This document shows, one piece after another, positions 1 to 64,000 of a stretch of 64,000 nt of DNA. Made by a program: the position numbers and the translations under genes. The notes beneath the pieces were generated by a model. It saw only the letters and a list, made by a program, of their open reading frames with translations. It ran no database searches and had not been told where the DNA came from. Within the stretch, counting starts at the first letter, position 1. Each line of letters starts with the position of its first letter. Source of the DNA: a virus. The stretch covers positions 49,975 to 113,974 of the IMG/VR virus record IMGVR_UViG_3300010354_000001; one strand, 5' to 3'.

Positions 1-897
1 TTTCATTCTACATCTATCATTAGAATTATGTCCAGTAGTGCTTTTCAGCGAATTTAAACTTTAAATGACTGGCCCATTTATTGTCGTGAAAGCCTTTTAT
101 AGACTGGTTTTCAGTGTCTTAAGAGTAGGGAAAGTTCCATGCTTGGGCCGATTTTTTACATCTACAGAGTAGAGACGGAAGCGGTAGCTTTATGCTCTTA
201 ATTAAAGTGTAATACATTGATTATTGGGAATTTAGACAGGGCCAGAAGGCTCTAGGACGAACGAAAATAGGTCTAAAGGTATAAATACTAGGCTATGGTA
301 TTTATTACGCTCCTAGCCGATAAGTAAATTATTTTGTTAATTTGTAAAGCGTAAATATAGATTTTTTACTGGAAAATGGGTATTTTGGGGCCCGAGATTT
401 ATATATTTCATTCTGAAAGCCTTTGCTGGAAAGGGTTTTAAGCTGTAAAAAGCCATATAAAAAAGTTTTACCCGCAACATACAAGCCCCCCCAATAAAGC
501 CATAAAAAGCCCCAAAAAAGCCATAAAAAAGAGCTGATAAGCTCTTAAAAGAGCCGTAAAAAAGAGCTGAAATAAAGAGCTGAAAAGCTTTTAAAAAAGA
601 ACTGGAATATAAAGAGCTGGAATAAACTTTTAAAATATCCCTACTACTGGATACTTTTTAAATATCTCCCCTACAAGTACAAGGGCCCATAAAAGGCCCG
701 ATAAATACTTCTAAAATCCTTTATCTAAGCATGTTCTAAGCTATTTTAGGCCCTAAGTAAAATATTAGGCCTTATAGATATTCTTAAAACTCTTTACTGA
801 TGAAGGTTCTAAGCTATTTTGGGCCCGAGAAAGTTATATAAAAAGAGCTGGTATAAAAAGCTAAGTAATTACATTGTTATTACTTTTACAAAATAAA
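1..897. other. Non-coding AT-rich left end with degenerate repeats
   Basis: I see no convincing gene here. The stretch is full of short degenerate words such as AAAGAGCTG (several copies around 530-620 and at 842-850), GGGCCC and AGCCATAAAAA. It carries one copy (275-295) of a 21-bp word that recurs at 6239-6259. Its role is unknown. Confidence 0.5.
275..295 (+). repeat. Dispersed 21-bp repeat, copy 1
   Basis: The word AAAGGTATAAATACTAGGCT plus one base occurs here and again at 6239-6259 with a single T/C change. Both copies sit in gene-free DNA near the word GCCGATAAG or its complement. They may be paired replication or regulatory sites; the function is unknown. Confidence 0.5.
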
Positions 898-934
898 AAA
901 AGAGTTGAGATCTTTTAACTTCTCAACTCTTTTA
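898..934 (-). terminator. Rho-independent terminator, probably bidirectional
   Basis: AGAGTTGAGA (901-910) pairs with TCTCAACTCT (921-930), extended by A/T pairs. On the minus strand the hairpin is followed by seven T. It ends the leftward unit containing the 39-residue gene. Confidence 0.75.
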
Positions 935-1047
935 TAGTGTATCGGGGGGCCTAAGGCTATATTAAGCTAAGCCCTGTCTTCCTATCTGTTATAGATAGGG
1001 TATTACCTGCGAGGCCGTGAAAATAGACCTCTGCCTGTTTATACCCC

Positions 1048-1167
1048 TTAGCACTCAAAATGCACTAGCGTCTTACCGCTAGCCGTTATATAAACAACTT
1101 GACGGTATCCATCAATGATTATTGAATCGTTCATTTGTACTACTCTATTAATTAATTTATTTTCCAT
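1048..1167 (-). CDS. Small unknown protein, 39 aa
   Basis: This reading frame begins MENKLINRVVQMND and ends LVHFEC. Its ATG is preceded by AGTAGGT and, just upstream, by an extended -10 sequence (TATGT then TAAAAT), the same tight promoter-to-start spacing seen at many genes in this window. Downstream lie several small hairpins and then the terminator at 898-934. No domain is recognisable. An alternative is a short structured RNA with an incidental frame. Confidence 0.45.
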   Translation of the reverse strand: MENKLINRVVQMNDSIIIDGYRQVVYITASGKTLVHFEC

Positions 1168-1284
1168 ACCTACTATTTTAACATATTTAATTAAGATCTG
1201 CTTAAGAAAGTAATATATTTTTAGTTTATTAACTTTATTTAATACTTGTTAGTGTTATGCGGCCTTATGGGATTGTATTAAAAT

Positions 1285-1365
1285 TGCTTATCGGCTTAGG
1301 GGTTAAAATCTTGCAGTTGCTACATATGTATCTTTTTTAAATTTACTAGCTTATGCCGATAAGCA
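1285..1365. repeat. 11-bp inverted repeat TGCTTATCGGC
   Basis: TGCTTATCGGC at 1285-1295 is perfectly inverted at 1355-1365 (GCCGATAAGCA) around a 59-bp AT-rich spacer. The core GCTTATCGGC also occurs near 6210 and its complement near 317, all in gene-free DNA. It could be a protein-binding or replication site. No gene is visible from 1168 to 1425. Confidence 0.5.
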
Positions 1366-1379
1366 GAAATATAAGCAAT

Positions 1380-1407
1380 AAAAAAGCCTAGCGGGGGGGC
1401 TAGGCTT
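1380..1407 (-). terminator. Rho-independent terminator
   Basis: On the minus strand AAGCCTAGC (1399-1407) pairs perfectly with GCTAGGCTT (1384-1392) around a C-tract loop and is followed by a T run. It closes the leftward unit that ends with the 61-residue gene at 1426. Confidence 0.85.
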
Positions 1408-1425
1408 GGGGGGGTTTATTGGGGA

Positions 1426-1611
1426 TTAGTTAGACTTAGCTAACCTAATCCAGGTATTTACCTCCGCCATTTCTGCAGAAGTGAACTCTATGAATTTTAT
1501 ACCCATCTGCTCAGCTTCTTGGGTAGTGGCTTTAATTTTAGCTAGTAAAGCTAAATTAGCTTTAGTAGCTTTAGTAGCTCTTATTAAGTTTAGCACTGCA
1601 TTTTTTCCCAT
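1426..1611 (-). CDS. Unknown protein, 61 aa
   Basis: A small basic, alpha-helical looking protein with repeated AT-K segments near the middle (LIRATKATKANLALLAKIK). No known domain is recognised. It is the last gene before the terminator at 1380-1407. Upstream, on the minus strand, the word TATAGAGAGCTG precedes the start; the same word precedes the genes starting at 2535 and 6014, which suggests a shared promoter or leader element for this left-arm set. Confidence 0.6.
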   Translation of the reverse strand: MGKNAVLNLIRATKATKANLALLAKIKATTQEAEQMGIKFIEFTSAEMAEVNTWIRLAKSN

Positions 1612-1722
1612 AATTTACTTCTTTTAGATTTGTTTTAGCTGTTTACTCAGCTCTCTATACTTCTTATATTAGCATATAAAATTAAGCTATGGTTAAGAAC
1701 ATGCTAATAAATCGTTAAAAGA

Positions 1723-2040
1723 TTATAAGGATTTTTTTAAAGAAATTATAGTCTCCTTTAGTTCTAACAGTTTAGATAAAGGTAATTTTACTCGCACATA
1801 GTCTCCTAGATTATTAATAACAACTAGAATATATTTATCTAGGTCTTTAATATCTTCTAGCTCCCTGTCACAAGAGCTAAAATCGGGAGTCCCGTCCCAA
1901 TTATTAACATAGGCCAGATGGTCATCTATTAGATCAAATAACCTATCTTCCTCCGAACCTTCATAATCGCTAATACTAGCGATTCTATCGGGGGAGACTT
2001 GCCGCTCTTTTGTCCCCTTGTATATAGTGTTAAATAACAT
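1723..2040 (-). CDS. Unknown acidic protein, 105 aa
   Basis: The start has a clear ribosome site (AAAGGAG, spaced about 6 nt). The protein is acidic in the middle (residues 29-50, rich in D and E) and ends in a basic helix. I recognise no family. It lies alone between spacer regions of 110 and 70 bp in the left-arm group of small minus-strand genes, which in large phages often act early on host functions; that role is inference only. Confidence 0.65.
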   Translation of the reverse strand: MLFNTIYKGTKERQVSPDRIASISDYEGSEEDRLFDLIDDHLAYVNNWDGTPDFSSCDRELEDIKDLDKYILVVINNLGDYVRVKLPLSKLLELKETIISLKKSL

Positions 2041-2112
2041 TTTTTATTCTCCTTTACCTAGTTTTAAGATACTAGGATCTATTTTTAAGGGCCCGAGTTA
2101 GGGCCCCTGCTA

Positions 2113-2280
2113 CTACATCTCTACTGCGATTAAATCGCTGAACCATACTCTCTCAGCAGGAGAATTTCTAACTACTCGGTTAGAATACACGTCATACGGC
2201 CGTATTATAGCAAACGTCCCCGTAAATCCTACTAGTTTATACACTAGGCAACTTCCAGACTTTCTACATAATTTACTCAT
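2113..2280 (-). CDS. Small unknown protein, 55 aa
   Basis: The frame begins MSKLCRKSGSC and ends SDLIAVEM. GGAGCTGAAAAATT precedes the ATG, giving a plausible ribosome site, and the upstream block (TATAAAGGAGCTGA) resembles the leader word found before other left-arm genes. No domain is visible. Its existence is supported by the start context and by the lack of any other explanation for the stretch. Confidence 0.5.
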   Translation of the reverse strand: MSKLCRKSGSCLVYKLVGFTGTFAIIRPYDVYSNRVVRNSPAERVWFSDLIAVEM

Positions 2281-2370
2281 AATTTTTCAGCTCCTTTATA
2301 CCTATAATATTAACACATAAAGTTAATAAGTGGTTAAGAATATTTAAAAATATTCTTTTATTAACTTTAT

Positions 2371-2535
2371 TTAATTTTCAAAAAAATTAGCCTGCTCTTT
2401 TACATGCCGCCTAAATAGTTTTTTGGCTTCTGTTAAACTATAAGCTGCATACCTTTTTTTATAAAATACCCCTTTATAATGGGTAGTTAAAATAATATCC
2501 CCGCTAGGAAATAATTTTTCTATATCTATTTTCAT
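2371..2535 (-). CDS. Small basic unknown protein, 54 aa
   Basis: The frame begins MKIDIEKLFPSGD and ends KEQANFFEN; the C-terminal half is rich in K, R and Y. Upstream on the minus strand are TATAGAGAGCTGGTAAAC and ACAGTAAAAGG, the same leader block found before the genes starting at 1611 and 6014. The family is not recognised. The repeated leader makes a real gene likely. Confidence 0.55.
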   Translation of the reverse strand: MKIDIEKLFPSGDIILTTHYKGVFYKKRYAAYSLTEAKKLFRRHVKEQANFFEN

Positions 2536-2589
2536 TTTGGCCTTTTACTGTTTGTTGAGTTTACCAGCTCTCTATACTATGCTATATTA

Positions 2590-2706
2590 TTAAAATGGTA
2601 TGCCTGGACTTATACATATACAATATAACCAGTCTGCTGTATGCCACGCTGCTATAGTTAGGGCCATAGCTGCTAAGAATTGTACTAGTGTTATTTTGTT
2701 ATCCAT
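2590..2706 (-). CDS. Small membrane protein, 38 aa
   Basis: The frame begins MDNKITLVQFLAAMALTIAA, so most of it is one hydrophobic segment (about residues 6-21) followed by a short tail with two cysteines. The ATG is preceded by ATAAAGGGAATAATAAAAC, a ribosome site also used by the next upstream genes. It is probably a single-pass inner-membrane peptide of unknown role. Confidence 0.5.
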   Translation of the reverse strand: MDNKITLVQFLAAMALTIAAWHTADWLYCICISPGIPF

Positions 2707-2722
2707 AGTTTTATTATTCCCT

Positions 2723-2905
2723 TTATTTTAATATTATATTTTTGTATAAAGTACGTCCGTGTCCATCTTGAACATTACTCGGGATAGTTACCTGAGTTAT
2801 CACGTAACCTAGCTTGACATGATTTTTAAGCATAGGTAGGTCATGATAACTATTAGTTAGTCCTATAACATGTGTTTCTTTTTTTAACGTATAATATTTT
2901 AGCAT
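2723..2905 (-). CDS. Unknown protein, 60 aa
   Basis: A small protein beginning MLKYYTLKKETHVIG, without a recognisable domain. Its ribosome site AAAGGGAATAAAA matches that of the genes starting at 2706 and 3646, implying one co-transcribed group (3646 to 2590). Nothing in the sequence shows its function. Confidence 0.6.
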   Translation of the reverse strand: MLKYYTLKKETHVIGLTNSYHDLPMLKNHVKLGYVITQVTIPSNVQDGHGRTLYKNIILK

Positions 2906-2944
2906 AGTTTTTTTATTCCCTTTATTTATTGTTTTTAACCTATT

Positions 2945-3646
2945 TTAATCATTATTTTTTATAACGGGCATAATCATAACTGTAATATTATCTTGTTCTA
3001 TGAATACAGGACTCTTAAGGATTCTCTCCCCTTCTGCATGCGTATAAAGTAGAATACCTTCCTGATTAGAAGTTTTAACAAGAGTTAATAAATCCTTAAC
3101 ATAAAAATTAACCTCCTTGGTTGCTTCGTCAAAATCTATAGAATCCTTTGCATTTAAAGTAATTGAATCATTTTTATTTTTAAAAGCATTTAAAGTTTTA
3201 AGCAAAGAACTTTTTTTAAAAATTCCCAATACTTTTTTATCTTCAATTAAGCACCCTAAATAGTTAGGAGCTTTAATGTCCAAGGACTCAGCACTATAGG
3301 TAAGTTTAACTTCTTTATAGCAGTTTAAAACTTTAAAAGTAACTGTATTATCTAGTTTTTCGATAGTTACTTTAAAGCCCTTTTTATCCAACTTGTTGAA
3401 AGCCTTTAAAGCAGTAGTTAATACTGCTACATCCTTACTATCCAGTAATACATAATTATTACTGGTAGAATCAGTAGGGCCTAATTTAGTTAATACCAAT
3501 TTGCTGCTATCGGAAGCTGCTATGTAAGCCCCGGATATGTAAATACTGTTAAGTATACCAATTGATTTGGTATTTACATAATCCAGGCTACTGCTAAGGC
3601 AGTTAACTAAATCTAAACTATTTATTTCTAAGATTGTTTCTGTCAT
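2945..3646 (-). CDS. Possible divergent DNA sliding clamp-like protein, 233 aa
   Basis: I place the start at the ATG of MTETILEINSLDLVN because it follows AAAGGGAATAAAAACA; an upstream in-frame ATG adds 16 lysine-rich residues. The pattern recalls bacterial beta clamps (DnaN): an early segment GILNSIYISGAYIAASDSSK, alternating strands, a late KSPVFIE segment and a C-terminal end TVMIMPV that matches the beta-clamp ending (VMPMR). At 233 residues it is far shorter than the usual 360-370, so it would have two rather than three clamp domains per chain. The replication core is elsewhere (47-60 kb). This is a fold guess, not a confident match. Confidence 0.45.
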   Translation of the reverse strand: MTETILEINSLDLVNCLSSSLDYVNTKSIGILNSIYISGAYIAASDSSKLVLTKLGPTDSTSNNYVLLDSKDVAVLTTALKAFNKLDKKGFKVTIEKLDNTVTFKVLNCYKEVKLTYSAESLDIKAPNYLGCLIEDKKVLGIFKKSSLLKTLNAFKNKNDSITLNAKDSIDFDEATKEVNFYVKDLLTLVKTSNQEGILLYTHAEGERILKSPVFIEQDNITVMIMPVIKNND

Positions 3647-3699
3647 TGTTTTTATTCCCTTTATTTTATTCCCTTTATTTTTAAATATTAACATATCTT

Positions 3700-3816
3700 T
3701 TAAAAAAAATATGGTCTTATAAAAAAATTAAAAATTAAAATAAGCACTGCCCCGATAATTGTCAATACATTTATAAAAACGTATATACTGAAAGCATCTA
3801 AATCGTATTTACTCAT
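3700..3816 (-). CDS. Small membrane protein, 38 aa
   Basis: The frame begins MSKYDLDAFSIYVFINV and continues as one long hydrophobic stretch ending in aromatic residues (IRPYFF). It is a likely single-pass membrane peptide. It sits tightly between the clamp-like gene and the 91-residue gene on the same strand. Function unknown. Confidence 0.45.
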   Translation of the reverse strand: MSKYDLDAFSIYVFINVLTIIGAVLILIFNFFIRPYFF

Positions 3817-3831
3817 TGTTTTTACCTTTTT

Positions 3832-4107
3832 TTAATTATTTGTGTAAATAAATTCTAAATTTTTCTCTATTATTTCTTTCTTATCTAGAATTTCAGCAGT
3901 ATCAGCATTCAATTCGTCAATACCCATTAGGTCTAACATATTATCTAGAGCCTCGTAAATCTGTTCTATATTTTCTGAAAAATCTGGAAGTCTTGGAGCT
4001 GGTACAGATTCGCTAATACATATTCGGTATCTTAACCTGAGCTCATCTTCAACTTTATCTATATCTTGCTCTCTTAATGTTATCTTAATAATATCTTCTA
4101 TCGTCAT
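3832..4107 (-). CDS. Unknown acidic protein, 91 aa
   Basis: The start is set at MTIEDIIKITLREQD because GGAGGT lies just ahead of that ATG; a start nine codons earlier lacks a ribosome site. The protein is acidic and helical, with a DKVEDELRLRYRI segment and many E and D residues. No family is recognised. It opens the minus-strand group that runs down to 2590. Confidence 0.6.
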   Translation of the reverse strand: MTIEDIIKITLREQDIDKVEDELRLRYRICISESVPAPRLPDFSENIEQIYEALDNMLDLMGIDELNADTAEILDKKEIIEKNLEFIYTNN

Positions 4108-4203
4108 TTTTACCTCCATTTTTAATATTAACATTTACTCATTTATCTATTAGGGATTTATACAGTTCTGAAAGCCTGTCAGGGATTGGGTTTCAGGGGA
4201 AAA

Positions 4204-4277
4204 TCCTCTACAATCAATTAAAATTAGCATGGATAGATATTCATACAGGCTTGTTAATTTTCGTTGATTCTAGAGGA
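4204..4277. repeat. Long imperfect inverted repeat in a 297-bp gene-free gap
   Basis: The arm starting TCCTCTACAATCAA (4204-) is matched by the complement of TTGATTCTAGAGGA (4264-4277), with further pairing through AAAATTA inside. The hairpin would have about 25 paired bases around a 23-nt loop. Flanking it are CTGAAAGCC (4162-) and CTGAAAGGG (4301-) words. It may be a structured RNA, a terminator-like barrier or a replication site. Confidence 0.5.
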
Positions 4278-4404
4278 ATGACCTCTACAACCCTGTCACT
4301 GAAAGGGTTTTAAAAACACTAATTCTAGATAATATACATTTAGTAATACTTATTAGTGTTTGCCTACCCTAAACGATAAATGAGAGATTTTTAATGTTGT
4401 TTTC

Positions 4405-5268
4405 CTAATAAGTAAATCCTAGTTTTTCCATATCTGATTTAAAATTTTGCATTAAAGCTGGTAAACGCTCTAGTAACAATTTTTTTAAATCTTCCTTGGG
4501 TAGTGACAGCTGCTCATCTGTGGCCTCGGGCCATACGGCCGAGTTTCTAGCTGCTTTAAAATCTCGGTCTTTGCCTTCCCCCCAAGAAGTTGGCTCCTGC
4601 ACTATTTCCACTTTGCAATTAGTCATAGCCGCTACAAAATTATTAGCTTCTTGTACACTATCAAACGGGGCCCTGTGCCACTCCTCCGTATCCATGCCGT
4701 TAAAAGAATATTTAGGAGAGAATTGATACTCGTTTTTATGTCTGCTGTTTTTATGATGAATTTCAACAATTTTAAAATCTTTCCAATCAGCGGCCACTCC
4801 TACTAAGTCAATAAAATTTAATAATTCTCTACTAGGTTTATATAAAAATGGACTGTTATTAAATTTTAATTTTCTAGTAAAGTTATAAGGCTCTCCCTTC
4901 TTTCTGCCCCAACAGTCAAGATCTCCAACATTATATAATGTATTAGCTAGATAGTGCATAGGACCATCACTGGATACGTTATGCCATTTTATTAGGTAAG
5001 CAAGTTCTGGAGCATATTTAGCTATTTCGTCATGCAGGCAACCGCAACTTATTAAATTTTGCTCACTTGCTGGCTCAACTTTATAACTCCCTTGATATAG
5101 AGACCCTGTTATAGCAAAGGTATTATGTCCATTATTGCATTCGTCATCAAAGCGTAAATTAATAAAGAGAGTATAATTTTTATCATTTTCTCTAAAATGT
5201 TTAACTATTTGCTTTTTCTGTTTTTTAGTTAGTATGCTGATAGGTAGTGTATTTAGTGTATTTTCCAT
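4405..5268 (-). CDS. Unknown phage protein, 287 aa
   Basis: The protein starts MENTLNTLPISILTKKQKK and has several aromatic-rich segments (LIKWHNVSSDGPMHYLANTL around residues 92-111). The arrangement recalls widespread phage and plasmid proteins of unknown function with conserved H and W residues, but I cannot name a family. It ends in helical residues (LLLERLPALMQNFKSDMEKL). It is preceded by the 240-residue gene with 23 bp between them, so the two are probably co-transcribed. Confidence 0.7.
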   Translation of the reverse strand: MENTLNTLPISILTKKQKKQIVKHFRENDKNYTLFINLRFDDECNNGHNTFAITGSLYQGSYKVEPASEQNLISCGCLHDEIAKYAPELAYLIKWHNVSSDGPMHYLANTLYNVGDLDCWGRKKGEPYNFTRKLKFNNSPFLYKPSRELLNFIDLVGVAADWKDFKIVEIHHKNSRHKNEYQFSPKYSFNGMDTEEWHRAPFDSVQEANNFVAAMTNCKVEIVQEPTSWGEGKDRDFKAARNSAVWPEATDEQLSLPKEDLKKLLLERLPALMQNFKSDMEKLGFTY

Positions 5269-5291
5269 TTTGTTTATTTTCCTTTTATTTT

Positions 5292-6014
5292 TTAAATTAA
5301 ATCTAATTCCTTAATCATTTCTGAATATTCCTTAAAATCTGCATTTTGCAAACATTCTAGAATATTGTCTAGATCTTCTGTCTCGGTAGCATAGTCAATA
5401 AACCTGTCAATACTGTAATAATAATTATTATGAGATCTCATGTCATTACTTATTTTATCCTCGATTGAGGATCTTATTCTATCGGCTAACTCGAAATACA
5501 AATTAGTTATCTCTTCTGAGTCAGGATCTTTTAACTCGTAATACGTACCATCTACTTCTACGTTAACCCAACAAGTGCCAAGCAATTCTTGGCCTTGCAA
5601 GCCATACCCATTTCTTAAGCATTTCTTAAGAATTTTAAAAGCTCTTGAATCAGTTTTTTTATTTTGAACAAGATAGCAGTATGCAAGATTGTTAAAATCT
5701 TTATTTTCCATATCTAGGTCAAAATTTATTTTGCAGGAATTATAGTTAAAATCCCATTTTTTTAATTCTACATTTTTAACGCTTTTAACTGCGTTACGAG
5801 GTAAGTCTTTAAGATAATAATCTTTAATAATTTCCTCATCATCTAATTCATGCTTTAAATCATAAATAAACAACTCGTAATACTCATCATCTTCTAAAAT
5901 TGCGTAAAAATTATTATCTTTACAGTATTTTAGGACTTTGTTAATTTTCTCTCTATTTAAATTTTTATTAAGAGCTGCTTTGGCCCTGCTTGAGTAAGTT
6001 TTAACTATTGCCAT
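5292..6014 (-). CDS. Unknown phage protein, 240 aa
   Basis: A charged protein with many D, E, K, N and Y residues; residues 150-175 (CWVNVEVDGTYYELKDPDSE) look like strands. No known domain is seen. The upstream minus-strand sequence carries TAGAGAGCTGATAAAC and ACAGTAAAAGGGGCC, the leader block shared with the genes starting at 1611 and 2535, which argues for common early regulation. It is the first gene after the 1.6-kb gene-free region. Confidence 0.7.
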   Translation of the reverse strand: MAIVKTYSSRAKAALNKNLNREKINKVLKYCKDNNFYAILEDDEYYELFIYDLKHELDDEEIIKDYYLKDLPRNAVKSVKNVELKKWDFNYNSCKINFDLDMENKDFNNLAYCYLVQNKKTDSRAFKILKKCLRNGYGLQGQELLGTCWVNVEVDGTYYELKDPDSEEITNLYFELADRIRSSIEDKISNDMRSHNNYYYSIDRFIDYATETEDLDNILECLQNADFKEYSEMIKELDLI

Positions 6015-6238
6015 TATTGGCCCCTTTTACTGTTTTTTAAGAGTTTATCAGCTCTCTATTTATCTTATACCCATAATCTTATCATAGCTAACACGCCTTA
6101 GCAAGATATTTTAAATTAACTTTTATTAATTTTAGTATTAGGGTTAATTCTCATAATTACCTTATATCAGATCAATATTAAGAAATAGTTATGAAAAATA
6201 GCATTTATAGCTTATCGGCGTAACGATTTAAAATATAT

Positions 6239-6259
6239 AAAGGTATAAACACTAGGCTA
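6239..6259 (+). repeat. Dispersed 21-bp repeat, copy 2
   Basis: Second copy of the word at 275-295, differing by one base, within the 6015-7592 gene-free region and just after GCTTATCGGC at about 6210. The pairing of the two words is the same at both places, which suggests a duplicated functional site. Confidence 0.5.
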
Positions 6260-6297
6260 CTGCCTTTTTAATTGCTTATAGGGCATTTTAAAGAGAG

Positions 6298-6340
6298 AGC
6301 TTAAAAGCCTTTTTGGGATTGTGTTTTTAAGCTTTTTTTT
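6298..6340 (+). terminator. Probable rho-independent terminator
   Basis: AGCTTAAAA (6298-6306) pairs with TTTTAAGCT (6325-6333), followed by a run of T on the plus strand. What it would terminate is unclear, as no plus-strand gene is visible upstream; a non-coding transcript is possible. Confidence 0.5.
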
Positions 6341-6881
6341 GCTTAAAAATAGATAGTTAGTATCCCAATCTAACTAAAAAGCTAAATAAGATAGTCTTAT
6401 CCTACTGCTCTTTTTTGTTTTTTAGCTCTCAAGAAAAAAAAGTTTAAAAATTATCCTATATAGAATTTTAGCAGGCCTTACTAAGGCCTTTGGGCCTGTG
6501 TCGGGCCTATAATAAATAAACTAGTATAGGTTTGGGCCTGGCCTTGGCCATAAGTTAATAGCGTAACCCTGTCATAGAAAGACTTTCAGAAATATAAAAA
6601 TTAAAAATAAAACTATTGGGCCTGCTACATAAATAACTTATTAAAATATTCTAGTGCTTGGGCCACGGCTTTAATTAGAAAGCTGTCCTAGACGGGGTTT
6701 AAAGAATAAAATTTTATACAGTTCTGGAGTTGTTGGGCCACGTGCTGGCCCTAAAAAATAATTTAAAAAAGCTGTTATAAATTTAAAAATTGTGGCATAG
6801 TAGAAGTATGAGCAACTTAGAGATTTTTAAACATTTAGCTGCTAAAGAGCTTTTTTTTAGAAAAAAAATTTTAAAAAACTC

Positions 6882-6910
6882 TTGACAGCTTAACCAAGCC
6901 TTAGTATAAT
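6882..6910 (+). promoter_or_regulatory. Perfect sigma-70 consensus promoter
   Basis: TTGACA (6882-6887) and TATAAT (6905-6910) are separated by exactly 17 bp, the ideal bacterial promoter. Transcription would start near 6917 and run into a hairpin (AAGAGAT at 6919-6925 with ATCTCTT at 6944-6950) and then the tandem repeat. No protein frame follows, so a non-coding RNA or a replication transcript is likely. Confidence 0.8.
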
Positions 6911-6971
6911 TAAGGCATAAAGAGATTAAGAGATAAATCTTCAATCTCTTAGTAAACTGAAAAAAAGAATA

Positions 6972-7075
6972 GCCCCCAAGCCCAAGCCCCAAGCCCAAGC
7001 CCCAAGCCGAAGCCGAAGCCCAAGCCCCAAGCCGAAGCCGAAGCCCCAAGCCGAAGCCGAAGCCGAAGCCCTAAA
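6972..7075. repeat. GCC-rich tandem repeat (units GAAGCC and CCAAGCC)
   Basis: About 100 bp of imperfect 6-7 bp units (GAAGCC, CCCAAGCC) in otherwise AT-rich DNA. The minus strand is rich in G tracts (GGGCTT, GGGGCTT). It lies directly downstream of the consensus promoter at 6882. A long minus-strand frame across it is low complexity and unlikely to be a gene. Confidence 0.8.
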
Positions 7076-7530
7076 AGCCGCTCTGGGCCTATATTCCACC
7101 AATTATTAAATTTTTATAAAATTTTTTAATCCGAAATACGTATTACACATTAAAAAAACTCCAAAAATCCAACCTTAATAAAAAACATAATTCATTTTAA
7201 AAAATCATGGGAGTTCGGGAGCCTCGAAACTAATTCGTTTTTAAAAATCTTGGGGAGTCTGGCAGGTTTTGTGTCTGCTGTTCCCTTTGCAGTTTTCCCT
7301 ACTCTATAATTAAGTTACTATACTTTATAGCTTTTAAATTTAATATCTTTGCACTAAATACATACATAATGTAGTATATGATAACTTGTAGTTGCTTCTG
7401 CTCTATGCTTGTATAGAGTATCCTACTAGGGTAGGTACGTATGTAGTTTAAAGTATCTTATAATGAGCGTTACCTGCGGTTTATACCTGTTATATAGTAT
7501 CTTATCCTATATATTATGTATATAATACAT
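7076..7530. other. Gene-free AT-rich stretch
   Basis: No gene is supported here. It contains short palindromic words (AATACGTATT near 7116, also seen near 27456) and several TATAAT-like boxes around 7300-7530, but no clear promoter-gene pair. Confidence 0.4.
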
Positions 7531-7591
7531 ACTCCGCAAAAACTCCGCAAAAATTATTTTTGGGCGATACTGTGGCGAAAACTCCGCAAAA
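7531..7591. repeat. Three direct repeats ACTCCGCAAAA
   Basis: ACTCCGCAAAA occurs at 7531-7541, 7542-7552 and 7581-7591, the last ending one base before the 3' end of the Mom-like gene. Related GGGCGATACTG and GTGGCGAAA words lie between. They may be iterons or protein-binding sites. Confidence 0.6.
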
Positions 7592-7592
7592 T

Positions 7593-14223: not shown

Positions 14224-14765
14224 TTCATCACCTCCTTGAATTTCTTTCTAAGCTCTTCTGGGTGGTGTTCATGACACCATATGAAGGCTTCGTAGGCTGA
14301 ATCAAACTCTTCTAGTAGTAGAGATGTTACTAAATCCCCATCCCTGCACAGTCGATATTCTAGAGGGTTACGAGGGATATACCACGTCAAATCCCCGTGA
14401 TAAGCATCTACGATATCAGGCAAGCACGCTTCAAGTGCAGCTTTGGGGATTATTGGGACGAACCCCTCCTCATTTGGATTGCAGAACATTTCTCCCTGTA
14501 CGAAATATTCGTTGTGTTTGTTATTATAGAGAGAATCTTCATAGTCTATAGATTGCCTCTCTAACGTGAACTTCTCAACATCAGTATTGAAATACTCCTC
14601 TGGGACTCGCATATATTCCTGTGCTTTTACTTTATAGTATTCAACTAAAATGTATTTATCTGAGCAGTCTCTTTTCTTGTATACGTCTCCAAACTTTTTT
14701 CCGAAGTCATATCCTAAGTCTAATATCTTTTTAGACTCTTCATAGCTACAGTTTAACTCTATCAT
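14220..14765 (-). CDS. Unknown protein, paralogue of the previous gene, 181 aa
   Basis: Tandem duplicate of the 13723-14223 gene, with conserved N-terminal EESKKILDLGYDF, middle VPIIPKAALEACLPD and C-terminal WCHEHHPEELRKKF. The region between these blocks differs strongly in the two copies, suggesting that the ends form the framework and the middle binds a variable partner. It overlaps the gene above and below by 4 bp. Confidence 0.75.
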   Translation of the reverse strand: MIELNCSYEESKKILDLGYDFGKKFGDVYKKRDCSDKYILVEYYKVKAQEYMRVPEEYFNTDVEKFTLERQSIDYEDSLYNNKHNEYFVQGEMFCNPNEEGFVPIIPKAALEACLPDIVDAYHGDLTWYIPRNPLEYRLCRDGDLVTSLLLEEFDSAYEAFIWCHEHHPEELRKKFKEVMK

Positions 14766-15100
14766 CTGCTTACTCCTACATATCTAATTCCAGTACGTGC
14801 TTGTTGAGGCTTGTACTCGAAAGGCTTATTTATGCTTGAATGAAAGTTCATACTGCTTGTTTGAGTAGCAGGGCCTTGCCTGTCAGTTCTTTGCATAGCT
14901 GTCAACTCATCCTCTAAATCGTTTACCATCTTATTGGCATCTCTAAGAGCTTCTTTTGCCCTATCTACTGAATATGATATTTGTCTTCTGTATGCCCTTG
15001 CAGCATCTAGTTCTTGTTGTTTTAAATATGTACTAGGTACATCTGCTGCTAGTGCAGTTTGTCCTGCTAGTATTAATGTTATTAGTATTAGTTTTTTCAC
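14762..15100 (-). CDS. Small periplasmic coiled-coil protein, 112 aa
   Basis: I place the start at GTG (15100) because AAAGGAG lies six bases ahead; an upstream in-frame ATG would cross a terminator hairpin. From GTG the protein opens with a signal peptide (KKLILITLILAGQTALAA, cleavage after ALA). The mature part has a helix with heptads (RAKEALRDANKMVNDLEDEL) and a polar tail. It could be a periplasmic lysis or structural accessory; unknown family. Confidence 0.65.
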   Translation of the reverse strand: MKKLILITLILAGQTALAADVPSTYLKQQELDAARAYRRQISYSVDRAKEALRDANKMVNDLEDELTAMQRTDRQGPATQTSSMNFHSSINKPFEYKPQQARTGIRYVGVSR

Positions 15101-15123
15101 TGATTCTCCTTTTGTTTTTCTAT

Positions 15124-15150
15124 TAAAAATTTGGGGGAAAATTCCCCCTT
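15124..15150 (-). terminator. Hairpin terminator
   Basis: GGGGG (15133-15137) and CCCCC (15144-15148) with AA/TT extensions form a short GC stem followed on the minus strand by AAATTTTT. It lies just after the stop of the gene at 15165 and before the GTG start at 15100. Confidence 0.6.
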
Positions 15151-15164
15151 CCTTGCGGAACGCC

Positions 15165-15707
15165 TCACGCACTACAGTGTGCATTAAAAACTTTTTTCTC
15201 AAATTTGCAGACTGAGTCGTATATCCTCGTCAGGTCTTTTTTTAAATTTGCTAGATTTAGATTCTCTTCCGAAGCTTTACTTAAAATAAATTCCTTGTAA
15301 TTTTTTGTCACATAAATGTGTATGAGTAATTTAAGCATCTCTCTGCCAAAATCATGCTTGTATCTTCCAGTATGGTTAGAGTAGCCCTCGTTAGAAAAAT
15401 CAAAATACTCTAATTTTATTTTTTTGATTTGTTCTTTGATCTCATCTAAACTAATATCTGTCGGATTTGTAGAAGAATCACCACGAAGGAACTTAAATAA
15501 CTCTTTTTTGAAAACATTAATTTTTTTAAAATTTTCTTTTTCGATTTTAGTTATATTAAGTTTTGTGTGGCGGATTAAGTCTAGTAGCCTCTCGTAGTCC
15601 TGAAGCTCGCTAATCTTTATCTTCTTTAATAGGCGATTAGAGTCCATAAAAGTAAAAGTCTTATTGCTTAAGCCTAATATATCCCTAAACATCTTTCTTT
15701 CGTCCAT
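15165..15707 (-). CDS. Unknown lysine-rich protein, 180 aa
   Basis: A helical, lysine-rich protein (many K and E; ITKIEKENFKKINVFKKELF near residues 53-72) with a Y/H-rich YSNHTGRYKHDFG around residue 110. No family recognised. It is a single gene between a 158-bp spacer and a terminator and lies downstream of the RNA-repair enzyme on the same strand. Confidence 0.6.
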   Translation of the reverse strand: MDERKMFRDILGLSNKTFTFMDSNRLLKKIKISELQDYERLLDLIRHTKLNITKIEKENFKKINVFKKELFKFLRGDSSTNPTDISLDEIKEQIKKIKLEYFDFSNEGYSNHTGRYKHDFGREMLKLLIHIYVTKNYKEFILSKASEENLNLANLKKDLTRIYDSVCKFEKKVFNAHCSA

Positions 15708-15865
15708 TTAACTTTTTCTCTCCACCCTTTCAATATACCACAAAAAATAAAACTCTAACATTAGAAAATGTTAATTTATGGACTTACACAAGTGGTTTTT
15801 CTTACAGTTGCTTTTTGTTCATGGTTTTGAACCATTTTTTTGTTACTCTCATTTAGACTTACCTT

Positions 15866-18034
15866 TTAAAATATTGATACCGATTGTAAAATTTGGCTCC
15901 AAACCTTCTCTACAAAATTACCTCCTTCTAAACCTTCAAACTGTTCTTGTGTGTAAGTCAGTAAGAAGCTTTTAGTTATTGGTAGATCGTTATACTTAGT
16001 TAATACTTCTTCTCTAGAAATCTTATCCCAGTTGCCTTTTTTATATATCTCTCTAAGCACTCTAATGTCTTTATAGATGGGAAGTTTAACTTTTAGAAAC
16101 TGACCTTCAGAATCTTCTAAGACGAAACCTTCGTCTAGCGAGTCTTTGGATCTCTCTATTAGCTTAGTCAATTCTGTAACAGTATTAGCTGTAAATACTT
16201 TAGTCTTAGGCTTAACTCCTATTGCTTTTGCTATAGATTTTACTTTCTCATAAGGCTCCCTGATAAACTCTAAGGTGTTATGCACTATATCCAGTAATAC
16301 TAGATGAGCTTTGTCGTACTTGACTATATGTGGATCTCGCACTGGGTCTATAACCTCAAACACAAAAGTAGTATTGGTGTCTTTAACATACTTAGTTAAG
16401 AACTCTACATCTAAGGTAGCGTGCAAAATGTCTTTTAAGTATTCTGAAAAATCAGAACTAGGGGAAGTTTTAGAAGTTATAAATAATTTATCTTTTTCAT
16501 GATCGTAACTAACTAAGCCTAAAAAACCATTCTCTTTAGTAAATACTTGTACTGGGTAAGTTAAGCTAGTTAGTTCTAATCCACGCTCTCCTAGATTAAA
16601 GAACTTCTCGTATCCTCTGGCTACTAATTTATTAGTTTTGTTGTTTATGAATAATCCTCTTGTTTTTATAGTTACTGAATCCCAAGATTTATCATAAAAG
16701 GCTTTTCTGGAAAAAGAATAAGAGTCTATATGATCGTATGTTTTCTTATTTATAAGTTTGCGATTTATATAGCTCTCTAAACTTTTTAGGAACTCTGGAA
16801 TATTCTCCTCTTTGCTCATAGGTGCTTTTGGGTTGTGGTATTTGATTATCTCTTGCCTATTTACATCATAAACTGAAAGATATCCTCCATGCTCTACAGA
16901 AGACTCTAAGCATACTGCACCATAATCAGTTATATAGCTATCATTACTCATGTTTCTGTGTCCGAATACTTGAGTAAAGCAAGTAAGTTCAGAACTGTGC
17001 CCATGGGGGTATAATTCCCTACCTAAACGCATATTTATACCTTTAGGGGTATAGTTATAGCCTTTTACCCCAGTCCACAAGTGTGCTGAAGGTTTTAATA
17101 CTATATCGTAGAAATTCTCTAGGTTCTGTTTCGTATCTACCCCAGCGTGAGTCACCAATATATTATTTCCCTCCTCTAACTGGACTACACAAGCATCGTA
17201 TAGTTTCTTTAGGAAATCTCTTATAGATTTTTTAGTTATCCCTGCTATTTTAGGTAGTGTTACGTTATTAAATGTACCTGATCTTGCTTTCTTGCCCATA
17301 CAGTAGTCTCTTAGATGTAGTTCGTGATTCCCCATTAATAGAGTTACGTTAGGCTTATCTGCTAATTCCATCATTCTGCGAAGCACGTAATTCTCATCAT
17401 CGCCACGATCTAAGTAGTCTCCTACAAAAACGTAATGAGTACTATCATCAAATTCACTTAAAAGTTTTTCTAGAGGTTTTCTACATCCCTGTATGTCGCC
17501 TACTATTAAAACCTTAATACTGTGCCTTTCGTACCTTATGCAAGGAATAAACCTGTTGGTCAAAAAATATGTATACAGAGTTTCTTTTAGAGTTTCCCCC
17601 TTAATGTGGTTATGATTATTTACAGCCTCATACCTTTCTTTCTGCCTATTTACCACTGATTCAGGAACGCTGTGTATTCCTCTAGTGGTATTATCTACCA
17701 GTGGAGTATTCCCAAAATCTAATACTAGAGTGTCATATAAATAGTTATCAGCTAATTCTTTAAACGGCTTCATGTCACTTTCTTTAGTGAATGTTGCATC
17801 TAATATAATTAGCTGCCCTTCATGCATTCTATATTCTACAGCTTCTTTAACTATAGCCCAGATAGATTTATCCATTCCCTGAGAGATAGTAGTTCTATCT
17901 AGTTCTACGTTATGTGTTACCCCTGCTACTGCATGTCTTATTTTATCAGGGCTTATTGTGTAGTCCTCATAGCCTTTAACGTAAGTGCTTTTACCTGTGC
18001 CTGAGACACCTCTTAAAAATATTAATAGTCTCAT
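15866..18034 (-). CDS. RNA end-healing and sealing enzyme: kinase-phosphatase-RNA ligase
   Basis: Three domains are visible. Residues 1-165: P-loop polynucleotide kinase (FLRGVSGTGKSTYVKGY). Residues 175-400: calcineurin-like phosphatase (GDIQGC, VGDYLDRGDD, LLMGNHELHLRD, HAGVD, GHRN). Residues 440-722: nucleotidyltransferase-type RNA ligase with VARGYEKFFNLGE, a nucleophile motif KENGF (motif I), FVFEVIDP (motif III), DEGFVLED (motif IV) and LKVKL (motif V). The ligase part looks like T4 Rnl1, while the order matches bacterial Pnkp. It would repair RNA cut by anticodon nucleases. It lies 3 kb upstream of the Ro60-like gene on the same strand. Confidence 0.85.
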   Translation of the reverse strand: MRLLIFLRGVSGTGKSTYVKGYEDYTISPDKIRHAVAGVTHNVELDRTTISQGMDKSIWAIVKEAVEYRMHEGQLIILDATFTKESDMKPFKELADNYLYDTLVLDFGNTPLVDNTTRGIHSVPESVVNRQKERYEAVNNHNHIKGETLKETLYTYFLTNRFIPCIRYERHSIKVLIVGDIQGCRKPLEKLLSEFDDSTHYVFVGDYLDRGDDENYVLRRMMELADKPNVTLLMGNHELHLRDYCMGKKARSGTFNNVTLPKIAGITKKSIRDFLKKLYDACVVQLEEGNNILVTHAGVDTKQNLENFYDIVLKPSAHLWTGVKGYNYTPKGINMRLGRELYPHGHSSELTCFTQVFGHRNMSNDSYITDYGAVCLESSVEHGGYLSVYDVNRQEIIKYHNPKAPMSKEENIPEFLKSLESYINRKLINKKTYDHIDSYSFSRKAFYDKSWDSVTIKTRGLFINNKTNKLVARGYEKFFNLGERGLELTSLTYPVQVFTKENGFLGLVSYDHEKDKLFITSKTSPSSDFSEYLKDILHATLDVEFLTKYVKDTNTTFVFEVIDPVRDPHIVKYDKAHLVLLDIVHNTLEFIREPYEKVKSIAKAIGVKPKTKVFTANTVTELTKLIERSKDSLDEGFVLEDSEGQFLKVKLPIYKDIRVLREIYKKGNWDKISREEVLTKYNDLPITKSFLLTYTQEQFEGLEGGNFVEKVWSQILQSVSIF

Positions 18035-18045
18035 TTTGTTTCCTT

Positions 18046-18252
18046 TTACGAATTTACTTCACCTAAAGCTACTGAGTAATCATCAATAACCCAGAAGATT
18101 GTTTCTGGTTGCTGTCTCAATAACTCTAAAGATCTTATCACACTTTGTGGGTTTGTAGTTTTTATAATATGCTTAACGTGCACTGCATCCTTATCTGTAG
18201 GTTGTTCTACTGTGAAGTTTTCAAACTCTTTAAGCTCTTGTAAATCTATCAT
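18046..18252 (-). CDS. Unknown protein, 68 aa
   Basis: A small acidic protein beginning MIDLQELKEFENFTVEQPTD; the C-terminal half (NPQSVIRSLELLRQQPETIF) looks like a helix followed by a strand. It ends 12 bp before the RNA-repair gene and is probably translated with it. No known family. Confidence 0.65.
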   Translation of the reverse strand: MIDLQELKEFENFTVEQPTDKDAVHVKHIIKTTNPQSVIRSLELLRQQPETIFWVIDDYSVALGEVNS

Positions 18253-18292
18253 TGTTTTTGGTTTTCCTTTCCTACATAATAATCTACCACGG

Positions 18293-19135
18293 TTAAGAAA
18301 CCTTTATATTAAGTTTTTTTAATTTATAATCTTGATTCTGCCATGGGTATCCTCTAGGATTACAGACACAAGTTAAATTTTTACCTGCTATAGGCTTGTA
18401 AGTTTTTGCACTGTGTGTATGTCCGTAAACCCAGTACTGTGCAGTAGTGCCTTTAAGTAACTCTTCTCCATCAAAATTATAGAAAGATGTAGTTACCTCA
18501 TCCCTAAACTCTTTATCTTGGTGTTTTCTTTTATTACTAGGATTTATATGACTTACCATAATATCTGCTAGCTTATGCACTTGCTCTAGCTTCCTATATT
18601 CTTGTTCTGTTAGCTGATCGAATACTTTCAAGCTGGTGTATGTAGGTTCGTTCATGGTTCGCATCCAGATATCCTGTATACTCTCGTAGGTAATTAGCTG
18701 CTCAGATATATAAGATCCGTCATACCATCCCATGGCTCCTGCGATTACAGCATCGTCTATCAGCACATAACTGCCGTCAAGTAGATAAACTCCGTCTATC
18801 CCTTTTATGCTTTTAGCTAAATCTTTTACCCTATCCCAAGAACTCACATGGGTAGGTGAGTATATAGTCCATAGATCATGATTCCCTGTAACTACACATA
18901 TAGTCTCATAAATTTCTTCTCTGAGCCATTTTAAACAGTTTATAATTTGATAGTTGTGATGTCCTAAATCTCCTGCAACAATTAAATTTTTAGATTTAGG
19001 TTGCCAAGATCTAAATAGCTCCAGAAAAGTTTCTTTATTGTCAATATCTACTCTGTCTAGATTATATCTAGGAAAATTATGATCGAAAAAATCTAAATGT
19101 ATGTCTGAGCATAAATCGAAACTGACTGTCTTCAT
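18293..19135 (-). CDS. Calcineurin-like metallophosphoesterase, 280 aa
   Basis: Metal-binding motifs are complete: CSDIHLDF (residues 9-16), VAGDLGHHN (52-60), VVTGNHDLW (81-89) and VYGHTHS near residue 240. Members hydrolyse phosphoesters in nucleotides or nucleic acid; the substrate here is unknown. The start ATG lies 7 nt after an extended -10 box (TATGC-TATAAT at 19143-19153) with no ribosome site, so its mRNA may be leaderless. It is divergent from the lysozyme gene at 19171. Confidence 0.85.
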   Translation of the reverse strand: MKTVSFDLCSDIHLDFFDHNFPRYNLDRVDIDNKETFLELFRSWQPKSKNLIVAGDLGHHNYQIINCLKWLREEIYETICVVTGNHDLWTIYSPTHVSSWDRVKDLAKSIKGIDGVYLLDGSYVLIDDAVIAGAMGWYDGSYISEQLITYESIQDIWMRTMNEPTYTSLKVFDQLTEQEYRKLEQVHKLADIMVSHINPSNKRKHQDKEFRDEVTTSFYNFDGEELLKGTTAQYWVYGHTHSAKTYKPIAGKNLTCVCNPRGYPWQNQDYKLKKLNIKVS

Positions 19136-19142
19136 GTCGTTA

Positions 19143-19164
19143 ATTATAGCATAAAAAGTACAAT
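19143..19164. promoter_or_regulatory. Divergent pair of -10 boxes serving leaderless starts
   Basis: Minus strand TATGCTATAAT (19153-19143) lies 7 nt from the phosphoesterase ATG; plus strand TACAAT (19159-19164) lies 6 nt from the lysozyme ATG at 19171. The whole intergenic space is only 35 bp, so the two promoters overlap and neither gene has room for a leader. Confidence 0.5.
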
Positions 19165-19170
19165 TTGAGT

Positions 19171-19650
19171 ATGAGATTATCGCCTAAAGGAATTAAATTA
19201 CTGCATGATAGGGAAGGTTGCGTTTTGACAGCTTATAAAGATACTGTAGGTGTCTGGACTATTGGGTACGGTATGACTTTCTATCCTAACAAAACTAGAG
19301 TTAAGCAAGGGGATAAATTAACACAGAAACAAGCAGATGATATGTTTGCCTATGTTCTAGAAAATGATTTTGAGAAACCTATAGAAAAGCTTCTAGTGGG
19401 TGTTACTTTAAACCAAGATCAGTATGATGCTTTGGTTAGTTTTGCGTTTAATGTAGGAGTTTCTGCACTATCTACATCTACATTGTTGAGAAATCTAAAA
19501 GCTGGGAAAATAAAAGATGCTAATAAGCAGTTTGCTAGATGGGTGTTTCCTGTTGAGATAACTTCTCGTAGAAAAGCAGAATCTAGGCAGTTTGCTGGAA
19601 TTGAATTTTCCGACAAGGCTGACCTAGACCCTTTGGTTGGTTGGTTATAA
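19171..19650 (+). CDS. GH24 lysozyme (endolysin 2)
   Basis: A second family 24 muramidase: LLHDREGCVLTAYKDTVGVW carries the catalytic Glu (REG), then TIGYGMT and the usual helical lobe (YDALVSFAFNVG, FARWV, RRKAES). It is more typical than the enzyme at 13280-13726. It is the only rightward gene between 1 and 43 kb and is transcribed alone. I start it at ATG 19171; a TTG two codons earlier is possible. It has no signal peptide. It converges with the membrane HTH protein at 19653. Confidence 0.85.
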   Translation: MRLSPKGIKLLHDREGCVLTAYKDTVGVWTIGYGMTFYPNKTRVKQGDKLTQKQADDMFAYVLENDFEKPIEKLLVGVTLNQDQYDALVSFAFNVGVSALSTSTLLRNLKAGKIKDANKQFARWVFPVEITSRRKAESRQFAGIEFSDKADLDPLVGWL

Positions 19651-19652
19651 AC

Positions 19653-20111
19653 TTACTCTTTAATCATTACGTTATAAAATAACGCTGAAGCTGTTGCCAG
19701 TGTGATTATTACGTATGGGAACCCTGGCATAGTCAGGGTTTCTCCGCCTGTACTCGCAGTGCTTATAGCAGATACCACTATAGATATTACGGCAGCTAAA
19801 GATAACAACACTAAAACTAGAGAGACTGGGTTTTCGTAAGCTCTATTAATCCACTCGATTCCAGCATCTTCCGCTAAAGAGTATTTATATTTTTCTAAGC
19901 TTTCAATAAACTCCTCGTCTTCCGTATTTTTAACTTCTTTAGCTAATCTAGATATCGTAGAAAGGCTCAAGCCTGTAGTTTCACTGATCTCTTTTCTAGA
20001 TACTCCTGCAAGTAACAGAACCCTAGCTGACTCTCTTGCTTCTGGAGTTATTACTGCTCTCTTCTTAGTTACTTTAGTAGCTTTGGCTACTGGTTTTTTC
20101 TTTTGTACCAT
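19653..20111 (-). CDS. Membrane-anchored helix-turn-helix protein, 152 aa
   Basis: N-terminus is Lys/Ala-rich (KKPVAKATKVTKKRA), then a resolvase-type helix-turn-helix (ARVLLLAGVSRKEISETTGL, residues 28-47, and SLSTISRLAKEV), an acidic helix and two transmembrane helices (residues 92-115 and 128-147). This is an odd fusion of a DNA-binding domain with a membrane hairpin. It abuts the lysozyme gene tail to tail, so a holin-like or lysis-timing role is possible. GGAGAAG precedes the ATG. Confidence 0.65.
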   Translation of the reverse strand: MVQKKKPVAKATKVTKKRAVITPEARESARVLLLAGVSRKEISETTGLSLSTISRLAKEVKNTEDEEFIESLEKYKYSLAEDAGIEWINRAYENPVSLVLVLLSLAAVISIVVSAISTASTGGETLTMPGFPYVIITLATASALFYNVMIKE

Positions 20112-20410
20112 TTTTCTTCTCCTTGTATCGTTATTTTGGTATATTTTCTTATGAGTTCTTTCAGATCTGCTCTAAATTCACTTATTAATATCTTAGCATC
20201 TTTTCCAGTTATTTTGCTTATTTTTACTAAATGATCTTTACAGCAACAAACTAGTATAGAGTACCCATACTCTACAGCCTTTGCACTCAGCCCATACTCA
20301 TACCTAAAGTCAAATACTTGGATTAGGGATTTAAACATGCGATCTAAAGAATATAGAACTAACTCTATATTTTCTGCTTGCATTTTCCACTTAATTCTAG
20401 GTCTTGCCAC
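20087..20410 (-). CDS. Unknown protein, 107 aa
   Basis: A helical basic protein (MARPRIKWKMQAENIELVLY) with adjacent cysteines (LVCCCKDH, residues 52-59). It overlaps the membrane HTH gene by 25 bp and the small gene upstream by 14 bp. No family recognised. Confidence 0.65.
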   Translation of the reverse strand: MARPRIKWKMQAENIELVLYSLDRMFKSLIQVFDFRYEYGLSAKAVEYGYSILVCCCKDHLVKISKITGKDAKILISEFRADLKELIRKYTKITIQGEEKWYKRKNQ

Positions 20411-20564
20411 TGCTCTTTAAACTCTCAAGTATAGAATAAAACTCATCCATAGCTTCTTTATTACCGCTAGGTATAGCTAGCCCACAAAGTAATAATAACA
20501 TTCTTAATATAGCTCTTTGGGTTTCTGCTAAACTATCTAACTTCTCTTCTAGATCTCTGTTCAC
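20397..20564 (-). CDS. Small helical protein, 55 aa, GTG start
   Basis: The frame begins with GTG overlapping the TGA stop of the dNMP kinase gene (GTGA) and reads NRDLEEKLDSLAETQRAILR, then a hydrophobic MLLLLCGLAIPSG and a helix ending LKSSGKT. The coupling and the fit into the otherwise empty 150 bp support a real gene. The leucine-rich centre may be a membrane or packing helix. Confidence 0.6.
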   Translation of the reverse strand: MNRDLEEKLDSLAETQRAILRMLLLLCGLAIPSGNKEAMDEFYSILESLKSSGKT

Positions 20565-21154
20565 GATTTCAACCCTACAACAAATTGAACTGCTGTGTTT
20601 AATGTTTCTAAATCTCCGCTATTATGAATAGTATAGCTGATTAAACTTCTTCTCTGTACCCACTCAATCTCAGAAATATGCACTCCTTCTGGCTTAGTCC
20701 CCCAAACAATTAGATCATTAAGCCATTGAGGATCGTTTCTGGATACTCGCACTAAAGTCACCCCTGCTTTATAGAGAGCTTCCATCTCATTCACAAACCT
20801 TACATCTGTAATAACTACATTCTCTTCATCTTTAATCCTAGCAAGTAAAGATTCTACCCAAATATCTTCATGGTAATGCTGTCTTACTACCTCTGTACCA
20901 AATACCTGAAGCTCATTCCTTGGGATTATATCTATCCCTAGCCTTTCTGACCAGTAGGAGTCTTTTGTTTCCCTAAATACTCTAGACTCTTCTGTGTCTC
21001 CTTCTAGTAGAGCTCTATCCCAGCCATATATGGCAGATAAAGTATCTTTTAAAGGTTCTGCAAATGAGTGCTTTTTATACCCTAAAGACTTCTCTAATAT
21101 GTCTCCTACAGTATTTTTACCACTGCCTATTAATCCTATTAATCCTATTTTCAT
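20561..21154 (-). CDS. Deoxynucleoside monophosphate kinase
   Basis: The P-loop GLIGSGKNTVGDIL (residues 6-19), KKHSFAEPLKDTLSAIYGWD (27-46) and the late VVITDVRFVNEMEALYKAG (about 112-130) match the phage T4 gp1 / T5 dNMP kinase family. These enzymes phosphorylate dNMPs to dNDPs for phage DNA synthesis, including modified ones. It complements the ribonucleotide reductase at 31-37 kb. Normal length (197 aa). Confidence 0.85.
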   Translation of the reverse strand: MKIGLIGLIGSGKNTVGDILEKSLGYKKHSFAEPLKDTLSAIYGWDRALLEGDTEESRVFRETKDSYWSERLGIDIIPRNELQVFGTEVVRQHYHEDIWVESLLARIKDEENVVITDVRFVNEMEALYKAGVTLVRVSRNDPQWLNDLIVWGTKPEGVHISEIEWVQRRSLISYTIHNSGDLETLNTAVQFVVGLKS

Positions 21155-21163
21155 AATCCCTCC

Positions 21164-21352
21164 TCAATCGTGTGATGTAGTTACTACTGATAAAACTGCT
21201 GATAAAATACCTATTAAAGGAACTGTGTAGTTATCCTCTGGAGGTCTGTGCATTATGGATAGAAACATAAATGTTCCAGTGCAACCTAGCAGGAACGATT
21301 GCATAGCTTGTAATATTATTTTTTCTTGTCTTTTATGATTCTTGTTAGTCAT
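21164..21352 (-). CDS. Small membrane protein with two helices, 62 aa
   Basis: A basic start (MTNKNHKRQEK) is followed by two hydrophobic segments (about residues 16-31 and 44-59) separated by HRPPEDNYT. The positive N-terminus suggests both ends face the cytoplasm. It overlaps the gene upstream by 8 bp. Function unknown; a holin-like role cannot be excluded. Confidence 0.6.
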   Translation of the reverse strand: MTNKNHKRQEKIILQAMQSFLLGCTGTFMFLSIMHRPPEDNYTVPLIGILSAVLSVVTTSHD

Positions 21353-21737
21353 TATCTGAAAGTCCTATAGCTTTTTTAGCTTTCTCAATCCTAGCATTTA
21401 AATCTAAACCTTCAAACGCATCTATTTCTTTTTTCAATTTTCTTGCAGATTCTTTAGTGAGCTCAAACTTGAAATAGTGGCTCTTTGGATCTAAAGGTAT
21501 AGGAGTGGTGTATATCTCTAAAGTTATTTTCTTACGCTCCATGTTAGCAGATTCGTGATTTAATATATCGGTAGTCTCTAAAAAAAACGTCTTTCTGCTA
21601 GAGTGAAAATCCACACTTACGATTTTGCCGCTAGAAGAACATTCTAGGGTATGTAGACCCCATCCACGATACTGCCTCAAAAAATTAAAGTTAACCTTCT
21701 TGGTTTCTCTCTTCTTAAATAATTTAAACATTTTCAT
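21345..21737 (-). CDS. Unknown protein, 130 aa
   Basis: Basic N-terminus (MKMFKLFKKRETKKVNFNFL), a strand-rich centre and an acidic helical C-terminus (IDAFEGLDLNARIEKAKKAI). No domain recognised. It overlaps the coiled-coil gene upstream by 14 bp. Confidence 0.65.
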   Translation of the reverse strand: MKMFKLFKKRETKKVNFNFLRQYRGWGLHTLECSSSGKIVSVDFHSSRKTFFLETTDILNHESANMERKKITLEIYTTPIPLDPKSHYFKFELTKESARKLKKEIDAFEGLDLNARIEKAKKAIGLSDND

Positions 21738-22008
21738 TTTCCTTTTTAGCTTCTATTTCTTTTTCTTTCTCTTTTTCATTCTGTGCATTTAGTTCTAAGT
21801 AGGTGATATCGTCCTTTAAAACGCCTATAGAATAGTTTATGGCTTGTTCTAACCTACATATAGAATCCATATCTGGGATAGCCTTAAGCATACTATCTAT
21901 GCTACCTGAAGAGTTTTTCAGAGTCTTTACTAATCTAGTTTTTACTTCTGCTTTCATTAATAAGAGCCTATCTATTGCTTTATCATGTTCCGCGTATAAA
22001 TCTTCCAT
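21724..22008 (-). CDS. Unknown coiled-coil protein, 94 aa
   Basis: Helical throughout and ending in a charged run of E and K (ELNAQNEKEKEKEIEAKK). GGAGGAAA precedes the ATG. No family recognised; the charged tail suggests a scaffold or binding role only in a general way. Confidence 0.65.
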   Translation of the reverse strand: MEDLYAEHDKAIDRLLLMKAEVKTRLVKTLKNSSGSIDSMLKAIPDMDSICRLEQAINYSIGVLKDDITYLELNAQNEKEKEKEIEAKKENENV

Positions 22009-22051
22009 ATTTTCCTCCTAAATAAAAAGTCTAAATGTCCTGTCACTGCTG

Positions 22052-23665
22052 TCACCCTGTCACCCTCCATGTACCATCGACTAGGGTGATTAACTGTAAC
22101 GGGCCTACTGATTTCTTTTCTCCTTTGTACTGAACTGCTAATGTTTGAGTCCAGCTACTTGGGCCTTTATTATACCCCATTCTGAGCTTACTCATAGTAC
22201 CAACCATTGCAGTATTTCTAAGCCTTCCCATACTGTGGGTATGTCCTATTATAGCAGCTCCGTGACACTCTTCAAAATTTCTTAAATTTCCCCTAGATCC
22301 ATTAGACCCCATATCCCCGTGACTTGCAAACTGCCTGCCACTTAAAATAAAGTCCTCATCTCTACTTAAAAATCTTACGTTACTAACTTTCTTACTCTGT
22401 AAAATGCTATTACAGTATTTTTCTAATGGGTTGTATCCGTCTAGCATATCTAGACTTAACTCAAGTCCTGCCCTATAGTTTAAAGGGTCGTAAATAAAAG
22501 CACCAGATTTAAGATACCTATCAAGCCACTCATCGTGGTTAGACCGTACTACTAAAACATTCTTAGCTAGCTTAGAAATTCCTACTAACTCTGAAGCTAC
22601 TGAGCCTATATCGTCATAAATCTTACTCTTCTCAGGTTCTTTGGTATATTTATTTGCTTTGTGTATTAAGTCCTTAGATTCGTGATGATTAACTGCTGCC
22701 CCATCATATAAATCATGCAAGAATAAATAATCAGGCTTTAACAGCTCACACACTTCCTTACCCATAGCAAAAGCTTTCGGACAGGTATTACCAATGTGCA
22801 TGTCCCCAAATACCACTGCTTCTGCATTAACTTGCATTTTAGTCTTTTCTGGAGTATACTTAGTACCCAAATCTATGAAACTGCCATCCTTATAAGCTTC
22901 TATGTGTCTAAAATGAAACTTATCTACAGTCTCGGTTTCTACCACTATAGCTGCCATGACATGATCTGTCTCTGCTAAGTATCCAGTACGCTCTGACATA
23001 TACATTTCGGTGTTATAATCTGGTTTGGTTATGGCTCCAGAAGTCATACATACTTTAGGATATTTGTTGTTGCCCCCTGGAATAGAGTCTAGAATTAACT
23101 TAGTTCCTGCTGAAATAAAAGATTTACTTTTCCCTGCGATTCTCTTAAGTCCTGTGAGTGGATTAATTTGTTTAGCAGAAGTTTTAATGTTACATAGGAA
23201 TAAATTATTATTTAAGTAAGTTTCAGTTGGTACTATGTATTCCTGTAGTCTTTTATCTATGTGCCCTAAGCTAGACCAGTCAGAGTTTCTTTTAGCTGGA
23301 TCTGCACAAGTTAGTATTATCAACCTAGCTTTATTTACTTCACAATAGTATTTAATAGCTTCTAAGAAACCTTCATGCACCATGCAGCCCATTACTGCGG
23401 TTGTTACTACATAGCGGTTGTACTGTTTTATTTCCTTGTTTATCTTTGCAGTATTTGTAGTTCTTAAGGCATCTTCTATAGCTACGTCATGGAAATACTC
23501 TGGGTTGAGCTTTCTTACCTGTGCGTGCAAGTCATGTAGGTTTACAAACTTCTCCCTAAGCATTGCCCTAGTGACTCCTAATTCTTTTAGGGTTTCTAGT
23601 GTTGGTGCTTTATGATTTTTCTTGTAAAACTTTAAATAAACTGAAATTATTTCATTCTTCGTCAT
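22052..23665 (-). CDS. T5 A1-like metallophosphoesterase, 537 aa
   Basis: The C-terminal half carries a complete phosphoesterase core: VFGDMHIGNTC (about residues 287-297), HDLYDGAAVNHHE (316-328), VVRSNHDEWLDRYL (371-384) and IIGHTHSMG (475-483). Together with the N-terminal winged-helix-like segment (APTLETLKELGVTRAMLREK) this resembles phage T5 protein A1, needed for first-step DNA transfer and host DNA breakdown. The similarity is my recollection of the family pattern. It overlaps the next upstream gene by 14 bp and lies just downstream of the terminase gene. Confidence 0.7.
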   Translation of the reverse strand: MTKNEIISVYLKFYKKNHKAPTLETLKELGVTRAMLREKFVNLHDLHAQVRKLNPEYFHDVAIEDALRTTNTAKINKEIKQYNRYVVTTAVMGCMVHEGFLEAIKYYCEVNKARLIILTCADPAKRNSDWSSLGHIDKRLQEYIVPTETYLNNNLFLCNIKTSAKQINPLTGLKRIAGKSKSFISAGTKLILDSIPGGNNKYPKVCMTSGAITKPDYNTEMYMSERTGYLAETDHVMAAIVVETETVDKFHFRHIEAYKDGSFIDLGTKYTPEKTKMQVNAEAVVFGDMHIGNTCPKAFAMGKEVCELLKPDYLFLHDLYDGAAVNHHESKDLIHKANKYTKEPEKSKIYDDIGSVASELVGISKLAKNVLVVRSNHDEWLDRYLKSGAFIYDPLNYRAGLELSLDMLDGYNPLEKYCNSILQSKKVSNVRFLSRDEDFILSGRQFASHGDMGSNGSRGNLRNFEECHGAAIIGHTHSMGRLRNTAMVGTMSKLRMGYNKGPSSWTQTLAVQYKGEKKSVGPLQLITLVDGTWRVTG

Positions 23666-24329
23666 GCACTAATTCTAGCATAACATCAACAAAAAGTTTG
23701 ATATGTTCCTTGGTAAGTTCAGCTAATTCTTTATTAGTTAAAAGCTTCATCAAGCATACTATCTCGGTTCCTATATCAGTAGATACTATGTCGTTTTGAC
23801 TTTGAGTAAACTCTCTAAACTCTTTTTCGATAAACTTTTCGTTATTACTTTTGTTAGGGTTAGCCTCTGCAAATAGTACTCGGTTGCATGTCGCCCCTTG
23901 ATTAACATAGTTTACTGATCCTGCTGAGTCTTTGTACTTGTAATACTGATACCCCTCAAATATTACCTGCGGAGGTAATAACTCCCATATTATCGGATCT
24001 ATAGAAATATATTTCCCTTGAAAGGCAGGAGGTTCCCCAGCTACCAATACATTTTGGTCGTGCACTTCGTCATAGCTGAGACCTTTTGCGTAATGCTCTA
24101 TGTCTAACTCTTCTACTATATACTGCTCATCGGTCTCGATGTTAGGAGTAGCGTACGCCATAGCTTTTAGTGGCTCTTTGCTGATACTTTCATGTACTAT
24201 CAAATCCCCGATTATCTTGCAGTGGAACGGGTATAGCGATGAGTTGATATCTACTACTTTATAGAATAATTCATCACCTAAGTGCTTCCTAATTTCTTCG
24301 TTTGCTGCGTAGCTGATATCGGTATACAT
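23652..24329 (-). CDS. Unknown protein, 225 aa
   Basis: An acidic protein with several aromatic segments (YISIDPIIWELLPPQVIFEG, residues 107-126). Between the terminase and A1-like genes it may belong to packaging or DNA entry, but no family is recognised. A -10 box (TGG-TATAAT at 24338-24346) lies 8 nt ahead of its ATG, inside the end of the terminase gene's trailer, so it may have its own near-leaderless promoter. Confidence 0.7.
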   Translation of the reverse strand: MYTDISYAANEEIRKHLGDELFYKVVDINSSLYPFHCKIIGDLIVHESISKEPLKAMAYATPNIETDEQYIVEELDIEHYAKGLSYDEVHDQNVLVAGEPPAFQGKYISIDPIIWELLPPQVIFEGYQYYKYKDSAGSVNYVNQGATCNRVLFAEANPNKSNNEKFIEKEFREFTQSQNDIVSTDIGTEIVCLMKLLTNKELAELTKEHIKLFVDVMLELVHDEE

Positions 24330-24346
24330 CTGCCTTAATTATACCA

Positions 24347-26296
24347 TTAAGTTGGGGAATTTCCGTAACGATCTCTTCGTTTTAAGTCTCTTCTGCTAGA
24401 TTCTTTTCTTTGTGGTCTACCGTTCTCGTACACCCTTGCCTGAGTCTTAATACCCCTAGTTGTAGTGAGTAAAAATAGGGAACTAACCATAGAATCTGAT
24501 ATGTCATTATGATGTCCTGGGGCGTGGTCAATTCTACCAGTCTTTTCATCTTTCTGTAAGAATATTAACTCTTCAAACAAATCCTCATTGTCTGGCATTA
24601 TTACCCTTCCTGCATATACTTCGCTCTTAAACATTTCATAAGCTCCTGGCTCGAGTCTTGTACTAAATTCTTTTGTCTTGAATCCTAACCTATTAATTCT
24701 CTGTCTTGCTGCTTTACTCTGCCACTTATCGAAACTAAATAAGACTATGTTAAGTCCATAATATTGTTTGAGCTTTACTATAAAATTAACTACTTCATCT
24801 ATATTTACCTCTATACCTTTGCTAGCTTTAATAGATATGGCAAACTCTACGATAAAGACAGGTCTTTCTTGAGATACTTTTTTACCTTCTTCGTCAAGTA
24901 CTACCTCTATAGATTTACCTAAGATCCTAGACATAGATATACCGCAAGCATCACCGCTGGTAGCTAAGTCAGTAGAAATTACTCTAGCTGCATTTTTATC
25001 CGTAGGTAAATTCTCTTCTATTACTACAGGCATACCTTCTGTGCCTGTATTGTAGTTATAATGATTAAGGAAGTACTTAAAGCCCATATCTGAGTATTTA
25101 AACATAGCCTCCTTAATAGCTTCTGGCTTACGAATAAATACGTCTACTGCTGTACTAGATACTCCTAATATATCTCTCTGGGCTTTAGGAAAATCACGTT
25201 CAAAATCTACAAGCCATGTGGTAGGCACATGCTCTATTCTTGCATTAGCTGGGTACTGTTTAGTTGCTACCTCTTCTGGACTTAGTATCTTACCTGCGTA
25301 ATCCTTGGTCGATACGAGAATAGGAAAGGTTTCTTTAGAATACTTCCACTCTGGCATAACATCCCATGCCCTTTGGTCAAATACTAATTGATTCGGACTT
25401 TTACCTAGCTTTTTTATTTGAGCTTTAACTTTACTTGTGTAATCATTCTCATGGTTTGCCGAAGAGACTACATATACACCTCCAAGTGCTATGTTTTTCT
25501 TTTCTTGTGTAGCGAACCTACTTTTATATCGGTTGAATGCCTCGTGTATAATCTTCTCTGCTTGGTCATAAGTGGCATTATCACCTCCCTCCACAGCTTG
25601 CTTAGATTTCTCTACGATAAGCATGGTGTTAGCCTCCTCTACGGAACAGGCTATCAAGTCATGCCCTAGAAGATTATTTGCATCTGGCCTAAATACTGTA
25701 AAAGTTACATTGAGATCTGTGAGTTTTAGGTCTGCCTCCAAATCCTTATCGTAGTTAACTTTATGTCTCTGGGTATATTTCATACCCAGAAACATACTTC
25801 TCACTGGATTATATACGTTCTCTCTTGCGGTTTTCACCTTGGCGGCAGTACATCCTAGCACTATAGGTTTATCTTTCAATAACCCAAATACTAGATGTGG
25901 GTTAGGAAAACAAGTCAAACAGTATAGCGTGTAACATAAAGCTATATTAGTTCTTAAAGTCTTACCTATACCGATAGCCCCAGTCAGTATTACTTCTGTA
26001 GGTTGAATTTCCCCAGTCCAAATATCGGGACACATTACCTTTAGATCTGCTACTATTTGCGGCCAGTAGGTGTTAGTTCCCAAGTATTCGGGATCTGTCA
26101 GAAACTGTTCGATAGTTACTGGTAACCTAGTCATTAACCTTATAGCTTTTATAAAGTTAGGGTTATTCCTATATATAAGTTCATCTACAGCATTTTCTAA
26201 AACACGCCTAAGTCTAACAGGATCTTCACTAATCCCAGCATCTATAGCTTCTTCTAAACTAGCTAAAGTTTCTGCTCTTATCTGTTCTAACTGCAA
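24347..26296 (-). CDS. Terminase large subunit
   Basis: The motor that packages phage DNA. ATPase: Walker A-type GAIGIGKT (residues 106-113) and a CSVEEANTM acidic pair following a hydrophobic strand (Walker B, about 217-225). Nuclease: STDLATSGDACG (about 439-450), a central FSFDKW acidic position and HNDISDSMVSSLFLL near the end. Length (649 aa) is on the high side. It follows the sigma factor gene with no gap and lies near a possible small terminase gene (28108). Confidence 0.9.
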   Translation of the reverse strand: MQLEQIRAETLASLEEAIDAGISEDPVRLRRVLENAVDELIYRNNPNFIKAIRLMTRLPVTIEQFLTDPEYLGTNTYWPQIVADLKVMCPDIWTGEIQPTEVILTGAIGIGKTLRTNIALCYTLYCLTCFPNPHLVFGLLKDKPIVLGCTAAKVKTARENVYNPVRSMFLGMKYTQRHKVNYDKDLEADLKLTDLNVTFTVFRPDANNLLGHDLIACSVEEANTMLIVEKSKQAVEGGDNATYDQAEKIIHEAFNRYKSRFATQEKKNIALGGVYVVSSANHENDYTSKVKAQIKKLGKSPNQLVFDQRAWDVMPEWKYSKETFPILVSTKDYAGKILSPEEVATKQYPANARIEHVPTTWLVDFERDFPKAQRDILGVSSTAVDVFIRKPEAIKEAMFKYSDMGFKYFLNHYNYNTGTEGMPVVIEENLPTDKNAARVISTDLATSGDACGISMSRILGKSIEVVLDEEGKKVSQERPVFIVEFAISIKASKGIEVNIDEVVNFIVKLKQYYGLNIVLFSFDKWQSKAARQRINRLGFKTKEFSTRLEPGAYEMFKSEVYAGRVIMPDNEDLFEELIFLQKDEKTGRIDHAPGHHNDISDSMVSSLFLLTTTRGIKTQARVYENGRPQRKESSRRDLKRRDRYGNSPT

Positions 26297-27115
26297 TTAA
26301 TTCACCTGCATTGTGTCTAGCACTTCTGCTAATTCTATAAGTCCTTCTTGAACTCTACGCTCAAATTCTTTTCTGGTTATCTTTAATTCTGCGGCCATTT
26401 TAGTGTCGGATAAGCCCTCAGCGTAGTATCCAAACTTCCACTTTAGAGATTCTGCTAATTCTGCAGGCAACTCAGCTAGAGCCAAGTTAACTGATCTTCT
26501 TCTATCTAAATCTTCCTCCGCAATTTCCTCTACTGCTTCTAGTGTCTCCACTAACGTAGTGGTACTACTATCCTTAGTAGAAACAAATTCGTCTAGGGAG
26601 TCTATTGTAGTTAAGCCTTCTTTAACTAAATCTAACTTATCTTTATTTATCCCTAACCCTAACATTAGTTCTTGGTCTGTTGGGGTTCTTTCCAGTTGCT
26701 TACTTAAATTAGCATAAAGTTTTTTAAACTTATTCATGGTATCTACCATGTGGTTAGGTATTCTAATAGATCTTGCTTTATCTGTTAAAGCTCTAGATAT
26801 AACTTGCCTAATCCAAAAAGTAGAATATGTGCTAAACTTATTGTTCGTGGAAAGGTCAAACTTATCTAAAGACTTAATCAAACCTGTGGTTCCTTCTTGT
26901 ATTAAATCTAAAAATGAAACTCCCTTGTTTACATGCTTTTTTGCGATAGATACTACCAACCTAAGATTATGTTTTATTAACAAATCCTTATAGTGCATAT
27001 CGCCTGCTTGATACTTTCGCAAATAGTCATACTCAACCTCTTTGCTGAGCACCTTATACTTATTTAATTTTCCTAAAAATATTTTTATTTCTTCATCATT
27101 TACTTCATTCAACAA
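26297..27115 (-). CDS. Phage RNA polymerase sigma factor (sigma-70 family)
   Basis: All four core regions are visible: region 1.2/2 with [20 protein letters not shown] and [17 protein letters not shown], region 2.4 [16 protein letters not shown], region 3 around [14 protein letters not shown] and a region 4-like C-terminus ([20 protein letters not shown]). It would redirect host RNA polymerase to late phage promoters. The start is TTG (27115) with GAGGGG ahead. The strong TGnTATAAT-type boxes seen across the window could be read by this sigma or by the host factor. Confidence 0.9.
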
Positions 27116-27118
27116 TAT

Positions 27119-27439
27119 CTACCCCTCGACTATGCTATCCACAGCCAATACCTCTCCTTTTTTAGTCAAACTCCAGACATCTGTAATCCCATCAACATAG
27201 AAAACTACTTTGTTAATTAATCCGCCCTCTATATACTCAGCCCAAAATTCTGATACGTTATCGTCAGAGTTAAGAAACTTTTCCTCTGCAAATACTTTGA
27301 CAGATTTAGATTCGCTTTTATAGACAGCTCTACATCCCATGATTTTTCCTGAGATGATATACTCATCCCCAAAAGATGTTTTAATCTGTCCGTCAATATC
27401 GTCTTTAGTTACAAAGTACAGCTCGTCTCTTAAGTCCAC
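27119..27439 (-). CDS. Unknown protein, 106 aa, leaderless GTG start
   Basis: A strand-rich acidic protein (MDLRDELYFVTKDDIDGQIK). The GTG start lies only 6 nt after TATAAT (27446-27451), itself preceded by CGTGT, so the mRNA is probably leaderless. No family recognised. It leads directly into the sigma factor gene, 3 bp away, so this promoter likely drives sigma and terminase. Confidence 0.65.
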   Translation of the reverse strand: MDLRDELYFVTKDDIDGQIKTSFGDEYIISGKIMGCRAVYKSESKSVKVFAEEKFLNSDDNVSEFWAEYIEGGLINKVVFYVDGITDVWSLTKKGEVLAVDSIVEG

Positions 27440-27472
27440 TAAAATATTATAACACGAAATACGTATTTTTGG

Positions 27473-28093
27473 TTAAATTTTTTCGATTATTTTTATAGAA
27501 TCTATGTGCGAGTGCCCGCCTTTGTGGGCTATAGACACAACATTCTCGGCTCTTTTAGCTAGTAATTTATCAGCGTTAGCCATCTCTTTGGAAATAAAAT
27601 CATCAGTTCCGTAAATATTAAATATGTTTACGAAGCTTACGCACTTTCTTCTGAACCATAAATAAGACTTAATATATAGTCTTAATGTCTTAAGCCCTAT
27701 CCCTATGGGGCTGTTTAAGCAATAAAATGTATTCAGTTCCATACTCCTATCCTCAGTACCCAAGCAAAGAGTTATTAGAGTTCCTAAGCTATGTGCTACC
27801 ACATCTACTTTGTAGCCTTGTGTAGTTAAATTAAGAATCTCGTTAGTAATTTCTGCGTTAATCATCCCTGCCACATAACGATTATTTAAGTAGCCCCAAA
27901 TGTCTGCAGCATAATCTTTAATATGGGGAGGAAGCCATTTTAAATAAATAGGTAAATTTTCTTTTACTACTTCAAAATACTTTTCGGACTGTGCATAATA
28001 TACACATTCGTATTTAGCTGCAATGTTAGCTAAATCCTCTAACATATATCTAGGTTTGTCGTTTATGCCTTGAATAATAATTAGAGCTTTCAC
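27473..28093 (-). CDS. Alpha/beta hydrolase, lipase-like
   Basis: A serine hydrolase fold: the nucleophile elbow VAHSLGTLITLC (residues 99-110) and a late YGTDDFIS (acid) and KGGHSH (histidine) segment. It starts with GTG after TTGGAG. Such enzymes act on lipids or esters; a role in lysis or in degrading host signals is possible. It is unusual to find one between sigma and small-terminase-like genes. Confidence 0.7.
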   Translation of the reverse strand: MKALIIIQGINDKPRYMLEDLANIAAKYECVYYAQSEKYFEVVKENLPIYLKWLPPHIKDYAADIWGYLNNRYVAGMINAEITNEILNLTTQGYKVDVVAHSLGTLITLCLGTEDRSMELNTFYCLNSPIGIGLKTLRLYIKSYLWFRRKCVSFVNIFNIYGTDDFISKEMANADKLLAKRAENVVSIAHKGGHSHIDSIKIIEKI

Positions 28094-28107
28094 ACTCCAA
28101 GTGTACT

Positions 28108-28815
28108 CTAGGATTCTATTTGAGGGGTGTCTGCCCTTTTAATCTCATGAACTCTGGATATTAATAAGTCTATAGAAGAGTCTAAAGCTGCTTTTTGTTT
28201 AGCTCCTGGATCGTCTATGTTATGAGCTTTATTTTTAACTGGATCTAAAAGTCTCAAATCGAAACTCCACTTCATTTTATCATTAACGGTCTGCAAAGCT
28301 AATTTTAAATAAGTAGCACCCTGCGATCCGCCCTTATTTGTGTAATAGTCTTCCATAGCTAACTTAGTTATCATGTCATATTGAGCAAAGGTGTTAGTTA
28401 GTGCAGCAAAAGCATCGTAGCCTTCTAGTTTATGGGAATTAATCTTTCTTATGGATTCTAACCAGCCATTTATTATTTTAGGCGTAACCCCGAAGGCTAG
28501 TGCCATTTCGTCATCTCTAAATCCTTTGAGGAAAAGATCATAAATATAAGGAAATATAAAAGTTTCTAACTCTTCTCTTGTTAGTTTCTTGTGGTAATTT
28601 GCTAAAAGTCTTAACTGTTTTACTCTTTCCTCGGAATACCCTAATGCTGAATCGCTTGGAGTGGCTTCCTTCATAAGTTCCCTTATGTTTGAGGCTAGAG
28701 AATTATCATCTGCTCTAGCTCTAGGGGCTTCTGCTATTGGATTTTCTTGATCTAGTATTGGTTTAACTTCTTCTGGGGTTTTTGGCCCTGAAAGGTCTAT
28801 TCGTTTTTCACGCAT
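28108..28815 (-). CDS. Possible terminase small subunit or DNA-binding protein, 235 aa
   Basis: A helical protein with a helix-turn-helix-like segment (DDEMALAFGVTPKIINGWLE, residues 96-115), preceded by a long helix and followed by helices that could oligomerise. Its position upstream of sigma and the large terminase fits a small terminase that recognises packaging DNA. This is inference from motif and place. Confidence 0.5.
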   Translation of the reverse strand: MREKRIDLSGPKTPEEVKPILDQENPIAEAPRARADDNSLASNIRELMKEATPSDSALGYSEERVKQLRLLANYHKKLTREELETFIFPYIYDLFLKGFRDDEMALAFGVTPKIINGWLESIRKINSHKLEGYDAFAALTNTFAQYDMITKLAMEDYYTNKGGSQGATYLKLALQTVNDKMKWSFDLRLLDPVKNKAHNIDDPGAKQKAALDSSIDLLISRVHEIKRADTPQIES

Positions 28816-28817
28816 CT

Positions 28818-29561
28818 TTATTTAGTGTACTGCTGAATGAAGTTCCTTTCATCTATAGTAATACTTGTTAAACTTAAAATCCAAGTTAGATAACTCACTA
28901 ATTCTCTTTCGTTATGTCGCACTAAGTCATCCATAGACTGTCCTTTAAACTTACCCTTGTTGAATACATACTTGCCTAATCCTTCTTGGAAAGTAAACCA
29001 GTCACCTAAAATAAACATCTCACCGAAACCTATCACTTGAGCAGTCTCAGGAATGTTTAACTCTTCGTACATCTCTTGCATCTTTTGGAATATCTGAAGT
29101 GTTGCAATCGCATCTACTTTAGCATCGTGAGCCCCTTCCATAATTTTCCCCGTATAAAGCTTATATAAGCTCTCTAGATTACATCTATTTAACTTTTTAT
29201 GTATTGCGTAAGGATCTATAAGATTTTTGTCTGATAGGGATAATTCAAAACCGCACTCTTTTAACTGCCTAGACAGTATAGAAAAATCAAAAGTAGCGTT
29301 AAACATGATTATGTTCTTATAGGCGTTTAGTATTTTAGATATTCTAGGAGCTACTTCAGAGAAACTTGGAGCATCCTTCAAATCTAATATAGAGATTTTA
29401 TGTATTTCTTCTGCGTCTGGAGATATGGGTACTGTAGGTTTTACATAACTGGAATACGATTTCCCGTCACTAGAAACCAGTGCTATCTGCACTATCTCGT
29501 CCCTCCCTAAATCGAGCCCAGTGGCTTCTATGTCTATAGATAAATACTCGTTTTCTCTCAT
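28818..29561 (-). CDS. DnaQ-like 3'-5' exonuclease (DEDDh)
   Basis: ExoI SIDIEATGLDLG (residues 8-19), ExoII FNATFDFSIL (83-92) and ExoIII GAHDAKVDAIATL (about 143-155) give the D-E-D-D set with the H of DEDDh. It would proofread or trim DNA or RNA. A C-terminal extension of about 80 residues (VFNKGKFKGQSMDDLVRHN) resembles the tail of other phage exonucleases. Its start lies 14 bp from the end of the TnpB element, which inserted just upstream. Confidence 0.85.
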   Translation of the reverse strand: MRENEYLSIDIEATGLDLGRDEIVQIALVSSDGKSYSSYVKPTVPISPDAEEIHKISILDLKDAPSFSEVAPRISKILNAYKNIIMFNATFDFSILSRQLKECGFELSLSDKNLIDPYAIHKKLNRCNLESLYKLYTGKIMEGAHDAKVDAIATLQIFQKMQEMYEELNIPETAQVIGFGEMFILGDWFTFQEGLGKYVFNKGKFKGQSMDDLVRHNERELVSYLTWILSLTSITIDERNFIQQYTK

Positions 29562-29574
29562 ACTAATTAGTCCG

Positions 29575-30825
29575 GACTTGTCCCATTAACATACGTTAAG
29601 GGAGATTATCGGCTTCACCGAGTCTGCTTTAATCACCTCGTATAGTGAGTCTAGTCTTACTAACTCTCCACCAGCGGCCATCCTAGCCGCTTCCTTTGCT
29701 ATATTGATAGAAGCGTTCCTGTCTCTGTGGTGCTTTGCACCACATTTACAAGTCCACTCCCTATCAGACAGTTGCAAACTATCATTTATTCTACCACACT
29801 CTGAACAAGTTTTACTAGAAGGAAAAAATCTATTTACCTCTATAACTTGTTTGCCAACAGAGTTGGCTTTATAATTTAAGTAGTTAAGGAATAATCCCCA
29901 ACCAGAGTCAGCTATTGACATAGCTAACTTATGGTTTTTAACTAAACCTTTAATATGTAAATCCTCTACAGCGAATGCTTGATTCTCGCATTCGCTTACT
30001 AGAGAATTAGAAACTTTATGAGAGAAATCTTTTCTCTTATTAGCTATTCTCTCGTGTAGCTTTGCTACACGGATTCTAGCTTGATTTCTCTTTTTAGAAC
30101 CTTTCTGCTTTCTGCAAAAATCTCTTTGAGATTTTTTTAGTTTACTTAAATTTTCTCTTAAAAACTTATTAGGTTTAACTCTAACTCCGTTAGAAGTAAT
30201 TAAAAAATCTTTTAGACCAAGGTCTAAACCTGTTATACCTTCTTTATGTTTAATATTAGATAAATCTAAATCTTCTACTTCAAATAAACAAACTGCATAG
30301 TAACTACCAGAAGCAGATTTTTTAACTGTTACTTTCTTTAACTTGCCTTCAGGCAAGTCACTTCCTCTAAACTTAACTAAGCCTAGCTTCGGTAGTTTTA
30401 TTTTATTACCAATTAAGGAAGTTCCTTGTATTATGGAGTAAGATTTTTTGCAATACTTGTTTTTAAATCTAGGAAATTTACCTACCCCTTTAAAAAATCT
30501 ATTATAAGCTTCTGCTAGATTACCGCAGGTAATCTGTAATTGTGCTGCTGAAGCAGCACTAAGCCATGTATATTGCTTTTTAAGTTTAGGTAAAAGGTTA
30601 TTCATATCATAATTAGATAAAGATTTACCTGTTCTTAAATATTTCTTTTTACAAATCTCTAACATTTTATTATAGATAAATCTAGAACAACCAAACTCAA
30701 TCTCAAGTTGTTTAACTTGTGATTGGTTTGGGTAAAGTTTAATTTCTCTTGATCTAAACATTATAATTGGAGGTGTCTCCTGATTATATTATACTACGTT
30801 CTTAACGTATGTTAATGGGATAAGT
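29575..30825 (-). mobile_element. IS605/IS1341-type element carrying only tnpB
   Basis: The ends are inverted copies of ACTTATCCCATTAACATACG and five further bases, each with a subterminal hairpin (TTAAC-ATAC-GTTAA), as in IS200/IS605 elements. The left end (30825 side) contains a promoter TTAACA-16 bp-TATAAT. There is no tnpA in the window. AAGTCCG follows the right-end hairpin in all three related loci (here 29572-29578, 37538-37544 and 11345-11351 by strand) and may be part of the end. Two smaller relatives exist at 37353-37541 and 11345-11459. Confidence 0.85.
29586..30761 (-). CDS. tnpB: TnpB RNA-guided nuclease
   Basis: A TnpB of normal size (391 aa): N-terminal FRSREIKLYPNQSQ, RuvC-I GITGLDLGLKDFL (Asp), RuvC-II AVEDLHIKGL (Glu), zinc finger CSECG...CKCG and RuvC-III HHRDRNASINIAKEA (Asp). 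All three catalytic residues are present. TnpB cuts DNA guided by omega-RNA made from the element's own 3' end. The stop codon lies inside the right-end hairpin. A GGAG-ACAC-CTCC hairpin ahead of the start could hide the ribosome site. Confidence 0.95.
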   Translation of the reverse strand: MFRSREIKLYPNQSQVKQLEIEFGCSRFIYNKMLEICKKKYLRTGKSLSNYDMNNLLPKLKKQYTWLSAASAAQLQITCGNLAEAYNRFFKGVGKFPRFKNKYCKKSYSIIQGTSLIGNKIKLPKLGLVKFRGSDLPEGKLKKVTVKKSASGSYYAVCLFEVEDLDLSNIKHKEGITGLDLGLKDFLITSNGVRVKPNKFLRENLSKLKKSQRDFCRKQKGSKKRNQARIRVAKLHERIANKRKDFSHKVSNSLVSECENQAFAVEDLHIKGLVKNHKLAMSIADSGWGLFLNYLNYKANSVGKQVIEVNRFFPSSKTCSECGRINDSLQLSDREWTCKCGAKHHRDRNASINIAKEAARMAAGGELVRLDSLYEVIKADSVKPIISLNVC

Positions 30826-31245
30826 GTGGATTCTAATAAATCTATCCATGTGCCTAAAAGGAAATTTATTGGCTATATACATGGTTTCCTGCAGTTCTAC
30901 ATTATCTATATAGTAGTGGGGTTTCTCTGGATCAAACTTAATCAACCCTGACTTTATAAGTCCTGAGATTATTTTATCTAACTGTTTGTGTAGATCTGCG
31001 TGAATCTCCCTATCAAGTATTATTAAGTTTCCGTTAAACCCATTCTCTCGATCAAAGTCTATATGGTGTATATCAAATCTGTTGTCGGGGTAAAATCCGT
31101 GTTTAGCTTCAAATTCATCAGCTAAAGCATAGCGATCATCATAATTACGCTTCCTGCTTGCAGTCCATCTTTGGATGTATTTAGGATAAAAAAGTCTCTT
31201 CTTCTTTTTCAAGCGTACTTTAATTGTATCCTCAGAGGTCAGCAT
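30802..31245 (-). CDS. HNH endonuclease, tail rewritten by the TnpB element
   Basis: A short HNH homing-type nuclease: RFDIHHIDFDRENGFNGNLI (residues 58-77) and HADLHKQL give the His-His and Asn-His positions. The last residues TYPINIR and the stop come from the inverted end of the TnpB element (30801-30825), so the original C-terminus has been replaced. The only ATG lies within the acceptor stem of tRNA-His, so the true start may be a TTG about 13 codons later. Confidence 0.7.
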   Translation of the reverse strand: MLTSEDTIKVRLKKKKRLFYPKYIQRWTASRKRNYDDRYALADEFEAKHGFYPDNRFDIHHIDFDRENGFNGNLIILDREIHADLHKQLDKIISGLIKSGLIKFDPEKPHYYIDNVELQETMYIANKFPFRHMDRFIRIHTYPINIR

Positions 31246-31311
31246 GACAGGATTTGAACCTGCGGTATCGGGGTCACAGCCCGACGCCTTAGACCACTAG
31301 GCGACATGCTG
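31239..31311 (-). tRNA. tRNA-His (GTG anticodon)
   Basis: Full cloverleaf: acceptor CAGCATG / CATGCTG, D arm GCCT-AGTGGTCTA-AGGC, anticodon stem TCGGG / CCCGA with loop CTGTGAC (anticodon GTG), T arm GCAGG-TTCAAAT-CCTGT. The discriminator is A and the base before position 1 is C, so the usual G-1:C73 identity pair of tRNA-His is missing. The inverted repeat continues beyond the acceptor (CAGAGGC / GACCTCTG, one mismatch), making an extended stem. No CCA is encoded. Confidence 0.9.
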
Positions 31312-31329
31312 GCCTCTGAAGATAGTTAA

Positions 31330-31338
31330 ATTATACCA
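31330..31338 (-). promoter_or_regulatory. Extended -10 promoter of tRNA-His
   Basis: Minus strand TGG-TATAAT ends about 18 bp before the tRNA 5' end, so the tRNA and perhaps the HNH gene behind it have their own promoter. Confidence 0.6.
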
Positions 31339-31346
31339 TCTTTAAG

Positions 31347-31529
31347 CTACTTCTTTGAAATTAAGGCTATAATTGCTGTAAGTGCCAGTAGCCCCATACC
31401 TACAGCATATGGAATCAGCACTCTATGGGAATAGTCGAAATCAGTACACAAATTTATCCACATGGATACCACTACAGTAAATAGCACTGATATTGCTATG
31501 CCTATCGAACTTACTGACACGCTACACAT
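31347..31529 (-). CDS. Small membrane protein with two helices, 60 aa
   Basis: Two hydrophobic helices (residues 5-24 and 38-57) joined by a short loop (NLCTDFDYSHRVL) and a KK end. The start overlaps the end of the nrdA gene by 19 bp in another frame. Unknown role; a holin-like function is possible. Confidence 0.55.
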   Translation of the reverse strand: MCSVSVSSIGIAISVLFTVVVSMWINLCTDFDYSHRVLIPYAVGMGLLALTAIIALISKK

Positions 31530-34423
31530 TCCTCGGTATTTATCTTAGCGGATAATACTGAATCAGATCTCAAGTAATACAAGGTCTTAACTCCAGTTTC
31601 CCAAGCTTGGTAGTGAACTTCGTGTAAGTATTTACCGTCTATGTCACCTTTTTCTGTTCTACCAAAGAATAAATTTAAAGACTGTGCCTGACATATATGT
31701 TTCTGTCTTGCTGCTGCCTGCTTAATTATAAATCTTTGATCTAACTCATAAGCTGTCTTGAATAGTTTCTTTTCTTCCTCTGTTAAAAAGTCTAACTGTT
31801 GAACACTGCCAGCATTTTTAATTATAGACTTCCATACTTTAGCAGTGTTTTGTCCTTTTTCTTTTAGTAGATTTTCTAGGTAAATATTTTTAACTAAGAA
31901 GCTTCCGCTTAAAGTTTTTTGTAAGTATGCGTTACCTGCTATAGGTTCTATGCAAGGAGTACAGTTACCTGCGATTATAGATATATTAGCAGTAGGAGCT
32001 ATAGCTGTTAAATAACTATTCCTGTTACCTGGATTATCCTCACACTCACCTTTAATCTTAGCAAGTTCTATAGATTTAGCTCTAGCTGCATTTTGAATCT
32101 TCTCAGAGATTATTTTAGCTAAGGCTACCGACTGAACTCCCTCAAAAGGAATCTTTTCTCGCATTAGGTATCCATGCCACCCCATCAGTCCTAAGCCTAT
32201 AGATCTTTCTTTAGAGGCTGAGTAAATAGCTCTTTTATAGTCTCTAGGATTTGCAGTTTTAAGGAATAGGGTGAGTACGTTATCTAATGCTTCTGTCGCT
32301 ATAGAGGATACATACTCTAATTGGTCTATTGGGCATTGTTCTAGGTTTATGCTGCCAAGTACGCATATGGCCGTTCTGTCTTTGCTTGTTGGCAAGACTA
32401 TCTCAGAGCAGTTGTGCACTAAAACTCCTGAGCAATTTAAGTATTTGTCATCTTGAGTGGAAGTTATTATGTAGAAATTGTGATTATCTTCTACAGTGAG
32501 ATCGTAAACTTCTTGCTCCTCATCAAGCTCTATAACACTTACTACTTTGTGATTACCTATCACTATGGATTTATAGTTACTCCAACTACCACCAAAACGC
32601 ATCTCGCTAAAAGTGTAAGGTATTTTGATTCCAGTCTCCTCCCTGTGTTTAGCTAACATACTTCGAGTTAAATCCCCATGTTTATTATATAATTTTTTGC
32701 CTATGGCAATTAATTCTTCGTTAGTTATACCGTTATAATTAGGGTTTAGCTCTCCTTTAGCCATCTTATTCTTACTACTTAACCACCTTTCCCTAGAAGA
32801 CTTATCCATGCGGTAAACCCAGTTGTTAGTGCCAGATATCTCACTGCTAGTCTTTTTTCTGTGTTCTTTGGCTGAGAGCATCTGTAAATTAGCTATGCCG
32901 TCATTTCTGATATCGTTATCTATGTGATCGATGTGATACCCTTTTGGAATATCCCCATTATAATAACTCCAGATCAGCCTGTGTTGTTTGGTATGCCCGT
33001 TACTAGATGACCCTATATGCCTGTAGGGTGTCTCTTTATGCAATCTAGTATACGTGTTGAAAGGCTGTAAAGAATCTCCATTCTTTAGGTTTCCTGCTTC
33101 TATATACTCGCCATTTTTTAGAGCTATTAAATGATCTTTAGTGCATTTGAATTGGCTATTATCATCCAATAACACTTGCACTAACTTCTTAACCCCAGTC
33201 TTAAACGCTACTGCTGCTTTGACTTCATTAGTCCAGAACGCCTCCTGCACCCCGCCCCCACGAACTCCCCTGCGTTTTATTTTAGCCTCTCTGGCACAAT
33301 ATACTGGGAATTTTTTTCTACCTTTAGACTCTTCCGCAAGCTGCTTTATAGTAACCCCGTTACGTCCGTCCGCTACAGCTACAACAGTATCCCCTGAAAA
33401 ACATAAATTACTTTGTTTTATCTCTAACCCTTTCTCTGAGTGGCTTTGCAGTATGTCTTTATTAGACGTGTCTATGTAGTGGATGTAAGGTTCTCCAGTT
33501 TCAATCCTACTCTTTAAAATCCCCTTCCATAAAGTTCTGGCATCTACAGTCTTAACTACCTCTTTTGTATGTGGGCATATTAAATTAAATGATTCTTTTT
33601 TATTTACCGCTTCCATAAAGTCATCAGTAATGTTTATCCCGTGATGAATATTTAAGCACTTTCTATTCTCATCCCCTCCAGTAGGTTTGCGAATGTTTAT
33701 ATATTCCTCGCAATCTGGATGACTAACATCTAGGTAGATAGCTGCCGAAGCTCTTCTGGTCGAGCCTTGGGATATGGCTAATGTATTAGAATCCAAGACT
33801 TTCATGAAGGGGATAGTACCTGAAGATTTTAAAGTCTTCCTAATAGGTGCTCCATGACCTCTTATGTCTCCCATAAAAACACCTAGCCCTCCTCCGCCTG
33901 CTCCTAAGTGGGCACACTCCTCTATAGTCTTATAGATGTCTGTGATAGAATCTCCCATGTAATTTAGAAAGCAGGAAACTAAATTTCCTTTGTTAGTGGC
34001 AGTGTTAGTTAAAACTGGAGTAGCTGGCATGAACCATAACTTAGATATAACTTCATAAAGCTCTGTGGCCTTAAGTATTAATCCTTCAGTTACTTCCACC
34101 TCATCTTTATCATACTGATCTGCTAAAGTAATACCTGCTGCTACTCTAGCAAAGAACTGCTGTGGCCCTTCTACTAGCTTTAGGTTATCTGACCTTAAGA
34201 AATATCTATCTCTTAAAGTCTCCAGCCCAAAATAAGTTAATAGCTTATTTCTGCTGTTATCTAACGGTATATGTTTTTGTAGAGTCTTTACTTTCTGTGT
34301 GTAATTAGGGCTGTCCCAAGAATTACTATCTCCTACCTCTTCTATGGTCTGTGCAAGTAATATGTCCCTAGCTCCTTCTATATCACCTTTATCTAAAGCT
34401 GCTAATATGTCTTTCTTCATCAC
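31511..34423 (-). CDS. nrdA: Ribonucleotide reductase large subunit with intein
   Basis: Class I alpha subunit that reduces ribonucleotides to deoxyribonucleotides. Extein motifs: SCFLNYMGDSITDIY (residues 150-164), GAGGGGLGVFMGDIRGHGAP, SNL|CSEIVLPT, ICVLGSINLEQ and the C-terminal CVACQ redox pair. Without the intein it is 639 aa, on the short side and lacking an N-terminal ATP cone. The intein occupies residues 341-671. nrdB lies upstream in the same unit with a small gene between. Confidence 0.95.
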   Translation of the reverse strand: MMKKDILAALDKGDIEGARDILLAQTIEEVGDSNSWDSPNYTQKVKTLQKHIPLDNSRNKLLTYFGLETLRDRYFLRSDNLKLVEGPQQFFARVAAGITLADQYDKDEVEVTEGLILKATELYEVISKLWFMPATPVLTNTATNKGNLVSCFLNYMGDSITDIYKTIEECAHLGAGGGGLGVFMGDIRGHGAPIRKTLKSSGTIPFMKVLDSNTLAISQGSTRRASAAIYLDVSHPDCEEYINIRKPTGGDENRKCLNIHHGINITDDFMEAVNKKESFNLICPHTKEVVKTVDARTLWKGILKSRIETGEPYIHYIDTSNKDILQSHSEKGLEIKQSNLCFSGDTVVAVADGRNGVTIKQLAEESKGRKKFPVYCAREAKIKRRGVRGGGVQEAFWTNEVKAAVAFKTGVKKLVQVLLDDNSQFKCTKDHLIALKNGEYIEAGNLKNGDSLQPFNTYTRLHKETPYRHIGSSSNGHTKQHRLIWSYYNGDIPKGYHIDHIDNDIRNDGIANLQMLSAKEHRKKTSSEISGTNNWVYRMDKSSRERWLSSKNKMAKGELNPNYNGITNEELIAIGKKLYNKHGDLTRSMLAKHREETGIKIPYTFSEMRFGGSWSNYKSIVIGNHKVVSVIELDEEQEVYDLTVEDNHNFYIITSTQDDKYLNCSGVLVHNCSEIVLPTSKDRTAICVLGSINLEQCPIDQLEYVSSIATEALDNVLTLFLKTANPRDYKRAIYSASKERSIGLGLMGWHGYLMREKIPFEGVQSVALAKIISEKIQNAARAKSIELAKIKGECEDNPGNRNSYLTAIAPTANISIIAGNCTPCIEPIAGNAYLQKTLSGSFLVKNIYLENLLKEKGQNTAKVWKSIIKNAGSVQQLDFLTEEEKKLFKTAYELDQRFIIKQAAARQKHICQAQSLNLFFGRTEKGDIDGKYLHEVHYQAWETGVKTLYYLRSDSVLSAKINTEECVACQ
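32411..33403 (-). other. Intein in NrdA with HNH endonuclease
   Basis: 331 residues from CFSGDTVVAVADG (splice Cys) to SGVLVHN before the next Cys. Splicing blocks are visible: N-terminal block, TKDHLIAL (block B), VYDLTVEDNHNFYI (block F) and LVHN (block G). The central homing domain is HNH-type (HIDHIDNDIRNDGIANLQML), not the more common LAGLIDADG. It sits in the conserved NLC-SEI site of the large subunit. Confidence 0.9.
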
Positions 34424-34431
34424 TTAACCCC

Positions 34432-34824
34432 TTATTTAGTTTTTGGATGGAAAACTCCATCTTTGTCCTTATGCCCTACTACCTCATAATTTGAGTGAGA
34501 TACAAACTCTTCTTGCGCAGAAAACCAATCATAAAATTTATCGTCGGTATCTAATATGATAGGCACTCCATCTGGGCCTGTGAAGTAATCATTATCCCAT
34601 TCTTCATTATCTATCTGTCCGCAGTCATAGAGCCACCAACCTAATTCTTCGCTTGCATTGTCTCCGAAGGTCTGGTCTATTAAAGTATCAGATATCTTGC
34701 TCGTACTATCGAACATATCGCAGTTAAGTAAGTCTATCCCTTGTGCATATAACACATCTCTTATCTTAGCTGCTTCTCTTGCGTGTTTAAGTACTAAATC
34801 AAATATTTGTCTTTTGTCTTTCAT
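34432..34824 (-). CDS. Unknown acidic protein, 130 aa
   Basis: Start chosen at MKDKRQIFDLVLKHAREA because GGGGAGA precedes it and the nrdB stop ends two bases before; a longer frame would overlap nrdB. Acidic, aromatic protein (GWWLYDCGQIDNEEWDNDYF near residues 62-81). Sandwiched between nrdB and nrdA, it may assist reductase, but no family is recognised. Confidence 0.65.
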   Translation of the reverse strand: MKDKRQIFDLVLKHAREAAKIRDVLYAQGIDLLNCDMFDSTSKISDTLIDQTFGDNASEELGWWLYDCGQIDNEEWDNDYFTGPDGVPIILDTDDKFYDWFSAQEEFVSHSNYEVVGHKDKDGVFHPKTK

Positions 34825-34825
34825 G

Positions 34826-36796
34826 TTAGAAATCTCCCCAATCTGTGTCACCTTTACTGTATTCTGTTGCTCTCGCCTCGAAGAAGTTAGCATGTTCTTT
34901 GCCAGACATCATTAGATCCATCCAATCTAAAGGATTATCCTTAATGCCAAAAATAGCTTTTAATCCTAAGTTTTTAAGTCTGTAGTCTGCGATATATCTT
35001 ATGTAGTGCTTTAACTGTTCTGGGGTTAGCCCATCTACAGCCCCCATCTCGAAACAGGTGTCAATAAAATTATCTTCCAGTCTAACTATCTCTTCACAGG
35101 CATCATAAATTTCTTTTTTAAAGTCTGGATTTCTCAGTAGTTCATACTCTTTGACTAACTCTCTAAATAGGTACGAAACCCCATCAGAGTGGCAGTTCCC
35201 TACTATTGCGTGCTTAAGTCCTCTGCGTACAATTAAAGATCCTTCAGGCATAGTAAAACAGTACACTTTTCCTTTATAATGCTTTCTTTCTTGGTTTACA
35301 GCCTTCCACTTTCCTTCTTTAAGCTTTTTATTTATAGAGACTTTGTAGCTAGTATTGAATTTATCACTCCTATCGCCTGGACGTTCTTGCACAGTACACA
35401 AATACCCTGCTAATATAGCCACAGCTTGGACTTTGTCCCTAGATACTTCGCAAGTAGTTACATAATCTATGAATGAACCGTCCCCATACCTGTCATGCCC
35501 GTCCCAGTGCCCTATTTCTGATATTATGTCTTTGGCTTTTGCTGAACTTAGAGTTTCTAGGTTTATCCAAGATAAAGACTTATCCCTAAATATTATAGGA
35601 ATAATAAAGTGGTAGTTGGCGTACCCTTTCCTATCTAGACTAACTGTATATTTAATACCAGACTCAAGCAATAGCCTTTCTATCCTTTCTTTTTTGCGAT
35701 CTTTTTTTATGTTTAAATTAACACTAGTTCCGCCTGTCCTTTCCCCTAAATTTTTTGGACGTAAGTCCAATGACCCATATGCCTGAACTGCTATTCTTAG
35801 CCTCTCTAGAGGAGTTAACAGACCTTCCCCACCTACCCCACGCCCAGCTAATGGGTATGTGTATCTATTAGAACTTTTAATCTTTGCTAAATCTTTAGCT
35901 TTAATCTTTTGCAGGCTGCTAAATTTGTACCCATCCAGTGAGTCTGAAGGATTGTACTTATAGTTAAATAGTAAATCATGATCTTCGGTGCAGGCTATGT
36001 TTAGCCTAGCTTTACCATCCTTCATGTAAATCAGCTCACCATCAAAATCTTTTTCTATATAATTTATAGGAGTGTCAAACGATATCCCTCTAGTCGTTAA
36101 GTCCATCTGTGCTACTTTTTCCCCAAAAGCGACATCCCTAAATAACTTCCAGCCGTTCTCAGTTAATACCTCGGTTTTATCGTCAAAACAGTTCTCGTCT
36201 TTCACGCTCCAGGTTACTATCTGCCCAACTCCCTTCATTAAGCCCCTTCTAGGAAAGTTCATTAATACTGCGAAAGATGCGAATAAGCTTACCCCTTCTA
36301 TAAATCCGCCAAACACAGCTAAGTTTTTAGCTAGTTGCCTCGGAGTCGGTGCGATGTTAACTCTAGTACCGTCATCTAGAGAGTTTAGGTGCATCATATC
36401 AAATTTATCTCTCATAGCTGCGTAATCTTTAAAAGCCTCATACTCGGAGTCTGGTAAGCCTAAAGTATCATTTAGTTGGCTATATGCCCATGTATGTAAG
36501 ACTTCTGCGTTAGCAAAAGCTGTGAGCATCGCAGCTATTTCAGGCTTAGGAAAGTTCTTTATTAGAGAGGTATTGTAGTTATTCATTACCTCTTGATCTC
36601 CAATTGTAAAAAACCTAAGAATCTGAATTATTAAATTTTTTTCTGGCTCGGTTAACTTCTTATTAAAGTCGTAAATATCATCCGTCATCGGCACTTCAGT
36701 AGGAAGCCAGTGGGCCTTCTGCTGGTTAGTCATGTACTCAAAACAAATCGGATACTCTAAAGGTTTAGGAACCTCTCTCTTAGTTAAAATGCTCAT
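34826..36796 (-). CDS. nrdB: Ribonucleotide reductase small subunit with intein
   Basis: Class I beta subunit that forms the metal-radical cofactor. Extein motifs: QILRFFTIGDQEV (residues 58-70), ANAEVLHTWAYSQL (95-108), FGGFIEGVSLFASFA (162-176) and VKDEN|CHSDGV. Without the intein it is 324 aa, a typical length. The intein (residues 203-534) separates the iron-ligand Glu in KDEN from the ligand His in CHSD. Confidence 0.95.
   Translation of the reverse strand: MSILTKREVPKPLEYPICFEYMTNQQKAHWLPTEVPMTDDIYDFNKKLTEPEKNLIIQILRFFTIGDQEVMNNYNTSLIKNFPKPEIAAMLTAFANAEVLHTWAYSQLNDTLGLPDSEYEAFKDYAAMRDKFDMMHLNSLDDGTRVNIAPTPRQLAKNLAVFGGFIEGVSLFASFAVLMNFPRRGLMKGVGQIVTWSVKDENCFDDKTEVLTENGWKLFRDVAFGEKVAQMDLTTRGISFDTPINYIEKDFDGELIYMKDGKARLNIACTEDHDLLFNYKYNPSDSLDGYKFSSLQKIKAKDLAKIKSSNRYTYPLAGRGVGGEGLLTPLERLRIAVQAYGSLDLRPKNLGERTGGTSVNLNIKKDRKKERIERLLLESGIKYTVSLDRKGYANYHFIIPIIFRDKSLSWINLETLSSAKAKDIISEIGHWDGHDRYGDGSFIDYVTTCEVSRDKVQAVAILAGYLCTVQERPGDRSDKFNTSYKVSINKKLKEGKWKAVNQERKHYKGKVYCFTMPEGSLIVRRGLKHAIVGNCHSDGVSYLFRELVKEYELLRNPDFKKEIYDACEEIVRLEDNFIDTCFEMGAVDGLTPEQLKHYIRYIADYRLKNLGLKAIFGIKDNPLDWMDLMMSGKEHANFFEARATEYSKGDTDWGDF
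35195..36190 (-). other. Intein in NrdB with degenerate LAGLIDADG-type domain
   Basis: 332 residues from CFDDKTEVLTENGWK to HAIVGN before Cys. The penultimate residue is Gly instead of the usual His, a non-canonical but tolerated state in some inteins. The centre (HWDGHDRYGDGSFIDYVTTC, AVAILAGY) resembles DOD/LAGLIDADG inteins. It lies inside the metal-binding motif of the host protein. Confidence 0.85.
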
Positions 36797-36799
36797 AAA

Positions 36800-37216
36800 T
36801 TATATCTTTTCCCTTTCTGTTTCAAGTATAGCACCTGCCTTGGCTATATTTCTTGGATATTCTCTACCTCGCATAAAAAATTTACTATCTGTTTTAGTAG
36901 GCTTGTAGTATTTCTCTATAGTAGCTGTTGCAAGCTCTATATCAAAATCTTTGCAGCTAAAAATATCTACTGTTATAAATCCATTTTGGTCTGGAAAAGT
37001 GTGTACTGCTATGTGACTTTCTGCGATTAGCACTACTCCACTAACGCCCCACTCTTCTTCTACTTTGCCTTTATACTTAAAAACATAAGGAGGCATTATC
37101 TTTGTCATCCCTATCTCATCAGGCAACTTATCCAGTATATCTGCGGTTATCTCTACTGATCTTGTAGCTTGCTCATCGCAGCCGTAGAGTTCTAATACTA
37201 AGTGTGGTCCAAACAT
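36800..37216 (-). CDS. speD: S-adenosylmethionine decarboxylase (SpeD)
   Basis: The core GVVLIAESHIAVHTFPDQNG (residues 60-79) contains the E-S-H site where self-cleavage makes the pyruvoyl group, and VDIFSC supplies the conserved Cys. The enzyme gives decarboxylated AdoMet for spermidine, or acts on arginine or ornithine in recently described phage relatives. 138 aa is usual for the short class. It is 3 bp upstream of nrdB. The leader contains a long inverted repeat (37280-37328). Confidence 0.9.
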   Translation of the reverse strand: MFGPHLVLELYGCDEQATRSVEITADILDKLPDEIGMTKIMPPYVFKYKGKVEEEWGVSGVVLIAESHIAVHTFPDQNGFITVDIFSCKDFDIELATATIEKYYKPTKTDSKFFMRGREYPRNIAKAGAILETEREKI

Positions 37217-37279
37217 TTGTATAAATATTGTTACTTAACTTTTGTGTTTTAAATATTAAGATTTTTGGTAAAATTTTAA

Positions 37280-37346
37280 GGCACGGACATAAAAGGAATA
37301 AATGGAAAACAATGAAAACTGCCGTGCCTATACTCCTATTATAGCA
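37280..37346 (-). promoter_or_regulatory. Promoter and hairpin leader upstream of speD
   Basis: Minus strand TATGC-TATAAT (37346-37336) is an extended -10 promoter. The leader then forms CCGTGCC/GGCACGG pairing (37322-37328 with 37280-37286) around a 35-nt loop followed by TTAAAATTTT, 63 bp before the speD start. It could be an attenuator sensing polyamines, or a plain terminator-like hairpin. Confidence 0.45.
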
Positions 37347-37376
37347 TACCAAACTTATCCCATTAACATACGTTAA
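37302..37376 (+). CDS. Possible micro-protein ending in the mini-element, 24 aa
   Basis: Plus-strand frame MENNENCRAYTPIIAYQTYP plus INIR, with AAAAGGAAT ahead of the ATG. The last seven residues TYPINIR and the stop come from the left end of the TnpB-derived mini-element, as at two other genes. It may be chance. Confidence 0.25.
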   Translation: MENNENCRAYTPIIAYQTYPINIR

Positions 37377-37541
37377 GAATGTAGTATAATATAACTAGGC
37401 ATGATAACCAAGTGTCTATTACGAAAAATACGCCCAGGATGGGCGTAGGTGGAGAGTTAATAAGACTACTTACTCATACGAGAGCAAAAGCAGACTCTGT
37501 GAAGCCGATAATCTCCCTTAACGTATGTTAATGGGATAAGT
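37353..37541 (+). mobile_element. 189-bp TnpB-derived mini-element (no protein)
   Basis: Both inverted ends of the full element at 29575-30825 are present here in the opposite orientation, with nearly the whole tnpB gene deleted. It keeps the left-end promoter (TTAACA 37363-37368, 16 bp, TATAAT 37385-37390) and the right-end scaffold. It is a non-autonomous miniature element. Confidence 0.85.
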
Positions 37542-37544
37542 CCG
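37397..37544 (+). ncRNA. Solo omega-RNA (TnpB guide RNA scaffold)
   Basis: From the left-end promoter, a transcript would begin near 37397 and include hairpin TACGCCC-AGGAT-GGGCGTA (429-447 of 37 kb), GAAGCCGATAATCTCCC, the terminal hairpin and AAGTCCG, followed by guide-position bases TAGCATACTACCGAAAG from the phage. The TnpB at 30 kb could load it in trans. This is inferred from homology and from base-pair changes that keep the stem. Confidence 0.6.
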
Positions 37545-37850
37545 TAGCATACTACCGAAAGATCTACTACCATAATAAAAAGGTGAATAATGAACTTGAT
37601 AATCTGTCTTTGGGTCTTGCATTAACTCCACATGACATAAAGAACCAAGACAGGGATAATAATCTCGTGGAAAATACGTTATTATGTTATTTTCTAGATC
37701 CTCTCTATCTAAGATAAACCATTGCACTTCACATTTGTCATCATAATTATAGTAAACCGCATAGTCAGTAGTCTCTACGGACTTACATGATGCATAACCT
37801 AACTCTTCCAATACACTCTTACAATGCTCGAACTTATCTATTGGATTCAT
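37518..37850 (-). CDS. Unknown protein with element-derived tail, 110 aa
   Basis: A protein rich in Y, C and D (residues 1-95, VETTDYAVYYNYDDKCEVQW) whose last residues TYPINIR and stop are encoded by the right end of the mini-element. The same tail ends the HNH gene at 30802. Family not recognised. It overlaps the MazG-like gene upstream by 17 bp. Confidence 0.6.
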   Translation of the reverse strand: MNPIDKFEHCKSVLEELGYASCKSVETTDYAVYYNYDDKCEVQWFILDREDLENNIITYFPRDYYPCLGSLCHVELMQDPKTDYQVHYSPFYYGSRSFGSMLRTYPINIR

Positions 37851-38364
37851 TGATTAACTGCTCATGTATTGGCTTTGAGAAGTCTAATTTCTTAGTCTTC
37901 CCTTTCTTGTATTCAGAGATTCCCCTTTCTATAACAGACTCTAAGTCATCCCCAAATAATATCTCTGCTATCTTTGGTTTAAAGTAATCTTTACCTTTAC
38001 CGACTTTCCCATCTTCCCTAAACACAGGTTTACCGTCTTCTAGCTTAGATAGATTAGAGTCTTTAACTTCCTCGAAACATCTTTCTAGTATCTCTACAGC
38101 TTTATCTCCATAGCCAGCATCTTCTAATACTTGCAGACCTATATTAAAAGCTACAAAGGCTACATCACATACACCATCTATGGTCTCTACTAAACATTCT
38201 TTGTTGTAGGCAGTGTCTACCACAGACCAAAGATAAGAATTAAGCCCTTGGCTCAGTTCTCCTACTTCCTCATCTAAATACCTTAGATGATCTTGTGCTG
38301 ATTTTAAAGGATCTGGATTACCTACTCTTACTATCTTATCTATAAACTGTTTAATTTTTTTCAT
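37834..38364 (-). CDS. MazG-like nucleotide pyrophosphohydrolase
   Basis: An all-alpha NTP-PPase: LRYLDEEVGELSQGLNSY (residues 27-44, ExxE), the second metal site ETIDGVCDVAFVAFNIG (60-76), then the EDGKPVFREDGKVGKGKDYF segment seen in phage MazG/PRA-PH proteins. These enzymes hydrolyse (d)NTPs to monophosphates and in phages may reset alarmone or nucleotide pools. It fits with the neighbouring reductase and SpeD genes. Confidence 0.8.
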   Translation of the reverse strand: MKKIKQFIDKIVRVGNPDPLKSAQDHLRYLDEEVGELSQGLNSYLWSVVDTAYNKECLVETIDGVCDVAFVAFNIGLQVLEDAGYGDKAVEILERCFEEVKDSNLSKLEDGKPVFREDGKVGKGKDYFKPKIAEILFGDDLESVIERGISEYKKGKTKKLDFSKPIHEQLINESNR

Positions 38365-38372
38365 GTAATCGC

Positions 38373-38711
38373 CTATCCTCTCATGTCTTTAATCTCATAA
38401 TCCTTAGAGTTCCAACCACGCTCTCTTTGTCGGTTAGCATAATCGTGAAGATAATCATAAATATATATGTCTTCTGTAATGTCTCCTGTTGTTACATCTA
38501 TAACTAGACACCCTGCGTACACATCTGATATAACAAAGCAGTTATCTCTTCTATGTACGAACTGGCACAAATGATTCTTTAGGTAATTTAAACCGCCCCA
38601 AATCTTAGGTCTTTTACCCCAGCTAAAATTGCTACCAGTTCTACCTCTAGAGAATAGTCCAGTCTTTGGATTGAGTATTGCGTAGCCTTTTAGTGTTATT
38701 GGAAATTGCAT
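38373..38711 (-). CDS. Unknown protein, 112 aa
   Basis: A basic, Gly- and Arg-rich protein (GYAILNPKTGLFSRGRTGSN, residues 9-28) with a W-rich KIWGGLNYLKNH segment. Such short phage proteins are common and unassigned. It is translated between two overlapping neighbours (3-bp gaps). Confidence 0.65.
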   Translation of the reverse strand: MQFPITLKGYAILNPKTGLFSRGRTGSNFSWGKRPKIWGGLNYLKNHLCQFVHRRDNCFVISDVYAGCLVIDVTTGDITEDIYIYDYLHDYANRQRERGWNSKDYEIKDMRG

Positions 38712-38713
38712 TG

Positions 38714-38932
38714 CTAATCATCCATCTTTTCTATGAGTTGAGCTATAAATAAAAACACTCCACCGCATACTAACATCACTAATCCTATAAACGCTGTAAC
38801 CAAGAAGATTACTAAACCTATAGCTAATTTAAGAAGTGCAATTCCTATAGCTATTCCTATTAAAAGTAATATTATATCTGCCCATAAAGGAAATATAGTT
38901 AGACTGTCTATTAAAGTTATTAAGTTATCCAC
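38714..38932 (-). CDS. Small membrane protein with two or three helices, 72 aa
   Basis: Almost wholly hydrophobic (residues 7-65), with an Ile/Leu/Ala pattern (LLLIGIAIGIALLKLAIGLV) and a short acidic tail EKMDD. It overlaps the next upstream gene by one base. Unknown; it could be a holin-like or immunity membrane protein. Confidence 0.6.
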   Translation of the reverse strand: MDNLITLIDSLTIFPLWADIILLLIGIAIGIALLKLAIGLVIFLVTAFIGLVMLVCGGVFLFIAQLIEKMDD

Positions 38933-39912
38933 TATTTCTTACCTTTCTTCTCTACACTTGCCCTAGCTTCTTGAGGAGTGAAGTTAGTGCCATAAATAGC
39001 ATTTATGTGCTCCAGCACTCTCTCTAGAGGCTGTTTAACACTATTCATCATGCAGTATTGCCCTATGATATGCATTAATGCTTTGTTTTGATTGTTCTCT
39101 ATGGTCTGCATTGGCATTACTGTCGCTATAGTATCTAGTACATGCTGATAGTCAGCAGGACTTAATCTGAAACTTAGATCTACGTGAGTTTTGTTTTTAG
39201 TCTTAACCTCTTCCTCTTCTTCCTCTACGAACTCTTCAGGAGTCATATACTTGGCCACAAAAGCTCTAATCTCCCTAACTGAATGAGTAGCTATGTAGTC
39301 TAGTATCTCATCCTTATTATCATTTCTTATGATGTCGGCTACAAGCACACACTTCATGTAAGATTTAACCCTAAGCATATCTTTTCTAGTTACGCCTGCT
39401 GCTGAGAACTTTCTATAGATCGTTATGTAGTGATAAGCTTTCTTGTGTTCTAACTCCCCCATAATATCTATGATATATGCTTTAAAGGCATTAGCTCCAG
39501 TACCCACATACTTGCCTTCATATCTGGAGTTTTCGTAAAGTTTGTTTTCTTGAACTAAGGATAACATACCCCCCACGTCAAAGTAAGTCTGGTAAAGAGT
39601 CTCTATTTGATTTTCTAAACTATCTAATAAATCATCCTCTGAAATAGAATCTAGCTCTTGATCTAAGAACTTATCTACTTCTTTAGGTAGTATAGAATCT
39701 TCGGTTGTGGGTTGTGTGATTACGAACTGCCCAGTAGTTTCTACTTCTTCAAAAAGAACCCATCCTGGTTCTCCATCATCATTCCTTACTTCTATTTGAT
39801 CTTCTGCGATAGAGACAACTGTCAAGATATCCCCTTTAGTATAGATCATATCTTTCTCTTCTACGCCTTCTGCGTATCCTTTGAATTTTAGTATTTCGCC
39901 TTTAGCTACCAT
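38932..39912 (-). CDS. Unknown protein with possible SH3-like start, 326 aa
   Basis: The first 70 residues (KGEILKFKGYAEGVEEKDMI, DGEPGWVLFEEVET) look like an SH3-type barrel. The middle is helical with HYITIYRKFSAAGVTRKDM and an acidic spacer (EEEEEEV, about residue 233); the end resembles an oligomerisation or DNA-binding unit (TNFTPQEARASVEKKGKK). It lies within the recombination nuclease cluster. Function unknown. Confidence 0.6.
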   Translation of the reverse strand: MVAKGEILKFKGYAEGVEEKDMIYTKGDILTVVSIAEDQIEVRNDDGEPGWVLFEEVETTGQFVITQPTTEDSILPKEVDKFLDQELDSISEDDLLDSLENQIETLYQTYFDVGGMLSLVQENKLYENSRYEGKYVGTGANAFKAYIIDIMGELEHKKAYHYITIYRKFSAAGVTRKDMLRVKSYMKCVLVADIIRNDNKDEILDYIATHSVREIRAFVAKYMTPEEFVEEEEEEVKTKNKTHVDLSFRLSPADYQHVLDTIATVMPMQTIENNQNKALMHIIGQYCMMNSVKQPLERVLEHINAIYGTNFTPQEARASVEKKGKK

Positions 39913-40279
39913 GTTTCTTTCTCCCTGAAATCAATTCTAATAAGTATTTTGCATCTATTACAGCTAGTGGTTGCCTTCTATTCTTCTTCATTATTAATAG
40001 AGGCTCCATTGGGCTAGATGTCTTTTTATTTACCTTTGTACAGTTTACTACTGCTTGCTCAAAGGCTGCCCAAACATTTAACTTCTCTACATTTTTGCAC
40101 TCAAATGAGAAAGGTATTAGCTTTCTAGCAGCAGGAGAGAGTTTTATGTCCTCCCCTGACTCCCCCATTATAGCACAGGTAACATCGTCTGGTTCTAGGG
40201 AAGGGAATATCTCCCTTAGGGTATCCCTAACCCAGTCCTGTAAGGCTCTGCCTTTTGCTTTTCGTGAACTTGGAGTCAT
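39902..40279 (-). CDS. Possible PD-(D/E)XK endonuclease, 125 aa
   Basis: The start at MTPSSRKAKGRALQDWV overlaps the previous stop as ATGA. GESGEDIKLS followed by PFSFECKNVEKLNVW gives the D...ExK pattern of small PD-(D/E)XK nucleases such as phage resolvases. It precedes the 326-aa gene and follows a Cas4-like nuclease, so a recombination or repair role is likely. Confidence 0.6.
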   Translation of the reverse strand: MTPSSRKAKGRALQDWVRDTLREIFPSLEPDDVTCAIMGESGEDIKLSPAARKLIPFSFECKNVEKLNVWAAFEQAVVNCTKVNKKTSSPMEPLLIMKKNRRQPLAVIDAKYLLELISGRKKHGS

Positions 40280-41181
40280 ACTGAAAAACACCTCGCCACA
40301 TAAGGGCATGTCTTAGCTTTAGAGCAAGAATCTGTTAAGCAGTGAGTTCTTGGCGGAATAGTCTTTGCTTGTATAGACTCTATAGCTAATTTTGACTCTT
40401 CTAGTAAACCTCTAACCTCTGTCTCATAGTCTAGCATAGGTGTTACAAATTCACGATACATGGAATCGTAATTATATTGCTTTTCTTTATCGTGCTTTGA
40501 TCTCCAGTCTTTACAGACATACACTATCTGCCCATACTGGTTTATGTCTAATTTGTTTTCTTTAATAAAAGGTAAAGTTCCTAGCCTATAAACATAAGGT
40601 AAAACTTGTTCTTTATGTTCTTTTAGTGCGTGGATTTTATTAGGAGCTTTCAGAAAATGTAACTCCCAGTTTTTAGAGGATATGGATTTAATCTCTACTA
40701 CTGTAAGCTTTCCATTCTTATCTAGGAATACCCAGTCTGGATGTCCTTTGATTTTATTTTCTTTATCCCATAGGTCTATCTCTCGGAAATTAACTAGCTT
40801 GTCAGACTCTTCCCCAAACCTTAACTCTAAAGTCTCCATTATGTTCAAATCTTTATTAAATACTTCATAGGTATGCTTGCCATACAAAACTCTATTCCAC
40901 ATACCTAGAACTTTGGTTATAGACATTTGCGTTAATAACTGCTCTCTCACATGCTCTTCTATAGCTCTGCCCATTTTAAAAGTAACTCTAGTGTTAGAGG
41001 CTACGTACTGAGCTGATCTGATTTTATTTTTATGCTGGTTAGTAAAATAGTATTCTCTTGCACATAACTTAGATAGTGCAGAAACATTAACAAACTCTGG
41101 GTTTGCTCTAGACTGAGATAATGCAATCTCTTTGTCTGCGTTTTTTAAGATGTCTACTATGCTTGTGAGTGGCTTATCCAT
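40276..41181 (-). CDS. Cas4/RecB-like nuclease with Fe-S cysteines
   Basis: A RecB-family nuclease: FREIDLWDKENKIKGHPDWVF (PD at GHPDW), LTVVEIKSIS (ExK), and KEHKEQVLPYVYRLG (QxxxY). Four cysteines frame it: one in LSKLCAREYY and three in CLTDSCSKAKTCPYVARC, the layout of the 4Fe-4S cluster in Cas4 and AddB-like enzymes. Length 301 aa. It would resect DNA ends for recombination with UvsX. Confidence 0.8.
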   Translation of the reverse strand: MDKPLTSIVDILKNADKEIALSQSRANPEFVNVSALSKLCAREYYFTNQHKNKIRSAQYVASNTRVTFKMGRAIEEHVREQLLTQMSITKVLGMWNRVLYGKHTYEVFNKDLNIMETLELRFGEESDKLVNFREIDLWDKENKIKGHPDWVFLDKNGKLTVVEIKSISSKNWELHFLKAPNKIHALKEHKEQVLPYVYRLGTLPFIKENKLDINQYGQIVYVCKDWRSKHDKEKQYNYDSMYREFVTPMLDYETEVRGLLEESKLAIESIQAKTIPPRTHCLTDSCSKAKTCPYVARCFSV

Positions 41182-41663
41182 GGTAATACTTCAGACAAAA
41201 ATATACTTTCCTCGAAAAAGAAAAATATACGTCCGTTCATATTAAATAATAGCACATCTGGAAAATTTTTATTAATTAATATAGACTTTTTATTTGCAGT
41301 TATTAGGGGTGTGTTAAGTTGGAATTTAGTGATTACTTCTTCAGGTAAAGTAAACATCTCTAAAACATAAACTTTCCTTATACTTTCCCCTAGAAAATCT
41401 ATCTGCATACAAGGCAGCTCTGCACACGTTAAAGCTTGCTCTTTTATCTTATCTATTACTTTATGTGTTAGGACATACTCGGGCTTCTCTGTAGCTTTGC
41501 ACTCTATCCTAAGTAAGCCTTTGAGCCTTATGTCGCCCTTGATCTCCTTAGCTCCTGAAGCTGGGGTGTTCTTGCCCCCTACTAGATTAGCTACTCTGCG
41601 TTCTTGCTTTGGAGAGTAGTTCGCTGCCTTATGTTTCCTGTTCTGTCCCTTTGGATACTTCAC
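41157..41663 (-). CDS. Holliday junction resolvase-like nuclease, 168 aa
   Basis: ERRVANLVGGKNTPASGAKE (residues 21-40) followed by KGDIRLKGLLRIECKATEKP gives E...GD...ExK, the pattern of Hjc-type resolvases and related phage endonucleases. It begins with GTG and overlaps the uvsX stop by 35 bp. Its place beside UvsX and the Cas4-like nuclease fits a recombination module. Confidence 0.7.
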   Translation of the reverse strand: MKYPKGQNRKHKAANYSPKQERRVANLVGGKNTPASGAKEIKGDIRLKGLLRIECKATEKPEYVLTHKVIDKIKEQALTCAELPCMQIDFLGESIRKVYVLEMFTLPEEVITKFQLNTPLITANKKSILINKNFPDVLLFNMNGRIFFFFEESIFLSEVLPWISHSQA

Positions 41664-42855
41664 TCTGTCTCAACCCCCCTAGTAGATCAACTCCCACATA
41701 CTCTAGCATGAAGTCTGGCTCTGCTTCATTATATGCAGACTTACCTATTCTTTCTCTATGTTTAGAGATTATTAGTGCTTTAAGTCTGGCGTACACATCT
41801 TGATTATTAAAGAGATATTTTTCTATCTCATCCATAGTCTTAAATGTGACATCATCTATGCCTATACCTAGAAGCTTTTGCTTATTAGCTCCGCCAGAAT
41901 GTATCCCAGCTTCCTTAGCTCTTCCAATAACACCTCTGAAATCATTTACCGTACCTCTAGTAAAAGGATCTTGATTACTCACATACATAGACCATTCTAT
42001 GCGTGACGGTTCCCCAAGTCCTAGTTTATTCTTTTCAAACCCTACACTAAAGTTCTTTAACTCTACAGCTTCGAGTCCTTCCCCACGTTCTCTTTTTAGT
42101 TTCCCTGTCTTTAAAACTAAATAAGAAAAATCTAATATTTTTTCTCCTCCAGCGATTCTATATGGATCACCTTTGAAACCTTTATCGAAATTAGCCCTTA
42201 AGTGATTAATCATTAATAATGTAGGCTTGTCTAGTCCTTTCTCATTTAATCCCCTAATTACAGCTTCATACTGTTGGCAGAAGGTAGTCATTACTTTTGC
42301 TGTAGAAGCTATAGTCCTGTCTTCTACACTCTTATCTAAAAGAGCTGCATCTGTCATTGCTGTTACTGAATCTATAATAATTAAAGATATTCTACCTGGA
42401 AATTCTTTTGCGTAGTCTACGATCAAATCCCCAGCCTGCTGCCCTGTCTCAGGCATTAGCACGACAAATGCGTTAGGATCCATATTAATGCCGTGTTCTA
42501 TAGCCTGATCTGGTATTAGATGACCCTCCATGTCAAAATAAATTATTATTTTATCTGGATACTTTTTTTGAGCTTCTGCTGCTAGTTTTTGGCATAGGGT
42601 AGATTTCCCAGATTCCCTTAAGCCTACTAACATAGTAGGAACATGCTCTGGTATTCCCCCACCTGTGTAATAGTCAAGCTCAAACACTCCTGTAGGTATT
42701 CTCTTTCTTTCCATTACTAAGTCTCTGTTACTTAAGTCTTTTTTGTAACCGCAACGCTTATTATAGGTTGCGTTCATCGCAGCTAACATATCTGCATTTT
42801 TATGTACTTTTACGTTGAGTACATCTATAGATTTTTCAGGTTCTTTCTTGGTCAT
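41629..42855 (-). CDS. uvsX: UvsX / RecA-like recombinase
   Basis: A strand-exchange ATPase: Walker A-type LVGLRESGKSTLCQKLA (about residues 76-92), Walker B LIIIDSVTAMTDAA and a NHLRANFDKG loop. Start at MTKKEPEKSIDVLN, 9 nt after an extended -10 (TGTGT-TATAAT) and preceded by AAAGGTGT. The promoter and first codons (29 bp, 42832-42860) are repeated exactly at 46995-47023, showing that the DNA between was inserted at the uvsX start. Confidence 0.85.
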   Translation of the reverse strand: MTKKEPEKSIDVLNVKVHKNADMLAAMNATYNKRCGYKKDLSNRDLVMERKRIPTGVFELDYYTGGGIPEHVPTMLVGLRESGKSTLCQKLAAEAQKKYPDKIIIYFDMEGHLIPDQAIEHGINMDPNAFVVLMPETGQQAGDLIVDYAKEFPGRISLIIIDSVTAMTDAALLDKSVEDRTIASTAKVMTTFCQQYEAVIRGLNEKGLDKPTLLMINHLRANFDKGFKGDPYRIAGGEKILDFSYLVLKTGKLKRERGEGLEAVELKNFSVGFEKNKLGLGEPSRIEWSMYVSNQDPFTRGTVNDFRGVIGRAKEAGIHSGGANKQKLLGIGIDDVTFKTMDEIEKYLFNNQDVYARLKALIISKHRERIGKSAYNEAEPDFMLEYVGVDLLGGLRQSEVSKGTEQET

Positions 42856-42860
42856 ACACC
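42832..42860 (-). repeat. 29-bp direct repeat, uvsX-start copy
   Basis: This 29-bp block covers the ribosome-site region, the ATG and the first eight codons of uvsX. It is identical to 46995-47023, in the same orientation, and both copies have TATAAT just beyond. The pair brackets the defence cassette. Confidence 0.9.
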
Positions 42861-42958
42861 TTTTATTATAACACAAATGTATTAGCTATTTACAAGTTGT
42901 GAAATTGCTAAAAATAAATGGTAAGTACCCCTTAGAGTATAGTATAATAAATCTCTAT

Positions 42959-43087
42959 ATGGGATATACGATTCAAGATTTCAATAAAGAATTTCCAGAT
43001 AACGATTCTTGTTTACAGTATTTGTTTAATCGAGGAAGTCTGAGAGTCCTTTGTTTTTGGGATTGGTTGAGAAGCTTTTTTAAGTAG
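42959..43087 (+). pseudogene. N-terminal remnant of an IS1595-type transposase
   Basis: Residues MGYTIQDFNKEFPDNDSCLQ YLFNRG match the usual start of IS1595/ISXO2-like transposases (a FxxxFPxxxxCLEYLF motif), but the zinc-binding CPxC part and the catalytic domain are missing; the frame ends after WLRSFFK. TATAAT lies 10 nt before the ATG. The remnant marks one edge of the cassette. Confidence 0.55.
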
Positions 43088-43129
43088 TTGGTGAAAAGTT
43101 GGCATGTAGGACATTGTATAATATAGTTA

Positions 43130-44197
43130 GTGCCTATGAGCTTTATAAACTATATACATAACGGGGATACTTTAGAGCATCTAAAATCTTTGCCTAATGA
43201 GTGCGTTGATCTTGTAGTGTCCTCTCCTCCATATAATATTGGTAAGGAATACGAGAGCAGAGTAGCTTTAGGTAAATACTTAGCCCAACAAGAAGAGGTT
43301 CTAAAAGAGTGCGTGCGAGTATTAAAGAGTTCTGGATCTATTTTTTGGCAAATAGGGGCTTTCGTTGATAATGGTGCTTTTTATCCTTTAGATGTAAAGT
43401 TTTTTAATATACTAGAATCACTAGACTTAAACCCTGTAAACAGAATAATATGGGCTAAGCAGCACGGGCTTCATGCGAGAAATAAATTTTCTTGCAGGCA
43501 TGAAACTATACTCTGGTTTTCAAAAACTAAAGAGTATAGATTCTACTTAGATAACATAAGAGTGCCCCAGAAATATCAAAACAAAAAACATTTTAGAGGG
43601 GATAATAAAGGTACATTATCCTGTAACCCAGAAGGAAAAAACCCTGGAGATATATGGGTATTCAGGAATGTAAAACACAATCACGAAGAGCAGACTATAC
43701 ACCCTTGTCAGTTTCCAGAAGATATGATTACACGCATAATACTCTCTACCACTGAGCCTAATGATTTAGTCTTAGACCCTTACATGGGGACTGCCACCAC
43801 TGCTGTAGTAGCTAAAGACCTTGGGCGTTTATACACTGGTGCGGAGTTAAATGCTGACTATTTCGAGGTGTCTTTAAGAAGATTATCTGGACTTCCTGAT
43901 AAAGATGGACGGTTCGCTAATCTTAAATGCCTACGAAAACATGTAACTGAGACTGGCGAAGACGTAACAAAATACTCATTTGATCAACAAACCACAAAAA
44001 CCCCCTCTATGTCCTCTAAAATATTTGGTGAAGAGTACCATCTAGAAGAATTATACGAGAGGTTATCTTATGAAAATGACTGTTTTGTTAATAAGCTAAA
44101 CGGGATGCCCCCTCCTGAGAACCTTAGATACGACAAGCTGAAACCTAGACCTGAAGATATTTATGAAAGACCCTTATTTAAAAAGCTTTCTCGATAG
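43130..44197 (+). CDS. DNA methyltransferase of the BglII-like system (beta class)
   Basis: Catalytic motif IV VVSSPPYNIGKEY (residues 29-41) comes before the AdoMet motif I LDPYMGTATTAVVAKDLG (about 222-239), the beta-class order used by N4-cytosine and N6-adenine methylases. The SPPY form favours N4-cytosine, as in BglII and BamHI methylases. The GTG start lies 7 nt after TATAAT, so the mRNA is probably leaderless. It converges on the endonuclease gene with a 20-bp overlap. Confidence 0.85.
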   Translation: MPMSFINYIHNGDTLEHLKSLPNECVDLVVSSPPYNIGKEYESRVALGKYLAQQEEVLKECVRVLKSSGSIFWQIGAFVDNGAFYPLDVKFFNILESLDLNPVNRIIWAKQHGLHARNKFSCRHETILWFSKTKEYRFYLDNIRVPQKYQNKKHFRGDNKGTLSCNPEGKNPGDIWVFRNVKHNHEEQTIHPCQFPEDMITRIILSTTEPNDLVLDPYMGTATTAVVAKDLGRLYTGAELNADYFEVSLRRLSGLPDKDGRFANLKCLRKHVTETGEDVTKYSFDQQTTKTPSMSSKIFGEEYHLEELYERLSYENDCFVNKLNGMPPPENLRYDKLKPRPEDIYERPLFKKLSR

Positions 44198-44861
44198 TAA
44201 CCTTCCCGATACTGTCCTCATTGCGGCAATCCATCACATACTTACTTAAAGACCTACTGCTTACATCCCTAGAGTAGCGCTCAGATTTATAATCAGTCCA
44301 ATAGCACGGAATTTCAACCCCTACCGCACTGTCTATCCCAATAAGAGCGATAGGGCACTCAAATACGCTGTATTGGCTTAAGAAATTTACTTGCCTACAC
44401 GCTTGCTCATAGTACAAGGTGCTATTTGATGATGGGAACTTTTTCGCTTTGGTTATTATGCAGACTGCCATGACTTTATGCCCACAAAATAAGGTTTTCG
44501 ACTTGAAGAATAGCTCCGATCTTACTAGATTATTCAATAGGAAGGGGTAATTAGAGAATTGAACCTCTACAAGCAGCCCATTTTTAAAAAAATCTACATC
44601 TTTCCCTAGAAAATTATACTGCTCTGGGATTTTAGTATTACAAGACCAGCCTTTAGCTTGTAAATACTCTTTGATTGCAGCGTTGGTTCCTACTGTATCA
44701 AATATAGGCGAACCAACCTTGCCCCTCTGGTCGGATGCTTTAAAGTAAATGCTTAATTCTTGTGTGCAAGAGTAAACCTCTAACCAAGCCGCATTTAACT
44801 CGCCGATACTTTCTATTACGTACATGTAATCGTTATAGCTAGAAATAGATAGTATAGGCAC
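44178..44861 (-). CDS. BglII/BstYI-like type II restriction endonuclease
   Basis: The active site FLGKDVDFFKNGLLVEVQFS (about residues 86-105) shows D...E-V-Q, the Asp/Glu/Gln set known for BglII and BstYI, and the flanking IKEYLQAKGW and NNLVRSELFFKS segments fit that family. The likely target is AGATCT or a degenerate RGATCY form. GTG start directly after the controller stop (no gap), so expression is coupled to the controller gene. Confidence 0.8.
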   Translation of the reverse strand: MPILSISSYNDYMYVIESIGELNAAWLEVYSCTQELSIYFKASDQRGKVGSPIFDTVGTNAAIKEYLQAKGWSCNTKIPEQYNFLGKDVDFFKNGLLVEVQFSNYPFLLNNLVRSELFFKSKTLFCGHKVMAVCIITKAKKFPSSNSTLYYEQACRQVNFLSQYSVFECPIALIGIDSAVGVEIPCYWTDYKSERYSRDVSSRSLSKYVMDCRNEDSIGKVTIEKAF

Positions 44862-45071
44862 TTACAGTAAATCCACAGGCTGGAGACCAAGTGCCTTAGC
44901 AATCTTCTCAATGTTTAAAAGAGTAATATTCTTTTCTGCACGTTCAATCATGCCAATATAAGTACGATGAAGACCTGCACGCTCAGCTAACTCTTCTTGG
45001 GAGATGCCGAGTTTTAAACGCTCTTCTTTTACTCTATTGCCAAAAGCTTCTAGTATCTTCGACTTAGACAC
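44862..45071 (-). CDS. Restriction-modification controller protein (XRE helix-turn-helix)
   Basis: A 69-aa DNA-binding protein: FGNRVKEERLKLGISQEELA and AERAGLHRTYIGMIERAEKN form the XRE helix-turn-helix typical of C proteins. C proteins first activate then repress the C-R operon so that methylation precedes cutting. GTG start 7 nt after TATACT (leaderless), with an inverted repeat TGTAGA / TCTACA upstream (45088-45109). Confidence 0.85.
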   Translation of the reverse strand: MSKSKILEAFGNRVKEERLKLGISQEELAERAGLHRTYIGMIERAEKNITLLNIEKIAKALGLQPVDLL

Positions 45072-45078
45072 GAGTAAA

Positions 45079-45109
45079 AGTATAAAGTGTAGATGACTAT
45101 GATTCTACA
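45079..45109 (-). promoter_or_regulatory. Leaderless C-R promoter with C-box-like operator
   Basis: Minus strand TATACT (45084-45079) places the start of transcription at the GTG at 45071. Upstream, TGTAGA-10 nt-TCTACA (45088-45109) is a perfect 6-bp inverted repeat where the -35 box would be, which is where C proteins bind. Confidence 0.55.
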
Positions 45110-45138
45110 TACTACGATTAGCTACAAATGTATATGTT

Positions 45139-45603
45139 TTATAGTAAAGTTAAAATCCTGCTAGTTCCAGTAATAGTAGACCATTTTGCGTGTTCAGTGG
45201 ATACCAAAGACTCGACCCTCTCAGATAACATTACCCACGGCTCTAAAGAGCCAGTGTAAGCCCCTGCTTTACTGTTATATAGCTCTTTCTCGTGCCTTAA
45301 AGCCTCACAAGTTGAACGGTAGGTCATCCAGTTGTTCTGGTACTGATTTAAGTGTGATACAGATTCCAGTGTAGTAATAACTATCCCTAAGATGCTTAAT
45401 ACCGATATTATATATGCTGGGTCTATACTCAATCGTAATGCCCCTATGATTCCAATAGATGCTGAAATTAGTAATTGGGCAAATTTTATCTGTTTATAGC
45501 GTTTTTGGTTAAAAACGCTTTTACTGTCATACCAAGAAATTTGATTTTCTAGCCTTTCATAGGCTATTTGTTCAGGAAGTCTTGTATTGTCTGAATATTC
45601 CAT
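45139..45603 (-). CDS. SLATT (DUF4231-like) two-helix membrane effector
   Basis: N-terminal helix with ISWYDSKSVFNQKRYKQIKF, two transmembrane helices (about residues 43-60 and 65-82) and the conserved tail YRSTCEALRHEKELYNSKAG and RVESLVSTEHAKW, matching SLATT/DUF4231 proteins. These are pore-forming effectors in anti-phage systems. The gene overlaps the TIR gene upstream by 40 bp, so they act as one unit. Confidence 0.75.
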   Translation of the reverse strand: MEYSDNTRLPEQIAYERLENQISWYDSKSVFNQKRYKQIKFAQLLISASIGIIGALRLSIDPAYIISVLSILGIVITTLESVSHLNQYQNNWMTYRSTCEALRHEKELYNSKAGAYTGSLEPWVMLSERVESLVSTEHAKWSTITGTSRILTLL

Positions 45604-45956
45604 TTATAAATTGTACCCCCTAGCTCTTTGACAATACTCGGATGTACCACGCTTCCAACGGTGTCTTTCGTGGCTATGAATAGTATCGCATTGCCTTGTC
45701 TATGGGATTCCCTAACTTCCCACTCTACCCAATGACTACTTGCCGTAAACGAACTTACCAAGCATACAGTTTTAGATGATCTAGTTATTTTTTCCTTTAC
45801 CTTACTCTTAATATATGGTGCATTATCGCTATTAAAAGGGGTTTTAACAGACTCATCATAAAAATCAATATCTACGTTTGGATTAAGACCCAACAATCTA
45901 AAACCTCTTGCGTGGTCAATATCTTCATAAGTAAAACTCAAAAAAACTCTCTTCAT
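45564..45956 (-). CDS. TIR-like protein (ThsB / DUF1863 type)
   Basis: RVFLSFTYEDIDHARGFRLL (residues 3-22), DFYDESVKTPF and KVKEKITRSSKTVCLVSSFT followed by SSHWVEWEVRESH (about 83-95) match ThsB-like TIR domains. In Thoeris such proteins sense phage and make a NAD-derived signal for an effector. Here the partner is a SLATT protein, not the usual ThsA. A -10 box TATACT lies only 4 nt before the ATG. Confidence 0.75.
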   Translation of the reverse strand: MKRVFLSFTYEDIDHARGFRLLGLNPNVDIDFYDESVKTPFNSDNAPYIKSKVKEKITRSSKTVCLVSSFTASSHWVEWEVRESHRQGNAILFIATKDTVGSVVHPSIVKELGGTIYKWNIQTIQDFLNK

Positions 45957-46090
45957 CGAAAGTATATTTTAGCTGAGTTGTTGGAGGTTTTGTCTATAAT
46001 AAAACCTAGTGGGTTAGTTTATCCATGTTGCTTCAAGGTCTGTTTTGTGACACCTTAATAGACCGCTCTTTTAAGAGCAAGGAGGTATTC

Positions 46091-46162
46091 ATGAGAACTG
46101 AATTAATTCACCTAGTGGTTAGTTTAATTTCTTTGATAAAAGCTATCATTGAGTTATTCTAA
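46091..46162 (+). CDS. Candidate type I toxin, 23-aa hydrophobic peptide
   Basis: MRTELIHLVVSLISLIKAII ELF is an amphipathic hydrophobic peptide of the size and pattern of TisB, DinQ and ShoB. A perfect AAGGAGGT ribosome site lies 5 nt upstream, itself preceded by a GCTCT-TTTA-AGAGC hairpin that could hide it, and a strong terminator follows. The gene stands alone in a 330-bp gap of the cassette. No antisense RNA promoter is proven. Confidence 0.5.
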   Translation: MRTELIHLVVSLISLIKAIIELF

Positions 46163-46165
46163 CCC

Positions 46166-46215
46166 CTACACAAGCTAACATATACAAAGGAATTTATGTT
46201 AGCTTGTATATTTAT
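46166..46215 (+). terminator. Strong hairpin terminator after the candidate toxin
   Basis: ACAAGCTAACATA (46170-46182) pairs perfectly with TATGTTAGCTTGT (46195-46207) over 13 bp, followed by ATATTTATTG. It closes the short plus-strand transcript of the candidate toxin. Confidence 0.7.
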
Positions 46216-46293
46216 TGTAATACTGGTTAAAAACTATATTTCAGGGGTACTTACCTTAACTAATCCACCAAAAACTTTGTAACCTAGAATACT

Positions 46294-46881
46294 TTATGAC
46301 ATTCCCCAAGTTTTTAAGCGAAGCTTATCATTCTGTTCTTTTTGATGCTGAATCTCTTTTTTGATAAACAGGTCAAAAGTTTTACTACTAATCCAAGTCT
46401 TAGAGGCATAAAATTCTCTTATACGCTCCCGTATAATTTCTTGTACTTTACTTATCTGAACTTTTTCTCTCTCCTCAAGTTCGTAAGGCGTGGGGTCTGG
46501 AATATATATTTCTAATAATAAACCGTTAGCCGCATCCCTCTCATCCCTAACTTTATTATAATCTTCTACTATTTTAAGACTTTCTTCTACTAGGTTAAAC
46601 AGCTCTGTGTTCTTTAAAGTCAAATCTATAGCCTGAACCTTTTCCAAACCTTGCTCTTTTATATCGGATATACACCTAGTAAGCCAAAAGTTTATAAGAT
46701 AAAAATCTATAGCGAAGCATATAAAGAAGAAACACCAATTTATATTAATCGCTGCTTTTATAAATTGGTGAAAAAATGCTAATAGCGTTGTTAATATGAC
46801 ACTTAAAAACATCTTAAACCCCGCCAAATTTACTAACCAGTCTACTGTCTTCTCTATTAATTTCTCGAATAAAACCTTCAC
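46294..46881 (-). CDS. Two-helix membrane protein with long cytoplasmic coil, 195 aa
   Basis: Two transmembrane helices (about residues 20-40 and 47-68) are followed by a charged coiled-coil domain (LVEESLKIVEDY, EREKVQISKVQEIIRERIRE). GTG start 8 nt after TATAAT (46890-46895), another likely leaderless mRNA. Within the defence cassette it may be an exclusion or abortive-infection protein. Family not recognised. Confidence 0.65.
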   Translation of the reverse strand: MKVLFEKLIEKTVDWLVNLAGFKMFLSVILTTLLAFFHQFIKAAININWCFFFICFAIDFYLINFWLTRCISDIKEQGLEKVQAIDLTLKNTELFNLVEESLKIVEDYNKVRDERDAANGLLLEIYIPDPTPYELEEREKVQISKVQEIIRERIREFYASKTWISSKTFDLFIKKEIQHQKEQNDKLRLKTWGMS

Positions 46882-46955
46882 AGATAATCATTATAAACCT
46901 CTCTAGCTAAACTATACTCAAAGGGATACTTACCTTAAAGTTTTCTTTTTCTGAA

Positions 46956-47018
46956 TCACCCCTTATAGGGCATTGCGATAGCTTCCTTTACAGCTTTTTC
47001 AGGTTCTTTCTTGGTCAT
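46956..47018 (-). pseudogene. uvsX: Leftover uvsX start, 20 codons
   Basis: Frame MTKKEPEKAVKEAIAMPYKG: the first eight codons and the leader are identical to uvsX, then the sequence diverges and stops. It keeps a CATGC-TATAAT promoter. It is the scar of the original gene start left on the far side of the cassette. Confidence 0.75.
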
Positions 47019-47023
47019 ACACC
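46995..47023 (-). repeat. 29-bp direct repeat, distal copy
   Basis: Exact copy of 42832-42860. See the cassette entry; this copy marks its right edge and lies next to the original upstream neighbour (47045-47434). Confidence 0.9.
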
Positions 47024-47044
47024 TGTAATTATAGCATGTTTGTG

Positions 47045-47434
47045 CTATCCTATTCTATCAATTATAGCAAACAATTTAGTGTTAAAACCTATATCCTCTG
47101 ATGGTAGATCGTCATCCCCAAACTCCTCGTTTAGTTGGGTGTCGTGTATCTTGGCGTAGTATGAATATGTACCAGTACCATAGAATCCTAAGTCTAAAAC
47201 CCCCCTTTCAGTTCTCCACAAAAAATTAACTTCCCCATCATTAGCTAGTGATATGTGCGGAATAGTCTGACCTAATAGTTTATGCCTAGAAGCTAACCAA
47301 TATACAAAATCCTTAGCTTCCTCTATAGCTTTAGCTGTGGCTGGTTTAGCATCTTCGCCATCCCAGCCTTCTTGGTACTTCGCTATTGCTTGTATGGTAT
47401 CCAGTAACTTATCTTTTATTGTAGGCATAGTCAT
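47045..47434 (-). CDS. Unknown protein, 129 aa
   Basis: The pattern KYQEGWDGEDAKPATAKAIE (residues 19-38), then ISLANDGEVNFLWRTERG and GTGTYSYYAKIH, resembles small unknown proteins found in many mobile elements and often beside toxins. It precedes the uvsX start scar and was probably the upstream neighbour of uvsX before the cassette arrived. Confidence 0.65.
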   Translation of the reverse strand: MTMPTIKDKLLDTIQAIAKYQEGWDGEDAKPATAKAIEEAKDFVYWLASRHKLLGQTIPHISLANDGEVNFLWRTERGVLDLGFYGTGTYSYYAKIHDTQLNEEFGDDDLPSEDIGFNTKLFAIIDRIG

Positions 47435-47437
47435 AAT

Positions 47438-47884
47438 TTACTCCTTTACTAATTCATCTCGCATAGCAGGAACTAACCTAAATCCCCCAACACTATTCTT
47501 TATGAAAGTTCTTTTGTGCCAAGGGTTATTAGATAGGAATACTTTAAAATATTCTATAAATCTCTTAACTTCTCGTTCATCATAAGCTAGATGCCCGTAA
47601 AGTCCTTCTTTGGTTTTAGTTTTAGGTAGTAGTTTAGGGCTACTTTTTATGAACTCTGCAAACACTATATCACTAATACCAAAATGTGCCTTAAGATCCA
47701 TTCTAGTAACACTCTTAACTTTACCTCCATGAACTCTGCGATCTCTATAGGGTATTTTATTTTCTAGCAGTAGTACATCGGGGTCTTGTCTATATACTTC
47801 TTTAGAGACTTTATCAGAAAAGGCCTTGACATTAGATACTCTAGCTATACATTCATTAAAAGTTAATTTCCGTTTTTTGTTCAT
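47438..47884 (-). CDS. Unknown basic protein, 148 aa
   Basis: Start at MNKKRKLTFNECIARVSNVK, whose ATG overlaps the helicase stop as ATGA. Basic with YRDRRVHGGKVKSVTRMDLK (residues 45-64) and a helix-turn-helix-like AHFGISDIVFAEFIK. It could bind DNA with the helicase. No family recognised. Confidence 0.6.
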   Translation of the reverse strand: MNKKRKLTFNECIARVSNVKAFSDKVSKEVYRQDPDVLLLENKIPYRDRRVHGGKVKSVTRMDLKAHFGISDIVFAEFIKSSPKLLPKTKTKEGLYGHLAYDEREVKRFIEYFKVFLSNNPWHKRTFIKNSVGGFRLVPAMRDELVKE

Positions 47885-49767
47885 CCAATAAATTCTACAT
47901 CGAAGCCTTTCTTCTTGTACTCCCAAACTCGACTATTGCACATACCGCAGAAAGCTGAGTATTCCTCATCTCTGATGGTGTGCCATTCAGGTAGTGGTTT
48001 ACCCTTCATTAATCTTCTCACCCTACCTGTTACCTGAACACCTTTGCCTCTTGGAGTTATATCTATTCCCCAATCCAATCTTGGCACGTTTAACCCTTTC
48101 TCGGCCTTCTTGTACGTAGCTAGAACTATGCGGCAGTCTTTAAGTATGCTTTTTACATCTTTTTCTTTTAGGATTTTTCTTTTTCCATTAGCTTGAGTGG
48201 CCGATCCTGTATATAATCCTACATCCTTGCCAGAAACCCCTAAGTTTATAAGCCTTTCTTTAATGTCTTCTAGCTGAGGTATCCTATCCCCTATAACCAA
48301 GATGTGCCTACCTCTGTTGTAAGCCTCCAATACTAGCCCAGTTATAAATTTGTTTCTGTTCTTGTCTTTGGATAAATGACTAATATGTATACTTAGATTG
48401 TTACCAAATGGATACTTGCCGCCGTTGGAGTAGTTATGCACAAAGGCTTTTAGATCCATTGACTTGCCTTCGGCCTTAACTCTAGGTTGCCCCAAAAACC
48501 ACTTATATACTTTATCTGATCCGTCTTTTCGCTCATCAGTAGCAGTTAATCCTAGTCTGAAAGCCCCATAACAATATTTAAAAGCTTCTGAGAAGGTAGC
48601 AGCTCCCATAATGTGAACCTCATCGAAAATCCAAAACCCAAAAGACTCATAGAATTTTTTAGGGTAGAGAGCTGTGCCTTTTCTTATAGATTGAATTGTG
48701 GCTATGCAAATAGGAGCAGTCATATTAAAACCCCCTTTACCTTGCACTATAGCCACGTGATTAGGATTCATTCCTAGTAGATTTATAGCTTCCTGTTTCC
48801 ATTGATCTGCTAAGTTTATTTGATCTACTACTATTAATGTTCTCAAACCTATTCTAGAAGCTACTGCTAATCCTACTGGGCTTTTACCTGAGTTGTGGGT
48901 AACAGTGAAATCCTCTAACAGATACAGACTATCTTCTACAGTAAAGCCATAGAAGTTATCATCCTCTACTCTAGTTACAGTAAAACTGGAAGTCTCTATA
49001 CCTAACCCGTCAGGCAGTACTTTATAGAGCAGTCCATAGTAAGGCCTAAATATGCACTTTAGAGAATTAGCTACATGAAGGACTAGCAAGTATTCACTAA
49101 TAGTTATATTTACATACTCTATCCTATTAGATCCATCCCCGAGATAGTCTGAAGTATTTAGCTGTAGCCTAAGCACGTGATCTGAATTGCATCTAAAGGA
49201 TTGCCCTTTGCTAGGCTTAACCTCATATATCTCCCCATACCCCCTATATAACTTAGTGACTAATTTAGGTTGAGAGTCTTCCCCCATTAAATAATCACCG
49301 ACCCTAACATCCTCTACATTCACTAAGGTTCCGTCATGTCTTATTATTTTAGTGCCTTTTGTATGGCATCCTGTATCCGCAGTAGCTAAACATGAAATTC
49401 TCTCCTCAAGCACCTTTAGGATACCTTGAATAAACTCTGCTTGGCCCTCTGGGGCTTGTTCGTGATAAGGATCTATTTCTTTCTTGGCTTTGAGCCTCAT
49501 AGTACCCATGCAAGTTTTATCTTCCCACGGCAGATGGTCATACCTACCAGGCTTCAAAGCCCACTCAAGAGGAACTCCTAAGTGGGTTGAGTAGCTTGTG
49601 TCATCGTAAGCAGTTATTCTAGTATCTTTACCATCTTCCATAAATTTAGTAGGTACGTGAGTTAATGCATTTTTAATGTTTACTCGTGTATCACTACTAA
49701 ATCTAGATTTGTGCTCCCCTAGCATGTCGTAGGGAATGTAGGCATAGCTGCTTATGAATGGTTTCAT
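47881..49767 (-). CDS. UvsW-like superfamily 2 helicase with intein
   Basis: Walker A is interrupted: TADTG | SGKSPVGLAVAS. Other motifs: IVVDQINLADQWKQEA (Ia), WIFDEVHIMGA (DEVH box), RLGLTATDERKDG (III), VLATYKKAEKGLNVPRLD and ITPRGKGVQVTGRVRR (VI). It resembles T4 UvsW, which processes branched DNA and R-loops. Extein 469 aa. The mini-intein (residues 134-292) must be removed for ATP binding. Confidence 0.85.
   Translation of the reverse strand: MKPFISSYAYIPYDMLGEHKSRFSSDTRVNIKNALTHVPTKFMEDGKDTRITAYDDTSYSTHLGVPLEWALKPGRYDHLPWEDKTCMGTMRLKAKKEIDPYHEQAPEGQAEFIQGILKVLEERISCLATADTGCHTKGTKIIRHDGTLVNVEDVRVGDYLMGEDSQPKLVTKLYRGYGEIYEVKPSKGQSFRCNSDHVLRLQLNTSDYLGDGSNRIEYVNITISEYLLVLHVANSLKCIFRPYYGLLYKVLPDGLGIETSSFTVTRVEDDNFYGFTVEDSLYLLEDFTVTHNSGKSPVGLAVASRIGLRTLIVVDQINLADQWKQEAINLLGMNPNHVAIVQGKGGFNMTAPICIATIQSIRKGTALYPKKFYESFGFWIFDEVHIMGAATFSEAFKYCYGAFRLGLTATDERKDGSDKVYKWFLGQPRVKAEGKSMDLKAFVHNYSNGGKYPFGNNLSIHISHLSKDKNRNKFITGLVLEAYNRGRHILVIGDRIPQLEDIKERLINLGVSGKDVGLYTGSATQANGKRKILKEKDVKSILKDCRIVLATYKKAEKGLNVPRLDWGIDITPRGKGVQVTGRVRRLMKGKPLPEWHTIRDEEYSAFCGMCNSRVWEYKKKGFDVEFIG
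48892..49368 (-). other. Mini-intein in the helicase Walker A motif
   Basis: 159 residues from CHTKGTKIIRHDGTLVNVED to DFTVTHN before Ser, with no room for a homing nuclease. Blocks seen: CNSDHVLRLQL (B), FYGFTVEDSLYLLEDFTVTHN (F and G, split here for length). It lies between G and S of the ATP-binding loop. Confidence 0.85.
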
Positions 49768-50003
49768 TTTTTAGTTTGTTGGTTGGGAGTTACTTGAATG
49801 TACGTTCCGTCAGAATTGTAGTAGAAATTTCCTCTTTGAGTAGTATGGCTACCATCGGAGCTAAAGTAAGTATTTCCTATTTTTTTAGTTACATTGCCGT
49901 CAGAACTAAAATAGGTATTGCCTATCTTAGTTCCGTCAGCAGAGTAGACTACTGCTACTATAGTAAGAATTACAGGAAGTACTCCTCTAGAGATCGAAAT
50001 CAT
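49764..50003 (-). CDS. Small exported repeat protein, 79 aa
   Basis: From MISISRGVLPVILTIVAVVY a signal peptide is likely, then four units of the type IGNTYFSSDG (YSADGTK, IGNTYFSSDG twice, GNFYYNSDG) and a polar tail. Similar tiny secreted YSDG-repeat proteins occur in many bacteria. It overlaps the end of the SSB gene in another frame; an ATG five codons earlier is also possible. Confidence 0.55.
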   Translation of the reverse strand: MISISRGVLPVILTIVAVVYSADGTKIGNTYFSSDGNVTKKIGNTYFSSDGSHTTQRGNFYYNSDGTYIQVTPNQQTKK

Positions 50004-51186
50004 CAAACCCATCATCATCCTCTATTACTATTTTTTTCTTTTTAGCTACTGGAGCTTGTGGTTCTTCTTCCTCTACCTCTTCTACTTCTTCAAGATCATC
50101 AAACTCATCAACTTCAGTTTCTACTACTAAAGGTTTAGTTAAGTTTAATTTCTTACCTCTGCCACCTGCAGTTCTAGTAGTTACTAGAGTAATTTCCTCC
50201 TCTGCTAGTTCCTCAGTCGCAGTTACATCTAAGCTAACTTCTTCCTCGTCTGAGAAGAAATCATCTACTGAAGACTCATCTAACTTCTCAACATAGTCTG
50301 GATCAAATAGCTTAGTAGCTTCTTCTAGGGATAGCTTTCCAGTCATAACATCGTAACAGTTTAGGGGTTCTGATGCCCATTTGTAATCGTGCACTGGCAC
50401 TAACTCACTACTAAGTAGTTTACCTTCTTTATTAGTAATAGGCGTTGGCTGGATTTGTTTAGCAAGCTTTTCGATGATAGCTTCAGCATTAGCTCCATAG
50501 AAATGGTAAGTCTTAGCGATCCCATTCTTGCCCTTGATAGTGCCTAATGCCCCATGCCCTGCACTGATCTCTGCGGCTGACCTAGTGACTGGAATATACA
50601 AACCTCTGATGGTCTTATGCTCTGCATACACCTCTTTAAGGATGTCGATTAGCCCTTGTCTTGCAGTTGCATTAAATACTGCCCACAGCTGCTTTCCATA
50701 GACTGCTTTACCTTTGCTAACGTAGTTAGGTACTGGAACAAACTCAATCTTTCCGTCTACTGCCTTTCTGTCTACTGCCTTTCTGTCTACTGCCTTTCTG
50801 TCTACTAGCAACACAGTTAACCCTAAAACAAATCTAGCCTGCTCTACATCATTAACCTTTCTACTGCTAGCTTTGCACAACGGGCAGTTTTGCCCCACTC
50901 CTGGATCTGTACTAAAACAACCAGCATAGAAAGTTTCCTTAAAATCTCCTCCAGGAATTACTGGGTGTTCCTTGTAACGTAAAACTTTTTCTATGTCTCT
51001 GTCTAGGATGATAACGCCTAAATCTGCACCCTTCTCTAGCCTAACTCTAGACTTAGTAAAAATTTGTACGTCTTTGCCGTACTTTTTAACTATATTGGAT
51101 TTTTGATCACTTAGGGCTTTAGTCTTCTCCCTATTGATTTGATCTTGTTTTGATTTCTCCTCGAAATCACTGAAACTGAATGTCAT
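49987..51186 (-). CDS. Single-stranded DNA-binding protein (gp32-like)
   Basis: The N-terminal half with PVIPGGDFKETFYAGCFSTD and a zinc-type pair CPLC, and the long acidic tail (EEVEEVEEEEPQAP, then DDDGFDDFDL) match phage SSB proteins that coat single-stranded DNA and recruit partners through the acidic C-terminus. Residues around 129-145 contain VDRKA three times plus VDGK, from a 15-bp DNA repeat. It overlaps the primase by 4 bp. Confidence 0.8.
   Translation of the reverse strand: MTFSFSDFEEKSKQDQINREKTKALSDQKSNIVKKYGKDVQIFTKSRVRLEKGADLGVIILDRDIEKVLRYKEHPVIPGGDFKETFYAGCFSTDPGVGQNCPLCKASSRKVNDVEQARFVLGLTVLLVDRKAVDRKAVDRKAVDGKIEFVPVPNYVSKGKAVYGKQLWAVFNATARQGLIDILKEVYAEHKTIRGLYIPVTRSAAEISAGHGALGTIKGKNGIAKTYHFYGANAEAIIEKLAKQIQPTPITNKEGKLLSSELVPVHDYKWASEPLNCYDVMTGKLSLEEATKLFDPDYVEKLDESSVDDFFSDEEEVSLDVTATEELAEEEITLVTTRTAGGRGKKLNLTKPLVVETEVDEFDDLEEVEEVEEEEPQAPVAKKKKIVIEDDDGFDDFDL
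50755..50805 (-). repeat. 15-bp tandem repeat inside the SSB gene
   Basis: GTCTACTGCCTTTCT (plus strand) occurs three times plus six bases, perfectly in frame, giving VDRKA repeats. The copies are identical, so the expansion is recent; the number may vary between isolates. Confidence 0.9.
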
Positions 51187-52172
51187 TTTACTTTTCTCCT
51201 TTTTGGTTTGTTTGCGATAACATCTGCATTACTAAGCATACCATAGATTTGATCTTTTGTCAGATCATCTGGATCTTTTATACCTTCTGGGTATGTTACT
51301 TTATATACTACCATATGTTCACACATGTCTTTTAGAGGGGGTAGCTTATTTGTACCTAAGAACATTGCTTTGTTTCCTGAGTCGTCATTGTCTAACATCA
51401 TGTAAGTAGGTAAACTTAAAGAGATTAGAAGCTCTCTTTGTATTTTAGTTACTCCTGTACCCATAGTTGCTAAGATATTATATTTTTCGTCAAGTCCGAA
51501 CTCGTGCAATCTAGCATACATGAATAATCCTTCCACTAGTATTACTGGTTTAGAATTATCTACCTTGTGTATTCCCAGTAAGGTTTTCTTAACTCCTGAT
51601 AATGCAGTAGTTAGTATCTTTGGAACTTTATCTTTGTATTCGCCTGTGATTTTGAAGATGAATCTCCCAGTATGCCCTAGCAGCTTACCTCTGTAATTAT
51701 AAATATTAAATACTATTCTTTTCTTTTCTGGATGATACCCTAAATTTAATCTATCACAAGTCTCTGGGCTTATGCCTCTAGCCGCACAGTAATCCATAGC
51801 CACTTTGTAGTCTGTGACTGGCGGAATTATGTCATAAAGCTCTTCTGTTAATTCTATTATCTTTGCTTCAGGCAGTATCTCTAATTCGTCTGAAGCTTCT
51901 AACTTGGCCATTTCAGGCATTAAATAAATATACTTAGAGTCTTTTGTATATCCGTATAAATCTACTAATAGATCATCTATAGTACCAGTATGATTGCAAG
52001 CCCTACAACCATACCAGTATTTACCTTTGTGTGCGTTGATGGTGAAGGAAGGTCTTGAGTCAGTGCCATTGCCATGAGTCCACGGAGCTAAAGGACAGCT
52101 TGCTTTAACTCCTACCTCTGTAGCTACGGCATTAGTTAATTCTAAGGCTTTGGCTATAGCTGAATAACTCAC
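51183..52172 (-). CDS. DNA primase (zinc-binding plus TOPRIM)
   Basis: Zinc ribbon CPLAPWTHG...WYGCRACNHTG (residues 26-62), RIVFNIYNYRGKLLGHTGR and TOPRIM motifs PVILVEGLFMYARLHEFG (about 208-225) and LPTYMMLDNDDSGNKAM (about 258-274). It resembles the primase half of T7 gp4. It makes RNA primers for the DnaB-like helicase at 55713. Overlaps SSB and the next gene by 4 bp each. Confidence 0.85.
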   Translation of the reverse strand: MSYSAIAKALELTNAVATEVGVKASCPLAPWTHGNGTDSRPSFTINAHKGKYWYGCRACNHTGTIDDLLVDLYGYTKDSKYIYLMPEMAKLEASDELEILPEAKIIELTEELYDIIPPVTDYKVAMDYCAARGISPETCDRLNLGYHPEKKRIVFNIYNYRGKLLGHTGRFIFKITGEYKDKVPKILTTALSGVKKTLLGIHKVDNSKPVILVEGLFMYARLHEFGLDEKYNILATMGTGVTKIQRELLISLSLPTYMMLDNDDSGNKAMFLGTNKLPPLKDMCEHMVVYKVTYPEGIKDPDDLTKDQIYGMLSNADVIANKPKRRKVK

Positions 52173-52642
52173 TTTGCTTTTATTTCCAGTTTTTTACCTA
52201 ACTTATTTACTACGGTCATATCATTTACTTCTTGTTTAGTGAAAGCGTTTTCTACCTTGCCTTTGCCTACGCTAATGTATTGCTGTATTTCTTGTATGTC
52301 TTTAGCCGTAAGAGTTATATCCCCTTTTTTAATCTCGGTAATAGTTCTTAACAGTTTCTCAAAAGATATAACGACTTCTTCATTATCTACAGAAGCTACA
52401 CTAACTCCTGAATGAGAAAATCTAGGCTTTCCAAGACTAGGGAAAAGTTCTGCAATCTCATTCTTGGTAGCAGTCTCTTCTTTTCCTATTTCCTTAGCTT
52501 CCCTTTCTTTATCTAAACGCTTAACTCGTAAGTCGTTATATGTAGCCGATAATGTTTTTAGTTTTTCCTCAACCTCTACATCTACTTTCTCTGCTACTAC
52601 TTCATCAAATTCATCAAATTCATCAAATTCTATTTCTTGCAT
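52169..52642 (-). CDS. Unknown acidic replication-block protein, 157 aa
   Basis: Start at MQEIEFDEFDEFDEVVAEKV because GAGGAGA precedes it; an earlier ATG lies inside the polymerase end. The FDE units come from a 9-bp DNA repeat. A coiled coil (SATYNDLRVKRLDKEREAKE) follows. Between polymerase and primase, it may link replication proteins; family unknown. Confidence 0.65.
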   Translation of the reverse strand: MQEIEFDEFDEFDEVVAEKVDVEVEEKLKTLSATYNDLRVKRLDKEREAKEIGKEETATKNEIAELFPSLGKPRFSHSGVSVASVDNEEVVISFEKLLRTITEIKKGDITLTAKDIQEIQQYISVGKGKVENAFTKQEVNDMTVVNKLGKKLEIKAK

Positions 52643-52653
52643 TTTTGTCTCCT

Positions 52654-55600
52654 CTAGATAGTACAAAAGTCTGGTCTTGTTGCTATCATTTGTATGTTAT
52701 TCCCATCATAGCAGAAATATTTACTTGCTTGCTCTTTAGTTACATTAAATTCTTTACAGAATAGTCTAAAGTCTTTAGCTCTTTCTTTTTTGGGATCGTC
52801 TATTTCAAACTGCAATTCTGCTAACGTGAATACGTCAGCCCAGTTAACCCCTAAGTCTGGATCTGCTACAAAAGGTATAGGTGAGATTATGCCAAAATCT
52901 CTAGCTATGGGCACATTCTCCATATACCATTTTATGTAACTCGCATATTCTACAGCTAATTCTTTTCTCACTTCAAAATATAAAGCATCATGGATGAAAT
53001 TTATGGGTCTAATATTATTTCGATCCATATCTTTCATAATGTAATAGAAAGCCATTAAGCCCATATCACTACCAAATTCTTGTATACACGAATTTATGGA
53101 GTAGCGTTCTGCTTCTAACTTAACCCATTTATCGTGTGAGTGTATGGCTGGTAAATGCCTAGTGCTGCCGTGAAGAGCCTTGACATACCCGTGTTTATGT
53201 GCAAACTCTTTAGTATCTGTATGCCATTGTTCCAATCCAGGGTAAGTCTGAGTCAGTAAAGTCTCTCTGATTATCTCGGCCTCTTCTAAAGTAAAGTCCG
53301 CATTATATAGAAGTTTAGCGTAAACCACAAACCCTTTAGGCAATAACCCATACATAAATCCAAATATAATAGCTTTAGCTTTATTTCTTAACTCTTTTCT
53401 TAATTTGGAGTCTATCTTCCTAAATTCTTCTATAGTTATCTTCAGTAGTATCTCTGCTGCGGTTTTAGCGTGTATGTCTAATCCTTCATTGTAGATCTGT
53501 TGCATTACCTTCTCTTTTGCAGCGATGGCAATACACCTAAGCTCCATCTGAGAATAATCTGCTGCTAGTAAAACAAAACCATCTGATGTTATAATGCTTT
53601 TCTTAAACTGCACGGCTAGATCCCCTTTTGACGGAGGGTTCTGCATGTTAGGTCTTTTGCAGTTTGAGTTATGTGATACTATACCATTAGCTATGTAACT
53701 GTGATCTTCCTCTACTTCTATATCGAATGTCTCTACTAGATCATTCTTTTTGTAATAGAATGAATTAACTTTAGATCCTTTAAACTCGCCATTGGAATAG
53801 GTCATTAACTTATCTGTATAGTCTAAATGTTGAATTTGTTTAAAGTCTCCCGACTCTAACATGAGCTTATGTTTTAAAGTTCCTCTAATTACAAAGCCGT
53901 TATCTAAGCAAACTCCATAAACTTCTTTCTTGCCGTTCTTGAAAATCTTAGCTACTGGCATGTGGCGTTGCTTATGCGTTAAAACTAAATCCCCAACAAC
54001 TATTTGATCTATTCTCTTAGTGATAGTTTTTCTGCCCTGTTTAACTGTAACTAAAGTATCCCCTGTTAAGCATCTACCAGTGTTAGTGTGGATATCGTAG
54101 GTAGGGTGGATTCTGTACTCTCCTGTTTCCTCGTTAAACTTTATATGCTGCCATAGCCCTGTAAGCTTCTCTCTATCACCTGTGTAGGTATCACTCATCT
54201 TGGATATCTTGGAGTAGTCGCAGTACCTATCTATTAGTTCGTAGCCTTGCTCTTTAAAGAATTTTAAATGCGTGTTGACCGCTATAGAAGGAATTTTTAC
54301 TTCTTTGGTTTTACTAGAAGGTTCATAGCCTTTATCTGGAATAGGAATAATCCCTAAACCGTCCTCGGAAAATATCGCATCTCTCATCATCTCTTTATTC
54401 CCTAATCTTAAAGGCTCTTTGGTTTCAGCTTTTTTACCAAACATATACTTACGTCTTATTTTAGGAGGGATGAGTTTAATTATTTCTACACTTTCCTCTT
54501 TTAAATGTTTTAAGTATTCCTTAGATATACTGTCAAAATAGTTAACGTCTACTCTAATTCCAGTACGTTCCATGTCAAAAAATGTCTCTATAGCTCTCAT
54601 CTTAACTTTACTGAATACCTTTAGATTACTTGGATCTTCTTTAGCGATCTTTATTAGAGTCTTGCATAATCTAAAAGTGGCATCTGTATCTCCTCCTGCA
54701 TAGTCTATCATATCTGTAGGATGTACGGCTATCATTTGCCCTTTATCCGTCTCTCTATTAAAATTATCTGCATAGCCAGCAAGCTCAGGCACAAATATTT
54801 TAACCGCATTATCTAGACCTTTCGATGGCATATTCTCGTCTATAGACCATAACATTTGCAATGTGTCTACGTATAAACCTTTAAGTCTGTGTCCTAGATT
54901 AAGTGCCATGTGCATATCAAATTTTATATTATGCCCTATCTTCTTAATGTTAGGATCTTCTATTAACTCTTTCCACTGGTCTCTTAAAGTATCATAACTA
55001 AACTCGCCAAAAGTCTCTCTAAAGTACTCAGGAAAATAATCTTCTGCTACTGGACTTAAAATAGAATGTCCTTCTTTAAAAGTCATCTGATAAACTATCG
55101 GTTTGTTTATCTTCCAGTCAAGTCCAGTAGTCTCCGTATCAAAAGCTATGGCAGTCGGCCTATTCTCTAGTATGTCTGAAATATCGACTCTCCACTCATA
55201 ATTATTCTCAAACTTAAATAAATTATCATTATACTCAAAGTTATTCTGTATTAGCTTTTTAAGCATCATTATTTGAGCTTTAACTAAAGATATAGAATCT
55301 TTATACATAGCTGCATTTCTAATGCTTATACAGCCTATTATAGGGTATGGATGACTTTCAACTTTCCTAATGATGCCTTCAAAGTCTCCAGCTACCACGG
55401 ATCTCCCAAAAACTTGCAGCGCAGCATATTTGGCCACATATAATAGAGCTTTAGGCTTAAAAGTGTTAAAGATTTTTAAGAAGTCAGCTCTACAAGCTAG
55501 TACAAATTCTTTGGCTGCTTTTTCTATTTTCTTGATTTCTCTAGGTATTTCTGGGGCTGGAATTATAAAGGAAACTTTAGATAAATCTACACCAGCTTCT

Positions 55601-55716
55601 TTTAGGGTGGAGGTAAGTATCTTGCCAGACTCGCTAACTATAAATTCCGACATCGATTGATTTGACGGCTCTAATATAACTAAAACATCACATATTCTAT
55701 TTCCTGCTACTTTCAC
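52654..55716 (-). CDS. Family A DNA polymerase with intein
   Basis: Replicative polymerase: proofreading exonuclease ExoI AFDTETTGLDW (residues 191-201), ExoII GHNIKFDMHM, ExoIII YAGGDTDATFRL; polymerase motif A LLAADYSQMELRCIA, motif B RNKAKAIIFGFMYG and motif C NFIHDALYFEV. Extein 885 aa. The first 170 residues (VLVILEPSNQSMSEFIVSES) look like a decayed uracil-DNA-glycosylase-type domain. The intein (residues 549-683) lies in TGR | SNCKRPNMQNP, part of the conserved primer-template motif. Confidence 0.95.
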   Translation of the reverse strand: MKVAGNRICDVLVILEPSNQSMSEFIVSESGKILTSTLKEAGVDLSKVSFIIPAPEIPREIKKIEKAAKEFVLACRADFLKIFNTFKPKALLYVAKYAALQVFGRSVVAGDFEGIIRKVESHPYPIIGCISIRNAAMYKDSISLVKAQIMMLKKLIQNNFEYNDNLFKFENNYEWRVDISDILENRPTAIAFDTETTGLDWKINKPIVYQMTFKEGHSILSPVAEDYFPEYFRETFGEFSYDTLRDQWKELIEDPNIKKIGHNIKFDMHMALNLGHRLKGLYVDTLQMLWSIDENMPSKGLDNAVKIFVPELAGYADNFNRETDKGQMIAVHPTDMIDYAGGDTDATFRLCKTLIKIAKEDPSNLKVFSKVKMRAIETFFDMERTGIRVDVNYFDSISKEYLKHLKEESVEIIKLIPPKIRRKYMFGKKAETKEPLRLGNKEMMRDAIFSEDGLGIIPIPDKGYEPSSKTKEVKIPSIAVNTHLKFFKEQGYELIDRYCDYSKISKMSDTYTGDREKLTGLWQHIKFNEETGEYRIHPTYDIHTNTGRCLTGDTLVTVKQGRKTITKRIDQIVVGDLVLTHKQRHMPVAKIFKNGKKEVYGVCLDNGFVIRGTLKHKLMLESGDFKQIQHLDYTDKLMTYSNGEFKGSKVNSFYYKKNDLVETFDIEVEEDHSYIANGIVSHNSNCKRPNMQNPPSKGDLAVQFKKSIITSDGFVLLAADYSQMELRCIAIAAKEKVMQQIYNEGLDIHAKTAAEILLKITIEEFRKIDSKLRKELRNKAKAIIFGFMYGLLPKGFVVYAKLLYNADFTLEEAEIIRETLLTQTYPGLEQWHTDTKEFAHKHGYVKALHGSTRHLPAIHSHDKWVKLEAERYSINSCIQEFGSDMGLMAFYYIMKDMDRNNIRPINFIHDALYFEVRKELAVEYASYIKWYMENVPIARDFGIISPIPFVADPDLGVNWADVFTLAELQFEIDDPKKERAKDFRLFCKEFNVTKEQASKYFCYDGNNIQMIATRPDFCTI
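53668..54072 (-). other. Mini-intein in DNA polymerase
   Basis: 135 residues from CLTGDTLVTVKQGRK to NGIVSHN before Ser. Block B GTLKHKLML and block F TFDIEVEEDHSYIANG are clear; there is no homing domain. The small size means it can splice but no longer spread by itself. Confidence 0.9.
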
Positions 55717-56987
55717 ATCAACTCCTTTAAATCTATGTCTTCATAAGTGAAGCTATTACTAAGGTTACCACCTTCCGTGATAAATCCTGCAAATTCAAAT
55801 TTATGTATGCTCATATCTCTTCGCATTAGCCACTTTCTTTTCTCTTCGGGCGCGTTTCTTCGCACTTTAACTATAGTCATCTCGTAGAAATCGTTATCAC
55901 TTTCATACGTTCTTACCTCAATTACCACAGAGGAGGCATTTATGATGTCTGCCCCTCCTGATATATTAGCTTTACTAGCTTCTTTTCTCTGCATCTTAGC
56001 AGACACGTTCTGCGTAGACATCATAATTGGAATCTTGTATTTTTTGTTTGCTTGTTTAAGTTTCTCTATAACTGCTTTTTGCTTCTCATATATAGAGCCG
56101 TTCCATCCAGTAGTACCATCATTCATAAGATATACCCCGTCTATGAAAATAACATCAGGTTTATAGAAATGAATAGCTGCAAGTAAATCATTTATACTAT
56201 AACTTAGATTACCGTCCACGAATATCATAGCTGGTTTCTCTTTTGCCTTCTCTACTGCCTCCCTAATAGCTTCCAATCCTTTGGGGTTTATCTCCCCAGT
56301 CATAATATAATCTGCATTAATTTGAGTAAGCATAGCTAACATTCTATCAGAGGATTCGTCATCATCCATCTCCATGTTAATATACATGGTTTTATATCCT
56401 GCGTTTTGTGCAGTCAGTAAACAATGCAAAATCATCCAAGATTTACCTTCCCCTGAAGGGGCAGACAGCGTTACTAGATCAGTCTTTCTTAGCCCTAAAA
56501 GCATGGTATCTACTTCGCCAAACCCCATAGGTACACCCATAGACACACCATCTCTGTTCTCATATATCCTGCGTTCAGCTTTGGCTAGATTCTCTGCCAT
56601 ATCGGAATAATAGTTCTTATCACTTAGGGTGGTTAATTCAGAGTAAACTCCAAAAATTAAATCTGCCATATCTGAGCAAGATTTAGTTAATAGAGTATCT
56701 TTTCTTTCTAATAAAGTTGCTATAGCATCTCTAGCGAATCTATCTCGCAGTTTCTCTACGTAGTACTCACAAGGTTGCGTGCAGATAGCCTCTTGAGCTA
56801 ACACTATCCTGTACTCGGTTCTTAAAAACTCTTCATCGGGAATTACTCTGTAACGATTAAAGTAATCCCTAATAGGTTCAAATACTTTTAATTCTTCTTC
56901 CCATAGAAGCTTTGTGTTTATGCTAGTTAAGATCGAGATGTCTTTCTCTCTTACTACTTTGCTTATTAGTATTAACCCTAAACTCAA
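55713..56987 (-). CDS. DnaB-like replicative helicase
   Basis: RecA-fold ATPase: GFGEVDTMLLGLRKTDLVTL (about residues 154-173), Walker A SAPSGEGKSWMILH, TMYINMEMDDDESSDR and Walker B PDVIFIDGVYLMND, then STQNVSAKM and a SGGADIINASSVV sensor. Order and spacing fit DnaB/gp41. It overlaps polymerase by 4 bp and works with the primase at 51183. Confidence 0.9.
   Translation of the reverse strand: MSLGLILISKVVREKDISILTSINTKLLWEEELKVFEPIRDYFNRYRVIPDEEFLRTEYRIVLAQEAICTQPCEYYVEKLRDRFARDAIATLLERKDTLLTKSCSDMADLIFGVYSELTTLSDKNYYSDMAENLAKAERRIYENRDGVSMGVPMGFGEVDTMLLGLRKTDLVTLSAPSGEGKSWMILHCLLTAQNAGYKTMYINMEMDDDESSDRMLAMLTQINADYIMTGEINPKGLEAIREAVEKAKEKPAMIFVDGNLSYSINDLLAAIHFYKPDVIFIDGVYLMNDGTTGWNGSIYEKQKAVIEKLKQANKKYKIPIMMSTQNVSAKMQRKEASKANISGGADIINASSVVIEVRTYESDNDFYEMTIVKVRRNAPEEKRKWLMRRDMSIHKFEFAGFITEGGNLSNSFTYEDIDLKELM

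Positions 56988-64000: not shown

What the first reader, a model, noticed from the sequence alone, without database searches (positions are those of the whole stretch)
37353..37544. Miniature element that is a stand-alone omega-RNA cassette
The 189-bp element keeps a promoter (TTAACA-16-TATAAT), the predicted guide-RNA scaffold and both ends of the TnpB element, but no protein. It is inverted relative to the full copy and has a different flank at the guide position. It would give the single TnpB a second specificity in trans, like a primitive two-guide system.
Basis: partly seen in the sequence, partly recalled or inferred. Interest (0 to 1): 0.75.

Follow-up and report, generated by a model that had tools for sequence, protein, structure and literature searches.

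The report
Protein-free mobile guide-RNA genes in phage
A phage genome carries at least three tiny cassettes that contain only a promoter and the guide RNA of an RNA-guided DNA-cutting enzyme (TnpB), so that one enzyme could be aimed at several sites at once; the RNA shape has been kept by compensating mutations, but use by the enzyme is not yet shown.

Summary
Window 37353-37544 is a 192-bp miniature element with perfect 25-bp terminal inverted repeats, a TTAACA-16-TATAAT promoter and an omega-RNA scaffold, inverted relative to the full TnpB element (29573-30829). It is not unique. The 114-kb virus record holds two more protein-free cassettes (window 11345-11476; C1:12697-12895, outside the window) and a second TnpB with a homologous scaffold. 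Each scaffold is followed by a different guide-position flank. Helices P0, P1, P3, P5 and the TnpB-type pseudoknot next to the guide are kept by compensatory changes. P0 exists only in the miniatures, so its compensation happened after the protein gene was lost. Cassette 11345 has lost its terminal repeats but keeps promoter, scaffold and pseudoknot, as expected for an RNA gene rather than a mere transposon relic. A related phage contig has a precise empty site for C1:12697-12895, matching that cassette's guide at 15 of 16 positions. Best explanation: a family of stand-alone omega-RNA genes used in trans by the phage TnpB, for homing into sibling phages. Transcription, TnpB binding, TAM and mobilising enzyme are untested. 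New variant of a known kind.

The parts
37353..37544 (+). miniature element: promoter plus omega-RNA scaffold, no ORF
   Evidence: homologous to the full element ends, copy 3 and copy 4
37353..37377 (+). left terminal inverted repeat (25 bp)
   Evidence: I6, 100% complementary to 37517-37541
37517..37541 (+). right terminal inverted repeat, overlapping the 3' hairpin P5 of the RNA
   Evidence: I6 and D3
37363..37390 (+). promoter-like TTAACA-16-TATAAT
   Evidence: 2 in window against 0.30 expected, both in these elements
37396..37418 (+). RNA hairpin P0 (TAGGCAT-GATAACCAA-GTGTCTA), present only in miniature copies
   Evidence: copy 3 has CAGGTGC-GATAACCAA-GCACCTG, all 7 pairs kept
37429..37447 (+). 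RNA helix P1, apical loop holds the pseudoknot strand GGAT (37437-37440)
   Evidence: 4 of 6 pairs with double-sided changes
37455..37467 (+). RNA helix P2
   Evidence: TnpB2 has GGGC/GCCC in place of AGTT/GACT
37470..37487 (+). RNA helix P3 (TTACTC/GAGCAA; one A.C mismatch in this copy, paired in copies 3 and 4)
37518..37531 (+). RNA 3' hairpin P5
   Evidence: TTAAC/GTTAA, TCTAG/CTAGA, TCAGC/GCTGA
37540..37544 (+). scaffold 3' end GTCCG; GTCC is the second pseudoknot strand
   Evidence: GGAT:GTCC, GGAT:ATCC, GGAA:TTCC in the six scaffolds
37545..37564 (+). predicted guide TAGCATACTACCGAAAGATC
   Evidence: position right after conserved scaffold end; inferred from TnpB biology
37342..37349 (+). 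TAGCATAC, left copy of an 8-bp direct repeat flanking the element
   Evidence: second copy 37545-37552; L032 has one TATCATAC here
29573..30829 (-). full TnpB element with the same terminal repeats
   Evidence: empty in L031 and L032
29586..30761 (-). TnpB1, 391 aa, RuvC D/E/D conserved against ISDra2 TnpB
   Evidence: dN/dS 0.20 against L009 TnpB
29573..29700 (-). omega-RNA scaffold of the full element, overlapping the 3' end of tnpB; guide is 29553-29572
11345..11476 (-). copy 4: stand-alone scaffold with TATGCTATAAT promoter element (11466-11476) and no terminal repeats; guide 11325-11344

Best explanation
The element is a stand-alone omega-RNA (reRNA) gene that moves, or once moved, as a miniature of the phage's TnpB element. 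RNA polymerase starts at TTAACA-16-TATAAT and makes a roughly 150-nt structured RNA (P0-P5 plus pseudoknot). Its last 16-20 nt are copied from whatever DNA lies right of the element. TnpB1, made from the full element about 7 kb away, takes up this RNA in trans as it does its own 3'-end RNA. The complex cuts related phage genomes that lack the insertion at that site, and repair from the cassette-bearing phage copies the cassette in. Two further cassettes with other flanks make this a small set of guides for one nuclease. Shown here: structure, conservation, promoter match, homology, insertion polymorphism and guide-to-empty-site match for one copy. Inferred: transcription, TnpB binding, cleavage and homing.
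For: Three protein-free copies with homologous scaffold and different flanks in one record. Profile search also finds the scaffold at the 3' end of TnpB2, E 7e-7. P1 and P2 over five scaffolds: 98% of cells paired, 6 pairs changed on both sides, covariation score 0.66 against 0.25 in shuffles (0 of 500 as high), and the score collapses when slid by one column. P0 differs at 8 positions between mini and copy 3, yet all 7 pairs are kept (4,340 of 2,000,000 random placements). P0 is absent from the full elements, so this compensation post-dates loss of the gene. Pseudoknot GGAT:GTCC, GGAT:ATCC and GGAA:TTCC kept in all six; the same kind of pseudoknot is required in an IS607 TnpB and known in ISDra2 (PMC10711439). 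Copy 4 has lost its terminal repeats but keeps promoter, helices, pseudoknot and 3' hairpin by compensation. The empty site for copy 3 in L009 matches its guide at 15 of 16 positions, exactly at the junction. The full-element site is empty in L031/L032, and the L009 TnpB site is empty here. TnpB1 retains RuvC residues and dN/dS is 0.20.
Against: No RNA or protein data. The mini has one mismatch in P3 (A.C) and one in P4 (U.C), so slow decay is possible. The TAM is not settled: bases before the inferred targets read ATTA, GATA and others. The relative L032 matches the mini guide only at about 9 of the first 10 bases. No Y1, serine or tyrosine recombinase was found in the record, so the mobilising enzyme is unknown. 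The zinc-finger second half of TnpB1 is CKC rather than CxxC.
Confidence: 0.68

Rival explanations
1. An ordinary miniature transposable element (MITE/PATE-like): a deletion derivative that keeps the ends only because the transposition machinery needs them; the scaffold is a passenger since the right end and the omega-RNA overlap.
For: Perfect terminal repeats shared with the full copy and an 8-bp flanking direct repeat. MITEs and PATEs of IS605-type elements are described (e.g. PMC3119063, found).
Against: The internal scaffold (P1-P3) is kept by compensatory changes although it is not terminal; P0, found only in the miniatures, is kept by compensation; copy 4 lacks terminal repeats but keeps promoter and RNA structure.
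Confidence: 0.2
2. A once functional guide cassette that is now a decaying relic, its sequence refreshed at the ends by gene conversion with the full copy.
For: Mini and full share nearly identical ends (92% and 97% over 51 and 58 nt) around a divergent centre; single mismatches in P3 and P4 of the mini; 3' end types are mosaic among copies.
Against: Promoter, pseudoknot, P0, P1, P2 and P5 are intact in the mini; dN/dS of TnpB 0.20.
Confidence: 0.1
3. The RNA acts on TnpB as a decoy or regulator (competes with the native omega-RNA, or represses the neighbouring speD promoter through TnpB binding without cutting), rather than as a targeting guide.
For: The mini is inserted in the promoter region of the AdoMet decarboxylase gene, and its guide corresponds to that promoter; nuclease-dead TnpB relatives (TldR) are phage-borne regulators (PMC13418256, found).
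Against: TnpB1 keeps the RuvC residues; the other copies sit at unrelated gene borders; the mini's own flank lacks the upstream target junction.
Confidence: 0.02

Closest known systems
IS200/IS605 TnpB omega-RNA/reRNA (ISDra2; PMC8612924, PMC10278001)
   Same: Nuclease homologous to ISDra2 TnpB (E 2e-69); about 150-nt RNA overlapping the tnpB 3' end; guide from the right flank; pseudoknot between the helix loop and the bases next to the guide
   Different: Here the RNA is also made by separate promoter-driven cassettes without tnpB; elements have 25-bp terminal inverted repeats and no TnpA in the record
Stand-alone trans-acting omega-RNAs of IscB (Altae-Tran et al. 2021, Ktedonobacter racemifer; from memory, paper not held)
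   Same: Several guide RNA loci away from one nuclease gene
   Different: TnpB rather than IscB; phage genome; terminal repeats and insertion polymorphism
PATE/MITE derivatives of IS605-type elements (e.g. PMC3119063)
   Same: Short, protein-free, ends shared with a TnpB element
   Different: RNA structure kept by compensation and own promoter; one copy lost its ends but kept the RNA
Fanzor1 in TIR elements of ascovirus (PMC10711439)
   Same: Virus-borne RNA-guided nuclease in a TIR element without its own transposase, two copies per genome, right end inside the reRNA
   Different: Eukaryotic, both copies encode Fanzor; the same paper notes TnpBs are known only from IS200/605 and IS607
Virus mini-CRISPR arrays used against related viruses (PMC11656645)
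   Same: Guide-only units in a virus aimed at relatives, using a nuclease encoded elsewhere
   Different: Those borrow host Cas proteins (own knowledge); here the nuclease is phage-encoded TnpB and the guide is the insertion-site flank

Membership tests
TnpB omega-RNA (reRNA) | Homology to the RNA at the 3' end of a tnpB gene | tested here: met
   full, L009 and TnpB2 3' ends
TnpB omega-RNA (reRNA) | Conserved secondary structure | tested here: met
TnpB omega-RNA (reRNA) | Pseudoknot between helix loop and bases flanking the guide | tested here: met
   definition from PMC10711439
TnpB omega-RNA (reRNA) | Variable flank directly after scaffold corresponds to target in the empty site | tested here: met
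   copy 3 against L009, 15 of 16; for the mini itself only partial
TnpB omega-RNA (reRNA) | Bound by TnpB and directs cleavage next to a TAM | not testable with these tools
   needs experiment; TAM not resolved
IS200/IS605 transposon | Y1 TnpA transposase for the element | tested here: not met
   none in the 114-kb record (the record may be a fragment)
IS200/IS605 transposon | Insertion without target duplication, subterminal hairpins instead of terminal inverted repeats | tested here: inconclusive
   copy 3: no duplication; mini: 8-bp direct repeat and 25-bp inverted repeats that each contain a hairpin
IS607 transposon | Serine recombinase | tested here: not met
MITE | Short, protein-free, terminal inverted repeats shared with an autonomous element | tested here: inconclusive
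   short, protein-free and sharing terminal repeats with the full element 29573-30829, but that element has no recognised transposase either
TnpB nuclease (resident TnpB1) | RuvC D/E/D and OrfB_IS605/TNB domains | tested here: met

The most novel reading that the evidence does not exclude
RNA-only homing elements: cassettes that carry nothing but a guide-RNA gene whose guide is rewritten by each insertion site, spread among phages by using a TnpB made elsewhere in the genome, and together turn one nuclease into a multi-target system.
Probability: 0.45. Interest if true: 0.82.

Novelty: new variant of a known kind. Interest (0 to 1): 0.66.

Why it matters
TnpB is the ancestor of Cas12. A genome with one TnpB (or two) and several separately transcribed guide genes is the arrangement one would expect between a one-guide transposon and a guide array. 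It gives a natural test of whether omega-RNAs work in trans and whether a guide RNA alone can be a selfish homing element. It also shows TnpB in elements with terminal inverted repeats, outside the usual form of the two transposon families to which TnpB is assigned.

Tried and rejected
Exact searches of IMG/VR for the terminal repeat found nothing. The scaffold motif found only L009 plus two chance hits inside a tail gene (L027, L028). A looser motif found three chance hits in coding sequence (L110-L112). Rfam has no match to the element. GenBank phages hold no similar DNA. Bacterial genomes hold only TnpBs of about 40% identity or less over full length, so no bacterial source was found. Eight other phage TnpB loci (L010-L017) have no second omega-RNA in the flanks held (up to 10 kb each side), so this arrangement is not general among phage TnpBs. 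Relatives of the gene next to copy 4 were too distant to give an empty site, and none were found for the ORF right of the mini. A search for guide matches elsewhere in the record or relatives gave only chance-level hits besides the empty site of copy 3. An extra 13-15 nt at the L009 TnpB site was considered as a transduced guide; with two sequences it cannot be resolved. I first read the 8-bp repeat at the mini as proof of a DDE-type transposition; copy 3 has no duplication, so I do not claim a mechanism.

Full report
What is there. The window is C1:49975-113974 of a 113,974-bp virus record, a tailed phage by its terminase, ribonucleotide reductase-like genes and tRNAs. At 37353-37544 lies a protein-free element with perfect 25-bp terminal inverted repeats and TTAACA-16-TATAAT. 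Its ends match those of a full TnpB element at 29573-30829 on the other strand: 92% over 51 nt at the left, 97% over 58 nt at the right.

It is a family. Searching the whole record gives copy 3 at C1:12697-12895 (199 bp, minus strand, outside the window) and copy 4 at C1:61319-61450 (window 11345-11476, minus strand). Copy 3 keeps degenerate ends and a promoter-like TTAGCA-16-TATAAT. Copy 4 has no terminal repeats; a TATGCTATAAT promoter element, as in the left end of the relative L009, stands directly before the scaffold. A second TnpB at C1:7483-8655 (60% aa identity to TnpB1) ends in a homologous scaffold (E 7e-7) and also has inverted repeats ending in CGGA/TCCG.

The RNA. Six scaffolds can be compared: mini, copy 3, copy 4, full element, L009 full element, TnpB2. 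Hand-aligned helices: P1 is TACGCC/GGCGTA in the miniatures, AGCGGC/GCCGCT in the full elements and AGCGTG/TACGCT in TnpB2. P2 is AGTT/GACT against GGGC/GCCC. P3 is TTACTC/GAGTAA against CTCACT/GGTGAT. P5 is TTAAC/GTTAA, TCTAG/CTAGA and TCAGC/GCTGA. For P1 and P2 the pair count gives 98% paired cells and a covariation score of 0.66 against 0.25 +/- 0.07 shuffled, with no slid version close. RNAalifold alone on the automatic alignment finds P1 with three double-sided pairs. The last four scaffold bases before the final G pair with the P1 loop in all six: GGAT:GTCC, GGAT:ATCC, GGAA:TTCC. This is the place of the pseudoknot known from ISDra2 and shown to be needed in an IS607 TnpB (PMC10711439). 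I derived the pseudoknot from that description after seeing that TCCG is invariant before the variable flank.

Selection on the miniature form. P0 (TAGGCAT-GATAACCAA-GTGTCTA in the mini, CAGGTGC-GATAACCAA-GCACCTG in copy 3) is joined to P1 in both copies and does not occur in the full elements, where tnpB starts. Eight substitutions separate the two arms, yet all seven pairs hold (0.2% of random placements), and the loop is unchanged. The same test gives 1.3% and 2.9% for P5 of copies 3 and 4, and 0.7% for P1 between mini and full. These figures are rough, since copies are related and the tests are not independent. Because P0 diverged after the miniature arose, its upkeep is not simply inherited from selection on a tnpB-bearing element (unless an unseen full element carried P0 in its leader). 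Copy 4 has lost the ends and kept the RNA. Both facts argue for an RNA function and against a mere MITE.

Mobility and guides. L009 (IMG/VR, 15 kb) is 82-87% identical and collinear with C1:12066-25866. It is empty at the site of copy 3: CTAACTAGATA|ACCACATGGTAAACTTCCC against CTAACTAGATA[element]ACCAAATGGTAAACTTCCC. The flank after the scaffold, the predicted guide of copy 3, matches this empty site at 15 of 16 and 18 of 20 positions. Copy 3 lies exactly between a stop and the next start codon. Conversely L009 has a full TnpB element where this record has none, and L031 and L032 lack the full element of this window. At the mini, L032 has CATTA|TATCATACTAG where this record has TATTA|TAGCATAC[element]TAGCATACTACC, so the site is unoccupied there and the 8-bp repeat is probably a duplication made at insertion. 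The mini sits in the promoter region of the speD (AdoMet decarboxylase) gene and the repeat keeps its TATGCTATAAT element intact. Right flanks of all copies lack the left-hand target junction, so each phage is protected at its own sites.

Open points on movement. Junctions differ: none duplicated at copy 3, 8 bp at the mini, unclear at the others. The bases upstream of inferred targets (ATTA, GATA, others) do not settle a TAM. Y1, serine and tyrosine recombinases are not found in the record. How the elements reach new sites is open; TnpB-triggered repair between co-infecting phages would suffice for spread at the same site only.

The nuclease. TnpB1 matches ISDra2 TnpB (E 2e-69) with the D191, E278 and D361 positions kept in the alignment (residue numbers beyond D191 from own knowledge). 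dN/dS against L009 TnpB outside the RNA overlap is 0.20. Its zinc finger reads CxxC...CKC, one residue short.

Known and new. [quoted passage not shown] PMC10278001), and TnpB acts as a gene drive for its element (PMC11870625). Trans-acting stand-alone omega-RNAs are known for IscB (from memory; the paper is not held), and protein-free IS605 derivatives are known. What appears new is the combination: promoter-driven omega-RNA-only cassettes for TnpB, in a phage, polymorphic between relatives, with RNA structure kept after loss of the gene, and in elements with terminal inverted repeats. Eight other phage TnpB loci show no such extra copies nearby.

Limits. All evidence is comparative. The virus record may be incomplete, host and taxonomy are unknown, and only one close relative carries the family.

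Noticed in passing
G000:C1:7400-8682 (outside window; L023): Second TnpB (390 aa) with inverted repeats CGGAATAATCCCTTCATAGACAT / ATGTCTATGAAGGGATTATTCCG and a homologous omega-RNA scaffold.
   Followed up: partly
37280-37328: Hairpin GGCACGG-35 nt-CCGTGCC in the leader of speD, highly conserved in L032 including its long loop; no Rfam match.
   Followed up: no
30802-31245: HNH endonuclease ORF (PHROG match) directly upstream of the TnpB element; both it and ORF 37518-37850 take their last codons (TYPINIR-stop) from the inserted terminal repeat.
   Followed up: partly
31511-34423 and 34826-36796: Both ribonucleotide reductase-like genes seem to carry inteins (long inserts, HNH-like motif in the first), so this region is rich in homing-type elements.
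   Followed up: no
10900-11345: Region with several tRNA-like fragments (GGTTCAAATCC repeats) next to copy 4; only one tRNA is called there.
   Followed up: no
L086:1250-1276 (G002:C1:30448-30474): Solitary terminal-repeat-like end (ATTAACGTATGTTAAGGGGATAAG) in a more distant relative, beside a roughly 80-bp direct repeat; no scaffold next to it.
   Followed up: partly
L009:9728-9752 and 10996-11016: The L009 TnpB insertion has 13-15 extra bases at its right flank relative to the empty site here, and GTGCTG on both sides; junction type not resolved.
   Followed up: partly
29586-30761: TnpB1 and L009 TnpB have CKC instead of CxxC in the second half of the zinc finger, unlike TnpB2 and ISDra2.
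   Followed up: no
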